Of a stretch of 64,000 bases of DNA, positions 1-64,000 are shown one piece after another. The notes under the pieces were generated by a model. That model did not search any database. It was not told where the DNA came from and saw nothing but the letters and a program-made list of their open reading frames with translations. Location of the stretch: positions 4,278,001 through 4,342,000 of the forward strand of contig NZ_CP107834.1 in assembly GCF_036346595.1 (NCBI RefSeq), read 5' to 3'. Made by a program: the position numbers and the translations under genes. How positions within the stretch are numbered: position 1 is the first letter of the stretch; each line of letters opens with the position of its first letter. This stretch comes from Streptomyces sp. NBC_00525. Its GTDB lineage: Bacteria; Actinomycetota; Actinomycetes; Streptomycetales; Streptomycetaceae.

Positions 1-246
1 CGGGAGCAGCACCCCCAGCGGCGCCAGCAGCAGCAGCGCCCCGCCGATCTGGCGGAACGCGGCGGCCGGGCCGAGGGACAGGTCGGCCTTGATGCCGGCG
101 AGCGGTGAGAAGTTGGCGGCGGTCACCCACGGCACGTCCAGCGGGCGCAGAGTGAGCCACCCGACGATCAGCAGATGCGCGAGGAGCAGCGACACCCCTG
201 CCGCGCGGAAACGGATGACGGCCTGACCGTCCGTACTGTGACGCAC
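1..246 (-). CDS. VanZ-like membrane protein, C-terminus cut by window edge
   Basis: The N-terminal 82 codons are visible; the rest lies left of the window. The GTG at 246-244 follows an in-frame TAG two codons upstream, so the start cannot lie much earlier. Visible features are a hydrophobic helix (about residues 17-31), the segment TLRPLDVPWVTAANFSPLAG, and a second helix rich in Leu ending LLLLAPLGVLLP. The short helix, polar loop with a Pro/Asn stretch, then helix with GxLLL.PLG are typical of the VanZ family of membrane proteins, whose founding member gives low-level teicoplanin resistance. Most Streptomyces VanZ-like proteins have no proven role. Family call is from motif resemblance only. 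Confidence 0.6.
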   Translation of the reverse strand, partial: MRHSTDGQAVIRFRAAGVSLLLAHLLIVGWLTLRPLDVPWVTAANFSPLAGIKADLSLGPAAAFRQIGGALLLLAPLGVLLP

Positions 247-345
247 GAAGCCCTAGACGCGGACCGCGGCAGGATCGGTTCCGCAGCTCCCGGGGAGACC
301 TGCCTCACGGCGTTCCCCGCGCCGCCACCGCGAAACCCGCGCCCC

Positions 346-954
346 TTACGGCGTTCCCACCGTGTCAGGCATCTCCTTCGGGCTCGCCTTCGTCTCCGCC
401 GTGCACAGATAGCCCCGCGCCGGATAGTCGCCCGGCCCGCCCAGCGTCACCATCTCGTCGGACGTCAGCGACTCGTGCTCCGTGAAGGTGCAGACGATCT
501 GGGCCAGCGCCTCCGCCGACAGGTCCTCCGGCTGCACGCTGAGCCGCAGCACCCCCTTCGCGTCGCCCGCGCGCGGACCCGACACACGGAGCCCCTCGGG
601 GACGTTCGTGGAGAAGCCCGCCTGCCGCTCGTCCGCCGTGGGCGGCCTGCGCAGCTCGTCCAGCAGCCCGGTCGCGGTGCCCAGCCGGTCCCCGCGCGCC
701 TCCTGGACCTGCGCCGCGCGGTCCACCGTCACCAGCTGCGAGGCGCACACCAGGTAGATCTCCACCGGGATGCCCCGCCCGGTTTGCGCCGCGTCCGAGG
801 CGGGCATCGCGCACGGCACCCGGGACGGAGCGGCACCGGCGTCCACCGGCACCGAGGTCGTACGGATGCCGCAGCCCGTCGCCAGTGCGGCACAGAGTGC
901 GGCACCTGCCAGGGCGGCGGCGGTTCGGAGCCCCCGGCGTTCGCTGCGCCTCAC
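346..954 (-). CDS. Secreted lipoprotein coupled to afsQ2
   Basis: 202 residues. The start is arginine-rich (VRRSERRGLRTAAAL), followed by a hydrophobic stretch and the lipobox-like ALATGC, so the mature protein should be lipid-anchored at Cys26 on the outer face of the membrane. Its GTG overlaps the TGA of the sensor kinase (GTGA at 951-954), which implies translational coupling with afsQ1-afsQ2. Orthologues of this gene accompany afsQ1/Q2 in S. coelicolor (from memory, SCO4905). The mature part contains conserved-looking Cys and Pro/Gly blocks (VPCAMPASDA, IYLVCASQLV) but no catalytic motif that I recognise. An accessory or sensory partner of AfsQ2 is a reasonable inference, not shown by sequence. 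Confidence 0.8.
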   Translation of the reverse strand: MRRSERRGLRTAAALAGAALCAALATGCGIRTTSVPVDAGAAPSRVPCAMPASDAAQTGRGIPVEIYLVCASQLVTVDRAAQVQEARGDRLGTATGLLDELRRPPTADERQAGFSTNVPEGLRVSGPRAGDAKGVLRLSVQPEDLSAEALAQIVCTFTEHESLTSDEMVTLGGPGDYPARGYLCTAETKASPKEMPDTVGTP

Positions 955-2492
955 GTCGAGTCGTCCTCCTGGTGGTCCGGTATCGGTGCGTCGTGGTCGC
1001 CGGCGGTACGGCTCGGCGCGCCGGCGTCGCGCGGCAGCCGCAGGACGAAGACCGCGCCGTCCCCGTCCGGCGAATTGTGCGCGGTGATGTCGCCGTTGTG
1101 GATGTGCGCGTTCTCCACGGCGATGGACAGCCCGAGCCCGCTGCCGTCCGAGCGCGGCCGGGAGGCGCTGGCCTTGTAGAAGCGGTCGAAGACGTGCGGC
1201 AGGACGTCCTCGGGGATGCCGGGCCCGTGGTCGCGGACCTCGATGACCAGTTCCTCGCCCTCGATGCGCACCGACACCCGCACCGGCGAACCGCCGTGCT
1301 TGAGCGCGTTGCCGATCAGGTTGGCCAGGATCACGTCGAGCCGGCGCGGATCGAGGCGGACCATCGTGCCGCGCTCGGCGTCCAGCTCCACCGCGTCCAG
1401 CCACGCACGGGCGTCGATGCAGGCGGTCACCTGGTCGGCCACGTCCACGGTGTCCAGGACCAGCCGGGCCGTGCCCGCGTCGAAGCGGGTGACCTCCATC
1501 AGGTTCTCGACCAGGTTGTTCAGCCGCCGGGTCTCGCTGACCACCAGGTTCACGGCGGGCGCGATCATCGGATCGAGGCTGTCGACCTCGTCCTCCAGCA
1601 CCTCCGTGACCGCGGTGAGCGCCGTCAGCGGGGTGCGCAGCTCGTGCGACATGTCGGCGACGAAGCGGCGGCTTGCCTCCTCGCGCGCGCTCATGTCGGC
1701 GACCTTCTTCTCCAGCGAACTGGCCGTCCTGTTGAACGTGCGCGACAGATCGGCCAGTTCATCGGTGCCGGACACGTCGAGCCGGGTGTCGAGCTTGCCC
1801 TCGCCCAGCTTGCGGGCCGCGTCCCCGAGCCGCTGCACCGGCCGCAGCACGGTCGTCGCGGCCGCCTGCGCCAGCAGCGCCGAGCCGACCAGCGCGAGCG
1901 CCGTGGCGATGCCCAGCGACCAGGCGAGCGAGGAGAGGTCCTGACGCTCCTGGTCGAGCGACTTCAGCATGTAACCGGTCGGCCCGCCGCCGATGATCTT
2001 CGTACCGGCGACGAGGTACGGCGTGCCGCGTATGGAGGTGCGCTGCCAGAACAGGTGGTACTCGTACTTGTTGCCCGCCTTGACCGGCTGCTTGCGGTTC
2101 ACCTGCTCCTGGAGCGACAGCGGAACGTTGCTGCGGGTGAAGGTGTCCAGGTCGGAGTTGCCGACGATGGGCTTGCCCGGCTCGCGCTCGTCGATCAGCA
2201 GCACGCTGTAACCGGGGCTGCTGCTCGCCATCTGCACGGCGGCCGCCTGCAGGTCCTCCTTGGTGGGACGCAGCGGCAGCGAGGCGGCGCGCGTCTGCAT
2301 CTCCTGGCGGAAGTCCCCGAGCGCCGCGTCCTGCGTACGCGTCAGCACCGCCTCGCGGTTCAGCCAGTACGCGATCCCGGAGGCCGACGCGGCGGCGGTC
2401 AGGGCGACCAGCGCGAAGACGATGACGAGCCGCAGCCGCAGGCTGGTCCAGCGGAGCCCGGCGCGCAGGCCCCGCCGCACAGCCGTGCTCAC
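951..2492 (-). CDS. afsQ2: AfsQ2 sensor histidine kinase
   Basis: 513 residues. Domains in order: N-terminal membrane helix (about 20-42), extracytoplasmic sensor (43-185), second helix (about 190-211), HAMP (212-265), HisKA with the phospho-accepting His283 in ADMSHELRTPL, then HATPase with the N box (NLIGNALKHGG) and G boxes (DHGPGIP, GSGLGLSI). The GTG start overlaps the response regulator stop as GTGA (2489-2492). In S. coelicolor AfsQ1/AfsQ2 is a nitrogen- and glutamate-responsive system that affects antibiotic production and morphology; the assignment here rests on domain layout plus the conserved lipoprotein-afsQ2-afsQ1/sigQ arrangement. Nothing in the kinase core looks damaged. Confidence 0.93.
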   Translation of the reverse strand: MSTAVRRGLRAGLRWTSLRLRLVIVFALVALTAAASASGIAYWLNREAVLTRTQDAALGDFRQEMQTRAASLPLRPTKEDLQAAAVQMASSSPGYSVLLIDEREPGKPIVGNSDLDTFTRSNVPLSLQEQVNRKQPVKAGNKYEYHLFWQRTSIRGTPYLVAGTKIIGGGPTGYMLKSLDQERQDLSSLAWSLGIATALALVGSALLAQAAATTVLRPVQRLGDAARKLGEGKLDTRLDVSGTDELADLSRTFNRTASSLEKKVADMSAREEASRRFVADMSHELRTPLTALTAVTEVLEDEVDSLDPMIAPAVNLVVSETRRLNNLVENLMEVTRFDAGTARLVLDTVDVADQVTACIDARAWLDAVELDAERGTMVRLDPRRLDVILANLIGNALKHGGSPVRVSVRIEGEELVIEVRDHGPGIPEDVLPHVFDRFYKASASRPRSDGSGLGLSIAVENAHIHNGDITAHNSPDGDGAVFVLRLPRDAGAPSRTAGDHDAPIPDHQEDDST

Positions 2493-3166
2493 TGCGGAGA
2501 GTCCAGCCGGTATCCCACGCCCCGTACGGTACGGATCAGGGTCGGCGACGACGGAATGTCCTCGACCTTGGCGCGCAGGCGCTGGACACAGGCGTCCACC
2601 AGCCGGGAGTCGCCCAGGTAGTCGTGCTCCCAGACCAGACGCAGCAACTGCTGCCGGGACAGGGCCTGGCCGGGCCGGCGGCTCAGTTCGAGCAGGAGGC
2701 GCAGCTCGGTCGGGGTGAGCTGGAGGTCCTCGCCGTTCTTGGTGACGGTCATCGCGGAACGGTCGATCACCACGTTCCCGAACGTCGCGGAGTCGGTCGA
2801 CTCCCGTTCGCCGCGGCGCAGCACCGCGCGGATGCGGGCGTCGAGCACCCGTCCCTGCACCGGCTTGACCACGTAGTCGTCGGCGCCGGACTCCAGCCCG
2901 ACCACGACGTCGATGTCGTCGCTGCGCGCGGTCAGCAGGATGATCGGCAGCTGGTCGGTACGGCGGATGCGGCGGCACACCTCGAAACCGTCGATTCCGG
3001 GCAGCATCACGTCCAGCACGACCAGGTCGGGGCGCTGCTCGCGCAGCAGGTTGAGGCCGTCCTCTCCCGTCGCCGCGGTGGCCACACGGTGGCCCTGGCG
3101 TGACAGCGAGAGTTCGAGGGCCGTGCGGATGGCGTCGTCGTCCTCGATCAGCAACAGGAAAGGCAC
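2489..3166 (-). CDS. afsQ1: AfsQ1 OmpR-type response regulator
   Basis: 225 residues when started at GTG 3166, which gives the N-terminus VPFLLLIEDD and the same length as S. coelicolor AfsQ1. An ATG at 3184 would add six residues and cannot be excluded. The receiver domain (1-115) has the acidic pair Asp9/Asp10, phospho-acceptor Asp52 in LVVLDVMLPG and Lys101 in YVVKPV. The C-terminal winged-helix domain (about 130-225) ends with the OmpR-family signature RTVRGVGYRL. It is divergent from sigQ, and an AfsQ1-type box lies in the intergenic region, which fits control of sigQ and autoregulation. Confidence 0.93.
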   Translation of the reverse strand: MPFLLLIEDDDAIRTALELSLSRQGHRVATAATGEDGLNLLREQRPDLVVLDVMLPGIDGFEVCRRIRRTDQLPIILLTARSDDIDVVVGLESGADDYVVKPVQGRVLDARIRAVLRRGERESTDSATFGNVVIDRSAMTVTKNGEDLQLTPTELRLLLELSRRPGQALSRQQLLRLVWEHDYLGDSRLVDACVQRLRAKVEDIPSSPTLIRTVRGVGYRLDSPQ

Positions 3167-3279
3167 TTGGTCATTCTGACCCATGGGGCGCCCCAGTTCG
3201 ACAGTCGGTCCCCCTTGATACGCGCCCCATACGTCCCTCATGCATCAGGAAACAAGGGTTCGTGCCGCCGCGGGGCCCT

Positions 3280-3295
3280 GTGACAGGCCTGTGAC
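3280..3295. promoter_or_regulatory. AfsQ1 box between afsQ1 and sigQ
   Basis: The sequence is GTGAC, six bases (AGGCCT), GTGAC. This is an exact match to the published AfsQ1 consensus GTnAC-n6-GTnAC. It lies about 115 bp upstream of afsQ1 and about 85 bp upstream of the chosen sigQ start, so it could serve both divergent promoters. Confidence 0.8.
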
Positions 3296-3378
3296 AGTCG
3301 GCGGACAGGGCCATGAAACTGCCCCGGCAAGCTCATTGGCACAAGGAACGGATGGACTCCACCGATGGGGGGCGCGGG

Positions 3379-4116
3379 ATGAACGCAACTCACAGCATCA
3401 ACGCGAGCGCAGTTGTCACGCGTCTGCACGATGTCGGTCGGAGCACGGAGAAGTCCGGCGCCGCAGTGAACGGACGGGGGTGCGTTCGAGGCGCCGGGCG
3501 TCAGCACACGTCATTCATGACGGTGGTTGACGCGGGGGGAAGCGCGTACGGGGAGGACTCGGGGGAGCGGAAGGCACCGGTCAGGTCCGAGGACGCCGAA
3601 GCGGCGTTCACGGCCTACGTCCGGGAGCGCCGCGCCTCCCTGTACGCCACCGCCTATCACCTGACCGGCGACCGCTTCGAGGCGGAGGACCTGCTCCAGA
3701 GCGCCCTCTTCTCGACGTACCGGGCCTGGGACCGCATCAGCGACAAGGCCGCGGTCGGCGGTTATCTGCGCCGGACGATGACCAACCTGCACATCAGCGC
3801 CTGGCGCAGGCGCAAGCTGAACGAATACCCGACCGAGGAGCTGCCGGAGACGGTGGGCGACACGGACGCGATGCGCGGTACGGAGCTGCGCGCCGTGCTC
3901 TGGCAGGCGCTGGCGCGACTGCCGGAACTGCAGCGCACGATGCTCGTCCTGCGCTACTACGAGGGTCGTACGGACCCCGAGATCGCGTCCATCCTCGACA
4001 TCAGTGTCGGCACGGTGAAGTCGAGCATCTGGCGGTCGCTCCGCCGGCTGCGCGAGGACGAGGTCCTCAGCTTCGGCCGTGACCAGGAGGAGTCCTTCGG
4101 CGAGCTGGTGGCCTGA
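3379..4116 (+). CDS. sigQ: SigQ, ECF (SigE-family) sigma factor
   Basis: 245 residues from ATG 3379 (MNATHSINAS), preceded by a G-rich Shine-Dalgarno. An in-frame ATG at 3313 and an internal ATG before TVVDAGGS are alternatives. The first 70 residues are a poorly conserved, Arg/Gly-rich extension. Region 2 follows (FTAYVRERRASLYATAYHLT, then AEDLLQSALFSTYRAW) and then region 4 (LPELQRTMLVLRYYEGRTDP with the HTH SVGTVKSSIWRSLRRL). It is a SigE-family ECF factor of the Streptomyces type. In S. coelicolor SigQ is transcribed divergently from afsQ1 under AfsQ1 control and opposes AfsQ1 effects on antibiotic synthesis. The AfsQ1 box upstream supports the same wiring here. Confidence 0.9.
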   Translation: MNATHSINASAVVTRLHDVGRSTEKSGAAVNGRGCVRGAGRQHTSFMTVVDAGGSAYGEDSGERKAPVRSEDAEAAFTAYVRERRASLYATAYHLTGDRFEAEDLLQSALFSTYRAWDRISDKAAVGGYLRRTMTNLHISAWRRRKLNEYPTEELPETVGDTDAMRGTELRAVLWQALARLPELQRTMLVLRYYEGRTDPEIASILDISVGTVKSSIWRSLRRLREDEVLSFGRDQEESFGELVA

Positions 4117-4118
4117 AG

Positions 4119-4257
4119 GCTGGGGGGAACACGGGGGCGCCACCGTCTCGGGGGAGGCGGGGGCGCGAACAACGGGGGAGAGAACGGGGGCCCGGGGGGA
4201 TACGGGGGACAACGGGGTACGGGGGAAAGCTGCGGGGTCGGACGGGCCGGGGGGTCC
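4119..4257 (+). repeat. G-tract array downstream of sigQ
   Basis: Immediately after the sigQ stop the + strand carries about eleven runs of four to six G separated by short A/C-containing spacers (AACAC, AACAAC, ATAC, AACAAC). It occupies the convergent gap between sigQ and the P-loop kinase gene. The spacing would allow several G-quadruplexes on the sense strand. I see no ordinary hairpin terminator there. Confidence 0.7.
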
Positions 4258-4284
4258 TGTCCGGCCCCGCGGCGCGTTACGGGT

Positions 4285-4944
4285 TCAGGGCGCGGCCGGG
4301 GTGCGGCGTCGGCCCGCTGCGGCCGCGGCCAGGCGGCCCAGTGCCTCCCGCTTCGCGCAGGGATGCGCCCCCAGCGCCACATGGCGGGCCACGATGCGGC
4401 GTTCGGTACGCATCAGGCGCCAGCCCCGCCGCAGCAGGAACGGCACCGACTTGCGGCTCTCGCGCAGATCGCGCAGCAGGCGGCGCCGGAACGTCGTCGA
4501 GGGGCGCCCGCGCAGACAGAGTGCGTCGGCCAGCAGCCCCCGCGCCTGGCAGCGGTCGATGATGTCCGCCGCGAAGATGCCCTCCGCCACGAAGAGCGGG
4601 GTGCGTCCGATGTGCAGCGTCTCGTGCCCGGTGCGGGAGCTGGTGGAGATGTCGTACACCGGAACGTCGGCGCTGCCGCCGTCGCAGAGTTCCCCGATCG
4701 CGGCGACGGCCGCGTCCGCGTCCCAGGAGTCCGGGGAGTCCCAGTCGATGTCCGTACTGCCGGGGACGAGTGGCAGCGTAGGGTCGCCGGCCTCCTTGTA
4801 GAAGTCGTCGAGCCGCAGAACCGGAAGACCGGTACGGGCCGCCAGGGACGACTTGCCGGACCCGGAGGGACCGGTCAGCAGGACAACACGGGTCGGAAGC
4901 GCTTGGGAACTCACAGAACACGAGTTTGAGGCATTGACCCGCAC
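4285..4944 (-). CDS. Uridine kinase-like P-loop protein
   Basis: 219 residues from GTG 4944, which has a GGGGG ribosome site; a GTG ten codons downstream (VSSQALPTRV) has none. The Walker A motif GPSGSGKSS lies near residues 25-33, followed by LRLDDFYKEAGDP, where the Asp-Asp pair in that position is typical of uridine/phosphoribulokinase-type kinases. Later come an acidic DWDSPDSWD and a positively charged segment (FRRRLLRDLRESRKS) that looks like the lid arginines. The protein most likely phosphorylates a nucleoside or similar small molecule. The true substrate cannot be read from sequence. It converges on sigQ across the G-tract array. Confidence 0.75.
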   Translation of the reverse strand: MRVNASNSCSVSSQALPTRVVLLTGPSGSGKSSLAARTGLPVLRLDDFYKEAGDPTLPLVPGSTDIDWDSPDSWDADAAVAAIGELCDGGSADVPVYDISTSSRTGHETLHIGRTPLFVAEGIFAADIIDRCQARGLLADALCLRGRPSTTFRRRLLRDLRESRKSVPFLLRRGWRLMRTERRIVARHVALGAHPCAKREALGRLAAAAAGRRRTPAAP

Positions 4945-5054
4945 AGGGGACCCCCGGAGGTCCTGTTGGTATCGCGCATCACATCTCAACTACTCTGTGC
5001 GCTCGGACGATTACCCGGTCGATGGTTTCATCGGCCCGATCAGGTGGGAAATCC

Positions 5055-5471
5055 ATGGCACGTCACGCACTGTCCAAGTCCCGGCGCCGCACCCTGCTGC
5101 GGGCGGGGCTGACCGTCACCGCGGTGGGAGCCGCGCTCGGCGCGGGGGGTGCGGCGGCCCAGGCGGCCCCGCTGCCCGTCGTCCAGGACACCGGCACCGA
5201 CGCCGTCCTCGGGGAGGCCACGGGGGCGGCCGGCGGCGCGGTCACCGGGGCCCTGGGGCACGCCGTGCGGAACGGCATCGCGCCCGTGACCCATCTGCGG
5301 CTCGACCCGCTGGCCGGCACCGGAACGGACCCGCTGGACAACGCGGTGGGCACCCAGGTCGCCGACTTCAAGCCGCTGTCCACCGCCCTGGTCACCGACC
5401 CGCTCACCAGTGGCGGCGCCATCAAGGACCTGCCCCTGGTCGGCCCGGTCGTGGACGGCCTGCACCACTGA
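5055..5471 (+). CDS. Small secreted protein, Ala/Gly/Leu-rich
   Basis: 138 residues from ATG 5055 with AGGTGGGA seven bases upstream. The N-terminus KSRRRTLLRAGLTVTAVG followed by an Ala-rich stretch to AAAQAAPLP is a signal peptide with a twin-Arg-like run, and cleavage is likely near AQAA. The mature part is about 100 residues, repetitive in composition (GAAGGAVTGALGHAV, GTGTDPLDNAVGTQV), without Cys. Proteins of this type recur in Streptomyces genomes as secreted, cell-wall-associated proteins of unknown role. No enzyme motif is visible. A long hairpin terminator follows it. Confidence 0.75.
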   Translation: MARHALSKSRRRTLLRAGLTVTAVGAALGAGGAAAQAAPLPVVQDTGTDAVLGEATGAAGGAVTGALGHAVRNGIAPVTHLRLDPLAGTGTDPLDNAVGTQVADFKPLSTALVTDPLTSGGAIKDLPLVGPVVDGLHH

Positions 5472-5488
5472 CGGCGCAGTGCGGCACG

Positions 5489-5536
5489 GCGTACGGCCCG
5501 TTTCCCGGTCACGACGCGGGGAAACGGGCCGTACGC
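5489..5536. terminator. Bidirectional hairpin terminator
   Basis: Perfect 18-bp arms (5489-5506 and 5519-5536, left arm GCGTACGGCCCGTTTCCC) enclose a 12-base loop between two convergent genes. No T-run is present, as usual for Streptomyces terminators. Confidence 0.85.
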
Positions 5537-5544
5537 GCCGTCCG

Positions 5545-6504
5545 TCAGTACGAGGAGCCCGAGGCGCCCAGCGCGCCCGTGGGGTGCCACACCGTCTTGG
5601 TCTCCAGGAAGGCGGTCAGCCGGTGCGTGCCGGGATCGGCCGTCCAGTCGACGCCGTCGCCGTCCCCTTCCACGGCCTGTTGATGAGCGGCGCCCTGCGC
5701 CTCCTTCTCGGGGTGGTGGCGGGAGACGGGCGGGCGCGAAACCCGCTTCAGGTTGTCGGCCGCCGCGATCTCCAGCTCCTTCGCCAGGGCCGCGTCCGCG
5801 CCCGTGAGGTCGATGCCGTTCACATCCTGGTGGGCGGCGAGCGGCGCCGCGATCTCCGCCGTCCTCCCCGACAGGACGTTGACCACACCGCCCGGCAGGT
5901 CCGAGGTGGCCAGCACCTCGCCCAGCGACAGGGCGGGCAGCGGGGACTTCGCGGAGGCCACCACGACCACCGTGTTGCCGGTAGCGATCACCGGAGCCAC
6001 CACCGAGACCAGCCCCAGGAACGACGACTCCTGCGGGGCGAGAACCGTCACCACGCCCGTCGGCTCGGGCGTCGACAGGTTGAAGAACGGGCCCGCGACC
6101 GGGTTCGCCCCGCCCACCACCTGGGCCACCTTGTCCGTCCAGCCCGCGTACCAGACCCAGCGGTCCACCGCCGCGTCCACGACGGCCGCCGCCTTGGACT
6201 TCGACAGGCCCTCCGCCTCGGCCACCTCCCGGACGAACTGCTCGCGGCGGCCCTCCAGCATCTCCGCGACGCGGTAGAGGACCTGGCCGCGGTTGTACGC
6301 GGTCGCCCCCGACCAGCCGCCGAACGCCTTGCGGGCGGCCACGACCGCGTCCCGCGCGTCCTTGCGGGACGACTGGGGCGCGTTCGCCAGCCACCTGCCC
6401 TTCGAGTCCGTCACCTCGTACACCCGGCCGCTCTCGGAACGGGGAAACTTGCCCCCGACGTACAGCTTGTAGGTCTTGAAGACGCTCAGACGGTTATCGG
6501 ACAT
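5545..6504 (-). CDS. Truncated aldehyde dehydrogenase-like protein lacking the catalytic half
   Basis: 319 residues from ATG 6504, overlapping the end of the full aldehyde dehydrogenase gene by 11 bp. Residues about 10-255 follow the ALDH N-terminal NAD-binding fold (YVGGKFPRSESGR, VYEVTDSKGR, STPEPTGVVTVLAPQ, IATGNTVVVV, SDLPGGVVNVLSG). The LELGG glutamate, the catalytic Cys loop and the rest of the catalytic domain are missing. They are replaced by a roughly 60-residue tail ending in TAFLETKTVWHPTG. It is therefore not an independent dehydrogenase. The pair resembles ALDH16 enzymes, in which a full ALDH domain is followed by a shortened, non-catalytic one; here the two would be separate, translationally linked polypeptides. 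The role is inferred. Confidence 0.75.
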   Translation of the reverse strand: MSDNRLSVFKTYKLYVGGKFPRSESGRVYEVTDSKGRWLANAPQSSRKDARDAVVAARKAFGGWSGATAYNRGQVLYRVAEMLEGRREQFVREVAEAEGLSKSKAAAVVDAAVDRWVWYAGWTDKVAQVVGGANPVAGPFFNLSTPEPTGVVTVLAPQESSFLGLVSVVAPVIATGNTVVVVASAKSPLPALSLGEVLATSDLPGGVVNVLSGRTAEIAAPLAAHQDVNGIDLTGADAALAKELEIAAADNLKRVSRPPVSRHHPEKEAQGAAHQQAVEGDGDGVDWTADPGTHRLTAFLETKTVWHPTGALGASGSSY

Positions 6505-7933
6505 CGAGGTACGCCTCCAGGCCGTGGCGGCCGCCTTCGCGGCCGAAGCCCGACTCCTTGTATCCGCCGAACGGCGAGGTCGGGTCGAACTTGTTGAACG
6601 TGTTGGCCCAGACAACGCCCGCCCGGAGCTTGTTCGCCACCGCGAGGATGCGCGAGCCCTTCTCCGTCCAGATGCCGGCCGAGAGGCCGTACTGGCTGTT
6701 GTTCGCCTTGGCAACCGCCTCGTCCGGCGTGCGGAACGACAGCACGGAGAGGACCGGGCCGAAGATCTCGTCGCGGGCGATCGTGTGCGCCTGGGTGACG
6801 TTGGTGAACAGCGTCGGGGCGAACCAGTAACCCGCCGAGGGCAGTTCGCACGGGGCCGACCAGCGTTCCGCGCCCTCCGCCTCGCCGGTCTCGGTGAGCG
6901 CGGTGATCCGGGCCAGCTGCTCCGCGGAGTTGATCGCGCCGATGTCGGTGTTCTTGTCCAGCGGGTCGCCGAGGCGCAGCGTGGTCAGCCGGCGCTTGAG
7001 GGCGTCCAGCAGCTCGTCCTGGACGGATTCCTGTACCAGGAGGCGCGAGCCCGCGCAGCACACCTGGCCCTGGTTGAAGAAGATGCCGGTCACGATGCCC
7101 TCGACGGCCTGGTCGATCGGGGCGTCGTCGAAGACGATGTTGGCGCCCTTGCCGCCCAGCTCCAGCGTGACCCTCTTGTCCGTCCCCGCGACCTGGCGCG
7201 CGATGGCCTTGCCGACGGCGGTCGAGCCGGTGAAGGCCACCTTGTTCACGTCGGGGTGCGAGACGAGTGCCTCGCCGGCGTCGCCGTACCCCGTCAGGAT
7301 GTTCACGACACCTCTGGGCAGGCCCGCCTGGCGGCAGATGTCCGCGAAGAACAGCGCGGACAGGGGCGTCGTCTCGGCGGGCTTGAGGACCACCGTGTTG
7401 CCCGTGGCGAGCGCCGGGGCGATCTTCCACGCCAGCATCAGCAGCGGGAAGTTCCACGGGATGACCTGGCCGGCCACGCCCAGCGGGCGCGGGTTCGGCC
7501 CGAAGCCGGCGTGGTCCAGCTTGTCGGCCCAGCCCGCGTAGTAGAAGAAGTGCGCGGCGACGAGCGGCAGGTCCGCGTCGCGGGTCTCCTTGATCGGCTT
7601 GCCGTTGTCCAGGGTCTCCAGGACGGCCAGCTCGCGGCTGCGCTCCTGGATGATCCGGGCGATCCGGAACAGGTACTTGGCGCGCTCGGAGCCGGGCAGC
7701 GCCGACCACTTCTCGAACGCCCCGCGCGCCGCCTTCACGGCCCGGTCCACGTCCTCGGCGCCGGCCCGCGCGACCTCGGACAGCACCTCCTCGCTGCTCG
7801 GCGAGACCGTCTTGAAGACCTTGCCGTCCGCCGCGTCGGTGAACTCACCGTCGATGAACAGGCCGTACGAAGGGGCGATGTCGACGACGGAACGGGACTC
7901 CGGCGCCGGTGCGTACTCGAATGCGGATGCCAT
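6494..7933 (-). CDS. NAD(P)-dependent aldehyde dehydrogenase
   Basis: 479 residues, full length for the ALDH superfamily. Visible landmarks are VIPWNFPLLMLAWK (cofactor site, with Asn161), KPAETTP, FTGSTAVGK, the general base Glu259 in LELGG, and catalytic Cys292 in NQGQVCCAGSR. The C-terminal oligomerisation segment FGGYKESGFGREGG is intact. The gene starts five bases after deoC ends and overlaps the truncated ALDH downstream, so deoC-aldh-aldh' is one operon. DeoC releases acetaldehyde from deoxyribose 5-phosphate, so oxidation of that acetaldehyde to acetate is the simplest role, but substrate choice is inference from context. Confidence 0.9.
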   Translation of the reverse strand: MASAFEYAPAPESRSVVDIAPSYGLFIDGEFTDAADGKVFKTVSPSSEEVLSEVARAGAEDVDRAVKAARGAFEKWSALPGSERAKYLFRIARIIQERSRELAVLETLDNGKPIKETRDADLPLVAAHFFYYAGWADKLDHAGFGPNPRPLGVAGQVIPWNFPLLMLAWKIAPALATGNTVVLKPAETTPLSALFFADICRQAGLPRGVVNILTGYGDAGEALVSHPDVNKVAFTGSTAVGKAIARQVAGTDKRVTLELGGKGANIVFDDAPIDQAVEGIVTGIFFNQGQVCCAGSRLLVQESVQDELLDALKRRLTTLRLGDPLDKNTDIGAINSAEQLARITALTETGEAEGAERWSAPCELPSAGYWFAPTLFTNVTQAHTIARDEIFGPVLSVLSFRTPDEAVAKANNSQYGLSAGIWTEKGSRILAVANKLRAGVVWANTFNKFDPTSPFGGYKESGFGREGGRHGLEAYLDVR

Positions 7934-7938
7934 GGGTA

Positions 7939-8892
7939 TCAGTCCACCGTCACGTAATCGGGGCCGGAGTAACGGCCGGTGCTGAGCTTCTGGCGCTGCA
8001 TCAGCAGATCGTTCAGCAGGCTGGAGGCGCCGAAGCGGAACCAGTGGTTGTCCAGCCAGTCCTCGCCCGCCGTCTCGTTGACCAGCACGAGGAACTTGAC
8101 CGCGTCCTTCGAGGTGCGGATGCCGCCGGCCGGCTTCACCCCGATCTGGACGCCGGTCTGCGCCCGGAAGTCGCGCACCGCCTCCAGCATCAGCAGCGTG
8201 TTCGCCGGTGTGGCGTTGGTCGCGACCTTGCCGGTCGAGGTCTTGATGAAGTCCGCGCCCGCCAGCATCCCGAGCCAGGAGGCCCGCCGGATGTTGTCGT
8301 ACGTGGACAGCTCACCGGTCTCGAAGATCACCTTGAGCCGGGCGGAGCCGCACTCCGCCTTCACGGCGAGGATCTCCTCGTACACCTTCAGATAGCGGCC
8401 GGCCAGGAACGCGCCCCGGTCGATCACCATGTCGATCTCGTCGGCCCCGGCCGCCACGGCGTCCCGGACGTCCGCGAGCTTCACGTCGAGCGCGGCGCGC
8501 CCGGCGGGGAAGGCCGTCGCGACGGACGCCACCTTGACGCCGGAGCCGGCCAGGGCGGCGGCCGCGGTGGCCGCCATGTCGGGGTACACGCAGACCGCGG
8601 CGGTGCGCGGGGTCGTGCGGTCGGTGGGATCGGGGTTGACGGCCTTGGCGGCGAGCGCCCGGACCTTGCCGGGGGTGTCCGCGCCTTCCAGCGTCGTCAG
8701 GTCGATCATCGAGATGGCGAGGTCGATGGCGTACGCCTTGGCCGTCGTCTTGATCGACCTGGTTCCGAGGGCGGCGGCGCGCGCTTCGAGGCCGACCGCG
8801 TCGACGCCGGGCAGCCCGTGCAGGAAGCGGCGCAGCGCACTGTCGGACGCCGTCGCGTCGGCGAATGCGGGGAGGGTGGTGGGCATGGTCAC
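7939..8892 (-). CDS. deoC: Deoxyribose-phosphate aldolase
   Basis: 317 residues from ATG 8892; an ATG two codons later is an alternative. It is a class I aldolase that splits 2-deoxyribose 5-phosphate into glyceraldehyde 3-phosphate and acetaldehyde. The Schiff-base lysine is Lys217 in ADFIKTSTGK. The DeoC landmarks VCVYPDMA, DEIDMVIDRGAFLAG and GVKPAGGIRTSKDA are all present. The protein is longer than E. coli DeoC (about 260), with an N-terminal extension common in actinobacterial forms. It heads an operon with two ALDH genes, and an operator shared with the purine nucleoside phosphorylase gene lies just upstream. Confidence 0.93.
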   Translation of the reverse strand: MTMPTTLPAFADATASDSALRRFLHGLPGVDAVGLEARAAALGTRSIKTTAKAYAIDLAISMIDLTTLEGADTPGKVRALAAKAVNPDPTDRTTPRTAAVCVYPDMAATAAAALAGSGVKVASVATAFPAGRAALDVKLADVRDAVAAGADEIDMVIDRGAFLAGRYLKVYEEILAVKAECGSARLKVIFETGELSTYDNIRRASWLGMLAGADFIKTSTGKVATNATPANTLLMLEAVRDFRAQTGVQIGVKPAGGIRTSKDAVKFLVLVNETAGEDWLDNHWFRFGASSLLNDLLMQRQKLSTGRYSGPDYVTVD

Positions 8893-8905
8893 CAGATGAG
8901 CATAT

Positions 8906-8929
8906 CTACGCGCGTAGCGGCCTGTACAG
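8906..8929. promoter_or_regulatory. Palindromic operator upstream of deoC
   Basis: The perfect 12-bp palindrome CTACGCGCGTAG (8906-8917) is followed after four bases by CTGTACAG (8922-8929). It begins 14 bp upstream of the deoC start codon. The same two elements in the same order occur before the purine nucleoside phosphorylase gene at 12427-12452. On the minus strand TGTACA and a TATGCT lie 18 bases apart, so the palindrome may sit inside the promoter spacer. Confidence 0.65.
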
Positions 8930-9000
8930 GGGCCCAGGTCATCGCCGCCTTCCGCACCGCCCCGCCGCGCCCCCGCGACGCGTCAGGCACAATCGGCCTC

Positions 9001-9639
9001 ATGACGAGCCCCACGCCTCCCGACGAGCCCACCTACGCCGACCGGACCTTCCGGTCGCCCGCCGGGCTGGCCACGGGAGTCCTGCTCCTCGCGCTCCTCT
9101 GCTGGATCGGCGGCGACGCCGTCTTCCGGGGCGAGGGACGTGTGCCGTGGATGGCGCTCGCCGGGCTGCTGACCGCGGTGCCGCTGATCGTCGCCTTCAC
9201 ACTGCGCCCGGTGGTGTCCGCCAACGACCGGCGCATCCGCGTCCGCAACCCGTTCCGCACGATCACGCTGCCGTGGACCGACGTCGCCGACGTACGGGCC
9301 GGGTATTCGAGCGAGCTGTTCACCCAGGACGGCAAGAAGTACCAGCTGTGGGCCGTGCCCGTGTCGCTGCGGCAGCGCAAGAAGGCCGCCCGGCAGCAGT
9401 CCCGGCAGGCCATGGACGATCCTTACCGCCGTACTTCTGTTACCACCGACGTACGAAACTCCAAGTCGCGTACCGCGCCCGCCGACCAGACCGTGGCCGA
9501 TCTGCGCGAGCTGGCCGAGCGCGCGGGCGACAAGCGGCTGGACGGCGACCCCACGGCGTCGGTGCGCTGGGCGTACGAGGTCATCGCGCCGTGCGTCGTG
9601 GGCGCGGTGCTGCTGGTGGTCCTCGGCGCGACCGGCTGA
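9001..9639 (+). CDS. PH-domain membrane protein
   Basis: 212 residues. Two N-terminal membrane helices (about 22-40 and 49-65) are followed by a beta-rich cytoplasmic segment (VVSANDRRIRVRNPFRTITL, then PWTDVADVRAGYSSELFTQD). This matches the short PH domain found in many small actinobacterial membrane proteins. A basic region (RQRKKAARQQSRQ) and a final C-terminal membrane helix (about 192-211) complete it. The ATG lies seven bases downstream of a weak -10-like CACAAT, so a leaderless transcript is possible. The function is unknown. It sits between deoC and the phosphomutase gene but points away from the nucleoside operons. Confidence 0.7.
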   Translation: MTSPTPPDEPTYADRTFRSPAGLATGVLLLALLCWIGGDAVFRGEGRVPWMALAGLLTAVPLIVAFTLRPVVSANDRRIRVRNPFRTITLPWTDVADVRAGYSSELFTQDGKKYQLWAVPVSLRQRKKAARQQSRQAMDDPYRRTSVTTDVRNSKSRTAPADQTVADLRELAERAGDKRLDGDPTASVRWAYEVIAPCVVGAVLLVVLGATG

Positions 9640-9641
9640 TC

Positions 9642-9668
9642 CGGGGGCGGGCCCGGCGCCCGCCCCCG
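9642..9668. terminator. GC hairpin terminator
   Basis: Arms CGGGGGCGGGC (9642-9652) and GCCCGCCCCCG (9658-9668) with a five-base loop lie between two convergent genes. Confidence 0.8.
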
Positions 9669-9680
9669 TCGACGCCGTCG

Positions 9681-11327
9681 TCAGATGCCGGCGGCGGCCG
9701 CCAGGTCGCGCTTGATGCCGTTCAGCAGCTCGGTGGCCCTGGTCCGGGCCGCCGGCAGCTCGTCGGCCGCGCCGACCGGCACCACGACCTCCAGATAGCA
9801 CTTCAGCTTCGGCTCCGTGCCGCTCGGGCGGACGATCACCCGGGCGCCGTCGAGCCCGTAGCGCAGCCCGTCGGTCGGCGGCAGCCGGTCCGAGCCGCGC
9901 GACAGGTCCTCCGCCGAGGTGACCGGCAGCCCCGCCAGGGCGGCCGGCGGCCGCTCCCGCAGCCGGCGCATGGCGTCCGCGATGACCGACAGGTCCTCCA
10001 CCCGCACCGACAGCTGGTCCGTGGCGTGCAGCCCGTGCTCCAGCGCGAGGTCGTCCAGCAGGTCGGGGAGCGTACGGCCCTGCTCCTTGAGTACGGAGGC
10101 CAGCTCGGCGACGAGCAGCGCGGCCGTGATGCCGTCCTTGTCGCGGACGCCCTCCGGGTCCACGCAGTAGCCGAGCGCCTCCTCGTACCCGTACCGCAGC
10201 CCCTCCACACGGGCGATCCACTTGAAGCCCGTCAGGGTCTCCTCGTATCCCAGGCCCGCCTTCGCGGCGATGCGGCCCAGCAGCGAGGACGAGACGATCG
10301 ACTCGGCGAACACGCCGGTGGCGCCCCGGCGCACCAGGTGGGCGGCGAGCAGCGCGCCGACCTCGTCGCCCCGCAGCATCCGCCAGCCGCCGTCCACCGA
10401 GGCGTCCGGGACGGCGACGGCGCAGCGGTCGGCGTCCGGGTCGTTCGCGATGACGATGTCGGGGTTCGCGCGGCGCGCGGTGGTGAACGCGAGGTCCATC
10501 GCGCCGGGCTCCTCCGGATTGGGGAAGGCCACGGTGGGGAAGGCGGGGTCCGGCTCGGCCTGCTCCGCCACGAGCACCGGGGCGGGGAAGTCGGCCCGGT
10601 CGAACGCGGCGGTCAGCACGGAGGTGCCGACGCCGTGCATCGCGGTGTACACGACGCGGGCGGTACGGGGCGACGCGGCGTCGAGCACGGCGTCCGTACG
10701 GGCCAGATAGGCGTCCAGGACCTCCTCGCCCAGGGTCTCCCAGCCGGATTCGGGGCGCGGGACGCCGTCCAGCGGGCCGACCGCCGCGATGGCGGCGGCG
10801 ATCTCGCCGTCGGCCGGCGGCACGATCTGCGAGCCGTCGCCGAGGTAGACCTTGTAGCCGTTGTCGCGGGGCGGGTTGTGGCTGGCGGTCACCTCGACAC
10901 CGGCGACGGCGCCGAGATGCCGTATGGCGTACGCGAGGACCGGGGTCGGCAGCGGGCGGGGGAGCACCGCCGCGCGCAGCCCGGCGCCGACCATCACCGC
11001 CGCCGTGTCACGGGCGAAGTCGGCGGACTTGTAGCGGGCGTCGTAGCCGATGACGACGAGGCCGTCCGGGTGCCCCTGGGCCTTCAGATACGCGGCGAGG
11101 CCGGCGGCGGCGCGGATGGCCACGGAGCGGTTCATGCGCATGGGGCCGGCGCCGAGTTCGCCCCGCAGTCCGGCGGTGCCGAACTGGAGGGTGCCGGCGA
11201 AGCGGGTGGTCAGCTCGTCGGTGTCCCGGGCGTCGATGAGCTTGGCGAGCTCGTCGCGGGTGTCGGGGTCGGGGTCCTCCGCGAGCCAGGCGCGGGCGCG
11301 GGTGAGGAGGTCCGGGGGCGTGGTCAC
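9681..11327 (-). CDS. Phosphohexo/phosphopentomutase (alpha-D-phosphohexomutase family)
   Basis: 548 residues, the length of the long PGM2-like branch of the family. The phospho-Ser loop is TASHNPP (Ser149), the metal loop NDPDADR and the sugar-binding loop YEEALGY. The phosphate-binding motif RPSGTEPKLK lies near the C-terminus. PGM2-type enzymes interconvert 1- and 5-phosphates of ribose and deoxyribose as well as hexose phosphates. Its place between deoC and purine nucleoside phosphorylase supports conversion of the phosphorylase product (deoxy)ribose 1-phosphate to the 5-phosphate used by DeoC. The substrate is inferred from context; the family is certain. Confidence 0.9.
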   Translation of the reverse strand: MTTPPDLLTRARAWLAEDPDPDTRDELAKLIDARDTDELTTRFAGTLQFGTAGLRGELGAGPMRMNRSVAIRAAAGLAAYLKAQGHPDGLVVIGYDARYKSADFARDTAAVMVGAGLRAAVLPRPLPTPVLAYAIRHLGAVAGVEVTASHNPPRDNGYKVYLGDGSQIVPPADGEIAAAIAAVGPLDGVPRPESGWETLGEEVLDAYLARTDAVLDAASPRTARVVYTAMHGVGTSVLTAAFDRADFPAPVLVAEQAEPDPAFPTVAFPNPEEPGAMDLAFTTARRANPDIVIANDPDADRCAVAVPDASVDGGWRMLRGDEVGALLAAHLVRRGATGVFAESIVSSSLLGRIAAKAGLGYEETLTGFKWIARVEGLRYGYEEALGYCVDPEGVRDKDGITAALLVAELASVLKEQGRTLPDLLDDLALEHGLHATDQLSVRVEDLSVIADAMRRLRERPPAALAGLPVTSAEDLSRGSDRLPPTDGLRYGLDGARVIVRPSGTEPKLKCYLEVVVPVGAADELPAARTRATELLNGIKRDLAAAAGI

Positions 11328-11463
11328 GGTGGTCGCCTTTCGGGGTGGGGGCGCGGGGCGCTGCGCTGTGCGGGGGCGGGGCGGGGCGGGTGGGGGTGGG
11401 CGCCTGCGGCGGGCCTGTTCCCCACCCCGCCCCTTCCCGAAACCGGGGCGCTGCCCCGGCCCC

Positions 11464-11544
11464 CGCGTCTCAAACGCCGGCGGGGCTGGGGTTCGCGGGG
11501 CGCCGGCTCCGGACCCCGCGCCTCAAACGCCGGCGGGGCTGGGG
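11464..11544. repeat. Two direct copies of a Streptomyces intergenic repeat
   Basis: Two 28-bp copies (11464-11491 and 11517-11544) share the core TCAAACGCCGGCGGGGCTGG and differ at one base. They lie 53 bp apart between the phosphorylase and phosphomutase genes. From memory, this core is abundant after genes throughout Streptomyces chromosomes. It may act as a terminator or an mRNA 3'-end element. Confidence 0.75.
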
Positions 11545-11576
11545 GCGCAGGGCCGGGAAGTGGGTCCGGACCTCGG

Positions 11577-12401
11577 TCAGATGCGGTCCAGGACTCGGGC
11601 CAGCAGGGTGCCCATGCGGGTTGCGGAGTCGCGGCCGGCCTGGAGGACCTCCTCGTGGTTCAACGGTTCGCCGCTGAGGCCCGCCGCCAGGTTGGTGACC
11701 AGGGAGATGCCGAGGACCTCGGCCCCCGCCTCGCGGGCCGCGATGGCCTCCAGGACCGTGGACATGCCGACGAGGTCGCCGCCCATCACGCGGACCATGC
11801 TGATCTCGGCCGGCGTCTCGTAGTGCGGGCCGGGGAACTGGACGTACACCCCCTCTTCGAGGGTCGCGTCGACCTCCTTGCACAGGGCCCGGAGCCGGGG
11901 CGAGTACAGGTCGGTCAGGTCCACGAAGTTCGCCCCGACGATCGGGGACGCCGCCGTGAGGTTGATGTGGTCGCTGATCAGGACCGGCTGGCCGGGGCGC
12001 ATCCCCTCGCGCAGCCCGCCGCAGCCGTTCGTCAGGACGACGGTCCGGCAGCCCGCGGCGACGGCCGTCCGCACCCCGTGGGCGACGGCGCCCACGCCGC
12101 GGCCCTCGTAGAAGTGGGTACGGCCCAGGAACACCAGGGCCCGCTTGTCGCCGATGACGTGCGAGCGGACCGTGCCGCCGTGGCCCTCCACGGCGGGGGC
12201 GGGGAACCCGGGCAGCGCGGTCACCGGGAACTCCGCTTCCGGAATGCCGAGCGAGGCGGCGGCGGGCGCCCAGCCCGAGCCCATCACGAGGGCGACGTCG
12301 TGAGTCTCGGCACCGGTCAGCTCGCGCAGGCGGGCGGCGGCGTCGGCGGCGGCCGCATACGGGTCGCCCTGGATGTGGTCCGGAATAACTGATGCGTTCA
12401 C
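11577..12401 (-). CDS. Purine nucleoside phosphorylase (PNP/MTAP family)
   Basis: 274 residues from GTG 12401 ([15 protein letters not shown]). It belongs to the trimeric PNP class: phosphate loop [28 protein letters not shown], and TNGCGGL. The purine-site region is [16 protein letters not shown] followed by [16 protein letters not shown]. It cleaves purine (deoxy)nucleosides with phosphate to the base and (deoxy)ribose 1-phosphate. This product feeds the phosphomutase encoded next to it and then DeoC. The shared palindrome upstream suggests co-induction with deoC. Confidence 0.92.
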
Positions 12402-12426
12402 GCGGACGAGCGTAACCGCTGAACCC

Positions 12427-12452
12427 CTACGCGCGTAGATGCCCCTGTACAG
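12427..12452. promoter_or_regulatory. Palindromic operator upstream of the PNP gene
   Basis: CTACGCGCGTAG (12427-12438), six bases, then CTGTACAG (12445-12452). It begins 26 bp upstream of the GTG start and is identical in both elements to the site before deoC, although the genes are 3.5 kb apart. Confidence 0.65.
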
Positions 12453-12553
12453 AGTCTTGCGACATTTGTTCGTGCGTTCCGACAACCCGTGGCCGGGGCC
12501 AGGGACAAAGGGGCAGGTCGCCGCCGTTTCCACGGCGGCCACGGCCGCTCCGC

Positions 12554-12991
12554 TCAGCAGGGACGCTTGCGGAGTTCCATCACATAATCGTGCGGCGCGC
12601 CCGCCGACTCGGCCGCGTCCGCGATCTCGCCGAGGTAGCGGGCGGACGGCAGGCCGCCCTCGTAACCGTTCAGCACATAGATCCAGGCCGGCTCCTCGCC
12701 GTCCAGCGTGTGCACCCGGATGCGCATGCGGCGGTAGATGTCCAGGCCGACGCCCTCCCAGCGGTCCATGGAGTCCTCGTCCATGGGGGCCAGGTCGTAG
12801 AGGGCGACGAAGACCTGCGAGCGGGGTGCCTCCACCACCGTGGCCAGCGCTCCCTCCCAGCCCATCTGCTCCCCGCCGAAGGTCAGCCGCCAGCCGTTCA
12901 GCCAGCCGGTGCCGCGCAGCGGTGAGTGCGGGGCGCGGCGCGTCATCAGCCGCGCGTCGAGGTTGCCGGCGTACGCGGCGTAGAGCGACAT
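12554..12991 (-). CDS. Gamma-glutamylcyclotransferase-like protein
   Basis: 145 residues starting [12 protein letters not shown]. The N-terminal Y-x-x-Y-A/G-x-N-L loop is the hallmark of the GGCT/AIG2 fold. [35 protein letters not shown] and the terminal YVMELRKR also fit. The usual catalytic Glu may be one of those in the [10 protein letters not shown] segment. Family members cleave gamma-glutamyl dipeptides or modify amines; Streptomyces has no glutathione, so another gamma-glutamyl substrate is likely. The gene stands alone, with no tight operon partner. Confidence 0.75.
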
Positions 12992-13266
12992 GTGATCGAG
13001 GGTACGGGAGTACGGGGCGTGGGCGGCGGGTTCCCGAGCGGAAGGGCCCGCACACACGGGTGGAATCAGGGGGTGGGGCGTGGCGGCGGACTCGGCGGCC
13101 GTGACCGTGCGCCGTGCGCTCCGGCGCACGTATGGAGGGCCCCGGGGCGAAGCACCTTGGCGCGTGCGGGACAATGAAGTACGTACTGCATCCACCGGGG
13201 CGATCCCCCGGACCCCGGCCGGGGAAGCAGACGGCCGTGGGACGAGAAACGCGAGGCGGACTTTTC

Positions 13267-14706
13267 GTGACCCGGATCGTGATCATCGGCGGCGGACCCG
13301 GCGGGTACGAGGCGGCACTGGTGGGCGCCCAGCTGGGCGCGGAGGTGACCGTCGTCGACTGCGACGGTCTCGGCGGCGCGTCCGTCCTCACCGACTGCGT
13401 GCCCTCCAAGACCCTGATCGCGACGGCCGAGGTGATGACCACCTTCGACTCCTCGTACGAGGAGCTGGGCATCATCGTCGCGGACGACACCCCGCACATC
13501 GAGCAGGCCGCACGTGTGGTCGGCGTCGATCTGGGGAAGGTCAACCGGCGCGTGAAGCGCCTGGCGCTCGCCCAGTCCCACGACATCACCGCCTCCGTCA
13601 CGCGGGCCGGCGCCCGGGTGATGCGCGGGCGCGGCCGGCTGGAGGGCCTGCAGGCCGCGGACGGCTCCCGCAAGGTCGTCGTCACCTCGGCGGACGGCAC
13701 GGAGGAGACCCTCACCGCGGACGCCGTGCTGATCGCGACCGGCGGCCACCCGAGGGAGATCCCCGACGCCCAGCCGGACGGCGAGCGCATCCTCAACTGG
13801 ACCCAGGTCTACGACCTCGACGAGCTGCCGCAGGAACTCATCGTCGTCGGTTCGGGTGTGACGGGCGCCGAGTTCGCCGGTGCCTACCAGGCCCTCGGCT
13901 CGCGCGTCACGCTCGTCTCGTCCCGCGACCGGGTGCTGCCCGGCGAGGACCCCGACGCCGCCGCCGTCCTGGAGGACGTCTTCCGGCGGCGCGGCATGAA
14001 CGTCATGGCCCGCTCCCGCGCGCAGGCCGCCAAGCGCGTCGGCGACCGGGTCGAGGTGACCCTCGCCGACGGCCGGGTCATCTCCGGCACGCACTGCCTG
14101 ATGGCCGTCGGCGCCATCCCGAACACCGCGGGCATGGGCCTGGAGGAGGCCGGCGTCCGGCTCAAGGACTCCGGACACATCCGCACCGACAAGGTCTCGC
14201 GCACCAGCGCGCCCGGCGTCTACGCGGCCGGTGACGTCACCGGCATCTTCGCCCTCGCCTCGGTCGCCGCCATGCAGGGCCGTATCGCGATGTACCACTT
14301 CCTGGGCGACGCGGTGGCCCCGCTGAACCTCAAGACGGTCTCCTCGAACGTCTTCACCGACCCGGAGATCGCCACCGTCGGGTACACCCAGGCCGACATC
14401 GACGCCGGCAAGATCGAGGCGCGCGTCGTCAAGCTGCCGCTGCTGCGCAACCCGCGCGCCAAGATGCAGGGCATCCGGGACGGCTTCGTCAAGATCTTCT
14501 GCCGCCCCGGCACCGGCATCGTGGTCGGCGGCTGTGTCGTCGCCCCGCGCGCGAGCGAACTGATCCATCCGATCTCGATCGCGGTCGACAACAATCTGAC
14601 GGTCGAGCAGATCGCGAACGCCTTCACCGTGTACCCGTCCCTGTCGGGATCGATCGCGGAGGTCGCCCGCCAGCTGCACAGCCGCAAGCGCACGGGCGAG
14701 GCGTGA
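13267..14706 (+). CDS. NAD(P)H-quinone reductase of the flavoprotein disulfide reductase family (LpdA-like)
   Basis: 479 residues from GTG 13267 with GAGGCGGA upstream. The FAD-binding [10 protein letters not shown], the second dinucleotide motif [13 protein letters not shown], the FAD-ribityl motif VYAAGDVTG and the C-terminal dimerisation domain are all present. The redox loop reads [16 protein letters not shown]: only the second cysteine of the CxxxxC pair remains, so it cannot act as a lipoamide dehydrogenase. The same substitution is found in M. tuberculosis LpdA (Rv3303c), which is a quinone reductase, and that activity is the best guess here. Confidence 0.88.
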
Positions 14707-14877
14707 CGAACGGCGGGACGAAGCCCGCCGGGCAGCACCCGCCGGAGAACACCCGCTGATCGCCGAGTGACAACCAGATGACTGCGTATACCACTTGGCG
14801 ACCGGCTGTGTGTACAACTTCTGCTATTCGGCGCAAACTGCTGAAAACTCTCGTCCGGTCACGTTACTGTCAGTTTC

Positions 14878-15858
14878 GTGTTCGCTGCAGAACGTCGTCA
14901 GTTGATCCTCGAAATGGTGCGCGCCAACGGGGCGGTATCGCTCCGTGAGCTCGCCCGCGTCGTCCAGACCTCCGAAGTGACCGTCCGGCGGGACGTGCGG
15001 GCGCTGGAGGCAGAAGGACTCCTCGACCGCCGGCACGGCGGTGCGGTATTGCCGGGCGGTTTCACGCGGGAGTCCGGCTTTCCGCAGAAATCCCATCTCG
15101 CCACCGCGGAGAAGACGGCCATCGCCGACCTGGCCGCCGGCCTCGTCGAGGAGGGCGAGGCCATCGTCGTCGGCGCCGGTACGACCACGCAGGAGCTGGC
15201 CCGCCGGCTCGCGCGCGTCCCCGGCCTGACCGTCGTCACCAACTCCCTGCTCGTCGCGCAGGCGCTGGCCCACGCGAACCGGGTGGAGGTGGTGATGACC
15301 GGGGGCACCCTGCGCGGGTCCAACTACGCCCTCGTCGGCAGCGGGGCCGAGCAGTCCCTGCAGGGGCTGCGGGTCTCCCGTGCGTTCCTGTCCGGGAGCG
15401 GGCTCACCGCCGAGCGCGGGCTCTCCACGTCCAACATGCTCTCCGCGAGCGTGGACCGGGCGCTGGTGCAGGCCGCGGCGGAGGTCGTGGTCCTCGCGGA
15501 CCACACCAAGCTCGGCTCCGACACGATGTTCCAGACCGTGCCGACCGACCTCATCACCCATCTGGTGACGGACGAGCCCGCCGCGCACGACGACCGTGCG
15601 GCGGCGGAGTTGCAGGCCCTGGCGGACCAGGGCGTGCGGATCGCCGTCGCGGGCGGAGGGGCCGCGTCGGCGGCCCCGGCCGCCGGGGACGCGGGCGCCC
15701 CGGCGCGGGGCACGCGGCGCGAGATGCCGCTGCCCGGCCAGCGGCGCACGCAGGGGCAGGGGTTGCGCGGTGTGCCGGGCGCGGGGGCGCCTTCGGCGCC
15801 GTTGGGCGAGGTGGAGCGGGACCGGGCGGCGCGAGTCGCGGACCTGCGGCGGCGCTAG
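14878..15858 (+). CDS. DeoR-family transcriptional regulator
   Basis: 326 residues from GTG 14878. The N-terminal HTH shows the DeoR signature VSLRELARVVQTSEVTVRRD followed by ALEAEGLLDRRHGGAV. The sugar-isomerase-like effector domain (about 75-245) has VGAGTTTQELARRL and TNSLLVAQAL. The last 75 residues are an Ala/Pro/Gly/Arg-rich tail not seen in enterobacterial DeoR proteins and probably disordered. Effectors of this family are usually phosphosugars. Given deoC, phosphomutase and PNP nearby, it is a candidate regulator of nucleoside catabolism, but binding to the CTACGCGCGTAG sites is untested. Confidence 0.88.
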   Translation: MFAAERRQLILEMVRANGAVSLRELARVVQTSEVTVRRDVRALEAEGLLDRRHGGAVLPGGFTRESGFPQKSHLATAEKTAIADLAAGLVEEGEAIVVGAGTTTQELARRLARVPGLTVVTNSLLVAQALAHANRVEVVMTGGTLRGSNYALVGSGAEQSLQGLRVSRAFLSGSGLTAERGLSTSNMLSASVDRALVQAAAEVVVLADHTKLGSDTMFQTVPTDLITHLVTDEPAAHDDRAAAELQALADQGVRIAVAGGGAASAAPAAGDAGAPARGTRREMPLPGQRRTQGQGLRGVPGAGAPSAPLGEVERDRAARVADLRRR

Positions 15859-15953
15859 CGCGAGGGTGCGTTCGGGGGCGACGCCCCCGGACCCCCGCTC
15901 CTCGATCGCCGGAGGGGCTTGGAACGGGGCGCTGGGCCGGACCGCGCCCCTGC

Positions 15954-16553
15954 TCAGCCCCCGGCGCGGTCCGGGGCGCGAAGGCCCGTCAGGGTCAGTT
16001 GCAGGAGACGGTCTGCCAGGTCCGGGTCGTCCGGGGACTGTTCCGCTGCCAGCGCGATCGCGTTCGTCAGCTGCATCAGGTCGTCGATCGAGACGTCCGC
16101 GCGGACCGTGCCGCTCGACTGGGCGCGGCTCAGCAGCACCGAACCCGCCTCGCGCAGCGGCGTGTTGCACCGGGCCAGGGCCGAACTCTCGTCGCGGCAC
16201 GTGGACATCAGGGCCTGCGCCAGTCCGCGGTACTCACCCGCATGAGTGACGATCGCACCCAGCCACTCCACCAGCGCGGCGCACGGCCGCTCCGCCCCGG
16301 CCAGTTCGCGGGAGCGGGTGATCAGGGCCGTCACCGCCTCCTGGAAGACCGCGCTCATCAGCGCGTGCCGGGTCGGGAAATGCCGGTAGAGCGTGCCGAT
16401 GCCCACTCCGGCGCGCCGTGCGACGTCCTCCAGGGACGCGTCGGTGCCGTGTTCCGCGAAGGCGGTACGCGCCTCCACCAGCAGCCGGCCGTAGTTGCGG
16501 CGCGCGTCGGCACGCATGGGCCGGGCCGGCGCCCCTGTCGTGCTCATCGCCAT
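15954..16553 (-). CDS. TetR-family regulator
   Basis: 199 residues from ATG 16553 with AGGAGGGA seven bases upstream. The N-terminal HTH is ASLEDVARRAGVGIGTLYRHF, a canonical TetR recognition helix. The ligand domain (70-199) contains an Ala/Leu-rich helical core and two Cys residues (STCRDES, ARCNTPL). It lies downstream of accA2 on the same strand but is separated from it by a strong hairpin, so it is probably transcribed from its own promoter. Target genes are unknown. The neighbouring acyl-CoA carboxylase gene is an obvious candidate. Confidence 0.87.
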   Translation of the reverse strand: MAMSTTGAPARPMRADARRNYGRLLVEARTAFAEHGTDASLEDVARRAGVGIGTLYRHFPTRHALMSAVFQEAVTALITRSRELAGAERPCAALVEWLGAIVTHAGEYRGLAQALMSTCRDESSALARCNTPLREAGSVLLSRAQSSGTVRADVSIDDLMQLTNAIALAAEQSPDDPDLADRLLQLTLTGLRAPDRAGG

Positions 16554-16624
16554 GGTGCGGTCCCTCCTGTCTCCCCGGTCTCCAGCATGCCATCGAGCGG
16601 AGGGTGGCCGTCCCCGAATGCACC

Positions 16625-16662
16625 GGTGCCCCGGTCGCGTCCGACGACGCGACCGGGGCACC
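16625..16662. terminator. Hairpin terminator after accA2
   Basis: Perfect 17-bp arms (16625-16641 and 16646-16662; left arm GGTGCCCCGGTCGCGTC) with a four-base loop lie 16 bp beyond the accA2 stop on the minus strand. Confidence 0.85.
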
Positions 16663-16678
16663 CGGGGACGGACCCGCG

Positions 16679-18433
16679 TCAGTCCTTGATCTCGCAGATG
16701 ACGGCGCCGGAGGAGATCGAGCTGCCGACCTCGGCGGCCAGACCCTTCACCGTGCCGGAGCGGTGCGCGTTCAGCGGCTGCTCCATCTTCATGGCCTCCA
16801 GGACGACGATCAGGTCGCCCTCCTTGACCTCCTGGCCCTCCTCCACGGCGATCTTCACGATCGTGCCCTGCATCGGGGAGGCGAGGGTGTCGCCGGAGAC
16901 GGCGGAGCCGGACTTCTTGGCCGCGCGGCGCTTGGGCTTGGCGCCCGCCGCGAGGCCGGTACGGGCCAGGCTCATGCCGAGCGAGGAGGGCAGCGAGACC
17001 TCCAGGCGCTTGCCGCCGACCTCGACGACCACCGTCTCGCGGCCGGCCTCGTCGTCGGCCTCCGCCTCGGCGGGCGCGGCGAACGGCTTGATCTCGTTGA
17101 CGAACTCCGTCTCGATCCAGCGGGTGTGGACGTGGAACGGGTCGGCGGTGAACGCCGGGTCCGTCACGACCGCGCGGTGGAACGGGACGGCCGTCGCCAT
17201 GCCCTCGATGGTGAACTCCGCCAGGGCGCGGGCGGCACGCTGGAGCGCCTGCTCACGCGTCGCACCCGTGACGATCAGCTTCGCCAGCAGCGAGTCCCAG
17301 GCGGGGCCGATGACCGAGCCGGACTCCACACCGGCGTCCAGGCGCACGCCCGGACCGGTCGGCGGGTCGAACTTCGTGACGGTGCCGGGGGCCGGCAGGA
17401 AGCCACGGCCGGGGTCCTCGCCGTTGATCCGGAACTCGAACGAGTGGCCGCGCGAGGCGGGGTCGTCGTAACCCAGCTCCTCGCCGTCGGCGATCCGGAA
17501 CATCTCGCGGACCAGGTCGATGCCGGAGACCTCCTCGGTCACCGGGTGCTCCACCTGGAGGCGCGTGTTGACCTCCAGGAAGGAGATCGTGCCGTCCATG
17601 CCGACCAGGAACTCGACCGTGCCGGCGCCGACGTAGCCGGCCTCCTTGAGGATCGCCTTGGACGCCGCGTACAGCTCGGCGTTCTGCGCGTCGGAGAGGA
17701 AGGGGGCCGGGGCCTCCTCGACGAGCTTCTGGTGGCGGCGCTGGAGCGAGCAGTCACGGGTCGAGACGACGACCACGTTGCCGTGGGTGTCGGCCAGGCA
17801 CTGGGTCTCCACGTGGCGCGGCTTGTCGAGGTAGCGCTCGACGAAGCACTCCCCGCGCCCGAACGCGGCGACCGCCTCGCGGACCGCGGAGTCGTACAGC
17901 TCCGGGATCTCCTCCAGCGTGCGGGCGACCTTGAGGCCGCGGCCGCCACCGCCGAAGGCGGCCTTGATCGCGATCGGCAGGCCGTGCTCCTCGGCGAAGG
18001 CGACGACCTCCTCGGAGCCCGAGACCGGGTCCGGGGTGCCCGCGACGAGCGGGGCGCCGGCGCGCTGGGCGATGTGGCGGGCGGCGACCTTGTCACCGAG
18101 GTCCCGGATCGCCTGCGGCGGCGGGCCGATCCACGTCAGACCGGCGTCCAGCACGGCCTGGGCGAACTCGGCGTTCTCCGAGAGGAAGCCGTAACCGGGG
18201 TGGATCGCGTCCGCCCCGGAGTCCTTCGCGGCCTGAAGCACCTTGGCGATGTCCAGGTAACTGGCCGCCGGGGTGTCACCGCCCAGAGCGAATGCCTCGT
18301 CGGCCGCGCGGACATGCAGAGCGTCACGGTCCGGGTCGGCGTAGACGGCCACGCTCCCGATACCGGCGTCCCGGCAGGCCCGAGCAACACGGACAGCAAT
18401 TTCGCCACGGTTGGCGATGAGCACCTTGCGCAC
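16679..18433 (-). CDS. accA2: Acyl-CoA carboxylase alpha subunit (biotin carboxylase + BCCP)
   Basis: 584 residues from GTG 18433 with AAGGAGGGA upstream. The biotin carboxylase part (1-450) includes [20 protein letters not shown], the ATP-grasp glycine loop GGGGRGLK, and the [14 protein letters not shown] motif. After a linker, the C-terminal carrier domain carries Lys549 in EAMKMEQP, the biotinylation site. AccA2-type subunits carry out the ATP-dependent carboxylation of biotin and serve the carboxyltransferase beta subunits (PccB, AccB) that make methylmalonyl-CoA and malonyl-CoA. BirA encoded at 22161 should attach the biotin. A divergent regulatory gap of about 380 bp lies upstream. Confidence 0.95.
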
Positions 18434-18814
18434 GATGGCTCCCTCCTTGAAACAAGCTGAGTTTAGGGACAACCGACACGGTCCTACGACCCGTCCCCAA
18501 TGGTGAGCTTGCCCACACGGAGTGTGATTCGAGGCGTGCTCGAGTCGCGAAATCCCTTGTGCCACCACGGTACGCCGGGTTCTGAAACCGCACAGTAGCG
18601 ACCAGGTGTGGCCCAGGTCTCTATCGGCACGGGCAGCGACTAACGGTGATTCTTTGTGGAGTTCCCACTAAGGGGTGAGCAATTCTTTGCCCGCCGCGCG
18701 AAAGCCCGGAGGCATAGGGGTGCAGCGGGGTTCCGCACGACTCTTGTCGTGGCCATTACTCGTTAGTAAGGTCCGCGCTATCGGACGTACTGCTGGTAAC
18801 AGGGGGTGAGCTTC
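18434..18814. other. Divergent intergenic region, accA2 / membrane protein
   Basis: About 380 bp without a supported gene. It is less GC-rich than its surroundings and contains the TTACT-N4-AGTAA site near the right end. It must hold the accA2 promoter on the minus strand. I see no convincing short ORF with a ribosome site. Confidence 0.6.
18756..18769. promoter_or_regulatory. TetR-type palindrome TTACT-N4-AGTAA
   Basis: TTACTCGTTAGTAA has 5-bp perfect arms around CGTT. It lies about 45 bp upstream of the membrane-protein gene and in the accA2 divergent region. The shape suits a TetR-family dimer, and a TetR gene lies beyond accA2. Confidence 0.45.
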
Positions 18815-19294
18815 GTGGTGCGCAGACCGGCGGCCTTTCTGGCCGCCCTCGCGCTGGTCGTGGAAGCCGTGGGCATCGCGGTCGTCCACCTGGTCCTGGG
18901 CACGGTCGTGAAGAACCAGGAGATGTCCCTCGCCGGTTCCGACCCCGACCTGATGTCCAAGGGCACCTGGGCGCTCGGCGGCGCCTCCGGGCTGTTCCTG
19001 CTGCTGTGCGCCGTGCTCCTGCTGCTGGCGGGCGCGCGCGACCGGGCTCCGGGCCGCCTCGCCCGTATCGCGCTGATCTGCTGCGCCGTCCTGCACGGGG
19101 TCCTCGGCGCGCTGACGGTCGGGCTCGTCGGCTGGGCCGCGTTCGCCTGGATGATGGTGATGCTCGGACTGATCGTGCTCGCGCTGGTGGCGTACGGCCC
19201 CCGGACCGCCGCGCCGGACGCCGGATCGGCCGCCGGGGCGAAGACCGGTCCCGGCCCGGAGCCCGAGCAGCCGCCCGCCCCCGCCCCGGCCTGA
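18815..19294 (+). CDS. Four-helix integral membrane protein, Pro/Ala-rich tail
   Basis: About 159 residues from GTG 18815, where AGGGGG is eight bases upstream; GTG 18806 would add three residues. Membrane helices lie near residues 6-28, 49-72, 80-100 and 104-125, followed by an Ala/Pro/Gly/Glu-rich cytoplasmic or external tail ending PEQPPAPAPA. No catalytic motif is visible. It is divergent from accA2 and conserved in position in Streptomyces as far as I recall. The function is unknown. Confidence 0.7.
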   Translation: MVRRPAAFLAALALVVEAVGIAVVHLVLGTVVKNQEMSLAGSDPDLMSKGTWALGGASGLFLLLCAVLLLLAGARDRAPGRLARIALICCAVLHGVLGALTVGLVGWAAFAWMMVMLGLIVLALVAYGPRTAAPDAGSAAGAKTGPGPEPEQPPAPAPA

Positions 19295-19309
19295 TCCACC
19301 GGCCCCCGG

Positions 19310-19912
19310 TCAGGCCCAGAGGTCGGTGACCGAGATCCCCAGCTCGCCCAGCAGGTGGCGCAGCAGCGGCAGCGACAGCCCGATGACGTTGCCCGGATCG
19401 CCGTCGATGGACTCCACGAACGGCGCCGACCGCCCGTCCAGGGTGAACGCGCCCGCCACGTGCAGCGGTTCGCCGGAGGCCACGTAGGCGGCGATCTCCG
19501 CGTCGCTCGGCTCGCCGAAGCGGACCGTGGTGGACGCCGTCCGCGACACCGTCCGGCCGGTCGCGGTGTCCGTCAGGCTGTGCCCCGTCCGCAGCACCCC
19601 GGCGCGCCCGCGCATCGACTTCCAGCGGGCGACGGCCTCCTCGGCGTCGGCGGGCTTGCCGAGCGCCTCGCCGTCCAGCTCCAGCACCGAGTCGCAGCCG
19701 ATGACCAGGGCGCCGGCGGCCTCGGGAAGGGCGGCGACGACGGCCGCCTTGGCCTCGGCGAGCACCAGGGCGAGAGCGGCGGGGGTGGCGGCGGTCAGGG
19801 CGTCCTCGTCGACGCCGCTGACGATGACCTCCGGCCGGAAGCCCGCCTGGCGCAGCAGGCCGAGGCGGGCGGGGGAGGCGGAGGCGAGGACGAGGCGGCG
19901 GGGTGCGGTCAT
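19310..19912 (-). CDS. maf: Maf nucleotide pyrophosphatase
   Basis: 200 residues from ATG 19912; another ATG lies three codons earlier. The N-terminal [18 protein letters not shown] is the Maf signature S-x-S-P-x-R. The conserved [25 protein letters not shown] and the [14 protein letters not shown] motif near the C-terminus are also present. Maf proteins hydrolyse non-canonical or selected nucleoside triphosphates (dTTP/UTP or m7GTP subfamilies) and influence septation. The gene follows pccB-pccE-mmpB on the same strand and is probably co-transcribed with them. Confidence 0.9.
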
Positions 19913-19976
19913 GGCCGCCATCGTACGGAGGCCGCCGGACACCGGGGCGCCGGACCCGGGGAGGCCGGGCGCGGTC

Positions 19977-20105
19977 TCAGCGCGTGCCCAGCACGAACAT
20001 GGCGACGACCATCGCCAGCGCCAGCAGCAGACCGGCTCGGCGCATCATGTCCACCGCGTCGCGGAGTTCCTTGGGGGGCTTGTTCTCGGGGTCGGACCAG
20101 AGCAT
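19977..20105 (-). CDS. mmpB: Morphogenic membrane protein MmpB-like, 42 residues
   Basis: A short gene read directly from the sequence: it begins [20 protein letters not shown], followed by one membrane helix ([15 protein letters not shown]) and the end TR. The N-terminal LWSDPENxPPKELRD motif matches, from memory, the small Streptomyces protein annotated as MmpB, linked to morphological development and encoded at this same place between pccE and maf. A 16-bp palindrome lies 36 bp upstream. The protein would be a single-span membrane peptide with its charged N-terminus inside the cell. Confidence 0.85.
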
Positions 20106-20140
20106 GACGTGATCCTCGCGGGCGGGCGTCGGGCGGCGCC

Positions 20141-20156
20141 TGAGTACGCGTACTCA
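20141..20156. promoter_or_regulatory. 16-bp perfect palindrome upstream of mmpB
   Basis: TGAGTACGCGTACTCA is a perfect palindrome between the pccE stop (20183) and the mmpB start (20105). It may be the operator of an mmpB-specific promoter inside the pcc operon. Confidence 0.55.
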
Positions 20157-20182
20157 ACCACCGCCCCACGCGTCACCAGCGG

Positions 20183-20389
20183 CTATGCGGGCCAGTACGT
20201 ACGGGCCCAGGCGCGCGGGCCCGGCAGCGGACGGACGCGCCGGGCCAGCCGGCTCGGGTGCGACCAGCCGGCGGGCGGCTGGGGCGGGCCGGACGACACG
20301 GCGGACGCGGCCGCCGCCCGGGCCCGGACCACCGCGAGCGCGGCGGCCAGCTCCTCCGGGGTCGGGTTGCCCCGTACGACCTTGATCAT
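20183..20389 (-). CDS. pccE: Acyl-CoA carboxylase epsilon subunit
   Basis: 68 residues. MIKVVRGNPTPEELAAALAV is the conserved start of actinobacterial acyl-CoA carboxylase epsilon subunits; the C-terminal half is Arg/Pro/Trp-rich (WSHPSRLARRVRPLPGPRAW). It begins 30 bp after the pccB stop on the same strand. Epsilon subunits bind the beta hexamer and raise carboxylase activity. The length and position match S. coelicolor PccE. Confidence 0.92.
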   Translation of the reverse strand: MIKVVRGNPTPEELAAALAVVRARAAAASAVSSGPPQPPAGWSHPSRLARRVRPLPGPRAWARTYWPA

Positions 20390-20419
20390 GGCCAGGACCC
20401 TTTCTGGAGGGGATGTCTT

Positions 20420-22012
20420 CTAGAGGGGGATGTTGCCGTGCTTCTTGGGCGGCAGCGCCTCGCGCTTGGTGCGCAGCTGGCGCAGCCCCTTCACGATGTG
20501 GGCCCGCGTGTCGGACGGCATGATCACCGCGTCCACGTACCCGCGCTCGGCGGCCACGTACGGGTTCAGCAGCGTGTCCTCGTAGTCCGCGATCAGCTCC
20601 GCGCGCGTCGCCTCCCTCTCGTGGGCGTCCTCGACGGCGGCGATCGTACGGCGGTGCAGGATGTTGACCGCGCCCTGCGCGCCCATCACGGCGATCTGCG
20701 CGGTCGGCCAGGCGAGGTTGATGTCGGCGCCCAGGTGCTTGGAGCCCATCACGTCGTACGCGCCGCCGAACGCCTTGCGCGTGATCACCGTGATCAGCGG
20801 GACGGTCGCCTCCGCGTACGCGAAGATCAGCTTGGCGCCGCGCCGGATGATGCCGCCGTACTCCTGGTCGACGCCCGGCAGGAAGCCCGGCACGTCCACG
20901 AAGGTCAGCACCGGCACATTGAACGCGTCGCAGGTGCGGACGAAACGGGCCGCCTTCTCACTGGCGTTGATGTCCAGACAGCCGGCGAACTGCATCGGCT
21001 GGTTGGCGACGACGCCGACGGGGTAGCCCTCGACGCGGCCGAACCCGGTGATGATGTTCGGCGCGAACAGGGCCTGGGTCTCCAGGAACTCGCCGTCGTC
21101 CAGCACGTGCTCGATGGCGGTGTGCATGTCGTACGGCTGGTTCGCCGAGTCCGGGACGAGGGCGTCCAGCTCGCGGTCCTCGTCGGTGACCGCCAGGTCC
21201 GCCTCCTCCGGGAAGGCCGGGGCCTCGGAGAGGTTGTTCGACGGCAGGTAGGACAGCAGCGACTTGACGTACTCGATGGCGTCCTTCTCGTCGCCCGCCA
21301 TGTGGTGCGCCACCCCGGAGGTGGTGTTGTGCGTACGGGCGCCGCCCAGCTCCTCGAAACCGACGTCCTCACCGGTGACCGTCTTGATGACGTCGGGGCC
21401 GGTGATGAACATGTGCGAGGTCCGGTCGACCATCACCGTGAAGTCCGTGATCGCGGGGGAGTACACCGCGCCGCCCGCGCACGGGCCGACGATCAGCGAG
21501 ATCTGCGGGACCACACCCGAGGCGTGCACATTGCGCCGGAAGATCTCCGCGAAGAGCCCCAGCGCCGCCACGCCCTCCTGGATGCGGGCGCCACCGCCGT
21601 CGTTGATGCCGATGACCGGGCACCCGGTCTTCAGCGCGAAGTCCATCACCTTGACGATCTTCTCACCGTAGACCTCGCCCAGCGAGCCGCCGAAGATCGT
21701 GAAGTCCTGCGAGTACACGCAGACGGGACGGCCGTCCACCGTGCCGTAGCCGGTGACGACGCCGTCCCCGTACGGCCGGTTCTTCTCGATGCCGAAGTTC
21801 GTCGACCGGTGCCGGGCGAACTCGTCGAGCTCCACGAAGGAACCCTCGTCGAGCAGCAGGCCGACGCGCTCGCGCGCCGTCAGCTTGCCCTTCGCGTGCT
21901 GCTTCTCCACCGCGCGCGCCGATCCCGCGTGGGTGGCCTCGCCGATGCGGCGCTGGAGGTCCGCGAGCTTGCCCGCGGTCGTGTGGAGGTCGATCTCTTC
22001 CGGCTCGGACAT
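20420..22012 (-). CDS. pccB: Propionyl-CoA carboxylase beta subunit
   Basis: 530 residues, the size of S. coelicolor PccB. The carboxyltransferase N domain includes [34 protein letters not shown] and [13 protein letters not shown]; the oxyanion/CoA region is [12 protein letters not shown]. The C domain includes [15 protein letters not shown] and [16 protein letters not shown]. The substrate-selecting Asp of PccB-type subunits appears as [16 protein letters not shown]. It carboxylates propionyl-CoA to methylmalonyl-CoA with biotin carried by AccA2. The operon order is pccB-pccE-mmpB-maf, divergent from birA. Confidence 0.95.
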
Positions 22013-22147
22013 CGGGTGGCGGCTCCCTGCCTGGTCACGGGGACGACTGTGCTGCTGATCCGCTGGGGAACGCCCCGCCGACGAACAGCTACTGAGCCGT
22101 AGCGTATCGGCGCGGATACCGTTCGGCAGTGCGTCGTTTGACACACC

Positions 22148-22153
22148 TAGGGT
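22148..22153 (+). promoter_or_regulatory. -10 element for a probably leaderless birA
   Basis: TAGGGT, close to the Streptomyces housekeeping -10 (TAGGRT), ends seven bases before the birA ATG, so transcription would start at or beside the A of the start codon. No Shine-Dalgarno is present, which agrees. The -35 is weak. Confidence 0.5.
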
Positions 22154-22160
22154 GGCTTGC

Positions 22161-23024
22161 ATGACACCTTCGGATGCGCCACGGAGCCGTTGGTCGGACC
22201 TGGACCGGCCACCCCTCAACGTCCCCGCCCTGCGCCGCGGACTGCTGCGGGAGGGCTCGCTGTGGACCGCCCTCGACGTGGTCGGGTCCACCGGCTCCAC
22301 CAACACCGACCTGGCCGCCCGCGCGGCCGGACTTACCGAGGGCACGGTCCTCGTCGCCGAGGAGCAGACCGCCGGACGCGGGCGCCTGGAGCGCAGCTGG
22401 ACCGCCCCGGCCCGCTCCGGCCTGTTCTTCTCCGTGTACCTGACCCCCAAGGGCGTACCGGCCGAGCGATGGGGCTGGCTGCCGCTGCTCACCGGCGTCG
22501 CCGCCGCCACCGGGCTGGCCCGCGCCGCGGGCGTGGACATGGCGCTGAAGTGGCCCAACGACCTCCTCGTCACTGTGGCGGGCGAGGAGCGCAAGACCGG
22601 CGGCATCCTCGCCGAGCGCGCCGGTGACGGCGTCGTCATCGGCATCGGCCTCAACGTCTCGCTGCGCGCCGACGAACTGCCCGCCCCCACCGCCGCGTCC
22701 CTCGCCCTGGCCGGCGCGGTCTCCACCGACCGCGAGACGCTGCTGCGCGGCGTCCTGCGCTCCCTGGAGCACTGGTACGGGCGCTGGCGCGACGCGAACG
22801 GCGACCCGCGCGCGAGCGGGGTGCAGGAGGCGTACGCGGCGGGCTGCGCGACCCTCGGCAAGGCGGTACGGGCCCAGCTCCCCGGCGACCGGGTGCTCAC
22901 CGGCGAGGCGGTGGCCGTGGACGGCGACGGACGGCTGGTCCTGGCCACCGGGGACGGGCTGCGCGAGCCGGTCTCGGCGGGCGACATCGTGCACCTGCGG
23001 GGCATCGGAGGCGGCCTGACCTGA
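22161..23024 (+). CDS. birA: Biotin-[acetyl-CoA-carboxylase] ligase
   Basis: 287 residues starting [17 protein letters not shown]. It lacks the N-terminal DNA-binding domain of E. coli BirA, as usual in actinobacteria (monofunctional ligase). The catalytic domain has [12 protein letters not shown], the adenylate loop [11 protein letters not shown] (GRGRxxR), LKWPNDLLV and KTGGILAER; the small C-terminal SH3-like domain has [14 protein letters not shown]. It makes biotinyl-AMP and transfers biotin to the AccA2 lysine. It is divergent from pccB, so carboxylase and biotin-loading genes share one intergenic region. Confidence 0.93.
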
Positions 23025-23032
23025 GCGGGGGT

Positions 23033-23062
23033 TACGAAGGTGATCACGTGATCACCTTCGTA
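23033..23062. promoter_or_regulatory. 30-bp perfect palindrome between birA and cya
   Basis: Two 15-base halves, TACGAAGGTGATCAC and its exact complement, meet at a central CACGTG. It starts eight bases after the birA stop and ends about 110 bp before cya. It could be the birA terminator hairpin, an operator for cya, or both. The inner GTGATCAC recurs in the promoter of the GGDEF gene at 25360-25367. Confidence 0.8.
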
Positions 23063-23173
23063 GCCGTCCGCCCGTGCGGACGTGAGGTAGGGCACAGCTG
23101 CCGTATCGTTGAGGTGATCCACCGACGGACAGATCGGCAGGGCAGTGCGCAGGGAACGGGCAGGAGGCGGCTG

Positions 23174-24355
23174 GTGACCGTCGACGACACGACCTCCGGC
23201 GATGGTGCGCAGCATTCGTCGGACCCCTCGGTGCACACCACTCCGCACCACGAAGTCGACCACACGGCCGAACCGACCGACGATCCCCTGGCGATCCGGC
23301 TGGAACAGCTGATCCTGGGCGCCGACCGGCGGTACACGCCCTTCCAGGCGGCCCGCACGGCCGGCGTCTCGATGGACCTGGCCTCCCGCTTCTGGCGGGC
23401 CATGGGCTTCGCGGACATCGGGCAGGCCAAGGCGCTCACCGAGGCGGACGTGCTGGCCCTGCGGCGGCTCTCCGGCCTGGTCGAGGCGGGGCTGCTCAGC
23501 GAGCCGATGGCGATCCAGGTGGCCCGCTCGACCGGGCAGACCACCGCCCGGCTGGCCGAATGGCAGATCGATTCCTTCCTGGAGGGCCTGACCGAGCCCC
23601 CCGAGCCCGGCATGACCCGCACCGAGGTCACCTACCCGCTGGTCGAACTGCTCCTGCCCGAGCTGGAGGAGTTCCTGGTGTACGTGTGGCGGCGCCAGCT
23701 CGCCGCGGCCACCGGCCGGGTCGTGCAGGCGGCGGACGACGAGGAGATGGTCGACCGGCGCCTGGCCGTCGGCTTCGCGGACCTCGTCGGCTTCACCCGG
23801 CTCACCCGCCGGCTGGAGGAGGAGGAGCTCGGCGAGCTGGTCGAGTCCTTCGAGACCACCTGCGCCGACCTCGTCGCCGCGCACGGCGGCCGGCTGATCA
23901 AGACCCTCGGCGACGAGGTCCTGTTCGCCGCCGACGACGCGGGCACCGCGGCCGAGATCGCGCTGCGGCTCATCGAGGCGATGACCGCCGACGAGACCAT
24001 GCCCGCGCTGCGGGTCGGCATCGCCTTCGGCACGGTCACCACCCGGATGGGCGACGTCTTCGGCACCACGGTGAACCTCGCCAGCCGGCTGACCTCCATA
24101 GCCCCGAAGGACGCGGTCCTGGTCGACGGCGCGTTCGCCGAGGAGCTGACGCGTACCGGGGACGCCCCGGTCTCGGAGGCGCGGGCGGCCGAGGAGGCCG
24201 CGGCGGCGGCCGAGCGCGCCGCGAAGGAGGGCCCGGACGCGGAACCGACCCCGGTGCCGAAGTACCGCTACGGGCTCCAGCCGATGTGGCAGCGCCCGGT
24301 GCGCGGCCTCGGCGTGGTCGAACCCTGGCTCCTGGCCCGCCGCGGCACGTCCTGA
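23174..24355 (+). CDS. cya: Class III adenylate cyclase
   Basis: 393 residues from GTG 23174 with AGGAGG seven bases upstream. The N-terminal 190 residues are soluble and helical (an adenylate-cyclase regulatory domain with [20 protein letters not shown]). The catalytic domain (about 195-335) has the metal aspartates in [12 protein letters not shown] and [14 protein letters not shown] and the transition-state residues in [10 protein letters not shown]. The last 60 residues include an Ala/Glu-rich linker and [17 protein letters not shown]. It makes cAMP, which in Streptomyces acts with Crp in germination, development and antibiotic synthesis. The size and context match the cya gene of S. coelicolor (SCO4928). 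Confidence 0.93.
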
Positions 24356-24377
24356 CCCGTCCCGGCCGTTTCCCGAT

Positions 24378-24434
24378 CCGTCCCGGACCCCGTCCCCGAC
24401 CCGTCCCGGACCCCGTCCCCGACCCGTTTCGGAC
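24378..24434. repeat. 23-bp tandem repeat after cya
   Basis: Two identical 23-bp units (24378-24400, 24401-24423; core CCGTCCCGGACCCCGTCC) are followed by a partial third copy. C-rich on the + strand; it lies between cya and the enoyl-CoA hydratase gene. No coding sense is apparent. Confidence 0.75.
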
Positions 24435-24468
24435 ACCCTTTCGGGGCTGAGCCCTAGGATTCCTGCGG

Positions 24469-24480
24469 TAACGCTCGTTA
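24469..24480. promoter_or_regulatory. Palindrome TAACG-CT-CGTTA upstream of the enoyl-CoA hydratase gene
   Basis: A 12-bp inverted repeat 17 bp before the start codon. TetR-type regulators of acyl-CoA genes in actinobacteria often bind sites of this shape. It shares CTCGTTA with the site at 18756-18769. Confidence 0.45.
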
Positions 24481-24497
24481 ACCGACAGGGGTGCAGC

Positions 24498-25310
24498 ATG
24501 ACCGTCACGTCCGAGCAGCGGTACGGGGAGTTCGTCGTCGTGCGGGTCCACGAGGGCCTGGAGCACGTCGCCGAGCTGGTTCTCGACCGGCCGAAGGCCA
24601 TGAACGCGGTGTCCACGGACATGGCCCGCTCGATCGCCGCCGCCTGCGACGCGCTCGCCGCCGACCGGGACGTGCGGGTGACCGTGCTGACCTCCAGCCA
24701 TGAGCGGGCCTTCTGCGTGGGCGCCGACCTCAAGGAGCGCAACTCCTTCACCGACGCCGACCTGGTACGCCAGCGGCCCACCGCGCGCGCCGCCTACACC
24801 GGGGTGCTGGAGCTGCCGATGCCGACGATCGCCGCGGTGCACGGCTTCGCGCTCGGCGGCGGCTTCGAGCTGGCGCTGTCCTGCGATCTGATCGTCGCCG
24901 ACGCGACCGCCGTGGTGGGGCTGCCCGAGGTCTCCGTCGGCGTCATTCCGGGCGGCGGCGGTACCCAGCTGCTGCCCCGCCGGGTCGGTGCCGCGCGCGC
25001 CGCCGAGCTGATCTTCGCCGCCCGCCGGGTGGAGGCCGCCGAGGCGCGGGAGCTGGGCCTGGTGGACGAGCTGGTGGCGGCCGGCCAGGACCGGGCCGAG
25101 GCGCTCGCCCTGGCCGGCCGGATCGCGGGCAACTCGCCGGTGGGGCTGCGCGCGGCCAAGCGGGCTCTGCGGCTCGGGCACGGGCTCGACCTGCGGGCCG
25201 GCCTGGAGGTCGAGGACTCCGCATGGCGGTCGGTGGCCTTCTCCGGGGACCGGGCGGAGGGCGTGGCCGCGTTCAACGAGAAGCGGAAGCCGAACTGGCC
25301 CGGGGAGTGA
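24498..25310 (+). CDS. Enoyl-CoA hydratase/isomerase family protein
   Basis: 270 residues from ATG 24498 with GGGG at -9. The crotonase fold is clear: [18 protein letters not shown], oxyanion loop [35 protein letters not shown], and [20 protein letters not shown]. The Glu in LPEVSVG is one of the catalytic pair of hydratases; the position of the first (ELALSCD) is also Glu, so hydratase activity is plausible. The terminal KRKPNW is typical of the family. The acyl chain specificity is unknown. It has its own promoter region with a TetR-type palindrome. Confidence 0.9.
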
Positions 25311-25336
25311 CCCCTGGTGCCCGCCAGGCCGGGAAA

Positions 25337-25389
25337 TGATCACGCTCCGGAGTCGTCGGGTGATCACTTCACGCATACCGCCCTAAACT
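25337..25389 (+). promoter_or_regulatory. Promoter and GTGATCAC sites of the GGDEF gene
   Basis: TAAACT (25384-25389) lies six bases before the ATG and suggests a leaderless transcript. GTGATCAC (25360-25367) overlaps the expected -35 position with 17-bp spacing, and a second TGATCAC lies at 25337-25343. The same octamer forms the core of the large palindrome upstream of cya. Confidence 0.5.
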
Positions 25390-25395
25390 GGCGCA

Positions 25396-26559
25396 ATGGG
25401 TGGTGACGACGCGCGGCTGCGGGCCGTGGTTTCGCTGGCGCAGACGATGGCCGCGGCGCACACCCCCCGTGGGTGCTGGCGAGCGGCGGCCCTGGGGGCC
25501 TGCGAGGCGCTGGGCGGCAGCTTCGCCGCGCTCTCGGTCTGGGAGCGCGGCCGGGGCAGGCTCAGGGTGCTGGTCAACGCGGGCGAGCGGGCCGACGGCG
25601 AGGAGGAGTTCCCCGACGAGGAGGTCTACCCCGTCCACCGGTTCCCGGAGATCACCGAGTTCCTGCACGAGCGGTGGGCCGGGGGCGGCGAGCCGGACGC
25701 CTGGGTGGAGACCGCGGCGGGACCGGAGCCCGGCGACGGCGGCGTGCACGGGTACGGCCCCGGCTACTGCCACCAGCGCGTGGCGGCCCTGCGCAGGCGC
25801 GGCCGGGGCTGCTGCGTGGTCGCGCCGATCGTGCTGCACGGGCGGGCCTGGGGCGAGCTGTACGTGGCGCGGCCGGTGGGCGCGCCGGTGTTCGACCGGG
25901 CGGACGCCGACTTCGCGACGGTGCTGGCCGCCGTGGTGGCCGCCGGGCTCGCCCAGACCGAGCGCCTCGAAGAGGTCCGCAAGCTCGCGTTCACCGATCC
26001 GCTGACCGGGCTGGCCAACCGCAGGGCCGTGGACCTGCGGCTGGACGAGGCGCTGGAGCGGCACCGGGCGGACGGCGCGGTGGTCAGCCTGGTGGTGTGC
26101 GACCTGAACGGGCTGAAGCGGGTCAACGACACCCACGGTCATGCGGTCGGCGACCGGCTGCTGGAACGATTCGGCTCGGTGCTCTCCCGGTGTGGGGCCA
26201 TACTGCCCGGCGCGCTGGCGGCCCGGCTCGGCGGCGACGAGTTCTGCCTGCTGGCCGCCGGACCGGAGGCGGACGAGGTGGTCGCTGTCGCCACCGAACT
26301 GTGCGAGCGCGCGGCCGGACTCGAACTCGGCAACGGGGTCGCCTGCGGGATGGCGTCCACCGGCGACCCCATCGGCCCCGACGTCTCGGCCCGGCGGCTG
26401 TTCCGGCTGGCGGACGCGGCCCAGTACCGGGCGAAGGCGGCGCGCTCCGCCCGCCCGGTGGTGGCGGGGCGCGACGGCGAGGTCATCCGGCTCGCCGACT
26501 CGCCGCCGCAGCCCCCGCACGACCGCCGCAGACTGCGCGGCAGCCACCCCGAGGCATGA
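25396..26559 (+). CDS. GAF-GGDEF diguanylate cyclase
   Basis: 387 residues. Residues 1-180 look like a GAF sensor (CEALGGSFAALSVWERGRG, VVAPIVLHGRAWGELYVARP), followed by a short coiled linker (AQTERLEEVRKLAFTDPLTG) and the GGDEF domain (about 195-345). The active site is intact: DLNGLKRVNDTHGH and ARLGGDEFCLL. The inhibitory I-site (RxxD just before the active loop) is replaced by LPGA, so product inhibition by that site is unlikely. It makes c-di-GMP, which acts through BldD in Streptomyces. From memory, this position in S. coelicolor holds SCO4931, one of the Cdg proteins (possibly CdgE). It has no EAL domain. Confidence 0.92.
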   Translation: MGGDDARLRAVVSLAQTMAAAHTPRGCWRAAALGACEALGGSFAALSVWERGRGRLRVLVNAGERADGEEEFPDEEVYPVHRFPEITEFLHERWAGGGEPDAWVETAAGPEPGDGGVHGYGPGYCHQRVAALRRRGRGCCVVAPIVLHGRAWGELYVARPVGAPVFDRADADFATVLAAVVAAGLAQTERLEEVRKLAFTDPLTGLANRRAVDLRLDEALERHRADGAVVSLVVCDLNGLKRVNDTHGHAVGDRLLERFGSVLSRCGAILPGALAARLGGDEFCLLAAGPEADEVVAVATELCERAAGLELGNGVACGMASTGDPIGPDVSARRLFRLADAAQYRAKAARSARPVVAGRDGEVIRLADSPPQPPHDRRRLRGSHPEA

Positions 26560-26605
26560 CCTCCGGGCCGGCTTCCGGCGTAAGGGGCCGACCCGCCGAC
26601 CACTG

Positions 26606-26634
26606 GTGACATGAAGGGTTTCAGTCCGTACGCT
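26606..26634 (+). promoter_or_regulatory. Promoter of a probably leaderless hutH
   Basis: GTGACA (26606-26611), 17 bases, TACGCT (26629-26634), then seven bases to the hutH ATG. There is no Shine-Dalgarno. This is a good match to a Streptomyces vegetative promoter firing at the start codon. Confidence 0.55.
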
Positions 26635-26641
26635 GCTGAAT

Positions 26642-28228
26642 ATGGATATGCACACAGTCGTGCTGGGGACGTCCGGCACCACCGCACGGGACGTCGTCGC
26701 CGTGGCCCGCGGCAACGCCCGTGTCGAGCTCTCCGGCGACGCGGTGGAGGCCCTGGCCGCCGCCCGCGAGATCGTGGACGCGCTCGCCGCCAAGCCCGAG
26801 CCGGTCTACGGCGTCTCCACCGGTTTCGGCGCCCTGGCCACCCGCCACATCAGCCCGGACCTGCGCGCCCGGCTCCAGCGCAACATCGTCCGCTCGCACG
26901 CCGCCGGCATGGGCCCGCGCGTCGAGCGCGAGGTCGTGCGGGCGCTGATGTTCCTGCGGCTGAAGACGGTCGCCTCCGGCCACACCGGCGTACGGCCCGA
27001 GGTCGCGCAGACCATGGCCGACGTCCTCAACGCCGGGATCACGCCCGTCGTCCACGAGTACGGCTCGCTCGGCTGCTCCGGCGACCTGGCGCCCCTGTCG
27101 CACTGTGCGCTGACGCTGATGGGCGAGGGCGACGCGGAGGGCCCGGACGGCACCGTACGCCCCGCCGGGGAACTTCTCGCCGCCCACGGCATCACCCCCG
27201 TCGAGCTGCGCGAGAAGGAGGGCCTGGCGCTCCTCAACGGCACCGACGGCATGCTCGGCATGCTGATCATGGCCCTCGCCGACCTGCGGGCGCTCTACAC
27301 CTCCGCCGACATCACCGCGGCCCTCAGCCTGGAGGCCCTGCTCGGCACCGACCGGGTCCTCGCGCCCGAGCTGCACGCCATCCGCCCGCACCCCGGCCAG
27401 GGCGCCAGCGCGGACAACATGCTGCGGGTCCTCGCGGGCTCGGGGCTCACCGGTCACCACCAGGACGACGCCCCGCGCGTCCAGGACGCCTACTCGGTGC
27501 GCTGCGCACCGCAGGTCAACGGGGCGGGCCGGGACACCCTCGCGTACGCCGCGACCGTCGCCGACCGCGAGCTGGCCGCCGCCGTGGACAATCCGGTGGT
27601 CCTGCGAGGGGGCACCTCCCGCTCGAACGGAGTTGAGAGTGGGGGAGGGCGGGTGGAGTCCAACGGGAACTTCCACGGGGCGCCCGTCGCGTACGTCCTG
27701 GACTTCCTGGCCATCGCCGCCGCCGACCTCGGCTCGATCACCGAGCGCCGCACCGACCGGCTGCTCGACAAGAACCGCTCGCACGGACTGCCGCCCTTCC
27801 TGGCCGACGACGCGGGCGTGGACTCCGGCCTGATGATCGCCCAGTACACCCAGGCCGCCCTCGTCAGCGAGATGAAGCGGCTCGCCGTTCCGGCCTCCGC
27901 CGACTCCATCCCGTCCTCCGCGATGCAGGAGGACCACGTCTCCATGGGCTGGTCGGCCGCGCGCAAGCTGCGCACCGCCGTGGACAACCTCGCCCGGATC
28001 GTCGCCGTCGAGCTGTATGCCGCCACCCGCGCCGTCGAGCTGCGCGCCCAGCAGGGCCTCACCCCGGCCCCGGCCACCCGCGCCGCCATCGAGGCGCTGC
28101 GCGCGGCGGGCGTGGAGGGCCCCGGACCGGACCGCTTCCTGGCGCCGGACCTGGCCGCCGCCGACGCCTTCGTACGGGCGGGCGGGCTGATCGCCGCCGT
28201 GGAGCCGGTCACCGGTCCGCTGGCCTGA
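26642..28228 (+). CDS. hutH: Histidine ammonia-lyase
   Basis: 528 residues, about 15 longer than expected. It converts histidine to urocanate, the first step of histidine use. The family landmarks are YGVSTGFGALA, the MIO-forming loop GSLGCSGDLAPLSH (Cys-Ser-Gly where most enzymes have Ala-Ser-Gly), LLNGTDGMLG, QDAYSVRCAPQ and ESNGNFHG. Between DNPVV and RVESNGNFHG about 15 extra residues (LRGGTSRSNGVESGGG) are present; they are encoded by an imperfect palindrome resembling an intergenic Streptomyces repeat, inserted in frame. ATG 26642 or 26648 is the start. An alternative is that the insertion inactivates the enzyme. Confidence 0.95.
   Translation: MDMHTVVLGTSGTTARDVVAVARGNARVELSGDAVEALAAAREIVDALAAKPEPVYGVSTGFGALATRHISPDLRARLQRNIVRSHAAGMGPRVEREVVRALMFLRLKTVASGHTGVRPEVAQTMADVLNAGITPVVHEYGSLGCSGDLAPLSHCALTLMGEGDAEGPDGTVRPAGELLAAHGITPVELREKEGLALLNGTDGMLGMLIMALADLRALYTSADITAALSLEALLGTDRVLAPELHAIRPHPGQGASADNMLRVLAGSGLTGHHQDDAPRVQDAYSVRCAPQVNGAGRDTLAYAATVADRELAAAVDNPVVLRGGTSRSNGVESGGGRVESNGNFHGAPVAYVLDFLAIAAADLGSITERRTDRLLDKNRSHGLPPFLADDAGVDSGLMIAQYTQAALVSEMKRLAVPASADSIPSSAMQEDHVSMGWSAARKLRTAVDNLARIVAVELYAATRAVELRAQQGLTPAPATRAAIEALRAAGVEGPGPDRFLAPDLAAADAFVRAGGLIAAVEPVTGPLA
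27605..27649. repeat. Palindromic mini-element inserted in hutH
   Basis: About 45 bp, starting GAGGGGGCACCTCCCGCTC, then GAACGGAGTT, then GAGAGTGGGGGAGG. The arms are imperfect complements around an AACGGAGTT loop. From memory, palindromes of this kind are scattered through Streptomyces intergenic DNA. Here it lies in frame within coding sequence. Confidence 0.65.
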
Positions 28229-28231
28229 CCG

Positions 28232-28519
28232 TCACAGGACGGGGCGCGGGCCCGTCCGGCGCGCGGAGTACGCCACCAGGCCGGCACCCATGCCCAGGAA
28301 GGCCGTGCCGCCGAGGAGATACGGCGTGGAGTCCGGGCCCCCGCCCGTCTCGGCGAGCGCGGCGGACCCCGGGACGTCACCGCTCGCCGCGGCACTGCCG
28401 GCCGCGCCGGAGGCGGCGCCCGTATCGTCCGAGGCGTTGGCCGAGGGGACGAACCACAGGGCGCACAGCAGCGCCCCGGCGGTGATGGCGGTCAGGAGCG
28501 GGCGGCGGGCGATGGCCAC
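28232..28519 (-). CDS. Short sortase-anchored surface protein (LAETG)
   Basis: 95 residues from GTG 28519 with AAGGGGGA upstream. An N-terminal signal peptide (RRPLLTAITAGALLCALWF, likely cut after ANA) leads to a mature part of only about 65 residues rich in Ala, Gly and Ser. The sorting signal is LAETG (residues 55-59), a hydrophobic helix (about 66-85) and a short basic end (SARRTGPR). LAxTG is the motif used by class E sortases of Streptomyces. The processed protein would be a 25-30-residue peptide linked to the wall. It converges on hutH with only three bases between the stops. Confidence 0.8.
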   Translation of the reverse strand: MAIARRPLLTAITAGALLCALWFVPSANASDDTGAASGAAGSAAASGDVPGSAALAETGGGPDSTPYLLGGTAFLGMGAGLVAYSARRTGPRPVL

Positions 28520-28926
28520 GGAATCGGTCCCCCTTGCGTCGACCGGGAATACGGATCGCCGCCGATGCTAGTGAGTACCGGGGGGCGCGCGGAAGGCGTG
28601 GAGGGAGCGTTCGGGAAGCCGGCCGGGCGTCCCGCACAATGGGAGGGAGGCCGACGGCTGCGGTGCCGCCGAACGGCGGGCCGGAGCTGCGGGAAAACGG
28701 CCCCGCCGCCCCCGGTGGGCCGGAGCGCGGACCGGCGCCGATCCCTGCCGCGGACGCGGGAACCACCGCCCCCGGTACGGCGTCGATGAGTGGTGTTCCC
28801 CACACATTCGACGCACGTGGAACGGGAATCCCGTACAAGGGGTTCTTGGAACATTGACGGGGATTCGCCGCTGGGCGGCCTTGTCCGGGGTTTTCGGGGA
28901 ATTCGGCAACGATGGAGAAGCGTGTG
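28520..28926. other. Divergent intergenic region
   Basis: About 400 bp between the sortase substrate and the L,D-transpeptidase gene. It contains a GGAAC at 28819-28823 with GGTTC 17 bases later, weakly like a cell-envelope SigE promoter (GGAAC, 16-17, TC). No supported gene is seen. Confidence 0.4.
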
Positions 28927-30186
28927 ATGAGGGACAGCAAGCGGCGCAAGGGCCTGGTGGCCGCGTCCGCACTGCTCGGCGGCGTACTGGTGCTCTCGGC
29001 CTGTAACGACGACGGCGGCAGCGGCGACACGGGCGGTCCCAGTCCCGCGAGCTCGAAGTCCCGGGCGGCCGACGTGGACAAGGCGGCGGCCGAGGAGACC
29101 TCCGAGGCACAGATAGCCATCTCGCCCAAGAACGGCGCGACCAACGCGAGCATCAACAACGCCGCCAAGGTCACCGTCACCAAGGGCAAGCTGACGTCCG
29201 TCCTCATGACCACCAAGGACGGGAAGAGCGTCAAGGGCACCATGGCCGCCGACGGCACCAGCTGGCAGCCCGACGGCCAGCTGGAGCGCTCGACCACGTA
29301 CCGGATCAGCGCCACGGCCAAGGACGCCAAGAACCGCGAGGCGCACGAGAACTCCTCCTTCACCACCGTCTCGCCCGCCAACAGCTTCATCGGGAACTTC
29401 ACCCCCGAGGACGGCTCCACGGTCGGCGTCGGCATGCCGGTCTCGATCAACTTCAACAAGCCGATCACCGACACCAAGGCCGTCCAGAACGGCATCCAGG
29501 TGACCTCCAGCAGCGGCCAGGAAGTCGTCGGCCACTGGTTCAACTCCCAGCGCCTCGACCTGCGCCCCCAGGAGTACTGGCAGGCCGGCTCCACGGTCAC
29601 GCTGAAGCTGTCCCTGGACGGCGTCGAGGGCGCGGACGGCGTCTACGGCGTCCAGCAGAAGACGGTCACCTTCAAGGTCGGCCGCAACCAGGTCTCCACG
29701 GTGGACGCCAAGACCCACATGATGACCGTCACCCGCGACGGCAAGACCGTCAAGACGATCCCGATCTCCGCGGGCTCGCCCGAGAACCCCACGTACAACG
29801 GCCAGATGGTGATCTCCGAGAAGTACAAGGAGACCCGGATGAACGGCGCCACCGTCGGCTTCACGGACGACGACGGCAAGGGCGAGTACGACATCAAGGA
29901 CGTGCCGCACGCCATGCGGCTGTCCACGTCGGGCACCTTCATCCACGGCAACTACTGGGGCAAGGGCATCTTCGGCAAGGCCAACACCAGCCACGGCTGC
30001 GTGGGCCTCGCCGACGTCAAGGGCGCCGGTGACGCCAACCAGCCCGCCGCCTGGTTCTACAACAACTCCCTGATCGGCGACGTCGTCATCGTCAAGAACT
30101 CCCCGGACAAGACGATCCAGCCCTCCAACGGCCTCAACGGCTGGAACATGAGCTGGGCCGAGTGGACGGCGGGCTCCGCCGCCTGA
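28927..30186 (+). CDS. L,D-transpeptidase lipoprotein
   Basis: 419 residues from ATG 28927 with GGAGAAG upstream; an ATG five codons earlier is possible. The N-terminal basic start plus VLVLSAC lipobox predicts lipid anchoring. Two Ig-like domains follow (about 65-150 and 155-250; the second opens FIGNFTPEDGSTVGVGMPVS). The YkuD catalytic domain has the signature IHGNYWGKGIFGKANTSHGC with the nucleophilic Cys. A C-terminal cap with Trp residues (NGWNMSWAEWT) closes it. This is the layout of mycobacterial LdtMt2. It makes 3-3 cross-links in peptidoglycan outside the cell and is resistant to most beta-lactams apart from carbapenems. Confidence 0.94.
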   Translation: MRDSKRRKGLVAASALLGGVLVLSACNDDGGSGDTGGPSPASSKSRAADVDKAAAEETSEAQIAISPKNGATNASINNAAKVTVTKGKLTSVLMTTKDGKSVKGTMAADGTSWQPDGQLERSTTYRISATAKDAKNREAHENSSFTTVSPANSFIGNFTPEDGSTVGVGMPVSINFNKPITDTKAVQNGIQVTSSSGQEVVGHWFNSQRLDLRPQEYWQAGSTVTLKLSLDGVEGADGVYGVQQKTVTFKVGRNQVSTVDAKTHMMTVTRDGKTVKTIPISAGSPENPTYNGQMVISEKYKETRMNGATVGFTDDDGKGEYDIKDVPHAMRLSTSGTFIHGNYWGKGIFGKANTSHGCVGLADVKGAGDANQPAAWFYNNSLIGDVVIVKNSPDKTIQPSNGLNGWNMSWAEWTAGSAA

Positions 30187-30216
30187 CCGGCCGGCGCGCC
30201 GCGCCCCCCCCACCCC

Positions 30217-30266
30217 GTACGCCGAAGGCGGCGGCACCACGACCGGTGCCGCCGCCTTCGGCGTAC
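30217..30266. terminator. Long hairpin terminator
   Basis: Perfect 22-bp arms (30217-30238 and 30245-30266, starting GTACGCCGAAGGCGGCGGC) with a six-base loop lie 31 bp after the L,D-transpeptidase stop. Confidence 0.9.
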
Positions 30267-30388
30267 ACGCACGCCCCGCCCACCGCCGCCCCGGCCATGA
30301 CCTCACGGGTAATCGACGCCCCCGGCGCCCCCCGGCAGCATGGAACCCATCAGCCGAACGGACCGCCGTACGAACCGGAGGGCACACC

Positions 30389-30751
30389 ATGACCGCCTAC
30401 GCCATCGCGCATCTGTACCCCCAGGGCCGCCCCGACGACGAGGTCATCGACTACATCGACCGCATCCAGCCGACCATGGACCCCTACGGCGGCCGGTTCC
30501 TCGTCCACAACAGCCCGGTCGAGGTGATCGAGGGCGAGTGGCCCGGCGCGGTCGTCGTCCTCCGCTTCCCCGGCATGACCGAGGCGCGTGCCTGGTACGC
30601 CTCGCCGGCCTACCAGGAGCTGATCCCGCTGCGGACCCGGAACATGGCCGGTGACGTGGTGCTCGTCGAGGGCGTGGCGCCGGACTACGACCCCTCCGCG
30701 ACGGCCGCCGCGCTGCGGGCGGCGGCGGCCGGGGTCACCCCGGTGGAGTAG
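30389..30751 (+). CDS. DUF1330 family protein
   Basis: 120 residues. MTAYAIAHLYPQGRPDDEVIDYI, YGGRFLVHNSPVEVIEGEWPG and the RAWYASPAYQELIPLR motif match DUF1330, a small dimeric alpha/beta-barrel family related to ABM/EthD folds. The C-terminal 20 residues are an Ala-rich tail. No activity is established for the family. The gene stands alone between two terminator-like hairpins. Confidence 0.85.
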   Translation: MTAYAIAHLYPQGRPDDEVIDYIDRIQPTMDPYGGRFLVHNSPVEVIEGEWPGAVVVLRFPGMTEARAWYASPAYQELIPLRTRNMAGDVVLVEGVAPDYDPSATAAALRAAAAGVTPVE

Positions 30752-32491
<1,740 letters not shown>

Positions 32492-32510
32492 CCCGTCCCA
32501 CGACGCACCG

Positions 32511-32540
32511 AACGGCCGGGAGACGCCTCTCCCGGCCGTT
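32511..32540. terminator. Hairpin terminator after gdhA
   Basis: Perfect 13-bp arms AACGGCCGGGAGA / TCTCCCGGCCGTT with a four-base loop, between the convergent gdhA and msrA genes. Confidence 0.88.
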
Positions 32541-32572
32541 CCGCGTTCATGGCGCCACGAGGTCTTGGAACC

Positions 32573-33238
32573 TCAGCCCTCCGCGCGGGCCACGCCCACC
32601 GGGCAGGACACGCCCGTGCCGCCGATGCCGCAGTAGCCGGCCGGGTTCTTGTCCAGGTACTGCTGGTGGCCCGGCTCGGCGGGCCAGAACGTACGCCCCT
32701 CGGCCGGCAGGATCTCCGTGGTGATCTCGCCGTGCCCGGCGGCCGTGAGCACCCGCTGGTACGCCTCGCGGGAGGCCGCGGCGGCCGCCGCCTGGCCGGC
32801 GGAGTGGGTGTAGAGGGCGGAACGGTACTGCGTACCGACGTCGTTGCCCTGGCGGAAGCCCTGGGTCGGGTCGTGCGACTCCCAGAACAGCTTCAGCAGC
32901 TCGCCGTACGAGACGACGGACGGGTCGAAGACGACCCGGACCGCCTCCGTGTGCCCGGTCAGGCCCGAGCAGACCTCCTCGTACGCGGGATTCTCCGTGT
33001 AGCCGCCCTGGTAGCCGGCGAGCGTCGTCCAGACGCCGTCCGTCTGCCAGAACTTGCGCTCGGCGCCCCAGAAACAGCCCAGCGCGAAGTCCGCGACCTC
33101 CAGCCCCTGCGGGTACGGGCCGAGCAGCGGGTTGCCGAGCACGGTGTGCCGGGACGGCACGGTGAACTCGGGGACGGGACGGCCGCGCAGGGCCTCCTCC
33201 CGGGTGGGGAGCTGCGGGGTGCGGCGGTACGAGAACAT
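32573..33238 (-). CDS. msrA: Peptide methionine sulfoxide reductase A
   Basis: 221 residues. The catalytic motif is [56 protein letters not shown] and the C-terminal resolving Cys region ([17 protein letters not shown]) are all standard. It reduces the S-epimer of methionine sulfoxide in proteins using thioredoxin. It is transcribed alone. Confidence 0.95.
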
Positions 33239-33310
33239 GCGGGGCTCCTCCTGGGTCGGCGTGCTGTCCGTACAACACGCCGCAGCCCCCGCGGATTCCG
33301 GCCCGGCCGG

Positions 33311-33433
33311 TCAGCGGCCGGGCGCGTCCTCGCCCCGCTCGGCGGCGTCCACGTAGGCGGCGGCGCGCTTGCGGGCCTTGAACCAGAAGTAGAGGCCGAG
33401 GCCGATCAGAACCAGCGGTATCAGGCGTGCCAC
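33311..33433 (-). CDS. 40-residue single-span membrane protein
   Basis: GTG 33433, with AAGGACAG upstream. VARLIPLVLIGLGLYFWFKA is one membrane helix followed by a basic-acidic tail (RKRAAAYVDAAERGEDAPGR). There are no known motifs. It sits between msrA and the 368-residue protein gene on the same strand. Codon third positions are strongly G/C, as expected for a real gene. Confidence 0.6.
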   Translation of the reverse strand: MARLIPLVLIGLGLYFWFKARKRAAAYVDAAERGEDAPGR

Positions 33434-33559
33434 GGTGCATCTGTCCTTGCTGTGGAGTGCGGGACGGGGGAAGGTGCGGGACGAGGGGAGTGCGGGGCGG
33501 GGCTCCACCGTCGCACAGACGCCGCCGATCCGGGAGGGCCCCCGGCCGCCGGACACCCC

Positions 33560-34666
33560 CTAGCGCGGCAGCGTCGCCGGGCTGCCGCCGTTCGCCTCGT
33601 AGCCCGCGACCGCCAGCGCCCGGTACACCGTGTACTCGGCGGCCGGGTCCTCGCTCGCCGTCCACGGCAGCGCGCCCACATAGCCGTCGATGTGCACCAC
33701 CTGGTGCACCGCCTCCGCCCAGCGCTCCATCCGCACCAGGAACAGCACCAGCAGATGGCGCACCTGCGCCAGCATCGGGTCGTCCGGCCGCGCCGCGTGC
33801 ACCGCGAACATCGCGCCCTCCACGGCCCGTGTCACCACCTGGCTCTCGTAGAAGCCGCGCACCAGATTGACCTCGGGCAGATGCTCGTAGACCGCGAACA
33901 GCGGCAGCGCGGCCAGCAGCGAACCCTGCGGGGCGCGGGCCGCGGCGGCCGTCGCGAAGTGGTCCGCGTCCTCGCGCGAACCGTGCCACCGCTCGCTCCA
34001 GAAGTGCAGCGCCGCGATGTGCGCGCCCATGTGCGCCGGCGCCCGGTCGATGATCTTCGCCCAGAGCCGGTCGAACTCCTCGGCCCGGTAGCCCAGTCCG
34101 CGGGCCACCGCCAGCTCCGTGATGTACGGCACCGGGTCGCCGGGCGACAGCAGGGCCGCCTCGCCGATCACCGTACGGGCCTCCTCCAGGAGAATCCGGA
34201 AGTCGTCCGTACCAGCCGTGGACGAGCGCCACGCCTGCTGCACCAGGAACTCCGCGTGCACCGCCGCCGCGCCCGCGTCCTTCGGCGCCTCGGCCCGCCA
34301 CTTGCGCAGCCACGCCCCGCCGGCGCCCGGCCGCGCCAGCAGCTCCAGCGACGCCGCCCCGGCGAACGCCTGCACCCGCTGCCAGCGCAGCTCGCCCTCC
34401 TTCGGCGTCCCGGCCAGCAGCTGGGACGCGGCCCGCCACTCCTGCGTCCCCTGCACGACCTCCAGCACGTCGATCAGGTCCCGGTCCGGGCCCGGCGTCC
34501 GCACGTCCAGCTCCTCCTGGCGCGCGAAGCCGTAGTCCTGCGGATCGGCGGCGTCGGGCGAGCCGGGCGCGGCCAGCCGGATGCCGCCCCCGCGCCGGCG
34601 CATCACATAGGGGCCGAGGACGGCGGCCAGCAGGCACAGCGCGAGCAGGAACAACAGAATCTCCAT
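33560..34666 (-). CDS. Membrane-anchored helical-repeat protein, function unknown
   Basis: 368 residues. One N-terminal membrane helix (MEILLFLLALCLLAAVLGPY) with RRR next to it, then an all-helical soluble domain. Repeated Ala/Leu/Trp-rich helices (QEWRAASQLLAGTPKEGE, HAEFLVQQAWRSSTAG, PAHMGAHIAALHFWSERWHG) suggest a TPR-like solenoid. No catalytic residues are apparent. A homologue occupies the same place next to metB in S. coelicolor (from memory). It diverges from metB, whose promoter lies directly upstream. Confidence 0.75.
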   Translation of the reverse strand: MEILLFLLALCLLAAVLGPYVMRRRGGGIRLAAPGSPDAADPQDYGFARQEELDVRTPGPDRDLIDVLEVVQGTQEWRAASQLLAGTPKEGELRWQRVQAFAGAASLELLARPGAGGAWLRKWRAEAPKDAGAAAVHAEFLVQQAWRSSTAGTDDFRILLEEARTVIGEAALLSPGDPVPYITELAVARGLGYRAEEFDRLWAKIIDRAPAHMGAHIAALHFWSERWHGSREDADHFATAAAARAPQGSLLAALPLFAVYEHLPEVNLVRGFYESQVVTRAVEGAMFAVHAARPDDPMLAQVRHLLVLFLVRMERWAEAVHQVVHIDGYVGALPWTASEDPAAEYTVYRALAVAGYEANGGSPATLPR

Positions 34667-34719
34667 ACCCCCATTGTCCCCGGACGGCAGGGTGGACCGT
34701 CAGCCCCCTCGTGAGGAAC

Positions 34720-34725
34720 TACGCT
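34720..34725 (+). promoter_or_regulatory. -10 of probably leaderless metB
   Basis: TACGCT six bases before the ATG at 34732, identical to the hutH -10. No Shine-Dalgarno is present. The -35 is not clear. Confidence 0.4.
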
Positions 34726-34731
34726 CGCTCC

Positions 34732-35877
34732 ATGAGCGACCAGCACAGCTTCGAAACCCGTGCGATCCACGCGGGGAACACCGCAGACCCCCTCACCGGC
34801 GCGGTTGTTCCGCCCATCTACCAGGTGTCCACGTACAAGCAGGACGGCGTGGGCGGGCTGCGCGGCGGCTACGAGTACAGCCGCAGCGCCAACCCGACCC
34901 GTACCGCCCTGGAGGAGAACCTCGCCGCCCTGGAGGGCGGCCGGCGCGGACTCGCCTTCGCCTCCGGCCTCGCCGCCGAGGACTGCCTGCTCCGTACGCT
35001 GCTGACCCCCGGCGACCACGTGGTCATCCCGAACGACGCCTACGGCGGCACCTTCCGGCTGTTCTCGAAGGTCGCGGCCCGCTGGGGCGTCGAGTTCTCC
35101 GTCGCCGACACCTCCGACGTGGCGGCGGTCCGGGCCGCGATCACCCCGCGCACCAAGGCGGTCTGGGTGGAGACCCCGTCCAACCCGCTGCTCGGCATCA
35201 CCGACATCGAGGCCGTCGCCCAGGTCGCCCGCACCGCGGGGGTCCGCCTCGTCGTCGACAACACCTTCGCCAGCCCCTACCTCCAGCAGCCCCTGGCCCT
35301 CGGCGCCGACGTCGTGGTGCACTCCACCACCAAGTACATGGGTGGCCACTCCGACGTCGTCGGCGGCGCGCTGATCACCGGCGACCAGGACCTGGCCGAC
35401 GAGCTGGTGTTCCACCAGAACGCCATGGGCGCGGTCGCCGGGCCCTTCGACGCCTGGCTGGTGCTGCGCGGCATCAAAACGCTCGCCGTCCGCATGGACC
35501 GCCACAGCGAGAACGCCACCAAGGTCGCCGAGCTGCTGACCCGGCACCCCAAGGTCACCCAGGTCCTCTACCCCGGCCTGCCCGAGCACCGGGGCCACGA
35601 GATCGCGGCCAAGCAGATGCGCGCCTTCGGCGGCATGGTGTCCTTCCGCGTCGAGGGCGGCGAGCAGGCGGCCGTCGAGGTCTGCAACCGGGCGAAGCTG
35701 TTCACCCTGGGCGAGTCCCTGGGCGGCGTCGAATCGCTCCTGGAGCACCCCGGCCGCATGACGCACGCCTCGGCGGCCGGCTCCCCGCTGGAGGTCCCGG
35801 CCGACCTGGTCCGCCTCTCCGTGGGCATCGAGAACGCGGACGACCTGCTCGCCGACCTCACCCAGGCGCTCGGCTGA
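34732..35877 (+). CDS. metB: Cystathionine gamma-synthase
   Basis: 381 residues. It is a PLP enzyme of the Cys/Met metabolism family: ETRAIHAGNTADPLTGAVVPP, YEYSRSANPTR, ASGLAAEDC, NDAYGGTFRLF, VDNTFASPYLQQPLALGAD and the PLP-lysine motif HSTTKYMGGHSD. GESLGGVESLLEHP near the end is conserved. Enzymes of this type make cystathionine from an activated homoserine and cysteine; related actinobacterial enzymes also show gamma-lyase activity, so reverse transsulfuration cannot be ruled out by sequence. Confidence 0.92.
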   Translation: MSDQHSFETRAIHAGNTADPLTGAVVPPIYQVSTYKQDGVGGLRGGYEYSRSANPTRTALEENLAALEGGRRGLAFASGLAAEDCLLRTLLTPGDHVVIPNDAYGGTFRLFSKVAARWGVEFSVADTSDVAAVRAAITPRTKAVWVETPSNPLLGITDIEAVAQVARTAGVRLVVDNTFASPYLQQPLALGADVVVHSTTKYMGGHSDVVGGALITGDQDLADELVFHQNAMGAVAGPFDAWLVLRGIKTLAVRMDRHSENATKVAELLTRHPKVTQVLYPGLPEHRGHEIAAKQMRAFGGMVSFRVEGGEQAAVEVCNRAKLFTLGESLGGVESLLEHPGRMTHASAAGSPLEVPADLVRLSVGIENADDLLADLTQALG

Positions 35878-35887
35878 GCCACCCGGA

Positions 35888-35909
35888 GGGGCCGGTCCGG
35901 GCCGGCCCC
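35888..35909. terminator. Hairpin terminator after metB
   Basis: GGGGCCGG / CCGGCCCC with a six-base loop between convergent genes. Confidence 0.7.
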
Positions 35910-35910
35910 T

Positions 35911-36156
35911 TCACCAGCCCGCCGGCGTCGTCGTCGCGGGCGGCGCCTCCCACGGCCGGGCCACCAGCGCCCACACCGTGAACGCCGCCACCCCGGCGAC
36001 CAGCAGCAGCAGACCCAGCCGGCGCAGCAGCCTCCGGCGCCGCAGCAGCCGGCCGCCCCGCCGGGCCGCCCGCGCCGCCAGCTCGGCGGGCACCTGCGGA
36101 CGCGGGCCCTCCAGCATCCGCCGCACCTGTTCCTCGCGGCGCCCGGCGCCGCTCAC
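35911..36156 (-). CDS. Single-span membrane protein coupled to a sigma-like gene
   Basis: 81 residues from GTG 36156, which overlaps the stop of the sigma-like gene as GTGA. The N-terminal half is cytoplasmic and very Arg-rich ([40 protein letters not shown]). One membrane helix follows (LLLLVAGVAAFTVWALV) and a short Pro/Thr tail. The topology and the coupling resemble small anti-sigma factors, but the zinc-binding HxxxCxxC motif of ZAS proteins is missing. A membrane tether for the sigma-like protein is therefore only a suggestion. Confidence 0.7.
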   Translation of the reverse strand: MSGAGRREEQVRRMLEGPRPQVPAELAARAARRGGRLLRRRRLLRRLGLLLLVAGVAAFTVWALVARPWEAPPATTTPAGW

Positions 36157-36647
36157 GGCGCGGCCCCCGGGAGCCGGTCGGCCCCCCGGCGCGGGGCCGG
36201 GTTCCGGGTGCCGCACATCGTGGCCACCGAGCGGTTGCAGACGGCGCGCACCCGGTCCCGCCCGAGCCCGAGCAGGGCCGCCGTCTGCTCCTCCGGCACC
36301 CCCTCGTACAGCCGCAGCACCAGGACGAGGCGCTCCTGCGGGGTCAGCCGGTCCAGCAGGCCGCCGCGCGGGCGGTGGTGGCGCCACGCCTCACGGGCGA
36401 ACCGGGCCGCCAGATCCTGCCGGGTGCGGTTGTACGGGTCCTCGCCGCGCAGCCGCTCCCAGTCGGCGAACGTCCGGGCCAGCGAGGCCGTCAGCAGGCG
36501 CCGGGCACGCGGATTGGCGCCCGGCCCGTCCGCCGGTTCGGCCGTCAGCAACGTGGCCGTGTGCAGCAGACGGCCGGCCGCGCCCGCGACGAACGCATCG
36601 AAGCCGTGGGCGCGGCTCCGCTCCCGGCCCGCCTGGAACTCCCGCAC
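36153..36647 (-). CDS. Degenerate ECF sigma-like protein
   Basis: 164 residues. Residues 15-70 resemble region 2 of SigE-type factors (FDAFVAGAAGRLLHTATLLT, SLARTFADWERLRGEDPY), but the DLxQ core is replaced by an Arg/Gly-rich insert. Region 4 is good (LTPQERLVLVLRLYEGVPEE, then LLGLGRDRVRAVCNRSV). It may be a divergent sigma factor or a DNA-binding relative. The product of the overlapping membrane gene would be made at the same ribosome pass. The C-terminal tail is Pro/Arg-rich. Confidence 0.75.
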   Translation of the reverse strand: MREFQAGRERSRAHGFDAFVAGAAGRLLHTATLLTAEPADGPGANPRARRLLTASLARTFADWERLRGEDPYNRTRQDLAARFAREAWRHHRPRGGLLDRLTPQERLVLVLRLYEGVPEEQTAALLGLGRDRVRAVCNRSVATMCGTRNPAPRRGADRLPGAAP

Positions 36648-36704
36648 CCGCTCATCCGAACGCGCGCCGGGCTCCCGGTCAACCCCCGGGCGCCCGGCGG
36701 CCCT

Positions 36705-37235
36705 TCAGCCCGCCTGCGTCGTCTGGTGCGCCGCCTGACGGGCGGCCAGCGCGCCGTTGAACCGGGTGAGCAGCGCGCAGAAGGTGTCCCGTTCCTCCTC
36801 GCTCCAGCCGTCCGTCACCTGCGACATCAACTCCCGCCGCGAACTGCGGACCTCGTCGAGCCGGGCCTGGCCGCGCGGCGAGAGCTGGAGCACGACCGCC
36901 CGGCCGTCCTCCGGATGCGAAGTCCGCTTCACCAGACCGGTGTCCACCAGCGGCGCCACCTGCCGGGTCACCGTCGAGGAGTCGATCCCCATCCCGGCCG
37001 CCAGCGCCTTGACGCCCATCGGCCCTTCCAGGTCCAGCCGGTTCAGCAGCAGATACGCCGCCCGGTCCATGGAGTTGCGCACCTGGCCCACCCCGCCGAG
37101 CCGGGTCTGCTCGGCGCGGCGGGCGAAGACCGCCACCTGGTGCTGGAGTGTGTCGAGGACGTGCTCGGGACCCGGATTTTCCGGGGCGGCGCCCCGGGAA
37201 GGAGACGAGACAGTCGTCATGTCCTGTGGGGGCAT
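36705..37235 (-). CDS. MarR-family regulator
   Basis: 176 residues from ATG 37235; an ATG five codons later is possible. The winged helix includes GPMGVKALAAGMGIDSSTVTRQVAPLVDTGLVKRTSHPEDGR in shorter segments typical of MarR, and the wing ends AVVLQLSPRGQARLDEV. The dimerisation helices are at both ends. It diverges from ilvA, and the 155-bp gap may hold an operator for both. The ligand and targets are unknown. Confidence 0.88.
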   Translation of the reverse strand: MPPQDMTTVSSPSRGAAPENPGPEHVLDTLQHQVAVFARRAEQTRLGGVGQVRNSMDRAAYLLLNRLDLEGPMGVKALAAGMGIDSSTVTRQVAPLVDTGLVKRTSHPEDGRAVVLQLSPRGQARLDEVRSSRRELMSQVTDGWSEEERDTFCALLTRFNGALAARQAAHQTTQAG

Positions 37236-37390
37236 GGCCGGGGGCTCTCTTCGTATGTGACGGATGGGTGGGGGACAGAGTACGCGGCCACGGGGCAACG
37301 TGTACCAGTGCTGCACAAACCTGCGGACATCGGCGCAGGGCGCCCGGTCGAGCGGCGGCCGGGGCCCCCGGGAGCTGCAAGACTTACGGT

Positions 37391-38620
37391 ATGAACTTCC
37401 CGTCGCCCGGCAGCTTTCCCCCGGTGATCCTCGACGACGTACGGGGTGCGCAGAAGATGCTCTCCGGGGTCTCCAGGGTCACGCCGCTGGAGGGCAGCCG
37501 TCATCTGTCCGGTCTGGTGGGCGCGCCCGTCCTGTTCAAGTGCGAGAACCTCCAGCGGACGGGCTCGTTCAAACTGCGCGGCGCCTACGTACGCATCTCC
37601 GGGCTCACCCCGGTCGAACGCGCCGCGGGCGTCGTCGCCGCGAGCGCCGGGAACCACGCGCAGGGCGTCGCGCTCGCCTCCGCGCTCCTGGGCGTACGCG
37701 CCACGGTCTTCATGCCGGTCGGGGCGCCGCTGCCGAAGGTCGCCGCCACCCGCGAGTACGGGGCGCGGGTGCGCCTGCACGGCACCGTCGTGGACGAGAC
37801 CCTGGCCGCCGCCCAGGAGTACGCGCGCGAGACCGGGGCCGTGTTCATCCACCCCTTCGACCACGCCGACATCATCGCCGGACAGGGCACCGTCGGCCTG
37901 GAGATCCTGGACCAGTGCCCCGAGGTCCGCACCATCGTCGTCGGGGTCGGCGGCGGCGGGCTCGCGGCCGGGATCGCCGTCGCGGTCAAGGCGGTCCGGC
38001 CCGATGTGCGGATCGTCGGCGTGCAGGCGGCCGGCGCCGCCTGCTACCCGCCCTCGCTGGCGGCCGACCGCCCCGTATCCATCGGCTCCCTCCAGACCAT
38101 GGCGGACGGCATCAAGGTCGGCCGCCCCGGCGACGTGCCGTTCGGCCTGGTCCGGGACCTGGTGGACGAGGTCCGCACGGTCTCCGAGGACCAGCTCTCC
38201 AGCGCCCTGCTGCTCTGCCTGGAGCGGGCCAAGATGGTCGTCGAACCCGCCGGGGCCAGCCCGGTCGCCGCCCTGCTCGCGGACCCGAAGGCGTTCCACG
38301 GACCCGTCGTCGCGCTGCTCTCCGGCGGCAATGTGGACCCGCTGCTGATGCAGCGCATCCTCACCCACGGCATGGCGGCGGCCGGCCGCTACCTCAGCCT
38401 GCGGCTGCGCCTCACGGACCGGCCCGGCGCGCTCGCCACGCTGCTGGGCGTGCTGTCGGTGGCCGACGCCAACGTCCTGGACGTCGGCCACGCCCGTACC
38501 GAACCCCGGCTCGGCCTCACCGAGGCGGAGGTGGAGCTGCACCTGGAGACCAAGGGCCCCGAGCACTGCGAGGACGTGAAGGCGGCGCTGCGGGACGCCG
38601 GGTACCGGGTGATGGGCTGA
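37391..38620 (+). CDS. ilvA: Threonine ammonia-lyase (biosynthetic/catabolic fold with ACT-like end)
   Basis: 409 residues from ATG 37391. It is PLP-dependent: FKCENLQRTGSFKLRGAY (PLP lysine), SAGNHAQGVALA, the glycine loop VGVGGGGLAAGIAVAVKA, and SGGNVD. The C-terminal 80 residues (LRLRLTDRPGALATLLGVLS onward) form one ACT-type regulatory domain rather than the double one of E. coli IlvA, so it is of the short TdcB/IlvA type common in actinobacteria. It makes 2-oxobutyrate from threonine for isoleucine synthesis. Confidence 0.92.
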   Translation: MNFPSPGSFPPVILDDVRGAQKMLSGVSRVTPLEGSRHLSGLVGAPVLFKCENLQRTGSFKLRGAYVRISGLTPVERAAGVVAASAGNHAQGVALASALLGVRATVFMPVGAPLPKVAATREYGARVRLHGTVVDETLAAAQEYARETGAVFIHPFDHADIIAGQGTVGLEILDQCPEVRTIVVGVGGGGLAAGIAVAVKAVRPDVRIVGVQAAGAACYPPSLAADRPVSIGSLQTMADGIKVGRPGDVPFGLVRDLVDEVRTVSEDQLSSALLLCLERAKMVVEPAGASPVAALLADPKAFHGPVVALLSGGNVDPLLMQRILTHGMAAAGRYLSLRLRLTDRPGALATLLGVLSVADANVLDVGHARTEPRLGLTEAEVELHLETKGPEHCEDVKAALRDAGYRVMG

Positions 38621-38724
38621 ACGCGTGCGGTCGGCTTGTGTGTTTTACCGGGCATCGCACCACCGGGAAACCTAGGATCTGGGGTCTGAGAGGTAGCCAA
38701 CCGAACGCACTGGGGGAATCCCAT

Positions 38725-39732
38725 ATGCCAGGCGCCATCCATGCCGAAGGGCTCGTCAAGACCTTCGGAGACGTGCGAGCCCTGGGCGGCGTCGACCTCG
38801 ACGTGCCGGAAGGCACCGTCCTCGGACTCCTCGGCCCCAACGGGGCCGGCAAGACGACCGCCGTACGCGTCCTGACGACCCTGCTGCGGCCCGACAGCGG
38901 CAGCGCCTCCGTCGCCGGGATCGACGTGCTGAAGCGGCCCAACGAGGTGCGGCGCTCCATCGGGCTGTCCGGCCAGTTCGCCGCCGTCGACGAATACCTC
39001 ACCGGCCGCGAGAACCTGCGGATGGTCGGCCAGCTCTACCAGATGAGCGGGCGCGCGGCGAAGGCGCGGGCGGGCGAGCTGCTGGACCGGTTCAACCTGG
39101 CCGACGCGGCGGACCGGCCCGCCAAGACGTACTCCGGCGGCATGCGGCGCCGCCTCGACCTCGCGGCGGCGCTCGTCGTCTCCCCGCCGGTCATGTTCAT
39201 GGACGAGCCGACGACCGGCCTCGACCCGCGCAACCGCCAGCAGCTCTGGGAGGTCATCGAGGAACTGGTCGCCGGCGGCACGACGCTGCTGCTGACCACG
39301 CAGTACCTGGAGGAGGCGGACCACCTCGCCCACGACATCTGCGTCATCGACCACGGCCGGGTCATCGCCCGGGGCACCTCCGACCAGCTCAAGGCCCGCA
39401 CCGGCGGCGAGCGCGTCGAGGTCGTCGTGCACCACCCCGACCAGATCGAACCGGCCCGCGCGGTCCTGGCCCGCGTCGGCAAGGGCGAGACCGCCGTCCT
39501 CCCGCACATGCGCAAGCTGACGGTCCCGGTCGACGGCGGCGCCAAGCTCCTCGCCGAGGTCATCCGCGACCTGGACGCGCGCGGCGTGGAGATCGACGAC
39601 ATCGGGCTGCGCCGCCCCACCCTCGACGACGTGTTCATCTCCCTCACCGGGCACGCCGCCGAACAGGACAAGAGCGACGACGACAACGGCGACGGCGAGC
39701 GCGCCGGTGCCCGGACGGAGGCACAGAAGTGA
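38725..39732 (+). CDS. ABC exporter ATPase (DrrA type)
   Basis: 335 residues from ATG 38725 with CTGGGGGAA upstream. Walker A GPNGAGKTT, Q-loop LSGQFAAVDEYLTGREN, signature YSGGMRRRLDLA, Walker B VMFMDEPTTGLDPR and the switch His in TTQYLEEADHL. The C-terminal 100 residues (VVVHHPDQIEPARAVL, DDIGLRRPTLDDVFISLTGH) are the DrrA-type extension. The final Asp/Glu-rich tail is variable. It pairs with the permease overlapped by GTGA. DrrAB-like systems export drugs or lipids; the cargo is unknown. Confidence 0.93.
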   Translation: MPGAIHAEGLVKTFGDVRALGGVDLDVPEGTVLGLLGPNGAGKTTAVRVLTTLLRPDSGSASVAGIDVLKRPNEVRRSIGLSGQFAAVDEYLTGRENLRMVGQLYQMSGRAAKARAGELLDRFNLADAADRPAKTYSGGMRRRLDLAAALVVSPPVMFMDEPTTGLDPRNRQQLWEVIEELVAGGTTLLLTTQYLEEADHLAHDICVIDHGRVIARGTSDQLKARTGGERVEVVVHHPDQIEPARAVLARVGKGETAVLPHMRKLTVPVDGGAKLLAEVIRDLDARGVEIDDIGLRRPTLDDVFISLTGHAAEQDKSDDDNGDGERAGARTEAQK

Positions 39733-40580
39733 GCGCCCTCACCGAGACGAGCGCGGCCCCCGCCCGCTCCGGCGGTTCCATCGGCCAGTCCGTACGCGAC
39801 TCGCTGGTCATCGCCCAGCGCAATCTCATCCGCATGACCCGCATCCCCGAAATGGTCATCTTCGGGCTCATCCAGCCGATCATGTTCGTGGTGCTGTTCA
39901 CCTACGTGTTCGGCGGCTCGATCAAGGTCGGCGGCACGATCTCGCCGCAGGCGTACCGCGAGTTCCTGATGGCCGGCATCTTCGCCCAGACCGTGACCTT
40001 CGCCACGGCCGGCGCCGGGGCGGGCATCGCCGACGACATGCACAAGGGGCTCATCGACCGGTTCCGGTCCCTGCCGATGGCACGCGGCGCCGTCCTCACC
40101 GGACGCACCCTCGCCGACCTCGTACAGACCGCGCTCACGCTCGTCGTCCTCGCCGGGGTCGCGCTCATCGTCGGCTGGCGCACCCACGAGAACCTCGCCA
40201 AGGTGCTCCTCGGCTTCCTGCTGCTGCTCCTGCTCGGCTACGCGTTCTCCTGGATCGGCGCGCTGATCGGCCTCTCCGTCCGCACCCCGGAGGCGGCCAC
40301 CTCCGGCGGGCTGATCTGGCTCTTCCCGCTGACGTTCATCTCGAACGCCTTCGTGGACGCCAACCAGATGCCGACGTTCCTGCGCTACATCGCCGAGTGG
40401 AACCCGTTCAGCGCCACCGTGCAGGCGTGCCGGGTCCTGTTCGGCAACCTGCCGCCCGGCTTCGTCACCCCGGACGCCTGGCCCATGCAGCACCCGATCA
40501 TCGCCTCGATCGTGTGGTCCGTGGTCATCCTCGTCGTCTTCCGGACCCTCGCCGTACGCAAGTACCGCTCGGCGGCCTGA
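39729..40580 (+). CDS. ABC-2 type permease (DrrB type)
   Basis: 283 residues from GTG 39729, overlapping the ATPase stop by four bases. Six membrane helices are visible (from about MVIFGLIQPIMFVVLFTYVF to SIVWSVVILVVFRTLAV). The cytoplasmic loop GIADDMHKGLIDRFRSLPMA and the motif FPLTFISNAFVDANQMP are standard for DrrB-type ABC-2 permeases. It forms the transport channel with the upstream ATPase. Confidence 0.93.
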   Translation: MSALTETSAAPARSGGSIGQSVRDSLVIAQRNLIRMTRIPEMVIFGLIQPIMFVVLFTYVFGGSIKVGGTISPQAYREFLMAGIFAQTVTFATAGAGAGIADDMHKGLIDRFRSLPMARGAVLTGRTLADLVQTALTLVVLAGVALIVGWRTHENLAKVLLGFLLLLLLGYAFSWIGALIGLSVRTPEAATSGGLIWLFPLTFISNAFVDANQMPTFLRYIAEWNPFSATVQACRVLFGNLPPGFVTPDAWPMQHPIIASIVWSVVILVVFRTLAVRKYRSAA

Positions 40581-40582
40581 GA

Positions 40583-40626
40583 CACGACGGAGCCCCGGCC
40601 GCGAAGGCGGCCGGGGCTCCGTCGTG
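40583..40626. terminator. Long hairpin terminator
   Basis: Perfect 20-bp arms (40583-40602 and 40607-40626, starting CACGACGGAGCCCCGGCC) and a four-base loop between convergent genes. Confidence 0.92.
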
Positions 40627-40642
40627 CGTACGGTGCGGGCGG

Positions 40643-41140
40643 TCAGCCGGTGTACGGCTTCGCCGACAGGATCTTCACCGTGGCGGTCTTGCCGTTCGGC
40701 AGCTCGTACTCGGCGCTCTCGCCCATCTTCTTGCCGTTCACGCCCATGCCGAGCGGCGACTGCGGCGAGTAGGTCTCGATGTCGCCGCTGGCGTACTCGC
40801 GCGAGGCCAGGAGGAAGGTCGTCGTGTCGTCGTCATCGCCGTCGAAGGCGATCGTCACAACCATGCCGGGCTCGACCACGCCGTCGTCGGCCGGCGCCTC
40901 GCCGACCTTCGCGTGCTCCAGGAGCTGGGTCAGCTGGCGCACCCGGAGCTCCATCTTGCCCTGCTCCTCCTTGGCCGCGTGGTACCCGCCGTTCTCGCGC
41001 AGGTCCCCCTCCTCACGGGCCGCCGCGATCTTGACGGCGATCTCCGTGCGCGCGGGACCAGACAGGTACTCCAGCTCGGCCTTGAGCTGGTTGTACGCCT
41101 CCTGCGTGAGCCAGGTGACGTTTTCGCTGGTCTGAGTCAC
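40643..41140 (-). CDS. greA: Transcription elongation factor GreA
   Basis: 165 residues from GTG 41140. The N-terminal coiled coil (about 10-80) carries the tip acidic pair in REEGDLRENGGYHAAKEEQG, which promotes transcript cleavage by stalled RNA polymerase. The C-terminal FKBP-like domain ends ATVKILSAKPY. A DDDD run (GDDDDTTTF) lies on a loop. A TTGACA on the minus strand at about 41300 may be its -35. It is transcribed alone. Confidence 0.93.
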   Translation of the reverse strand: MTQTSENVTWLTQEAYNQLKAELEYLSGPARTEIAVKIAAAREEGDLRENGGYHAAKEEQGKMELRVRQLTQLLEHAKVGEAPADDGVVEPGMVVTIAFDGDDDDTTTFLLASREYASGDIETYSPQSPLGMGVNGKKMGESAEYELPNGKTATVKILSAKPYTG

Positions 41141-41323
41141 AGGGTGCTCCTCGTCGGTACTGGGAATACAAAGCAACGCCCTACCCGCAAGCATGCGCGC
41201 TCACGGGTGGGCGAAACCACGAGCCTAACAATTCACCGGGAAAAGGGGGAGAAGGTTAAAGTCACGACCGAAGAAAACGCAGGTCAGAGCCTGTCAACTG
41301 AGGTTACGACGGGCGCGCTGCGG

Positions 41324-41740
41324 TCAACGCGACGCCCCGCCGTCCTCCGAGCAGCCCAGCAGCTCGACCGCGGTCGCCCGGGACGTCGTGCGCAGGGTCA
41401 GGATCTCGTCGACGCGGGAGGAGTCCCCGTCGAAGCGGAAGTCCTTGCGGGCCACGTCCGCACCGTCCTCGCGCTGCGCGCGCAGCGAGCAGTAGCCCTT
41501 GGTGCCGGCGTCCTTGCGGACCTCCAGATGGATCTCGACCTTCTCGTCCGAGACCACCTTGAACTTGATCACCTCGGCGCTCAGGCCCTTACCGGCCACA
41601 TAGCCGTAGCCGATCCAGCCGATCACGCCCAGCAGCACGGCGCCCAGCACCGCACCGATGACCTTGAGCCTGCGGTCCGCGCGCTGGTCCGCGGAGCGGC
41701 CGTAGCGGTTCTCGGGAAGCGCCTCGCGCACCGCCGTCAT
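41324..41740 (-). CDS. DUF4307 membrane protein
   Basis: 138 residues from ATG 41740. A basic start (NRYGRSADQRADRRLK), one membrane helix (VIGAVLGAVLLGVIGWIGYG), then an extracytoplasmic beta-rich domain (KFKVVSDEKVEIHLEVRKDA) with two Cys (YCSLRAQ and ELLGCSE) likely disulfide-linked. This matches the actinobacterial DUF4307 family, which is always near mca/greA. The function is unknown. It diverges from mca with about 100 bp between. Confidence 0.85.
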   Translation of the reverse strand: MTAVREALPENRYGRSADQRADRRLKVIGAVLGAVLLGVIGWIGYGYVAGKGLSAEVIKFKVVSDEKVEIHLEVRKDAGTKGYCSLRAQREDGADVARKDFRFDGDSSRVDEILTLRTTSRATAVELLGCSEDGGASR

Positions 41741-41837
41741 GATCGTTCCTCCCGTGCCGGGGATCGAGGAATTTTCCACCCCCCGATTCGGTCACTATAG
41801 AAGTTGCACAACGCGACCAGTGACTGAGGATCGAGTC

Positions 41838-42719
41838 TTGACTGAGCAGCTTCGACTGATGGCCGTACACGCTCACCCCGACGACGAGTCGAGCAAGGGC
41901 GCGGCCACCATGGCCAAGTATGTGTCCGAGGGGGTGGACGTGCTGGTCGTGACCTGCACGGGAGGCGAGCGCGGCTCCATCCTCAACCCGAAACTCCAGG
42001 GCGACGCCTACATCGAGGAGAACATCCACGAGGTGCGCCGCAAGGAGATGGACGAAGCCCGCGAGATCCTGGGCGTCGCGCAGGAGTGGCTCGGCTTCGT
42101 CGACTCCGGCCTGCCCGAGGGCGACCCGCTGCCGCCGCTGCCCGAGGGGTGCTTCGCCCTGGAGGACGAGACCGTCGCGGCCGGCCGCCTCGTCGCCAAG
42201 ATCCGCGCCTTCCGGCCGCAGGTCATCACCACGTACGACGAGAACGGGGGCTACCCGCACCCCGACCACATCATGACCCACACCATCTCGATGATCGCCT
42301 TCGAGGGCGCGGCGGACACCGAGAAGTTCCCCGAGGCGGAGTTCGGGCCCGCCTGGACGCCGCAGAAGCTCTACTACAACCAGGGCTTCAACCGGCCGCG
42401 CACGGTCGCGCTGCACGAGGCGCTGCTCGCCCGCGGCATGGAGTCCCCCTACGGGGAGTGGCTGGAGCGCTGGAAGGAGTTCGGCCGCGCCGAGCGCACG
42501 CTGACCACGCACATCCCGTGCGCGGAGTTCTTCGAGATCCGCGACAAGGCGCTGATCGCACACGCCACGCAGATCGACCCGGACGGCGGCTGGTTCCGCG
42601 TCCCGATGGACATCCAGCGGGAGGTCTGGCCCACCGAGGAGTACGAACTGGCGAAGTCTCTCGTCGATACCTCCCTCCCCGAGAGCGACCTCTTCGCGGG
42701 CATCCGCGACAATGCCTGA
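41838..42719 (+). CDS. mca: Mycothiol S-conjugate amidase
   Basis: 293 residues from TTG 41838, chosen because TGAGGA lies nine bases upstream and the length equals S. coelicolor Mca; GTG 41820 is in frame but lacks a ribosome site. The zinc site is AVHAHPDDESSKGAATMA and YPHPDHIMTH (His, Asp-Asp, His). It cleaves mycothiol conjugates into a mercapturic acid, which is exported, and GlcN-Ins, which is recycled; this is a detoxification step specific to actinobacteria. LYYNQGFNRPRTVALHEALL is conserved. Confidence 0.93.
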   Translation: MTEQLRLMAVHAHPDDESSKGAATMAKYVSEGVDVLVVTCTGGERGSILNPKLQGDAYIEENIHEVRRKEMDEAREILGVAQEWLGFVDSGLPEGDPLPPLPEGCFALEDETVAAGRLVAKIRAFRPQVITTYDENGGYPHPDHIMTHTISMIAFEGAADTEKFPEAEFGPAWTPQKLYYNQGFNRPRTVALHEALLARGMESPYGEWLERWKEFGRAERTLTTHIPCAEFFEIRDKALIAHATQIDPDGGWFRVPMDIQREVWPTEEYELAKSLVDTSLPESDLFAGIRDNA

Positions 42720-42951
42720 TATGTACGCGACTCAGGCACTGACGAACCTCGTCCCGCTCGCCGAGGAACTCGACAAGAACAAGGTGACCCCCGGGGTCCT
42801 CGGCTTCATCGTCTTCGCGGTCCTCGCCGTGGGCGTGTGGCTGCTCATGAAGTCGATGAACCGGCACATGGGGCGGGTCGACTTCGAGGAGGCGCCGCAG
42901 GAGCCGGCGCCGGCCGAGCCGGCCGCGCCGGTGTCCGCGAAGCAGAAGTAG
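42712..42951 (+). CDS. Small single-span membrane protein coupled to mca
   Basis: 79 residues from ATG 42712, overlapping the mca stop by eight bases; ATG 42721 (MYATQALTN) is the alternative. One membrane helix (TPGVLGFIVFAVLAVGVWLLM), then a basic MKSMNRHMGRVDF and a Pro/Ala/Glu-rich tail (QEPAPAEPAAP). It is found next to mca in many Streptomyces as far as I recall. The coupling suggests an accessory to Mca, for example membrane recruitment, but nothing proves it. Confidence 0.75.
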   Translation: MPDMYATQALTNLVPLAEELDKNKVTPGVLGFIVFAVLAVGVWLLMKSMNRHMGRVDFEEAPQEPAPAEPAAPVSAKQK

Positions 42952-43021
42952 CCCGGAGAGGCGCACGGGGGCGGGGCGCTTCGGCGCGCCCCGCCCGCAG
43001 GGCCGTCCCGGCAACCCGGCC

Positions 43022-46000
43022 TCAGACCGTGACGCCCATGATCTCCCGCGTCCGGCGGGACGGCAGCAGCCCCAGCGCCCACGCCTGCCAGTCCGACTCC
43101 AGGTCCACCCCGCGCTCCAGGACCACCCCGTAGGCGTCCGCGCAGTCGTTCACCTTGGGGTCCCTGGCCGGATGCGCCGCCGCCCGCAGCTCCGCCAGCT
43201 CCTGCTGCGCCACCACCGTGCCCACCTCGACCCCACCGGGCGAGGCGTACGGCAGCAGCGTGCAGCGCAGGAAGCGCGCCCAGTCCGCGCCCCGCGCGTC
43301 CCCGTACGACTCGAACAGCCCGGCCGCCTCGCCGCACAGCTCCAGGGCCTGCCGCGCCCGCTGGTTGCCCGCGTCGATGAGCGCGAGGTCCAGGCAGGTC
43401 CACGCCTCGCCATGGGCGACCCCGATCCGCCGGAAGTCCGCCCGCGCGTCCACCAGCAGCTGCCGGGCGAACCCGGAATTGCGCAGGTTGCCCGTCTGCG
43501 CGGCCCGCTGGTCGCGGCTGACGCGCCCCGAGTGCTGCCGGGCGCACGCCAGCCCGTAGACGTCCCGCATCCGGGAGAACATCGTCCGGGCCCGCTCCAG
43601 CTGCCGCACCGCGTCCACGGTGTCCCCGGACTCCTCCAGCGCCTGCCCCAGGTAGTAGAGCGTCCACGCCTCGCCGCGCGCGTCCTCGTTGTCGCGGTGG
43701 CGGGCCAGCGCCCCGGTCAGCCGCTCCACCGCCGGGCCCGCCTCGCCCGCCAGCAGCAGGGCCCGCGCCAGCTGCGTCGTCGCCCACGCCGTGCCGCGCT
43801 CGTCGTGCGTGCGCCCGTACAGGTCGAGGGCGGTGCGCAGGGCGGCCTCGGCCGGCTCCCGGTCGCCCAGGCGCAGCCGGACCTGGCCCAGCTGGAACCA
43901 CGTCCACGCCTCCCCGTGCAGCGACTCGCCCTCGCGGTGCAGGACGAGCGCGGTGTCCAGCAGCGCCACCGCTTCGGCCAGGTTGCCCCGGTCCCGCTCC
44001 ACGGCCGCCAGCGCGTGCGCCGACCAGGCCCGGTCCGCGTCCTGCCCGGCCGCCGACTGGAGCCCCATCGCCTCGCGCAGCCGGGCCGCCGCCTCCGTGA
44101 GGTCGCCCTGGTGGTGCAGGGTGATCCCCAGCGAGCACAGCGCCAGCGCCGTACCCGAGTCGTTGTGCGCCTCCCGGTACAGCCCCACGACGGACGACAG
44201 CGTGGTCCGGGCCTTGTCCAGCTCGCCGAGCTGCCGGGCCGCGATCCCCGTACGCCACCGCACCGAACGCTCCAGCAGCCCCTGGTCGACCGCCTGCGTC
44301 AGCTCGCTGATCTCGCCCAGCCGGTACAGGTCGCCGCGCAGCAGGCAGTAGTCGCACAGCGCGCCCAGCAGCGCCAGCACCGCCCCCTGGTCCACGCCCT
44401 CGGCATGGCGCAGCGCGGAGGTGATGAAGCTCGACTCCTCGTCCAGCCAGCGCAGGGCCGCGTCCAGGGAGCCGAAGCCGTGCGAGCCGAACTGCCCGGC
44501 GCGGGTGGACATCTTCCCGTCCACCATCCGGATCACCGCACCGGCCAGATCCGCGTAGTTCGCGATCAGCCGTTCCTGCGCCGCCGCCCGCTCCGCCGGG
44601 TCCTCCTCGTCGCGCAGCCGGGCCAGCGCGAAGCCGCGTACCAGGTCGTGCAGCCGGTAGCGGGAGCCGCGCACATGATCGATGAGCCCCGCCCCGGCCA
44701 GAGCCGTCAGCAGCCGCCCCGCCTCCTGCTCGTCGGTGGCCAGCAGCGCGGCGGCCGCCGCCGCGCCCAGGCTCGCCCGCCCGGCCAGCGCCAGCCGCCG
44801 CAGCAGCCGCCCGGCCTGCTCGGACTGGTCGGTGTAGCGCAGCCACAGCGCCCGCTCCACCGGCTCCACCGGCCCGTACGCGGCGAGATCGGCGGCCAGC
44901 GTGCCCGCCGTACGCGCCCCCAGCGAGGAACCGGCGATCCGCAGCGCCAGCGGCAGCCCGCCGCACAGCTCCGTGATCGCCTCGCTCGCCGGCCGGTCGT
45001 ACGGGCCCGGCTCCGCCTCCTGCGACACCGCGCGCAGCAGCTCCTCCGCTCCGGCCGGATCGAGCGCTCCCACCTCCAGCCGGTGCACCCGGGCCGGCAG
45101 CGAGCCGGGCAGGTCGAGCGGTTCGCGGGCGGTGACCAGGACCAGGCTGTCGGAGCGCTCCGGGACCAGGGCCGCGACCTGCTCCGCGTCCCGCGCGTCG
45201 TCCAGGACCACGGTCACCGGGGTGCCGGTCAGATGCCGGTGGTACAGCTCGCCGAGCCGGCGCAGCTGCTGCTCGTCGGACGCGCTGTCCCGGAACAGCA
45301 GCTGCTCGCGCGGGGCGCCCAGCCGGTTCAGCAGATGCAGCAGCGCGTCCCGCGTCGACAGCGGCGTCCCGCCCTCGGTGCCGCCGCGCAGATCCACCAC
45401 GCACGCGCCCCGGAACTGGTCCTTCAGCTCGTGCGCCGCCCGCACGGCCAGCGTGGTGCGCCCGGAGCCCGGCGGGCCGTGCAGCACGACCACGGTCGGC
45501 TTCGTCTCCGTGGCCGCGCGGGCCGCCTGCACCCACTGGCCGATCCGGGCCAGTTCGGCCCGCCGCCCCGCGAACAGGCCCTCCGCCGCCGGCAGGTGCC
45601 CGAACGACTGGTCGAGCAGCGCGCGCGTCCGGGCGGCGGCGCTGCGGTCGCCCCCGCGCAGCTGCGCGTTACGGGCCTTGGCGGCCTTCTTCGCCGGGGT
45701 GCGCGTGGTGGCGGCGAGCATCCGCTGCCGGTCCAGGAACGGCCGTATGCCCCGCACGTCCAGAGCCGTCAGCCACTGGAGCCGCAACTGCTCGGGCCGG
45801 CCGGGCGCGTCCTCGGCGGGCCGGGCGGACGGGCGCTGCCGGGTGGTGGCCCTGGCGGCGGTCGTGGTGGCGCCCGCCACGGCGACGACCGCCCCCGCGC
45901 CGAGCGCGAGCCCGGACTCCGTGCCGAGCGCCACATCGGCGCCGAAGGCCGCGACGGCGGCGACCCCGGTGACCAGTAACGGCGTCACCAGGCTCTCCCG

Positions 46001-46213
46001 GCGCAGCCGCCGGCCCTCCGCCGAGGCGTCGAGCGCCCGCACGTACGCGGTGTACTCCTCCTCCGCGCCGGCCGCGATCGAGTCGAGGGAGGCCCGCGCA
46101 CGGGTCAGCAGCAGCGCCGCGTCCGTACGGCCGCCGGCGCGCCGCGCCTCCTCCTCCACGGCCCGTGCCAGCAGCCGTTCGGCATCCGCCCGGTGACTGT
46201 CCCGTATCCGCAT
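43022..46213 (-). CDS. Membrane-anchored STAND (NB-ARC) ATPase with TPR-like repeats
   Basis: 1063 residues. Residues 1-70 are helical; two membrane helices follow (about 75-95 and 102-120). The NTPase has the P-loop HGPPGSGRTT (246-254), Walker B TVVLDD (about 330), and the NB-ARC hallmark CGGLPLALRIAG (about 433), then a winged helix (about 500-560). Residues 600-1000 are tetratricopeptide-like helical repeats (AWSAHALAAVERDRGNLAEA, AWTWFQLGQVRLRLGDREPA, AWTLYYLGQALEESGDTVDA). STAND proteins oligomerise on signal recognition; many act in signalling or phage defence. No effector domain such as a nuclease, TIR or protease is present, so the membrane helices may be the output. Confidence 0.85.
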   Translation of the reverse strand: MRIRDSHRADAERLLARAVEEEARRAGGRTDAALLLTRARASLDSIAAGAEEEYTAYVRALDASAEGRRLRRESLVTPLLVTGVAAVAAFGADVALGTESGLALGAGAVVAVAGATTTAARATTRQRPSARPAEDAPGRPEQLRLQWLTALDVRGIRPFLDRQRMLAATTRTPAKKAAKARNAQLRGGDRSAAARTRALLDQSFGHLPAAEGLFAGRRAELARIGQWVQAARAATETKPTVVVLHGPPGSGRTTLAVRAAHELKDQFRGACVVDLRGGTEGGTPLSTRDALLHLLNRLGAPREQLLFRDSASDEQQLRRLGELYHRHLTGTPVTVVLDDARDAEQVAALVPERSDSLVLVTAREPLDLPGSLPARVHRLEVGALDPAGAEELLRAVSQEAEPGPYDRPASEAITELCGGLPLALRIAGSSLGARTAGTLAADLAAYGPVEPVERALWLRYTDQSEQAGRLLRRLALAGRASLGAAAAAALLATDEQEAGRLLTALAGAGLIDHVRGSRYRLHDLVRGFALARLRDEEDPAERAAAQERLIANYADLAGAVIRMVDGKMSTRAGQFGSHGFGSLDAALRWLDEESSFITSALRHAEGVDQGAVLALLGALCDYCLLRGDLYRLGEISELTQAVDQGLLERSVRWRTGIAARQLGELDKARTTLSSVVGLYREAHNDSGTALALCSLGITLHHQGDLTEAAARLREAMGLQSAAGQDADRAWSAHALAAVERDRGNLAEAVALLDTALVLHREGESLHGEAWTWFQLGQVRLRLGDREPAEAALRTALDLYGRTHDERGTAWATTQLARALLLAGEAGPAVERLTGALARHRDNEDARGEAWTLYYLGQALEESGDTVDAVRQLERARTMFSRMRDVYGLACARQHSGRVSRDQRAAQTGNLRNSGFARQLLVDARADFRRIGVAHGEAWTCLDLALIDAGNQRARQALELCGEAAGLFESYGDARGADWARFLRCTLLPYASPGGVEVGTVVAQQELAELRAAAHPARDPKVNDCADAYGVVLERGVDLESDWQAWALGLLPSRRTREIMGVTV

Positions 46214-46362
46214 CCGCGTCCCCCTCCGGCTCCGGTGTCACGGCCCCGGCCCGCGTTCCCCGGTCCGCCGCGAGGTACCAGTGTCCTTCGTACGGAGCTG
46301 CGGCGCGAGGGAACGGGCGCGGCCCACCGGCGCGAACGTCGGTGGGCCGCAGGGGTGTTGGG

Positions 46363-46836
46363 TCAGTGCATCCAGCGGGAGCAGTCGTTGACCCACTTGT
46401 GCGACCGGATGTTGTTGTTCATGGTGTAGCCGTTGCTGAACGTGTTCCGGGACAGGTCGTCCACGAAGAACTCGCCCGGTGCCAGGCAGTTGTAGCCGCC
46501 CTCGTAGTTCTGCAGCCAGAAGAACTTCACGACGTCGAGGTCGCCGGTGTAGCCGGCGTTCATCACGGACGACGCCTTGTCGCTGTCGTTCTCGAAGCCG
46601 CCGCCCGCCGTGTCCCAGTTGGCGTCGTTGCCGGCGGCGCTGCCCAGCTTGTTGTAGCAGTAGGTGGAGTCGTAGGCGTACATGTTGCCGTTGCGGCCCG
46701 GCCAGATGTCGTTGCAGTGGTTGGAGGCCGCGGCCGACGCGGACGACTGCGCGGATGCCTGCGCGGCCGTGGCGGGGACGACGAGTCCGGCGGCGGCCAG
46801 ACCGAGTGCGGCAATGGACATGCCCAGCTTTCGCAT
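46363..46836 (-). CDS. Secreted I36/crystallin-like protein
   Basis: 157 residues from ATG 46836. A signal peptide (MRKLGMSIAALGLAAAGLVV, cleavage near AQA) leads to a domain with the pattern of small secreted peptidase-inhibitor I36/beta-gamma-crystallin proteins: paired Cys (SNHCNDIWPGRNGNMYAYDS, YCYNKLG), Asn/Asp/Gly-rich loops, FFWLQNYEGGYNCLAPGEFF, and the end SHKWVNDCSRWMH. The last segment is very close to that of the kinase encoded at 47950-49410 (SHTWAKNC). Inhibitor activity is not certain; metal-binding or surface-sensing roles are also possible. Confidence 0.75.
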   Translation of the reverse strand: MRKLGMSIAALGLAAAGLVVPATAAQASAQSSASAAASNHCNDIWPGRNGNMYAYDSTYCYNKLGSAAGNDANWDTAGGGFENDSDKASSVMNAGYTGDLDVVKFFWLQNYEGGYNCLAPGEFFVDDLSRNTFSNGYTMNNNIRSHKWVNDCSRWMH

Positions 46837-46939
46837 GGTTCGCTCCTGTGTGTCTGCCTCGTCGGAGGCGTGCTGATCCACGGCCGGACGCCGTGGAGGT
46901 CTGTGGGTGCGGTGGGGGCGGGGCGGTGGGACGGCTTGT

Positions 46940-47866
46940 TCAGGCGCGCGGGCCCGTGATCCGTTCCGCGCGGGCGTACGCCCGGCGCTCCAGCCGCCGG
47001 TGGGTGTCGATCAACTCGCGGTAACGGGCGGGCAGCCGGTCGCGGTAGTACGCCTCGCGCTCCCGCGCCACGGTCGCCAGCGCGCTGCTGCGGGCGCACC
47101 GCGCCTCCGCCACCGCGACGCGCTTCTCCGCCGCGAACGCCTCGCCCTCCGGCAGCTTCACGGCCTGCCGTGCCACGGCCTCGCGCGCGGCGGGCGGATC
47201 GGCGTACGGGTACCCGGCCCGGTCCATGCAGCGCGCCCAGTCCTTGAGCGCGGCGGTGAACTCGGGGTCGCGGGTGATCCGGGGCACGTACAAGCCCTGG
47301 AGATTGCTGACGGCCTTGTCGGCGCGGAACCAGGCGGCCGGGTCCCCGTACAGCTTCTTCTCGGCCTCCGCCGAGCAGCCGCCGATCCGCTTGCTGATCT
47401 TCCCGGTGCCCTTCGGCGTGGGGATCTCGGCCGTCAGGACCGGGGTGTCGGGGCCGCCGCCCAGCGCCTCGTCGTAGGCGGCGCGGCGCCGCTGCGAGAG
47501 CTTCGCGCGGTACGTGCCATTCGGGTTGGCGCGCCGCGCCCGGTCGGCCTTCTCCTCGATGCGGCTGCCGTAGCCGTGCTCGGCGGCCCACGCGGTGTCG
47601 TCGTTGACGTACCCGGCGAGTCGGCTCTCCTCCAGGGTGAGCAGACTTCCCGGCCAGTAGCGGAAGCCGTGCCGTTCCATGCAGCGCGCGGTGAGCGCCT
47701 GGAGGGCGTCGGAGATCCGCAGTTCCTCGGCGCGGGTGGCGTCCCGCTCCGGTCCGGCCGCCGGCGCCGTTCGCGCCGGGCCGGAGGAGCCGTCCCCCGC
47801 GCACCCGGCCGCGGCGGCCGATACGGCCACCGCGACCACGCACGCGGCGATGAACCCCCGTTTCAT
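46940..47866 (-). CDS. Lipoprotein of unknown function, Cys/Arg-rich
   Basis: 308 residues from ATG 47866 with GGGGGGTGGTGGC upstream. The signal peptide ends in a lipobox (SAAAAGC). The mature part is helical and highly charged, with single Cys residues at intervals (ARCMERHGFRYWPG, RIGGCSAEAEK, WARCMDRAGYPY, EARCARSSA) that could form disulfides. The repeated motif CMxRxGxxY occurs twice. It lies between the secreted I36-like gene and the kinase gene on the same strand, so it may belong to the same sensory module. Confidence 0.75.
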   Translation of the reverse strand: MKRGFIAACVVAVAVSAAAAGCAGDGSSGPARTAPAAGPERDATRAEELRISDALQALTARCMERHGFRYWPGSLLTLEESRLAGYVNDDTAWAAEHGYGSRIEEKADRARRANPNGTYRAKLSQRRRAAYDEALGGGPDTPVLTAEIPTPKGTGKISKRIGGCSAEAEKKLYGDPAAWFRADKAVSNLQGLYVPRITRDPEFTAALKDWARCMDRAGYPYADPPAAREAVARQAVKLPEGEAFAAEKRVAVAEARCARSSALATVAREREAYYRDRLPARYRELIDTHRRLERRAYARAERITGPRA

Positions 47867-47949
47867 GCCACCACCCCCCGTTGCCGTGCCGCCCCCCGGC
47901 GGCACACCCCTACCTTCCCGCCGGGGCGGTGGGGGCGGTACCTCGTACG

Positions 47950-49410
47950 TCAGAGGGTGCAGTTCTTCGCCCAGGTGTGGGACTGCACGCGGTCGGGAAG
48001 GGCGAGGTTGTAGCGCTGCCCGCGGTCGACGCAGCCGATCCGGTCGCGCAGTCCGTCGCGGGCGAAGTAGGTGACGGCGACATAGCCGTTGGGATCGGCG
48101 ATCCCGTTGTTGAAGATCGAGGCCGGAGCCCGCTCCGCGGCCCAGGCGCAGTCGTTCTCCCCGTCCGCCCAGTTGGAGTCGTCGCCCTCCCAGGCGCATA
48201 TCTCGCCGCGGCCGTCCTTCTCCGGGAAGAAGCAGACGAAGCCGGGTTCGCAGCGGTCGTACCCGCTCGCGCCGGCGCTCTTCACGGGCGTACCGGGCTC
48301 CGACGCGCCCCCGCCGGGGCTCGCGGTGGTACCGGCGCCCGCCGCTTCCTCGCCGGGGCCGGCCGCGGCCCGTTCGTCCGGCCGGGCCGCCGGGGCTTCC
48401 TCCCAGGGCGCCCACGCCCCGAGGCCGGCCCCCGCCAGCGCGACGGCGGCGACGGCCGCCAGGCCCGCCCGGAGCAGCGGCCGGCCGGAGCGGCGGCGGC
48501 CCGGACCGCGGCCCTCCGCCACCGCCGTCACGCGCCGCAGCAGCGACGCCGCGTCGTGCGGGGCCCGCTCCTCGTGGGTGCGGGCCAGGCAGTCCCGTAC
48601 GATCTCCCGCCACCCGGCGGGGAGTTCGTCCGCCGGACGCAGCTCCTCCTCGCCGCGCGCATAGCGCACGGCCGCGTCCCGGCGGGCGGTCGGCGTGCCG
48701 CCGGGCAGCGGGTGGGAACCGGTCAGGACGAGGTGGACCAGCACCCCGAACGCCCAGATGTCGGCGGTCTTGCGGATCTGCATGCCCCGCTCGCCGACCT
48801 CGGACCACAGCAGCTCGGGCGGGGTGTAGTCGGCGGTGGAGAACGCGGGGGAGTAGGCGTGGGTGCCCTCCAGCTCGGCGGCCATGTTGAAGTCCCCGAG
48901 CCGGGCCGTGCCGTCCTTCATCAGGAGTACGTTGCCCGGCTTGAGATCGCCGTGCACCCAGCCCGCCTCGTGCAGTTGGCGCAGGCCCTCGCAGACCTGG
49001 ACGAGCAGGGCGGGGCCCTCCTCGGGCGGACCGTCCGCCCGCAGCAGCGCGTCCAGCGAGCTGCGCGCCTCCTCCAGGACGAGGACGGTGGCGCCGTCGA
49101 GTTCGGGGTGGTCCGGGTCGTCCACGGTCAGCGCGTCATGCATCCGGATCAGCCGGGGCGACCGGAGCCGGCGCAGCAACGCCACCTCGCGCTCGGCCAG
49201 TTCGCGCAGGTGGCGCAACTGACGAGGCGTGTGCGTACCGGTCGGCAGGAACTTCAGCGCGGCGCGCGGCGGTTGCGCCCCGGGGATCTCGTGCCGGGCC
49301 GCGTACACATTGCCGAAGGCCCCCGCGCCGAGCGGCTTCTCGACGATCCACGGCCCGACGCGGTAGCCGGGCGGCACGGAGGCGACGCCGTACGGCTGCC
49401 GCCCGCTCAC
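47950..49410 (-). CDS. Transmembrane Ser/Thr kinase with I36/crystallin-like sensor
   Basis: 486 residues from GTG 49410. The kinase domain (about 15-290) has the glycine loop LGAGAFGNVYAA, Lys53 in AALKFLP, catalytic HGDLKPGN (Asp155, HGD instead of HRD) and DFN (173-175) instead of DFG. The APE-like motif is PPEL, followed by ADIWAFGVLV. One membrane helix (about 313-333) and a Pro/Ala/Gly linker lead to an extracellular domain with CEPGFVCFFPEKDGRGE, WADGENDCAWAAE and SHTWAKNC at the end. This is the same domain type as the secreted protein at 46363. The kinase is probably active but atypical. Its stop-start overlaps the FHA gene by four bases. Confidence 0.88.
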   Translation of the reverse strand: MSGRQPYGVASVPPGYRVGPWIVEKPLGAGAFGNVYAARHEIPGAQPPRAALKFLPTGTHTPRQLRHLRELAEREVALLRRLRSPRLIRMHDALTVDDPDHPELDGATVLVLEEARSSLDALLRADGPPEEGPALLVQVCEGLRQLHEAGWVHGDLKPGNVLLMKDGTARLGDFNMAAELEGTHAYSPAFSTADYTPPELLWSEVGERGMQIRKTADIWAFGVLVHLVLTGSHPLPGGTPTARRDAAVRYARGEEELRPADELPAGWREIVRDCLARTHEERAPHDAASLLRRVTAVAEGRGPGRRRSGRPLLRAGLAAVAAVALAGAGLGAWAPWEEAPAARPDERAAAGPGEEAAGAGTTASPGGGASEPGTPVKSAGASGYDRCEPGFVCFFPEKDGRGEICAWEGDDSNWADGENDCAWAAERAPASIFNNGIADPNGYVAVTYFARDGLRDRIGCVDRGQRYNLALPDRVQSHTWAKNCTL

Positions 49411-50165
49411 CGCGGCGCGCCCTTCGCGGCGGGGCGCAGCGCGTCGAGGTCGTCCTCGCGCACCAGGTCGAAGCGGAGCGCCAGCGCGACGAGGGTGTCC
49501 TTCTTGCCGTTGAGCCGGGGCCCGGACTCGCAGGAATCGGGCCCCGGTTTCAGGCGCAGCTTGACCGCGAGGTAGTCGATGTTCCACTGCACGGCCGCCC
49601 GGTTGGCGGCCGGCCACACCGGGCGCAGCCGCTCCACGACCTGGTCGACGGTCGGCAGCGGCGCGTACGGTTCGCCGCGCAGCCGGGGCTCGCACAGCGC
49701 GGCCAGCACGGTGAAGTACCGCTTGGACCGGTCGAGCGGAAAGGCGAGCGCGGTCGCCTCCCCGTCCCGGCGCCCGGCCTCGTCCGGGGCGGCGTAGTCG
49801 TGCCGGGGCGCCCAGACGTCGAAGCTGACCAGCTCGTGGCCGGCCGGCAGGACGACCCGGGCGAACTCGAAGGCGACGGGCGCCGCCAGCCTGCCGGGCG
49901 CCACCTTGATGTGCTCCCCGGCGCCCTCCGGGTTCTCGACGGCGTAGGTCGCCGTGCGGCTGAGATTGCTGAGCGACCAGTAGGTGTCCGTGGCGGTGAT
50001 CTCCCCGGCGGCGCGCGAGACGCCCTCGTGCGGGATGCCCAGACACGCGCCGGCCGGCGCCCCGCCGACCGCCTCCCGCCCGAACCGCAGCGTCTCACCG
50101 GGTGCCAGCCGGACCTTGTCGCGGGGCGCCATACCGGGCCCCGGTACCACGACGACGGTGTACAT
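49407..50165 (-). CDS. FHA-domain protein coupled to the kinase
   Basis: 252 residues from ATG 50165 with AAGGA upstream. FHA-type features in residues 10-100: GETLRFGREAVGG, GIPHEGVSRAAGEITATDTY and WSLSNLSRTATYAVENPEG (the Arg, Ser-Arg and Asn positions that bind phosphothreonine). The C-terminal 120 residues are a mixed helical region (RSKRYFTVLAALCEPRLRGE, then VDQVVERLRPVWPAANRAAV and LVALALRFDLVREDDLDAL) resembling the small HTH-like domain that often accompanies such FHA proteins. Gene order (FHA, then kinase) and the GTGA overlap point to kinase-FHA phosphosignalling. Confidence 0.85.
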   Translation of the reverse strand: MYTVVVVPGPGMAPRDKVRLAPGETLRFGREAVGGAPAGACLGIPHEGVSRAAGEITATDTYWSLSNLSRTATYAVENPEGAGEHIKVAPGRLAAPVAFEFARVVLPAGHELVSFDVWAPRHDYAAPDEAGRRDGEATALAFPLDRSKRYFTVLAALCEPRLRGEPYAPLPTVDQVVERLRPVWPAANRAAVQWNIDYLAVKLRLKPGPDSCESGPRLNGKKDTLVALALRFDLVREDDLDALRPAAKGAPR

Positions 50166-50258
50166 GGACGAATTCCTTCCCCCGATGCGAGCCATGCGCC
50201 GCCAGGCTAGGAACTCCGGATAAATGTCCGCATGACGCGCAGGCGGAACGGTGTCGGG

Positions 50259-50339
50259 CGCGACCGGCGTCAGACACGACCGGGGTCGGCCGCGATCGGG
50301 GTCGGGCCGCGACCGTCGTCGGGCGCGACCGTCGTCAGG
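50259..50339. repeat. Five degenerate 16-bp tandem repeats
   Basis: Five units of consensus CGCGACCGGSGTCGGG, with one extra base between units three and four. The last unit covers the stop codon of the winged-helix regulator gene (50335). It lies upstream of the FHA gene. Confidence 0.7.
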
Positions 50340-51048
50340 CGGCGCCGTCCAGTGGCCGTTCGTCCGAGGGCGTCAGATGGGCGAGGCACAGGGACGGGCC
50401 GACGAACGGCTCCAGGCGGTCGACCCGGAGGGGCGCGCGTACCTCCTCCAGGGCACCCCGCATGAGGCCGAGATGCAGGGAGCACACGATGTCCCGGTGC
50501 TCCCGCGCGATCTCCAGGAACGGGCAGTGGCGCAGCGGGACGACGGCGTCCGGCTCGCTCCCCTCCACGGGACCGGGCGCGAACCCGGCCTCGTCGAGCA
50601 CGCGCGTCAGCCGGCCGATCGCCTCCTCGGCGGTGAGCCGCTGTGCGGGGGAGGGGGTGTCGGCGAGATAGCGGCCCCACGCCTCGCCCGTGCTGGCGGC
50701 GGCCTGCGCGGGCTGCTCCAGGCTCTCCGCCGCCAGGCCCGTCAGCATGTGCGCGAGCAGTTGGTAGCTGCGGCGGTCCGCGGTGGTCCGGGTCGCGGTG
50801 GCCCGGTACACGGCACGGGGCCGGCCGGGCCGGCCGAGCGCCTCGCTGTCGCGCTCGGCGAGCCCTTCGCCGACGAGGGTGTCCAGGTGGAACCGTACGG
50901 TGTTGGAGTGCAGCCCGGTGCTCTCGGCGATCTCCCGCACCCCCACGGGACCGGGAGCGGAGCGCAGGACGCCCAGGACATGGCCCCGGCTCTCGCCCAT
51001 GGCGCCGGAGCCGCTCCCGGCCGGATCGCGGAACATCGACTCACTCAT
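50335..51048 (-). CDS. Winged-helix regulator with Cys/His-containing C-terminus
   Basis: 237 residues from ATG 51048. The N-terminal HTH is VGVREIAESTGLHSNTVRFHLDTLVGEGLAE with a wing (RPGRPRAVYRATA), ArsR/SufR-like. The C-terminal region holds HCPFLEIAREHRDIVCSLHLG and, 30 residues on, PSLCLAHL. This Cys/His array resembles the metal or Fe-S site of SufR-type regulators, but the spacing differs. It is downstream of DUF6104, cupin and DUF2249 genes on the same strand, the likely targets together with the divergent membrane gene. Confidence 0.8.
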   Translation of the reverse strand: MSESMFRDPAGSGSGAMGESRGHVLGVLRSAPGPVGVREIAESTGLHSNTVRFHLDTLVGEGLAERDSEALGRPGRPRAVYRATATRTTADRRSYQLLAHMLTGLAAESLEQPAQAAASTGEAWGRYLADTPSPAQRLTAEEAIGRLTRVLDEAGFAPGPVEGSEPDAVVPLRHCPFLEIAREHRDIVCSLHLGLMRGALEEVRAPLRVDRLEPFVGPSLCLAHLTPSDERPLDGAA

Positions 51049-51089
51049 TCGGTCAATTTTACCCAGCGTGTGTCGGACAAACGAGGTCG

Positions 51090-51266
51090 TCACTCGTCGT
51101 CATCGAGGTCGTCGAGCCGGGCCAGCCAGGTGGTGAGCCGGTCCACCGGGACCTCGAAGTCGGGGTTCAGGTCGACGAAGTACCGCAGCTCACCGGCGAG
51201 CCAGGCGAGGTTCACGGATTGCGTGCCCCGGTTCGCCCGGAGCGTCTCCAGGGCCTGGTCGATCAT
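51090..51266 (-). CDS. DUF6104 family protein, 58 residues
   Basis: Starts MIDQALETLRANRGTQSVNL; the second half (AWLAGELRYFVDLNPDFEVP, then VDRLTTWLARLDD) closely fits the short actinobacterial DUF6104 family. The ATG overlaps the cupin stop (ATGA). It is helical and acidic at the C-terminus. The function is unknown. Confidence 0.75.
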   Translation of the reverse strand: MIDQALETLRANRGTQSVNLAWLAGELRYFVDLNPDFEVPVDRLTTWLARLDDLDDDE

Positions 51267-51730
51267 GACCGCCGCCCGGCCCCGGCGTGCGCCGACGCCA
51301 GGGCCGACTCGGGGTGGGGACGGATCTGCATGCCCGGTCGGCGGCGGTGCACGGTGACATAGGTGAGGCCCTCGGGCCCCGCCGTGATGCTCCGCGTCGA
51401 ACCGTGCGGCAGCCATGCGAGCGCCCCCTCGGCGAGGGACAGCTCCCCCTGCGGCGTGTGCATCGTGCCCTCACCGCCGACGACCAGGACCAGGACGTCG
51501 AGGTCGGGCTCGGCGTGGCTGCCGATGTGCTCCCCGGCCGGCAGCCGGACCAGGTTGGCGTCGAGCTGCCGCCCGGACTCGGCCAGCTTCCACAGCACAC
51601 CGGAGGCGTCGGGGGTGCGGGCGGGGGCGTGCACGTCGCAGAGGAGCCGGGCGGCGGGGGCGGGTTCGGGGGTGCGCGGTGCTTCCGGTGCGGGGTCGTG
51701 GGCCGGGTCGTGGGGCCGGGTCTCAGGCAC
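51263..51730 (-). CDS. Cupin-domain protein
   Basis: 155 residues from GTG 51730, which overlaps the stop of the DUF2249 gene. The N-terminal 25 residues are Pro/Ala-rich. The cupin barrel follows: ANLVRLPAGEHIGSHAEPDLDVLVLVVGG with motif 1 His (HIGSHAEPD) and motif 2 near LPHGSTRSITAGPEG. Only some of the metal ligands are present (two His of motif 1, an Asp, and His in LPHG). It may bind a small ligand or a metal. Translationally coupled to both neighbours. Confidence 0.8.
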   Translation of the reverse strand: MPETRPHDPAHDPAPEAPRTPEPAPAARLLCDVHAPARTPDASGVLWKLAESGRQLDANLVRLPAGEHIGSHAEPDLDVLVLVVGGEGTMHTPQGELSLAEGALAWLPHGSTRSITAGPEGLTYVTVHRRRPGMQIRPHPESALASAHAGAGRRS

Positions 51731-52424
51731 TCGCGGCCACCCGCGTGATGCGGACCTGCCACTGCTCGGGCCCGGACTCGACGTATTCCCAGGTGAACGC
51801 GTCGGGGTGGGTGGCCTCGAACTCCCGCCGCAGCGGCTTGGGGTCGTGGTTGTTGACCAGGACGAAGGACTCCCCGTCCGCGAGTCGGGCGAAGCGGGTG
51901 AAGATGCGGGGGTGGCGGCGGCCGTGCGGGATCTCGCGGACGTCGATGACCGCGGAGTCCGCCAGCCGGCCGCCCTCCAGGACGGTGGTGAAGTCCTCGG
52001 CGAGCGCGGGCAGATCGACGCCCGGCAGGGTCCGGAGCGCGGGCAGCAGTACGTCGCGCTCGGCGCCCAGGAGCACCGCGAGCCCGCCGCCGAGCGTACG
52101 GAGGGCGCGCTCGCGCCCGCTCCCGTCGCCTGCGGAGGCCAGCGCGTCGAGCTGCTCCCGGACCACCGCGACCTGGGCGCGCAGCGCGCGGACGGCCAGC
52201 CGGGTCCCGGCCGCGCCGGACGCCGCCGCGTACAGCGACAGATCGGCGGCCGCCAGATAGCGGCGCAGCTGCTCGACGAGCGGGGCGGCGGACTCCGCCT
52301 GTGACGCGTCCAGCGCTTCGAGCCGCTCCAGCAACTGCCCCTGGGCGTGCTCGACGACACCTTGCGCCTGCACGTCCGGGTCCGTGCCGGTCGCCTGGAT
52401 GAAGACCTCTGCGGCAGGTGACAT
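51723..52424 (-). CDS. Degenerate hemerythrin-like + DUF2249 protein
   Basis: 233 residues from ATG 52424 with AAGGAG eight bases upstream. Residues 15-145 are four-helix, like hemerythrin, and the segment GAERDVLLPALRTLPG aligns with the HxxxE...P.L end of that fold, but the His ligands are almost all lost. The C-terminal 75 residues (SAVIDVREIPHGRRHPRIFT, LVNNHDPKPLRREFEATHP, FTWEYVESGPEQW) are a complete DUF2249 domain, related to TusA/SirA. DUF2249 proteins are often near NO- or O2-response genes. The role is uncertain. Confidence 0.82.
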   Translation of the reverse strand: MSPAAEVFIQATGTDPDVQAQGVVEHAQGQLLERLEALDASQAESAAPLVEQLRRYLAAADLSLYAAASGAAGTRLAVRALRAQVAVVREQLDALASAGDGSGRERALRTLGGGLAVLLGAERDVLLPALRTLPGVDLPALAEDFTTVLEGGRLADSAVIDVREIPHGRRHPRIFTRFARLADGESFVLVNNHDPKPLRREFEATHPDAFTWEYVESGPEQWQVRITRVAASA

Positions 52425-52474
52425 GGGTGGCACTCCTTCGTCGTCGGACTGAGCACGGTCCGTGCTGCACGGAA

Positions 52475-52557
52475 TTATTACATGCGTCCTCGTAAAAAAA
52501 CGGCGGAAGCGTGCACCGGGTGGCCACCCCGCCCGGAACGGCCCTCTTTATTACCTG
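52475..52557. promoter_or_regulatory. Divergent promoter region with TTATTACxTG repeats
   Basis: TTATTACATG (52475-52484) and TTATTACCTG (52548-52557) are direct repeats in a very AT-rich patch between the DUF2249 operon and the divergent membrane gene. A GCACGG-T-CCGTGC palindrome lies at 52453-52465. One regulator probably controls both sides. Confidence 0.5.
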
Positions 52558-52615
52558 TACCGTTCGTAGAAACGAAACGAGACGTAGTCCGGACGCAGAG
52601 GAGAGGCGCGTTTCC

Positions 52616-53044
52616 ATGAACGCCACGTCGGCCGCGATCGCGGGTGCCCTGACCTTCCTGTGGCTCGGGATGGTGCTGGCGATCTCCTTCCTGGAGGCGC
52701 CGCTGAAGTTCCGCGCCCCCGGAGTGACCATCCCCATCGGACTGGGCATCGGCCGCATGGTCTTCCGCGCACTGAACCGCGCCGAGATCGCCCTGACCGC
52801 CGCCATCGCCGTAACGATCGCTCTGGGCGACCCGCCCACCCCGGTGATCGCCCTCACCGCCGCCGTCGCACTCCTGCTCACCGTCCAACTGGCAGCGGTC
52901 CGCCGCCCCCTGAACCGAAGGTCGGACCGCGTCCTGGCAGGCGAAGACCTCCCCCGCTCCCGCGGCCACGTCTACTACGTGGCCTTCGAGGTCGCGAAGG
53001 TGGCCGCCCTCCTGGCCCTGGGCATCACCCTGACAACGGCATAA
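52616..53044 (+). CDS. Four-helix membrane protein
   Basis: 142 residues from ATG 52616 with GAGGAGAGG upstream. Helices are near 8-26, 57-75, 78-93 and 121-140. The motif LAISFLEAPLKFRAPG after helix 1 and RSRGHVYYVAFEVAKVAALL before the end are characteristic of a family of small membrane proteins related to DUF4149/TMEM205. It is divergent from the DUF2249 operon, with AT-rich DNA between. The function is unknown. It is the last core gene before the accessory island. Confidence 0.75.
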   Translation: MNATSAAIAGALTFLWLGMVLAISFLEAPLKFRAPGVTIPIGLGIGRMVFRALNRAEIALTAAIAVTIALGDPPTPVIALTAAVALLLTVQLAAVRRPLNRRSDRVLAGEDLPRSRGHVYYVAFEVAKVAALLALGITLTTA

Positions 53045-53072
53045 CGGCCCACCCGCCCGCTGCGCGGGTTCG

Positions 53073-53156
53073 CGCGAGGCGTTCGAGGATGCACGGTGGC
53101 GGGACGCGCCCGTGTTGCTCAGTGTGGGGCACTCGCCATGGCGCTGGTGCCAGTGA
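53073..53156 (+). pseudogene. Relic of a DUF255/YyaL gene, left island border
   Basis: Twenty-eight codons encode REAFEDARWRDAPVLLSVGH then SPWRWCQ and TGA. The intact gene at 57912 has [20 protein letters not shown] then SSCHWCH at the same place (residues 28-54). DNA identity is high over about 75 bp with scattered, mostly C-to-T changes. The first cysteine of the CxxC site is lost. No start codon, ribosome site or remaining gene is present, so it is a decayed fragment. Confidence 0.85.
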
Positions 53157-53183
53157 ACTCGCGAGCCCGATGGCTGGCCGTGC

Positions 53184-53591
53184 CTATACGTCTCTGATGA
53201 TCACGTGCTTCCCGCAGAGCTTCGACCAGTCGTCATGGTCGGAAGTCAGAACGATCACGGGGGCTGCGACGCGGAGCGCGAGCGCGGCGACGAGGGCGTC
53301 GATTGCGTACTTGTGCCCATGCAGCCCGCCCGCGTCCCGGAGTAGTGCCACTGCAGTGAGGGAATCCTCCTGACTGACCGGTTCCACCCGCAGCCGGGAG
53401 AGTAGCCATTTCAAGCGCGCCAGATCGGTCTTCCCGTGTACGGCTTCAACAATGGTCAGTGCAGACACGAGGACGGGAACCGCAGCCTGCCGGGATGCCT
53501 CGATGCGGGCCGCCATACCGCGGTCGTTGCGCAGGAGTAGAGAGAGTGCCTCGGAGTCGAGCACCAGCGAGCGGGCCGGCTGCTCCTTCAC
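53184..53591 (-). CDS. PIN-domain toxin (VapC-like)
   Basis: 135 residues, starting at GTG 53591 which overlaps the antitoxin stop (GTGA). The acidic PIN residues are in LVLDSEAL (Asp12), TIVEAVHG, KYAIDALVAALAL and TSDHDDWSKL. It is probably a ribonuclease that cuts a tRNA or rRNA site when freed from the antitoxin. It lies 28 bp beyond the DUF255 relic and faces it. Confidence 0.85.
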   Translation of the reverse strand: MKEQPARSLVLDSEALSLLLRNDRGMAARIEASRQAAVPVLVSALTIVEAVHGKTDLARLKWLLSRLRVEPVSQEDSLTAVALLRDAGGLHGHKYAIDALVAALALRVAAPVIVLTSDHDDWSKLCGKHVIIRDV

Positions 53592-53860
53592 GCAGCGCCC
53601 CGCTCGACATCCTCGGTGTTCACGTCTCCGAACAGCTCGCGACGAGCGGCTTCGATCTCCTGCTCCGTGAGTGAGCCGTGCTCCTCCTCATGGGACGCCA
53701 CGATCTCCGCGAGTCCGTCCATGGCGAGCTGGTGCCTGACAGCCTCGGTGATGTAGCTGGACAGCCCGCGTCGGCCGGTTCGGGAGCGGAGCTCGCTGAC
53801 CAGCTCGGCGGGCATGGACACGGAGATGTTCTCGGTGGTTCCGGCCCGGGTTGGCTTCAT
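53588..53860 (-). CDS. Antitoxin, ribbon-helix-helix type
   Basis: 90 residues from ATG 53860. TENISVSMPAELVSELRSRTG followed by GLSSYITEAVRHQL is a MetJ/Arc-like ribbon-helix-helix. The C-terminal acidic part (SHEEEHGSLTEQEIEAARRE) should wrap the toxin. An inverted repeat at 53867-53891 lies directly in front and fits autorepression. Confidence 0.85.
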   Translation of the reverse strand: MKPTRAGTTENISVSMPAELVSELRSRTGRRGLSSYITEAVRHQLAMDGLAEIVASHEEEHGSLTEQEIEAARRELFGDVNTEDVERGAA

Positions 53861-53866
53861 GCTCGA

Positions 53867-53891
53867 AGTGTAGGACAAGCTCTATTACACT
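53867..53891. promoter_or_regulatory. Inverted repeat upstream of the toxin-antitoxin operon
   Basis: AGTGTA (53867-53872) and TACACT (53886-53891) with 13 bases between, starting six bases before the antitoxin start. It overlaps the likely promoter. Confidence 0.5.
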
Positions 53892-53988
53892 GCGAGGGTC
53901 ATGCACGCTCCCGGTTTCGATGGGCGTGATCAGGTGCAGATCGGGGTGCGTGTGGGCCTTCGAAATCGTGTGTGTGAACCTTGTCGAC

Positions 53989-54912
53989 ATGTCGAGGACG
54001 AATGACGCCAGCGAGTTCTACACCATTGAGCTGGTCGATGGTGTGGCTGATGGGCTGCGCCGAGTCACGCGCAAGGGCTGGACTGGAGAGGTCCTGGCTT
54101 TTCCGCGGCTGGCCTACCGAGATGTACGTGGCGAACTGGCGCGCCCTGGTGTCTATGTCCTGGTCGGTCCCAACGACGGCAGCCTCTCCAGGCCGTACCA
54201 GTTGTACATCGGCCGAAGCGATGCCCTGCGAACCCGTATGGACACCTACCAGACGGCCAAGGCGAAGGACTTCTGGAACTACACCTTTGTCCTGACAAGC
54301 GCATGCGGCCATCCTCTGAGCACCGCGATCACCTCCCGCCTGGAGGCAGATCTGATCAAGTCGGCGCTCGACTTCGGGCGGGCTGTCATCAACGTCAACC
54401 AGCCGCGCCCGCTCGCGCTCGATGGGCAGGACACTCGTTTTCTGGAGGAGTACCTCAAGCACGCCCTTGCGATCCTGCTACTGCAGGGAGCGCCCTATTT
54501 CGACGAGCAATTGGCTGTGCACCCTGCATCTCCCTCCCGGTCCGGCTCGGGTTCTCCACGGCGCGAGTACCGCCTGAGCACGAAGGCAAAGCTGATCATC
54601 GCGAGAGGTTACGAGAGCCCGCACGGCTTCACTGTCCTGGAGGGCTCCTTCGCGCGTAGAAAGGCCACTGACTCCATGCCCGAGGCTTCTCGCAGGCTGC
54701 GTGAGCAGCTTCTGGAAGAGGAGGTCCTGGTTGTTGAGAACAGTGAGCGCCTACGGCTGACACAGACGTACACCTTCACGCACCCGTCCCCTGCTGCCAG
54801 CGTGATGCTGGGATACAGCGTCAATGGGGTGGACAGATGGAAGGACGAAAAAGGGCACTCTCTGGCGGCCGTACGCAAGGCTGAGACGCAGGAGGCTGCG
54901 GAGCGCCCCTGA
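53989..54912 (+). CDS. GIY-YIG nuclease with DUF4357-like C-terminus
   Basis: 307 residues from ATG 53989; GTG 53974 is an alternative. The nuclease core (about 50-140) reads RPGVYVLVGPN, QLYIGRSDALRTRMDTY, then the catalytic Glu in SRLEADLIKSAL and Asn in INVNQPRP. The second half (about 215-300) has STKAKLIIARGYESPHGFTV, LEGSFARRKATDS, and a predicted helix-turn (RRLREQLLEEEVL), which fits DUF4357. Such proteins occur with restriction systems and mobile DNA; whether it cuts alone or as part of a defence set is unknown. Lower GC than the flanking core genes. Confidence 0.82.
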   Translation: MSRTNDASEFYTIELVDGVADGLRRVTRKGWTGEVLAFPRLAYRDVRGELARPGVYVLVGPNDGSLSRPYQLYIGRSDALRTRMDTYQTAKAKDFWNYTFVLTSACGHPLSTAITSRLEADLIKSALDFGRAVINVNQPRPLALDGQDTRFLEEYLKHALAILLLQGAPYFDEQLAVHPASPSRSGSGSPRREYRLSTKAKLIIARGYESPHGFTVLEGSFARRKATDSMPEASRRLREQLLEEEVLVVENSERLRLTQTYTFTHPSPAASVMLGYSVNGVDRWKDEKGHSLAAVRKAETQEAAERP

Positions 54913-54939
54913 CAGCTGGCGCGCCGTCCGTGGTCGTCG

Positions 54940-54967
54940 ACTCCTGCCGGTAGAACCCGGCAGGAGT
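54940..54967. terminator. Hairpin terminator after the GIY-YIG gene
   Basis: Arms ACTCCTGCCGG / CCGGCAGGAGT with a six-base loop, 28 bp after the stop. Confidence 0.8.
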
Positions 54968-55092
54968 TGCAGAGGAGTCCTGACGCGAGCCGGCGCCGGG
55001 GTCTGCGGGGGCAACGTCGACCGCGCCCTCCGCAGCCACCTCGTACGCCGTCCCGCTTCTGTGCCCAGATGATCCCAACAGGGAAGTGCGGA

Positions 55093-55440
55093 CTAGCCGG
55101 CCGGACTCCGGCGGCGGGTGGTGTTCCGGCGCCGAGCCGTTCCGAGCAGGGAGGTCATCACGGCGAGGGCCGCTTTCTGGCGTTGCGGCTTACGGGACCA
55201 GACCGCAGGACAGACCACCCCGAAGAAGAAGAAAGCGCCCAGGAGCAGGCTCGGAGCCGCCGACATCGCGGCGACGGCCATGTTGCCCTGAAAACCGGCG
55301 GCAAGGGTGCCTGCGCCGGTCACCGCCAGACCGGCGGGGGTCAGCCAGCGAGTGGGGCGTCGCCGTGGTTCCGCACCCAAGATTCCGTCCATGCTCTGGT
55401 CGACTTCGCGAGGCAGGGGATTCCCCGTACCCTCAGACAT
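55093..55440 (-). CDS. Small membrane protein
   Basis: 115 residues from ATG 55440. Two membrane helices (about 34-50 and 58-80; FFFFGVVCPAVW) with an N-terminal acidic/polar segment (MSEGTGNPLPREVDQSMDG) and a strongly basic C-terminus (SRKPQRQKAAL, RRRNTTRRRSPAG). It has no known domain. It lies within the island, antisense to its neighbours. Codon use is acceptable, but without homologues it could be misassigned. Confidence 0.5.
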   Translation of the reverse strand: MSEGTGNPLPREVDQSMDGILGAEPRRRPTRWLTPAGLAVTGAGTLAAGFQGNMAVAAMSAAPSLLLGAFFFFGVVCPAVWSRKPQRQKAALAVMTSLLGTARRRNTTRRRSPAG

Positions 55441-55477
55441 GTAGTTCTCCGTACCGATAGAAGGGGACTACGAGTGA

Positions 55478-55507
55478 GACGGCTTCCTGTTGGCGCAGGG
55501 AGCCGTC
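55478..55507. terminator. Hairpin in the island, possible terminator
   Basis: GACGGCTTCCTG / CAGGGAGCCGTC (one mismatch) with a six-base loop, in the roughly 260-bp gap between the small membrane protein and the SRA-HNH gene. The gap otherwise shows nothing I can name. Confidence 0.5.
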
Positions 55508-55699
55508 GCTCGTTGCAGGCGCACGACTCAGCCGTCGACGTAACAATGGCAGACCTTTCGACCCTGTTGGTCCGCAGAAAATACCGCGGGACTGTTGTAG
55601 ATTGGGATCGTTGCAGCTCAGAAGCTATTCTGGCGACTCTGGTGTGATTCATGACACTTCGAAGAGAAGGGAAAATGTGCTCTACTTCACAGTGGAAAT

Positions 55700-57244
55700 G
55701 TGTCCAGGGCGCTCCCTGTGAGGGGTGATGGGCCCCTGGCTGAGTTCGCGCGAGCCCTTCGTGAACTGCGGGAGAGGGCGAACGGAACGGTCAATGCGGT
55801 GGTCGCGTGCGGCGCGTCGAGGACTGCGGTCTACGCGGCGCTGAGCGGTGCCCGCCTGCCGAGTGTGCAGACGCTGGATTTGATGGTCGACGCGTGGGCG
55901 AATGGTGCTGCGGCGGAACGGGGCCGGTGGCGTGAGCGTCGACGTGTGGCCGAAGGGGCTATGGCGGAGCGGTCGCGCCTGGCGGGAGCGGCGGTTCCGC
56001 GCCGCACGCCGGAAGAGGCCGACTTCGCCGACCAACTGCGTGCCCTCTGGGGTGTGTGTGGCAGGCCTGCCACCGAAGCGGTAGCCCGCCATTGCGAGGT
56101 GAGCGCTCGTACATTGGACTCCTACCTCGACGGGCGGACCCTCCCCACGCCTGAGCGGTTCGACCAGGTCCTCGCCGGCCTGGCCTCCGTGATCAAAGCC
56201 GGAGCCGGAGGCGAGGCGGATGAGTCGGTCGTGTGCAATGCGCCGCGAACGGAGACGCTCCGGGAAGCCCTTCTCCGGGCGCGCACGGCACGGAAGGAGG
56301 AACGCGCCAGGGTCAGGGAGTTGGCTACGGCGCTGCCTGGCGGGCAGGCGGACCCTACCGGAGGCGTGCCGTCGTCCTCCGATGGGTTCGGTCATGTGCC
56401 CGGAGTCCTGCCGGGACGCCGTTTCGACGATCGCGGGACTTTGGCCAGAGCTGGAGTCCATCGACAGTTGATGTCCGGCATTGCGGGCAGCGAGACTCTG
56501 GGGGCGGAGTCGGTTGTCCTCAGCGACGAGCGTTCCGGCGACGAGGACCACGGTGACGTCATCATCTATACCGGCGAGGGGGCGACGGGAGATCAGCAGC
56601 TCACCCGTGGCAATGCCGCGCTGGCGAGGAGTGCGTCCACCCGTGTTCCCGTTCGTGTGGTCCGCCGGACCGCGAACGCCCCTGGCGGCCTGGCATACCG
56701 TTACGATGGGCTCTACACGGTTGAGGATTACTGGTCCGAGCAGTCACCGGACGGACGGCGTGTGTGGCGATTCCGCCTCGTCCGAAGGGCGCCTGCTGAG
56801 CAGGGTGTAGCGCACCTCCCGCAACGAGACGAAGCCGAGAGGTCGGGCTTGGCCAGCAGTATGAGGTCACCCCTTTCGGTCCAACGGGTCGTCCGCAGTA
56901 CTGCCGTTGCCAACCTCGTCAAACAGATGCACGACTTCAGGTGCCAAATCTGTGGCGTCCGTCTCCTGCTGAAGGGTGGTCGTGCCTACGCGGAAGCTGT
57001 GCACATCCGCTCCTTGGCCCGTCCCCACAACGGCGCGGACGCGATCAATAATGTGCTGTGTCTGTGTCCCAATTGCCATGTGCTCATGGACGCAGGCATG
57101 TTCGTCATCAACGATGACCTCACGGTCGTGAGCCGGGCTGACAGCACGGTGCGCGGAGTGCTCCGGGAAACTCCGGAACACCGGATCGACAGACAGGCGC
57201 TCGCCTATCACCGCACCCTCCACGGCCTGCCGAGGGAGGAGTAG
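55700..57244 (+). CDS. HTH-SRA-HNH protein, candidate type IV restriction endonuclease
   Basis: 514 residues from GTG 55700. Residues 10-65 and 108-165 are two similar helix-turn-helix-like segments (VACGASRTAVYAALSGARLP and HCEVSARTLDSYLDGRTLPT), each ending in a LP motif. An Arg/Glu helix follows (185-208). The SRA/YDG domain (about 234-362) has PGRRF, GVHRQLMSGIAGSETLGAES, GDVIIYTGEGATGDQQ, GNAALARSAS, PVRVVR and literal YDG. The HNH domain (415-462) has CQIC, AEAVHIRSL, NNVLCLCPNCHVLMD (zinc Cys pairs 415/418 and 456/459). SRA reads modified cytosine and HNH cuts, as in McrA-like type IV enzymes; the double N-terminal HTH-like part is unusual. Confidence 0.88.
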   Translation: MSRALPVRGDGPLAEFARALRELRERANGTVNAVVACGASRTAVYAALSGARLPSVQTLDLMVDAWANGAAAERGRWRERRRVAEGAMAERSRLAGAAVPRRTPEEADFADQLRALWGVCGRPATEAVARHCEVSARTLDSYLDGRTLPTPERFDQVLAGLASVIKAGAGGEADESVVCNAPRTETLREALLRARTARKEERARVRELATALPGGQADPTGGVPSSSDGFGHVPGVLPGRRFDDRGTLARAGVHRQLMSGIAGSETLGAESVVLSDERSGDEDHGDVIIYTGEGATGDQQLTRGNAALARSASTRVPVRVVRRTANAPGGLAYRYDGLYTVEDYWSEQSPDGRRVWRFRLVRRAPAEQGVAHLPQRDEAERSGLASSMRSPLSVQRVVRSTAVANLVKQMHDFRCQICGVRLLLKGGRAYAEAVHIRSLARPHNGADAINNVLCLCPNCHVLMDAGMFVINDDLTVVSRADSTVRGVLRETPEHRIDRQALAYHRTLHGLPREE

Positions 57245-57441
57245 GACATTGACGTGGGAGTCGCCCCCGAAGGCGTGGTAGTCCTGAGCGGCTTGGCCTG
57301 CCGCGCATTATCCGAGTGACCTTTTGTACGACTCACGCCTCGACCCCAGGTTCGGAATCGTGCCTCCTCCGGCCTGCGGCAGCCGTTCTTCGTGCGTAAA
57401 TGGTCACGCAGCGCGATCCTCGTGGTGCAACGATGGGAGGC

Positions 57442-57488
57442 ATGGACCGACTGGCGAACTCCCAGTCGCCCTACTCCTCCAGCACGCA
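57442..57488 (+). pseudogene. Relic of a DUF255/YyaL gene start, right island border
   Basis: Reads ATG GAC CGA CTG GCG and encodes [11 protein letters not shown]; after a one-base frameshift LLQHA follows. This equals the family start MNRLA...[14 protein letters not shown] (intact gene at 57912). A GGGAGG ribosome site is kept one base before ATG. Homology stops after LLQHA. Confidence 0.8.
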
Positions 57489-57515
57489 CCAGGTGGCAGA
57501 GAAGTGCGTGCGCCA

Positions 57516-57779
57516 TCATCCGCCAATGCCCGTAACAGCGACGGGGGTCGGCGAAGACCTGGGCCGATTGAGCCACAGGACGTGGGAGGTGTCGAGGGCG
57601 TCCAGGGCGTTTGCCAGGATGCGGGCCAGCCGGTTGTGGCGCTTGGAGGCGCTCGGGCCCACGACGACCATCCCGTCCACGATCTCGATCCCGGTGCACT
57701 GTTCCTCGGACCAGGAGTCGTACTGTTCCGCGCTGATCTGCGTATGCATCCACGCGGGCACCACCATCTCGGCGGTCAT
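57516..57779 (-). pseudogene. Truncated Uma2-family nuclease gene
   Basis: 87 residues from ATG 57779. [40 protein letters not shown] and [13 protein letters not shown] match the first third of Uma2 proteins (about 190 residues). The rest, which carries the catalytic PD-(D/E)xK residues, is replaced by an unrelated 25-residue end ([18 protein letters not shown]). The truncation point is next to the DUF255 relic, so deletion and rearrangement occurred at this border. Confidence 0.75.
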
Positions 57780-57911
57780 GGAGTGCCTCCTTCGAGGAAC
57801 CTCGGCGATCCGGGTGCCGCTGGGACTCAGCGTACTGAGCGGTCGGCGGCGCCGACTCGATCCCGCGCGGGTGCCCCTGGCCGGGGGCGGCGTTGTGAGA
57901 GGCTGGCGCGT

Positions 57912-59966
57912 ATGAACCGGTTGGCTGGTGTGACCTCGCCGTATCTGCTTCAGCATGCTGACAATCCGGTCGACTGGTGGCCCTGGTCGCCCGAGGCGTT
58001 CGAGGAGGCGCGGCGGCGGGACGTGCCCGTGCTGCTCAGCGTGGGGTACTCGTCGTGCCACTGGTGTCACGTCATGGCGCACGAGTCGTTCGAGGACGAG
58101 GCGACCGCCGCGTACATGAACGAGCACTTCGTGTCCGTGAAGGTGGACCGCGAGGAGCGGCCCGATGTGGACGCCGTGTACATGGAGGCCGTGCAGGCGG
58201 CCACCGGGCACGGGGGGTGGCCGATGACCGTGTTCCTGACGGCCGACGCCGAGCCGTTCTACTTCGGGACCTACTTCCCGCCCGAGTCGCGGCACGGGAT
58301 GCCGTCCTTCCGGCAGGTGCTGGAAGGGGTCACCGCCGCCTGGACCGGGCGGCGTGACGAGGTCGGGGAGGTCGCCGGGCGCATCGTGCGGGACCTGTCC
58401 GAGCGGAGCCTGGCCCACGGCGGCGACGGGCCGCCCGGTGAGTCGGAGTTGGCGCAGGCGCTGCTCGGGCTGACCCGGGAGTACGACGAGCAGCGGGGCG
58501 GGTTCGGCGGGGCGCCCAAGTTCCCGCCGTCCATGGCGCTGGAGTTCCTGCTGCGCCACCACGCCCGCACCGGGGCCGACGGCGCTCTCCAGATGGTCGT
58601 CGGCACCTGTGAGGCGATGGCCCGCGGTGGGATCTACGACCAGCTCGGCGGCGGGTTCGCCCGGTATGCCGTCGACCGCGAATGGGTCGTCCCCCACTTC
58701 GAGAAGATGCTCTACGACAACGCGCTCCTGTGCCGCGTGTACGCCCATCTCTGGCGCGTCACCGGGTCGGATCTCGCTCGCCGGGTCGCCCTGGAGACGG
58801 CCGACTTCATGGTGCGCGAGCTGCGGACCCCCGAGGGCGGGTTCGCCTCCGCGCTCGACGCCGACAGCGAGGACGCCACCGGCAAGCACGTCGAGGGCGC
58901 GTACTACGTGTGGACGCCGGACCAGTTGCGCGAGGTCCTGGGCGAGGAGGACGCCGCCTTCGCCGCCGCGTACTACGGCGTGACCGACGAGGGCACCTTC
59001 GAGGAGGGCGCCTCGGTCCTCCAGCTGCCCGGCGACGCCGGAGACCCCGGAGACGCCGCAGACCCCGGTGACGGCAGTGACGGCAGCGACTCCCGCGCCG
59101 CCGGCGTACGCGAGCGGCTCCTCGCCGCCCGTGACGCCCGCCCGCGCCCCGGCCGGGACGACAAGGTGGTCGCCGCCTGGAACGGCCTCGCCGTCGCCGC
59201 GCTCGCCGAGACCGGTGCCTACTTCGACCGGCCCGACCTCGTCGAGCGCGCCACCGAGGCCGCCGACCTGCTGGTCCGGGTGCACATGGGCCCCGTCGCC
59301 CGGCTCGTCCGCACCTCGAAGGACGGGCGCGCCGGTGAGCACGCCGGGGTGCTGGAGGACTACGGGGACGTCGCCGAGGGCTTCCTCGCCCTGGCCGCCG
59401 TCACCGGCGAGGGGGCCTGGCTGGAGTTCGCCGGGTTCCTGCTGGACATCGTGCTCCAGCACTTCCGGGGCGAGGGCGGCCAGTTGTACGACACGGCCGA
59501 CGACGCCGAGCAGCTCATCCGGCGCCCCCAGGACCCCACCGACAGCGCGACCCCGGCCGGCTGGACGGCCGCCGCCGGAGCGCTCCTGTCGTACGCCGCG
59601 CACACCGGCTCCGAGCCCCACCGCACCGCCGCCGAGGAGGCGCTGGGCGTCGTCAAGGCGCTGGGCCCGCGCGCCCCGCGCTTCATCGGCTGGGGGCTCG
59701 CGGTGGCCGAGGCGCTGCTCGACGGCCCTCGCGAGGTGGCGGTCGCCGGACCGGTCGGCGGCGAGCTGCACCGTGCGGCCCTGCTGGGCCGGGCCCCCGG
59801 CGCGGTCGTCGCGGCCGGCGAGCCGGGCGGCGCGGAGTTCCCGCTGCTCGCGGACCGTGTGATGAAGGACGGCGCGCCGACGGCGTACGTCTGCCGCCAC
59901 TTCGTGTGCGACGCCCCGACGACGGACCCGGGCGCCCTGGCCCACGCGCTGGGCGGGACGCCGTAA
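57912..59966 (+). CDS. DUF255 thioredoxin-fold/glycosidase-like protein (YyaL type)
   Basis: 684 residues from ATG 57912. The N-terminal thioredoxin-like domain has [37 protein letters not shown] (the CxxC pair) and [10 protein letters not shown]. The second part (about 180-680) is an alpha/alpha-barrel like glycosyl hydrolases ([42 protein letters not shown]). A 21-residue Gly/Asp/Pro-rich linker (about 375-400) interrupts it. The family is widespread; its substrate is unknown. The gene itself is intact, and both island borders hold relics of it. Confidence 0.93.
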
Positions 59967-59987
59967 CGGCCGGGCGGGCCGCGGCTC

Positions 59988-60605
59988 TCACAGCCGCAGC
60001 CCGCCCTCCAGCGTGCCCAGCGCCTCGTTCACCAGTGCCGGCAGGTCGCCCTGCTGGCCCCGGTCCGCCCAGTACAGCGTCGCCTCGCGCAGGGCTCCCA
60101 GGACCGCCGCGACGAATACCCGGACGCGCAGGTCGTCCGGGTCGCGGCCGGTGCGGTCGGCCAGGACCCTGGCCAGGGTCTTCGCGGTGTCCGACATCGT
60201 CTCGGTCATCCGGGCGCGGACCGCGGGGACCTCGGCCATCAGGCGGGTGCGGCGGCGCAGTTCCCCGTCGTCGTCGGCGAGAAACGTGGTCAGCGCCTCC
60301 CGCATCATCAGCCGGACCGACTCGAGCGGCGGCTCGTCGACCGGGCGCGCCCGGAGCAGGGCCTCCATGACCGGGTCGTACTCGTCGGTGAGGACGATGT
60401 CCTCCTTCGACGCGAAGTAGCGGAACACCGTGCTCGGCGAGACCTCGGCCGCCTCCGCGATCTGCTCGATGGTGGTGGCCTCGTAGCCCCGCTCGTCGAT
60501 CAGGCGGTACGTCGCCTGCCGGATCGCCACCCGCGTCCGGTACTTCTTGCGCTCGCGCAGACCCATGGGCGCGGGGTGGGACGGGGGACGGGACGTGGCG
60601 GTCAT
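59988..60605 (-). CDS. TetR-family regulator
   Basis: 205 residues. HTH: ATTIEQIAEAAEVSPSTVFRYF followed by ASKEDIVLTDEYDP. The ligand domain ends LVNEALGTLEGG. It converges on YyaL and lies next to the hemolysin III-type gene on the same strand; the palindrome before that gene could be its operator. Confidence 0.88.
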   Translation of the reverse strand: MTATSRPPSHPAPMGLRERKKYRTRVAIRQATYRLIDERGYEATTIEQIAEAAEVSPSTVFRYFASKEDIVLTDEYDPVMEALLRARPVDEPPLESVRLMMREALTTFLADDDGELRRRTRLMAEVPAVRARMTETMSDTAKTLARVLADRTGRDPDDLRVRVFVAAVLGALREATLYWADRGQQGDLPALVNEALGTLEGGLRL

Positions 60606-60680
60606 GGGCCCATTGTCCGGTACCGCCCGCCGCCGCGGCCGGGCCGGACGTACGGGGCCGGAGGCAGCCGGCCGGCCGCG

Positions 60681-61379
60681 TCAGCTGTGGTTGTACGCCA
60701 CCAGCGAGATGCCGACGTAGTGCACCACGAAGGCGGCCAGGGTCAGCGAGTGGAAGACCTCGTGGAAGCCGAACCAGCGCGGCGACGGGTTGGGCTTCTT
60801 GATGCCGTAGATGACGCCGCCCGCGCTGTACAGCACGCCGCCGACGACGACCAGCACCAGCACCGCGATCCCGCCGGTCCGCATGAAGTCCGGCAGGAAG
60901 AAGACCGCCGCCCAGCCCATCGCGATGTAGCAGGGGGTGTACAGCCAGCGCGGCGCGCCGACCCAGAAGACCCGGAACGCGATACCCGCGAGCGCCGCCG
61001 CCCACACCGCCCACAGCAGCGGAGTACCCGTGGACTCGGGGAGCAGCAGCAGGGTGAGCGGCGTGTACGTGCCCGCGATGATCAGGAAGATGTTGGCGTG
61101 GTCGAGCCGGCGCAGGACGGCCTCGCCGCGCGGCCCCCACGTACCCCGGTGGTACACGGCGCTCACGCCGAACAGCAGGCACGCCGTCAGAACGTAGATC
61201 GCACAGGCGATCCGGCCCCGCGTGCTGTCCGAGAGGGCGACCAGGAACAGACCCGCTATGACGACGGCGGGAAACATCCCGGCATGCAGCCAGCCGCGCA
61301 TCCGGGGTTTGAGCGGGGCGTCGGCGAGCGTGGCCGGGCGAGGACCGGCGGTGTCGGGTGCGGCGGCGGCAGCAGTCAT
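60681..61379 (-). CDS. Hemolysin III/PAQR-type membrane protein
   Basis: 232 residues with seven membrane helices. The family landmarks are SAVYHRGTW (Ser/His), RRLDHANIFLIIAGTYTPLT (Asp-His) and FGFHEVFHSLTLAAFVVHY (two His), which form the zinc site of the PAQR/alkaline ceramidase superfamily. Bacterial members may act as lipid hydrolases or affect membrane fluidity. A 9-bp-arm inverted repeat lies in its leader. Confidence 0.9.
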   Translation of the reverse strand: MTAAAAAPDTAGPRPATLADAPLKPRMRGWLHAGMFPAVVIAGLFLVALSDSTRGRIACAIYVLTACLLFGVSAVYHRGTWGPRGEAVLRRLDHANIFLIIAGTYTPLTLLLLPESTGTPLLWAVWAAALAGIAFRVFWVGAPRWLYTPCYIAMGWAAVFFLPDFMRTGGIAVLVLVVVGGVLYSAGGVIYGIKKPNPSPRWFGFHEVFHSLTLAAFVVHYVGISLVAYNHS

Positions 61380-61388
61380 TTCCGCATC

Positions 61389-61410
61389 GTACCTACGCCG
61401 CCGTAGGTAC
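61389..61410. promoter_or_regulatory. Inverted repeat upstream of the hemolysin III-type gene
   Basis: GTACCTACG / CGTAGGTAC with CCGC between, nine bases before the start codon. It may be an operator or an mRNA hairpin that covers the ribosome site. Confidence 0.55.
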
Positions 61411-61615
61411 CCGATATGGACCGGGGTACGTGCGGATGCTCACATGGGCGGCCCTCTGGACATATGGGCGCGAGCGGCGGATGATCAAATGAGTGCGGTC
61501 GGCACCGGATGAGCGCCAGGGGAATTCGAAGGGGTACACGCATCCGGGTCGCAGCCCCCACGGGGCACCAGGGCACAAGAGCACCAACCGAACACACCCT
61601 CACCAAGGAGCGATC

Positions 61616-63442
<1,827 letters not shown>

Positions 63443-63507
63443 GCCCGGCTGCCCGTACGGCGACGGCTGGGCCCGGTCGCGCCCGTACGGTGACGGGCTG
63501 GGTGGCT

Positions 63508-63542
63508 CCCGGTCCGCGCGTCCTGGGGGCGCGTGGACCGGG
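63508..63542. terminator. Hairpin terminator after pckA
   Basis: CCCGGTCCGCGCG / CGCGTGGACCGGG (one mismatch) with a nine-base loop between convergent genes. Confidence 0.75.
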
Positions 63543-63546
63543 GCCG

Positions 63547-63945
63547 TCAGTGGGCGCCGACCAGATCGGTCCGGGAGCCGGCCGGCAGGGCCTCCGTGTG
63601 GGCGTCCATGCGCTCGGCCGCGAGGATCGCGACCGTCGTGTCGGCGCGGGAGGCCGCCACCACCAGGGCCCGGCCCGCGAGGGCGTGGGCGCGGCGGTGG
63701 AGGGCGGATGCGGGCGCGTCGCTCAGACCGGCGTGCCGGACGGGCGGGGCGCCGCGCAGCCTGGCGACCTGCTCGGCGATGCGGTCGGCCGCCTCGTCGA
63801 GCCCCAGGTCGTCGGTGACCGCGAGCAGCGCGGCCAGGTGTCCCGCGAGCTGGATGTCCAGCTCCTCCTCGCGAGTGCGGCGCGGGAAGTCGCCGGCGTG
63901 GTCGGCCGGTGTGAGGACCGATTTGGGACGGATCGGTTCGTACAT
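63547..63945 (-). CDS. Small helical protein, unknown function
   Basis: 132 residues from ATG 63945 with AGGAGG upstream. MYEPIRPKSVLTPADHAGDF is a conserved-looking start; the rest is helical and rich in Ala, Leu, Arg and Asp, with several His (AGHLAALL, RHAGLSDAP, HRRAHALA). No domain is recognised. The promoter contains TAGGAT and a Fur/PerR-shaped site. Confidence 0.7.
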   Translation of the reverse strand: MYEPIRPKSVLTPADHAGDFPRRTREEELDIQLAGHLAALLAVTDDLGLDEAADRIAEQVARLRGAPPVRHAGLSDAPASALHRRAHALAGRALVVAASRADTTVAILAAERMDAHTEALPAGSRTDLVGAH

Positions 63946-63975
63946 GGATGGCCTCCTGGTGGTGCTGTGAGGACC

Positions 63976-63998
63976 ATCCTAGCTTGGATTCAGTCTAA
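63976..63998 (-). promoter_or_regulatory. -10 box and PerR/Fur-like site
   Basis: On the minus strand TAGGAT (63981-63976) is a perfect vegetative -10. TTAGACT-G-AATCCAA (63998-63984) has the 7-1-7 form and TT..A..T..A..T..AA pattern of PerR/Fur boxes. The -35 lies at or beyond the window edge. Confidence 0.5.
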
Positions 63999-64000
63999 AG

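Follow-up and report, generated by a model that had tools for sequence, protein, structure and literature searches.

Elements of the SCCmec type are inserted at the 3′ end of rlmH by large serine recombinases (the ccr genes), leave this gene intact, and have stacked and recombinase-less relatives; the SXT element, at the other end of its target gene, supplies prfC with a new start. PMC2791158 and PMC2654960 describe how the SXT/R391 ICEs integrate into the 5′ end of this conserved gene, the latter also describing an element-borne toxin-antitoxin pair that promotes maintenance. phiJoe and the SCO2603 element use a Streptomyces serine integrase; the attB of phiJoe is intragenic, in a gene for a B12-binding radical SAM protein and 74 bp from its end, at a site described as occupied by elements of varied content (PMC5311408).

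The locus analyzed here lies in a window of 64,000 nucleotides of Streptomyces DNA. We consider it likely, with a probability of roughly 85%, that codon 53 of yyaL, in the CHWCH active site, serves as an attB for large serine integrases, that the integrating element provides a new 5′ end while the old one is left as a scar, and that the window holds the eroded ruin of such an element. The general kind is already known from SXT at prfC, with which the yyaL site shares insertion at the 5′ end of a conserved gene and a new gene start from the element. It differs in its target gene and in its recombinases: SXT/R391 is a single ICE family with a tyrosine integrase, whereas several integrase types use the yyaL site, those adjoining the junction in relatives being serine recombinases of three types; this also sets it apart from integrons with their tyrosine integrase IntI. 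The yyaL site further receives a prophage as well as smaller islands whose genes serve defence or biosynthesis, and the coding replacement covers about 158 or 800 bp. With phiJoe it has in common the Streptomyces serine integrase, the intragenic attB, and the varied occupants, but the phiJoe attB is near the end of its gene, and the yyaL site near the 5′ end, with a replacement 5′ end. SCCmec resembles it in the large serine recombinases, the preserved gene, and the stacked and recombinase-less relatives, and differs in using the 3′ end of another gene and the ccr genes. A literature search found no published report of a yyaL attachment site.

Two yyaL relics around an island

The features of the island and its borders are as follows.

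53070..53152, plus strand: putative attL scar, consisting of codons 26-53 of the abandoned host yyaL 5′ end, with the first Cys of CHWC changed (84% identity over 83 bp to the window's own yyaL, E 1.6e-19; left part also present in G147)
53142..53162, plus strand: putative attL core and start of the P′ arm, CGCTGGTGCCAGTGAACTCGC (pattern search, junction table)
53184..53591, minus strand: PIN-domain toxin-like protein (PF01850, 2e-8; also beside scars in L015, L024, L036, L043)
53588..53878, minus strand: putative partner antitoxin, assigned by position (86-94% relatives beside PIN in L013, L015, L043; no match in Pfam, PADLOC, or PHROGs)
53980..54912, plus strand: DUF4357 protein, PADLOC candidate defence family PDC-S14 (PF14267, 3.4e-18; PDC-S14, 5.5e-66; phrog_12629, of unknown function, 2.8e-37)
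55093..55440, minus strand: small ORF, membrane-like by eye (no family in Pfam or PHROGs)
55700..57244, plus strand: HTH - SAD_SRA - HNH protein, type IV restriction-like (SAD_SRA, 7.5e-42; HNH_2, 1.3e-8; PADLOC mREase_IV, 6e-7)
57421..57487, plus strand: remnant of a yyaL start imitated by an element, covering codons 1-16 plus some 20 bp upstream and lacking one base (against the imitations of seven loci, E 1e-10 to 3e-5)
57597..57779, minus strand: remnant of a Uma2 gene, its first 61 codons (complete in G147, there PF05685, 1.2e-20)
57912..59966, plus strand: intact yyaL, Thioredox_DsbH, DUF255 (PF03190, 5.4e-76; the single match in the whole genome)

The left relic corresponds to nucleotides 76-158 of the intact yyaL, with an alignment score of 101, whereas 500 shuffles reached at most 38 and 334 other windows at most 46; in the whole 7.1-Mb genome its best match is this gene, and the next best has an E of 0.02. 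These comparisons rule out a chance match, and the DUF255/yyaL piece originally placed at 53073-53156 is real, as is the loss of a CxxC cysteine (codon 50 has changed from TGC to TGG). The in-frame stop, taken in the original prediction as a sign of decay, belongs instead to a foreign arm (CCAG-TGA) and is found again at other scars. The core reads CTGG-TG-CCAGT and joins the old 5′ end, cut at codon 53, to an attP-type arm; it is short, is shared with attB, and forms an imperfect inverted repeat about the probable crossover dinucleotide, TG at 53148-53149, as in elements moved by serine integrases. The intact yyaL has an attB-type core, CACTGG-TG-TCACG, at 58059-58071. A single simple attP x attB exchange would not leave an attL next to a full attB-type gene, except where the left half of attP resembles attB, and this counts against the integrase model. 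The prediction had counted a relic conserved in the absence of an island as evidence against insertion; such a relic is in fact found in the closest relative, G147, where we take it to be a scar that predates the divergence of the two lineages.

The right relic, predicted as an N-terminal piece of yyaL with one frameshift at 57442-57488, is likewise real and has one base missing (in CCCTAC-TCC), but it does not come from the host gene. Its score to the window's own yyaL is 23, within chance (shuffle maximum 35, window maximum 46), and native yyaL 5′ ends reach at best an E of 1e-3, compared with 1e-10 to 3e-5 for the imitations of the yyaL start borne by elements; a chance match was ruled out only by comparison with the latter. 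In six of the seven imitations the match starts 16-21 bp before the start codon, in that of L074 just inside. By these alignments the right relic is a remnant of an element's imitation, of which 67 bp are left on the putative attR side, the core being lost. The odd order of middle piece, island, N-terminal piece, and intact gene arises because the left piece would be the abandoned host 5′ end and the right one the element's imitation.

Between the relics, matches to the integrases intA, intB, and intC all have an E of 0.16 or worse over 53101-57900 (best E 0.08 in a narrower scan of 54901-57600), a point against the integrase model. The five island proteins scanned have no Resolvase or Recombinase Pfam domains and no phage structural families, their PHROGs matches being to unknown-function and HNH families only; the cargo at 53880-57244 has no match at E <= 0.01 in the other loci compared.

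A common junction in Streptomyces

About one tenth of the Streptomyces genomes sampled have a like scar upstream of yyaL. Scars were scored by the right half of the junction because cores with up to three mismatches fail to separate them from genes, 64 of 68 intact genes passing too. The foreign right half TG(C/T)C(A/G)GT occurs in 21/28 scars and in none of the 68 intact genes, all of which have TG(C/T)CA(C/T)GT instead; CACTGGTGCCAGT is matched with at most one mismatch by 16/28 scars and 0/68 genes. The junction is missing in seven of the 28 scars, which counts against the integrase model. With at most one mismatch, the pattern of attL core and P′ arm is found in 13 of 392 genomes, every time on a yyaL 5′ fragment; only these matches were used, the 29 genomes matched at two mismatches not exceeding the reversed-pattern control (about 60). 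Tandem scars are seen in L061, L081, and L059/L060, and the same core is followed by several different P′-type arms, for which several integrations are therefore needed. Long scars, extending past codon 53 into codons 54-100, have so far been seen only in the intC loci, which have a cut of their own near codon 266.

In S. mashuensis JCM 4059 (G035), the host scar forms one end of a 57-kb tailed prophage (PHROGs matches to tape measure, major head, minor tail, polymerase, and primase) and lies behind mca-mem77; at the other end, an imitation 5′ end is followed by the rest of yyaL, and some 160 bp separate this imitation from a large serine integrase (550 aa). Streptomyces sp. CBMA123 has the same junction and an integrase 75% identical to this one. 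The imitation peptide of G035 has no match at E <= 1 among 50,697 phage records; intA has 118 matches in phage records, all below 60% identity and at 25-29% in the best 20 of the 118, and no relative was found in IMG/VR by the patterns used. A programmed frameshift across the imitation junction was considered and dropped, as no common pattern was apparent by eye; a restart ATG in frame with the remaining yyaL was read by hand in 4/7 imitation loci.

The scars, the common cut point, and the prophage with its integrase at the junction are established by these comparisons. Of the two origins originally proposed, a mobile element that repeatedly targets the yyaL 5′ region and leaves scars is the one they bear out. 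The other, a tandem yyaL duplication broken by deletions and insertions without site-specific recombination, would account for pieces of one gene, 84% alike to it, beside an intact copy; the identical end base and foreign right half in most scars, the serine integrases and prophage at the same junction, and the membership of the right relic in the element class all oppose it. The two pieces are not parts of one copy, and we reject this highly improbable explanation on the common junction.

All three integrase types match PF00239 and PF07508. In eight loci, intB adjoins yyaL as an open reading frame with YARTS and a dN/dS of 0.14-0.30; it lacks the coiled-coil stretch in all eight, and no element was seen in the stretches examined around it. 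These properties would suit a resident integrase capturing cassettes tagged with a yyaL 5′ end in an integron-like manner, but no scar occurs in the eight intB stretches and the scar-bearing loci scanned have no intB match at the site, which makes such capture very unlikely.

Replacement of the yyaL 5′ end

The scar of G178 shares 94% identity with the 5′ end of L028 and 93% with that of L035, close to the values for the 3′ parts (97% and 96%), while the present 5′ end is only 74% identical to theirs; a third near relative, L022, has the new 5′ end in common with G178, at 97%. Sequence comparison demonstrates replacement in G178 and in three intC loci, among which the window's intact yyaL is not included. 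In 24 genes behind scars, a GC3 step from 0.80 to 0.94 fits best at codon 53 (gain 67.9 log units), nearly equaled at codon 58 (67.7); the corresponding gain for 13 native genes is 6.1, at codon 64. A pairwise breakpoint test, which is weak, places 16 of 72 significant breakpoints of the scar genes at nt 140-180, and 5 of 31 in native genes.

Against general replacement, when 16 genes were compared with their nearest relatives by 3′ part, the scar was closer in just five, equal in two, and the present 5′ end closer in nine (L027 and L041 being out of register). In L061, L065, and L066 the scar is 98-100% like the present 5′ end. Both results would be expected if integrations were few and ancient, many islands having arrived or been rebuilt through homologous recombination of the scar with the gene (repeats of about 158 bp) rather than by an integrase. 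Such exchange readily yields an attL beside an attB-type gene, and most small scar-bounded islands have no integrase match inside; the tandem scars and the several arms behind one core speak against it, and we regard it as possible, though rather unlikely.

A proposed integration at codon 53 and its consequences

In the integrase model we favor, the element would carry an attP made up of three parts: the yyaL 5′ end, copied or imitated; a core containing TG; and a P′ arm. Through recombination at this TG, host codons 1-53 would become joined to P′, giving attL, a dead scar, while the rest of the host gene would receive its 5′ end from the element, giving attR. In some elements the imitation would be in frame and the gene survive; in one prophage class it would not read through into yyaL, and the gene is therefore split. 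The element would erode with time, the window holding a ruin composed of attL scar, P′ arm, PIN pair, DUF4357 protein, small ORF, SRA-HNH nuclease, and imitation remnant; the Uma2 remnant and the intact yyaL probably reflect a second event. For the window, we infer the action of an integrase, its type, and the way in which the intact 5′ end was regained. A more speculative and quite improbable extension would make the yyaL start a shared docking platform, where islands that lack an integrase but bear a yyaL 5′ end and P′ arm as tags are moved in trans, and where intB, domesticated, devoid of the coiled coil, and next to yyaL, either takes them up or protects the site from prophages.

These findings name a chromosomal site in Streptomyces that holds a prophage, defence-gene islands, and at least one NRPS region, and at which past insertions would be readable, one scar per insertion. 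They tell annotators where yyaL start fragments and split yyaL genes come from, and offer a putative attB and candidate integrases for strain engineering. Another question they raise is why an imitation N-terminus, in most cases including the CxxC, is maintained in elements under selection at the protein level.

Relics and island in the window

The gene yyaL (DUF255/Thioredox_DsbH) is single-copy in the 7.1-Mb genome of the window's strain, and an island of 65.0% G+C, against 73.1% left of it, precedes the intact copy. From left to right the region reads:

41859-42716, mca
53070-53152, scar, an abandoned host yyaL 5' end
core and P' arm
PIN pair
DUF4357 protein (PADLOC PDC-S14)
small ORF
HTH-SRA-HNH protein (PADLOC mREase_IV, weak)
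57421-57487, remnant of an imitation, a yyaL-like 5' end (codons 1-53) carried by an element
Uma2 remnant (61 codons)
57912-59966 (+), intact yyaL, with the active site CHWCH at codon 53

The position of mca places the usual yyaL neighbourhood close by. The left relic, originally predicted to be a DUF255 piece with a lost CxxC cysteine, is indeed one: it matches nt 76-158 of yyaL at 84% identity (E 1.6e-19 against the whole genome), and its frame, read by hand, covers codons 26-53; the first cysteine of CxxC is altered and a TGA stands directly behind codon 53. The right relic had been taken for codons 1-16 of yyaL; it gives no score above chance against the window's own gene, but does resemble the imitation starts borne by elements. 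The original prediction named relics conserved in genomes without any island as evidence against it, and the window's closest relative (G147) does have a relic without the island, being colinear to 53129 and again from 57597; the scar is therefore read as older than the split of the two. We read the island as one eroded element keeping its left end and part of its right arm, and Uma2 and the intact yyaL start as brought by a later restoration or a second insertion; we infer the steps to have followed in this order.

A common cut at codon 53

In the junction table (G-, L- and C-numbers denote compared genomes, fetched yyaL loci and contigs), the fragments end in CACTGGTG directly followed by CCAGT, and continue into one of several arms, four of which are TGAACTCGCGAACCCAGTAGT (the window's kind), TGCATGTGAACAACCAGG, TAGCTGAACACAACCCGG and TGCACTCGTTGAACCCATAAG. 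ACTGG and CCAGT form an inverted repeat about TG, with which the second Cys codon begins; serine integrase sites are expected to show such a repeat around a central dinucleotide. By script, TG(C/T)C(A/G)GT stands at the junction in 21 of 28 scars and in none of 68 intact genes, all of which have TG(C/T)CA(C/T)GT, and CACTGGTGCCAGT occurs with at most one mismatch in 16 of the scars and again in none of the genes; the 28 scars come from fetched loci after removal of two duplicates, seven loci with imitations and the remote G244 piece. Seven scars lack the right half: L010, L028, L041, L060, L064 (where a single base differs) and, in L061 and L081, the second scar. The window's arm is found with at most one mismatch in 13 of 392 genomes, each time on a yyaL 5' fragment (12 and the window); at two mismatches it is found in 29, but the reversed control pattern matches about 60 (our own count), so that matches at this level are meaningless.

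Within the genus, yyaL is present in 293 of 295 genomes, and 35, the window's included, have at least two matches to its codons 1-173. In 29 of these 35, a 5' fragment lies 0.3 to 65 kb upstream of yyaL and shares its strand and contig (codons 1-63 search, our own reading); among them G170 is weak (56% identity), the G135 fragment belongs to the imitations, and G022, G209 and G269 have a longer scar of the integrase type intC. Four genomes (G019, G146, G272, G286) show an imitation junction alone, and two show neither: G224, with one match, and G244, whose fragment (L080, C1 about 2636225) lies 1.4 Mb from the gene. The resulting frequency, roughly one genome in ten among the 295, is probably an underestimate, since short decayed scars escape the search. 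A less sensitive search of 197 genomes of the class, which missed the window's own scar, gave at least two matches in eight, G218 within the genus and seven outside it, where three have no listed second copy and the second copies listed sit on other contigs, except in G447. This genome, from another family, has a fragment at C1 677262-677444, 6.3 kb upstream of the gene. Two consecutive scars, stacked insertions, precede yyaL in L061, L081 and L059-L060.

Three serine integrase types beside yyaL

In G035 (S. mashuensis), the host scar directly follows mca and a gene for a small membrane protein, common yyaL neighbours in fetched loci, and is followed after 57 kb by a serine integrase, an imitation of codons 1-53 that ends in stops, and the rest of yyaL in a different frame. 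PHROGs matches in nine of ten scanned ORFs of this element include tape measure, major head, minor tail, DNA polymerase, primase and regulator families. Streptomyces sp. CBMA123 has the same junction, with an integrase 75% identical to that of G035, and G286 has integrase remnants there. A protein like this type, intA, occurs in 36 of 392 genomes (E <= 1e-50); yyaL lies within the 1.5-kb flank in 8 of the 30 such loci listed, G377 (contig C377) being a ninth.

At the intC loci (L076-L078; G209, G022, G269) there is a second attachment site, cut near codon 266-270. The integrase frame comes directly after the scar and may be driven by the old yyaL promoter; ahead of the remaining yyaL, about 270 codons are replaced in frame. 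The element seems to have supplied this diverged part, since the scars match the window protein at 81-83% identity over codons 54-266 and the present genes at 69-71% over codons 54-270.

The third type, intB, is found at eight loci (L118-L125, in G085, G364, G264, G153, G062, G261, G173 and G377), flanked by an MMPL gene on one side and by yyaL, intact and in frame, on the other. Seven of them show the common neighbours further to the left, and L122 is too short to do so. Their fetched stretches hold no scar, and no mobile element was seen around intB. The motif YARTS and an open frame are kept in all eight, pairwise dN/dS is 0.14-0.30 with high synonymous differences (0.48-0.68 per site), and distances correlate at 0.63 with mca (21 pairs) against only 0.19 with yyaL (28 pairs), so that intB may or may not have descended vertically. 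Missing from all is the coiled-coil stretch (52-53 residues against 121 in intA), the part of serine integrases thought to control synapsis. The lack of an element, the open frame and the loss of this part make intB look domesticated. G067 seems to have a partial copy.

Insertion at yyaL works like that of SXT at prfC (PMC2791158, PMC2654960); the integrases are of the serine type, like those of phiJoe and the SCO2603 element (PMC5311408). A literature search covering few subscription journals found no paper that names yyaL's DUF255, or any thioredoxin-domain gene, as attB.

Replaced and imitated 5' ends, and cargo

Beyond intC, G178 is the clearest case of a replaced 5' end. Ranked by the 3' part, its closest three relatives are at 97%, 96% and 96%; two of them, L028 and L035, have 5' ends that match its scar at 94% and 93% but its present 5' end at 74%, and the third, L022, shares that present end at 97%. 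The pattern is not general among 16 genes compared with their nearest relatives: the scar is closer in five (L024, L053, L059, L068, L081), the two are equal in two and the present end is closer in nine, L027 and L041 being out of register and the L071 fragment an imitation; many of these relatives may themselves carry replaced ends. A pairwise breakpoint test is weakly in favour of replacement. Across 24 genes behind scars, not picked by GC3 and with the first 12 codons omitted, the GC3 step is best at codon 53 (0.80 to 0.94; codon 58 is nearly as good); it is small in 13 native genes.

Among seven imitations (L054, L058, L072-L075, L086), the 21 pairs, which are not independent, add up to 261 synonymous and 93 non-synonymous codon differences. 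All keep one 17-residue stretch and five keep CHLC (L074 has CHLA, L058 CHL); a stop follows within three codons of CHL in all except L086. The peptide itself seems to be maintained, or to have been until recently, because the non-synonymous share is 26% against 76% expected under random change and because of the kept residues. This apparent conservation at the protein level stands although there is no read-through into yyaL, six being out of frame with the remaining gene and L058 in frame but with a TAG. An eighth imitation (G135) has an internal stop and is joined to a P' arm, then Uma2 and intact yyaL, the order at the window's right end.

CBASS genes occur in L061, a locus with two scars in series. 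In a small sample that we selected, the cargo comprises a CBASS cyclase and SAVED-HNH effector in G025, a type I methyltransferase-like protein in G178, and NRPS proteins with an IS110 transposase in G080 (L084, L050-L053), within a 65-kb interval from host-type scar to intact yyaL. Defence genes thus lie at the yyaL site, at times joined by biosynthetic ones.
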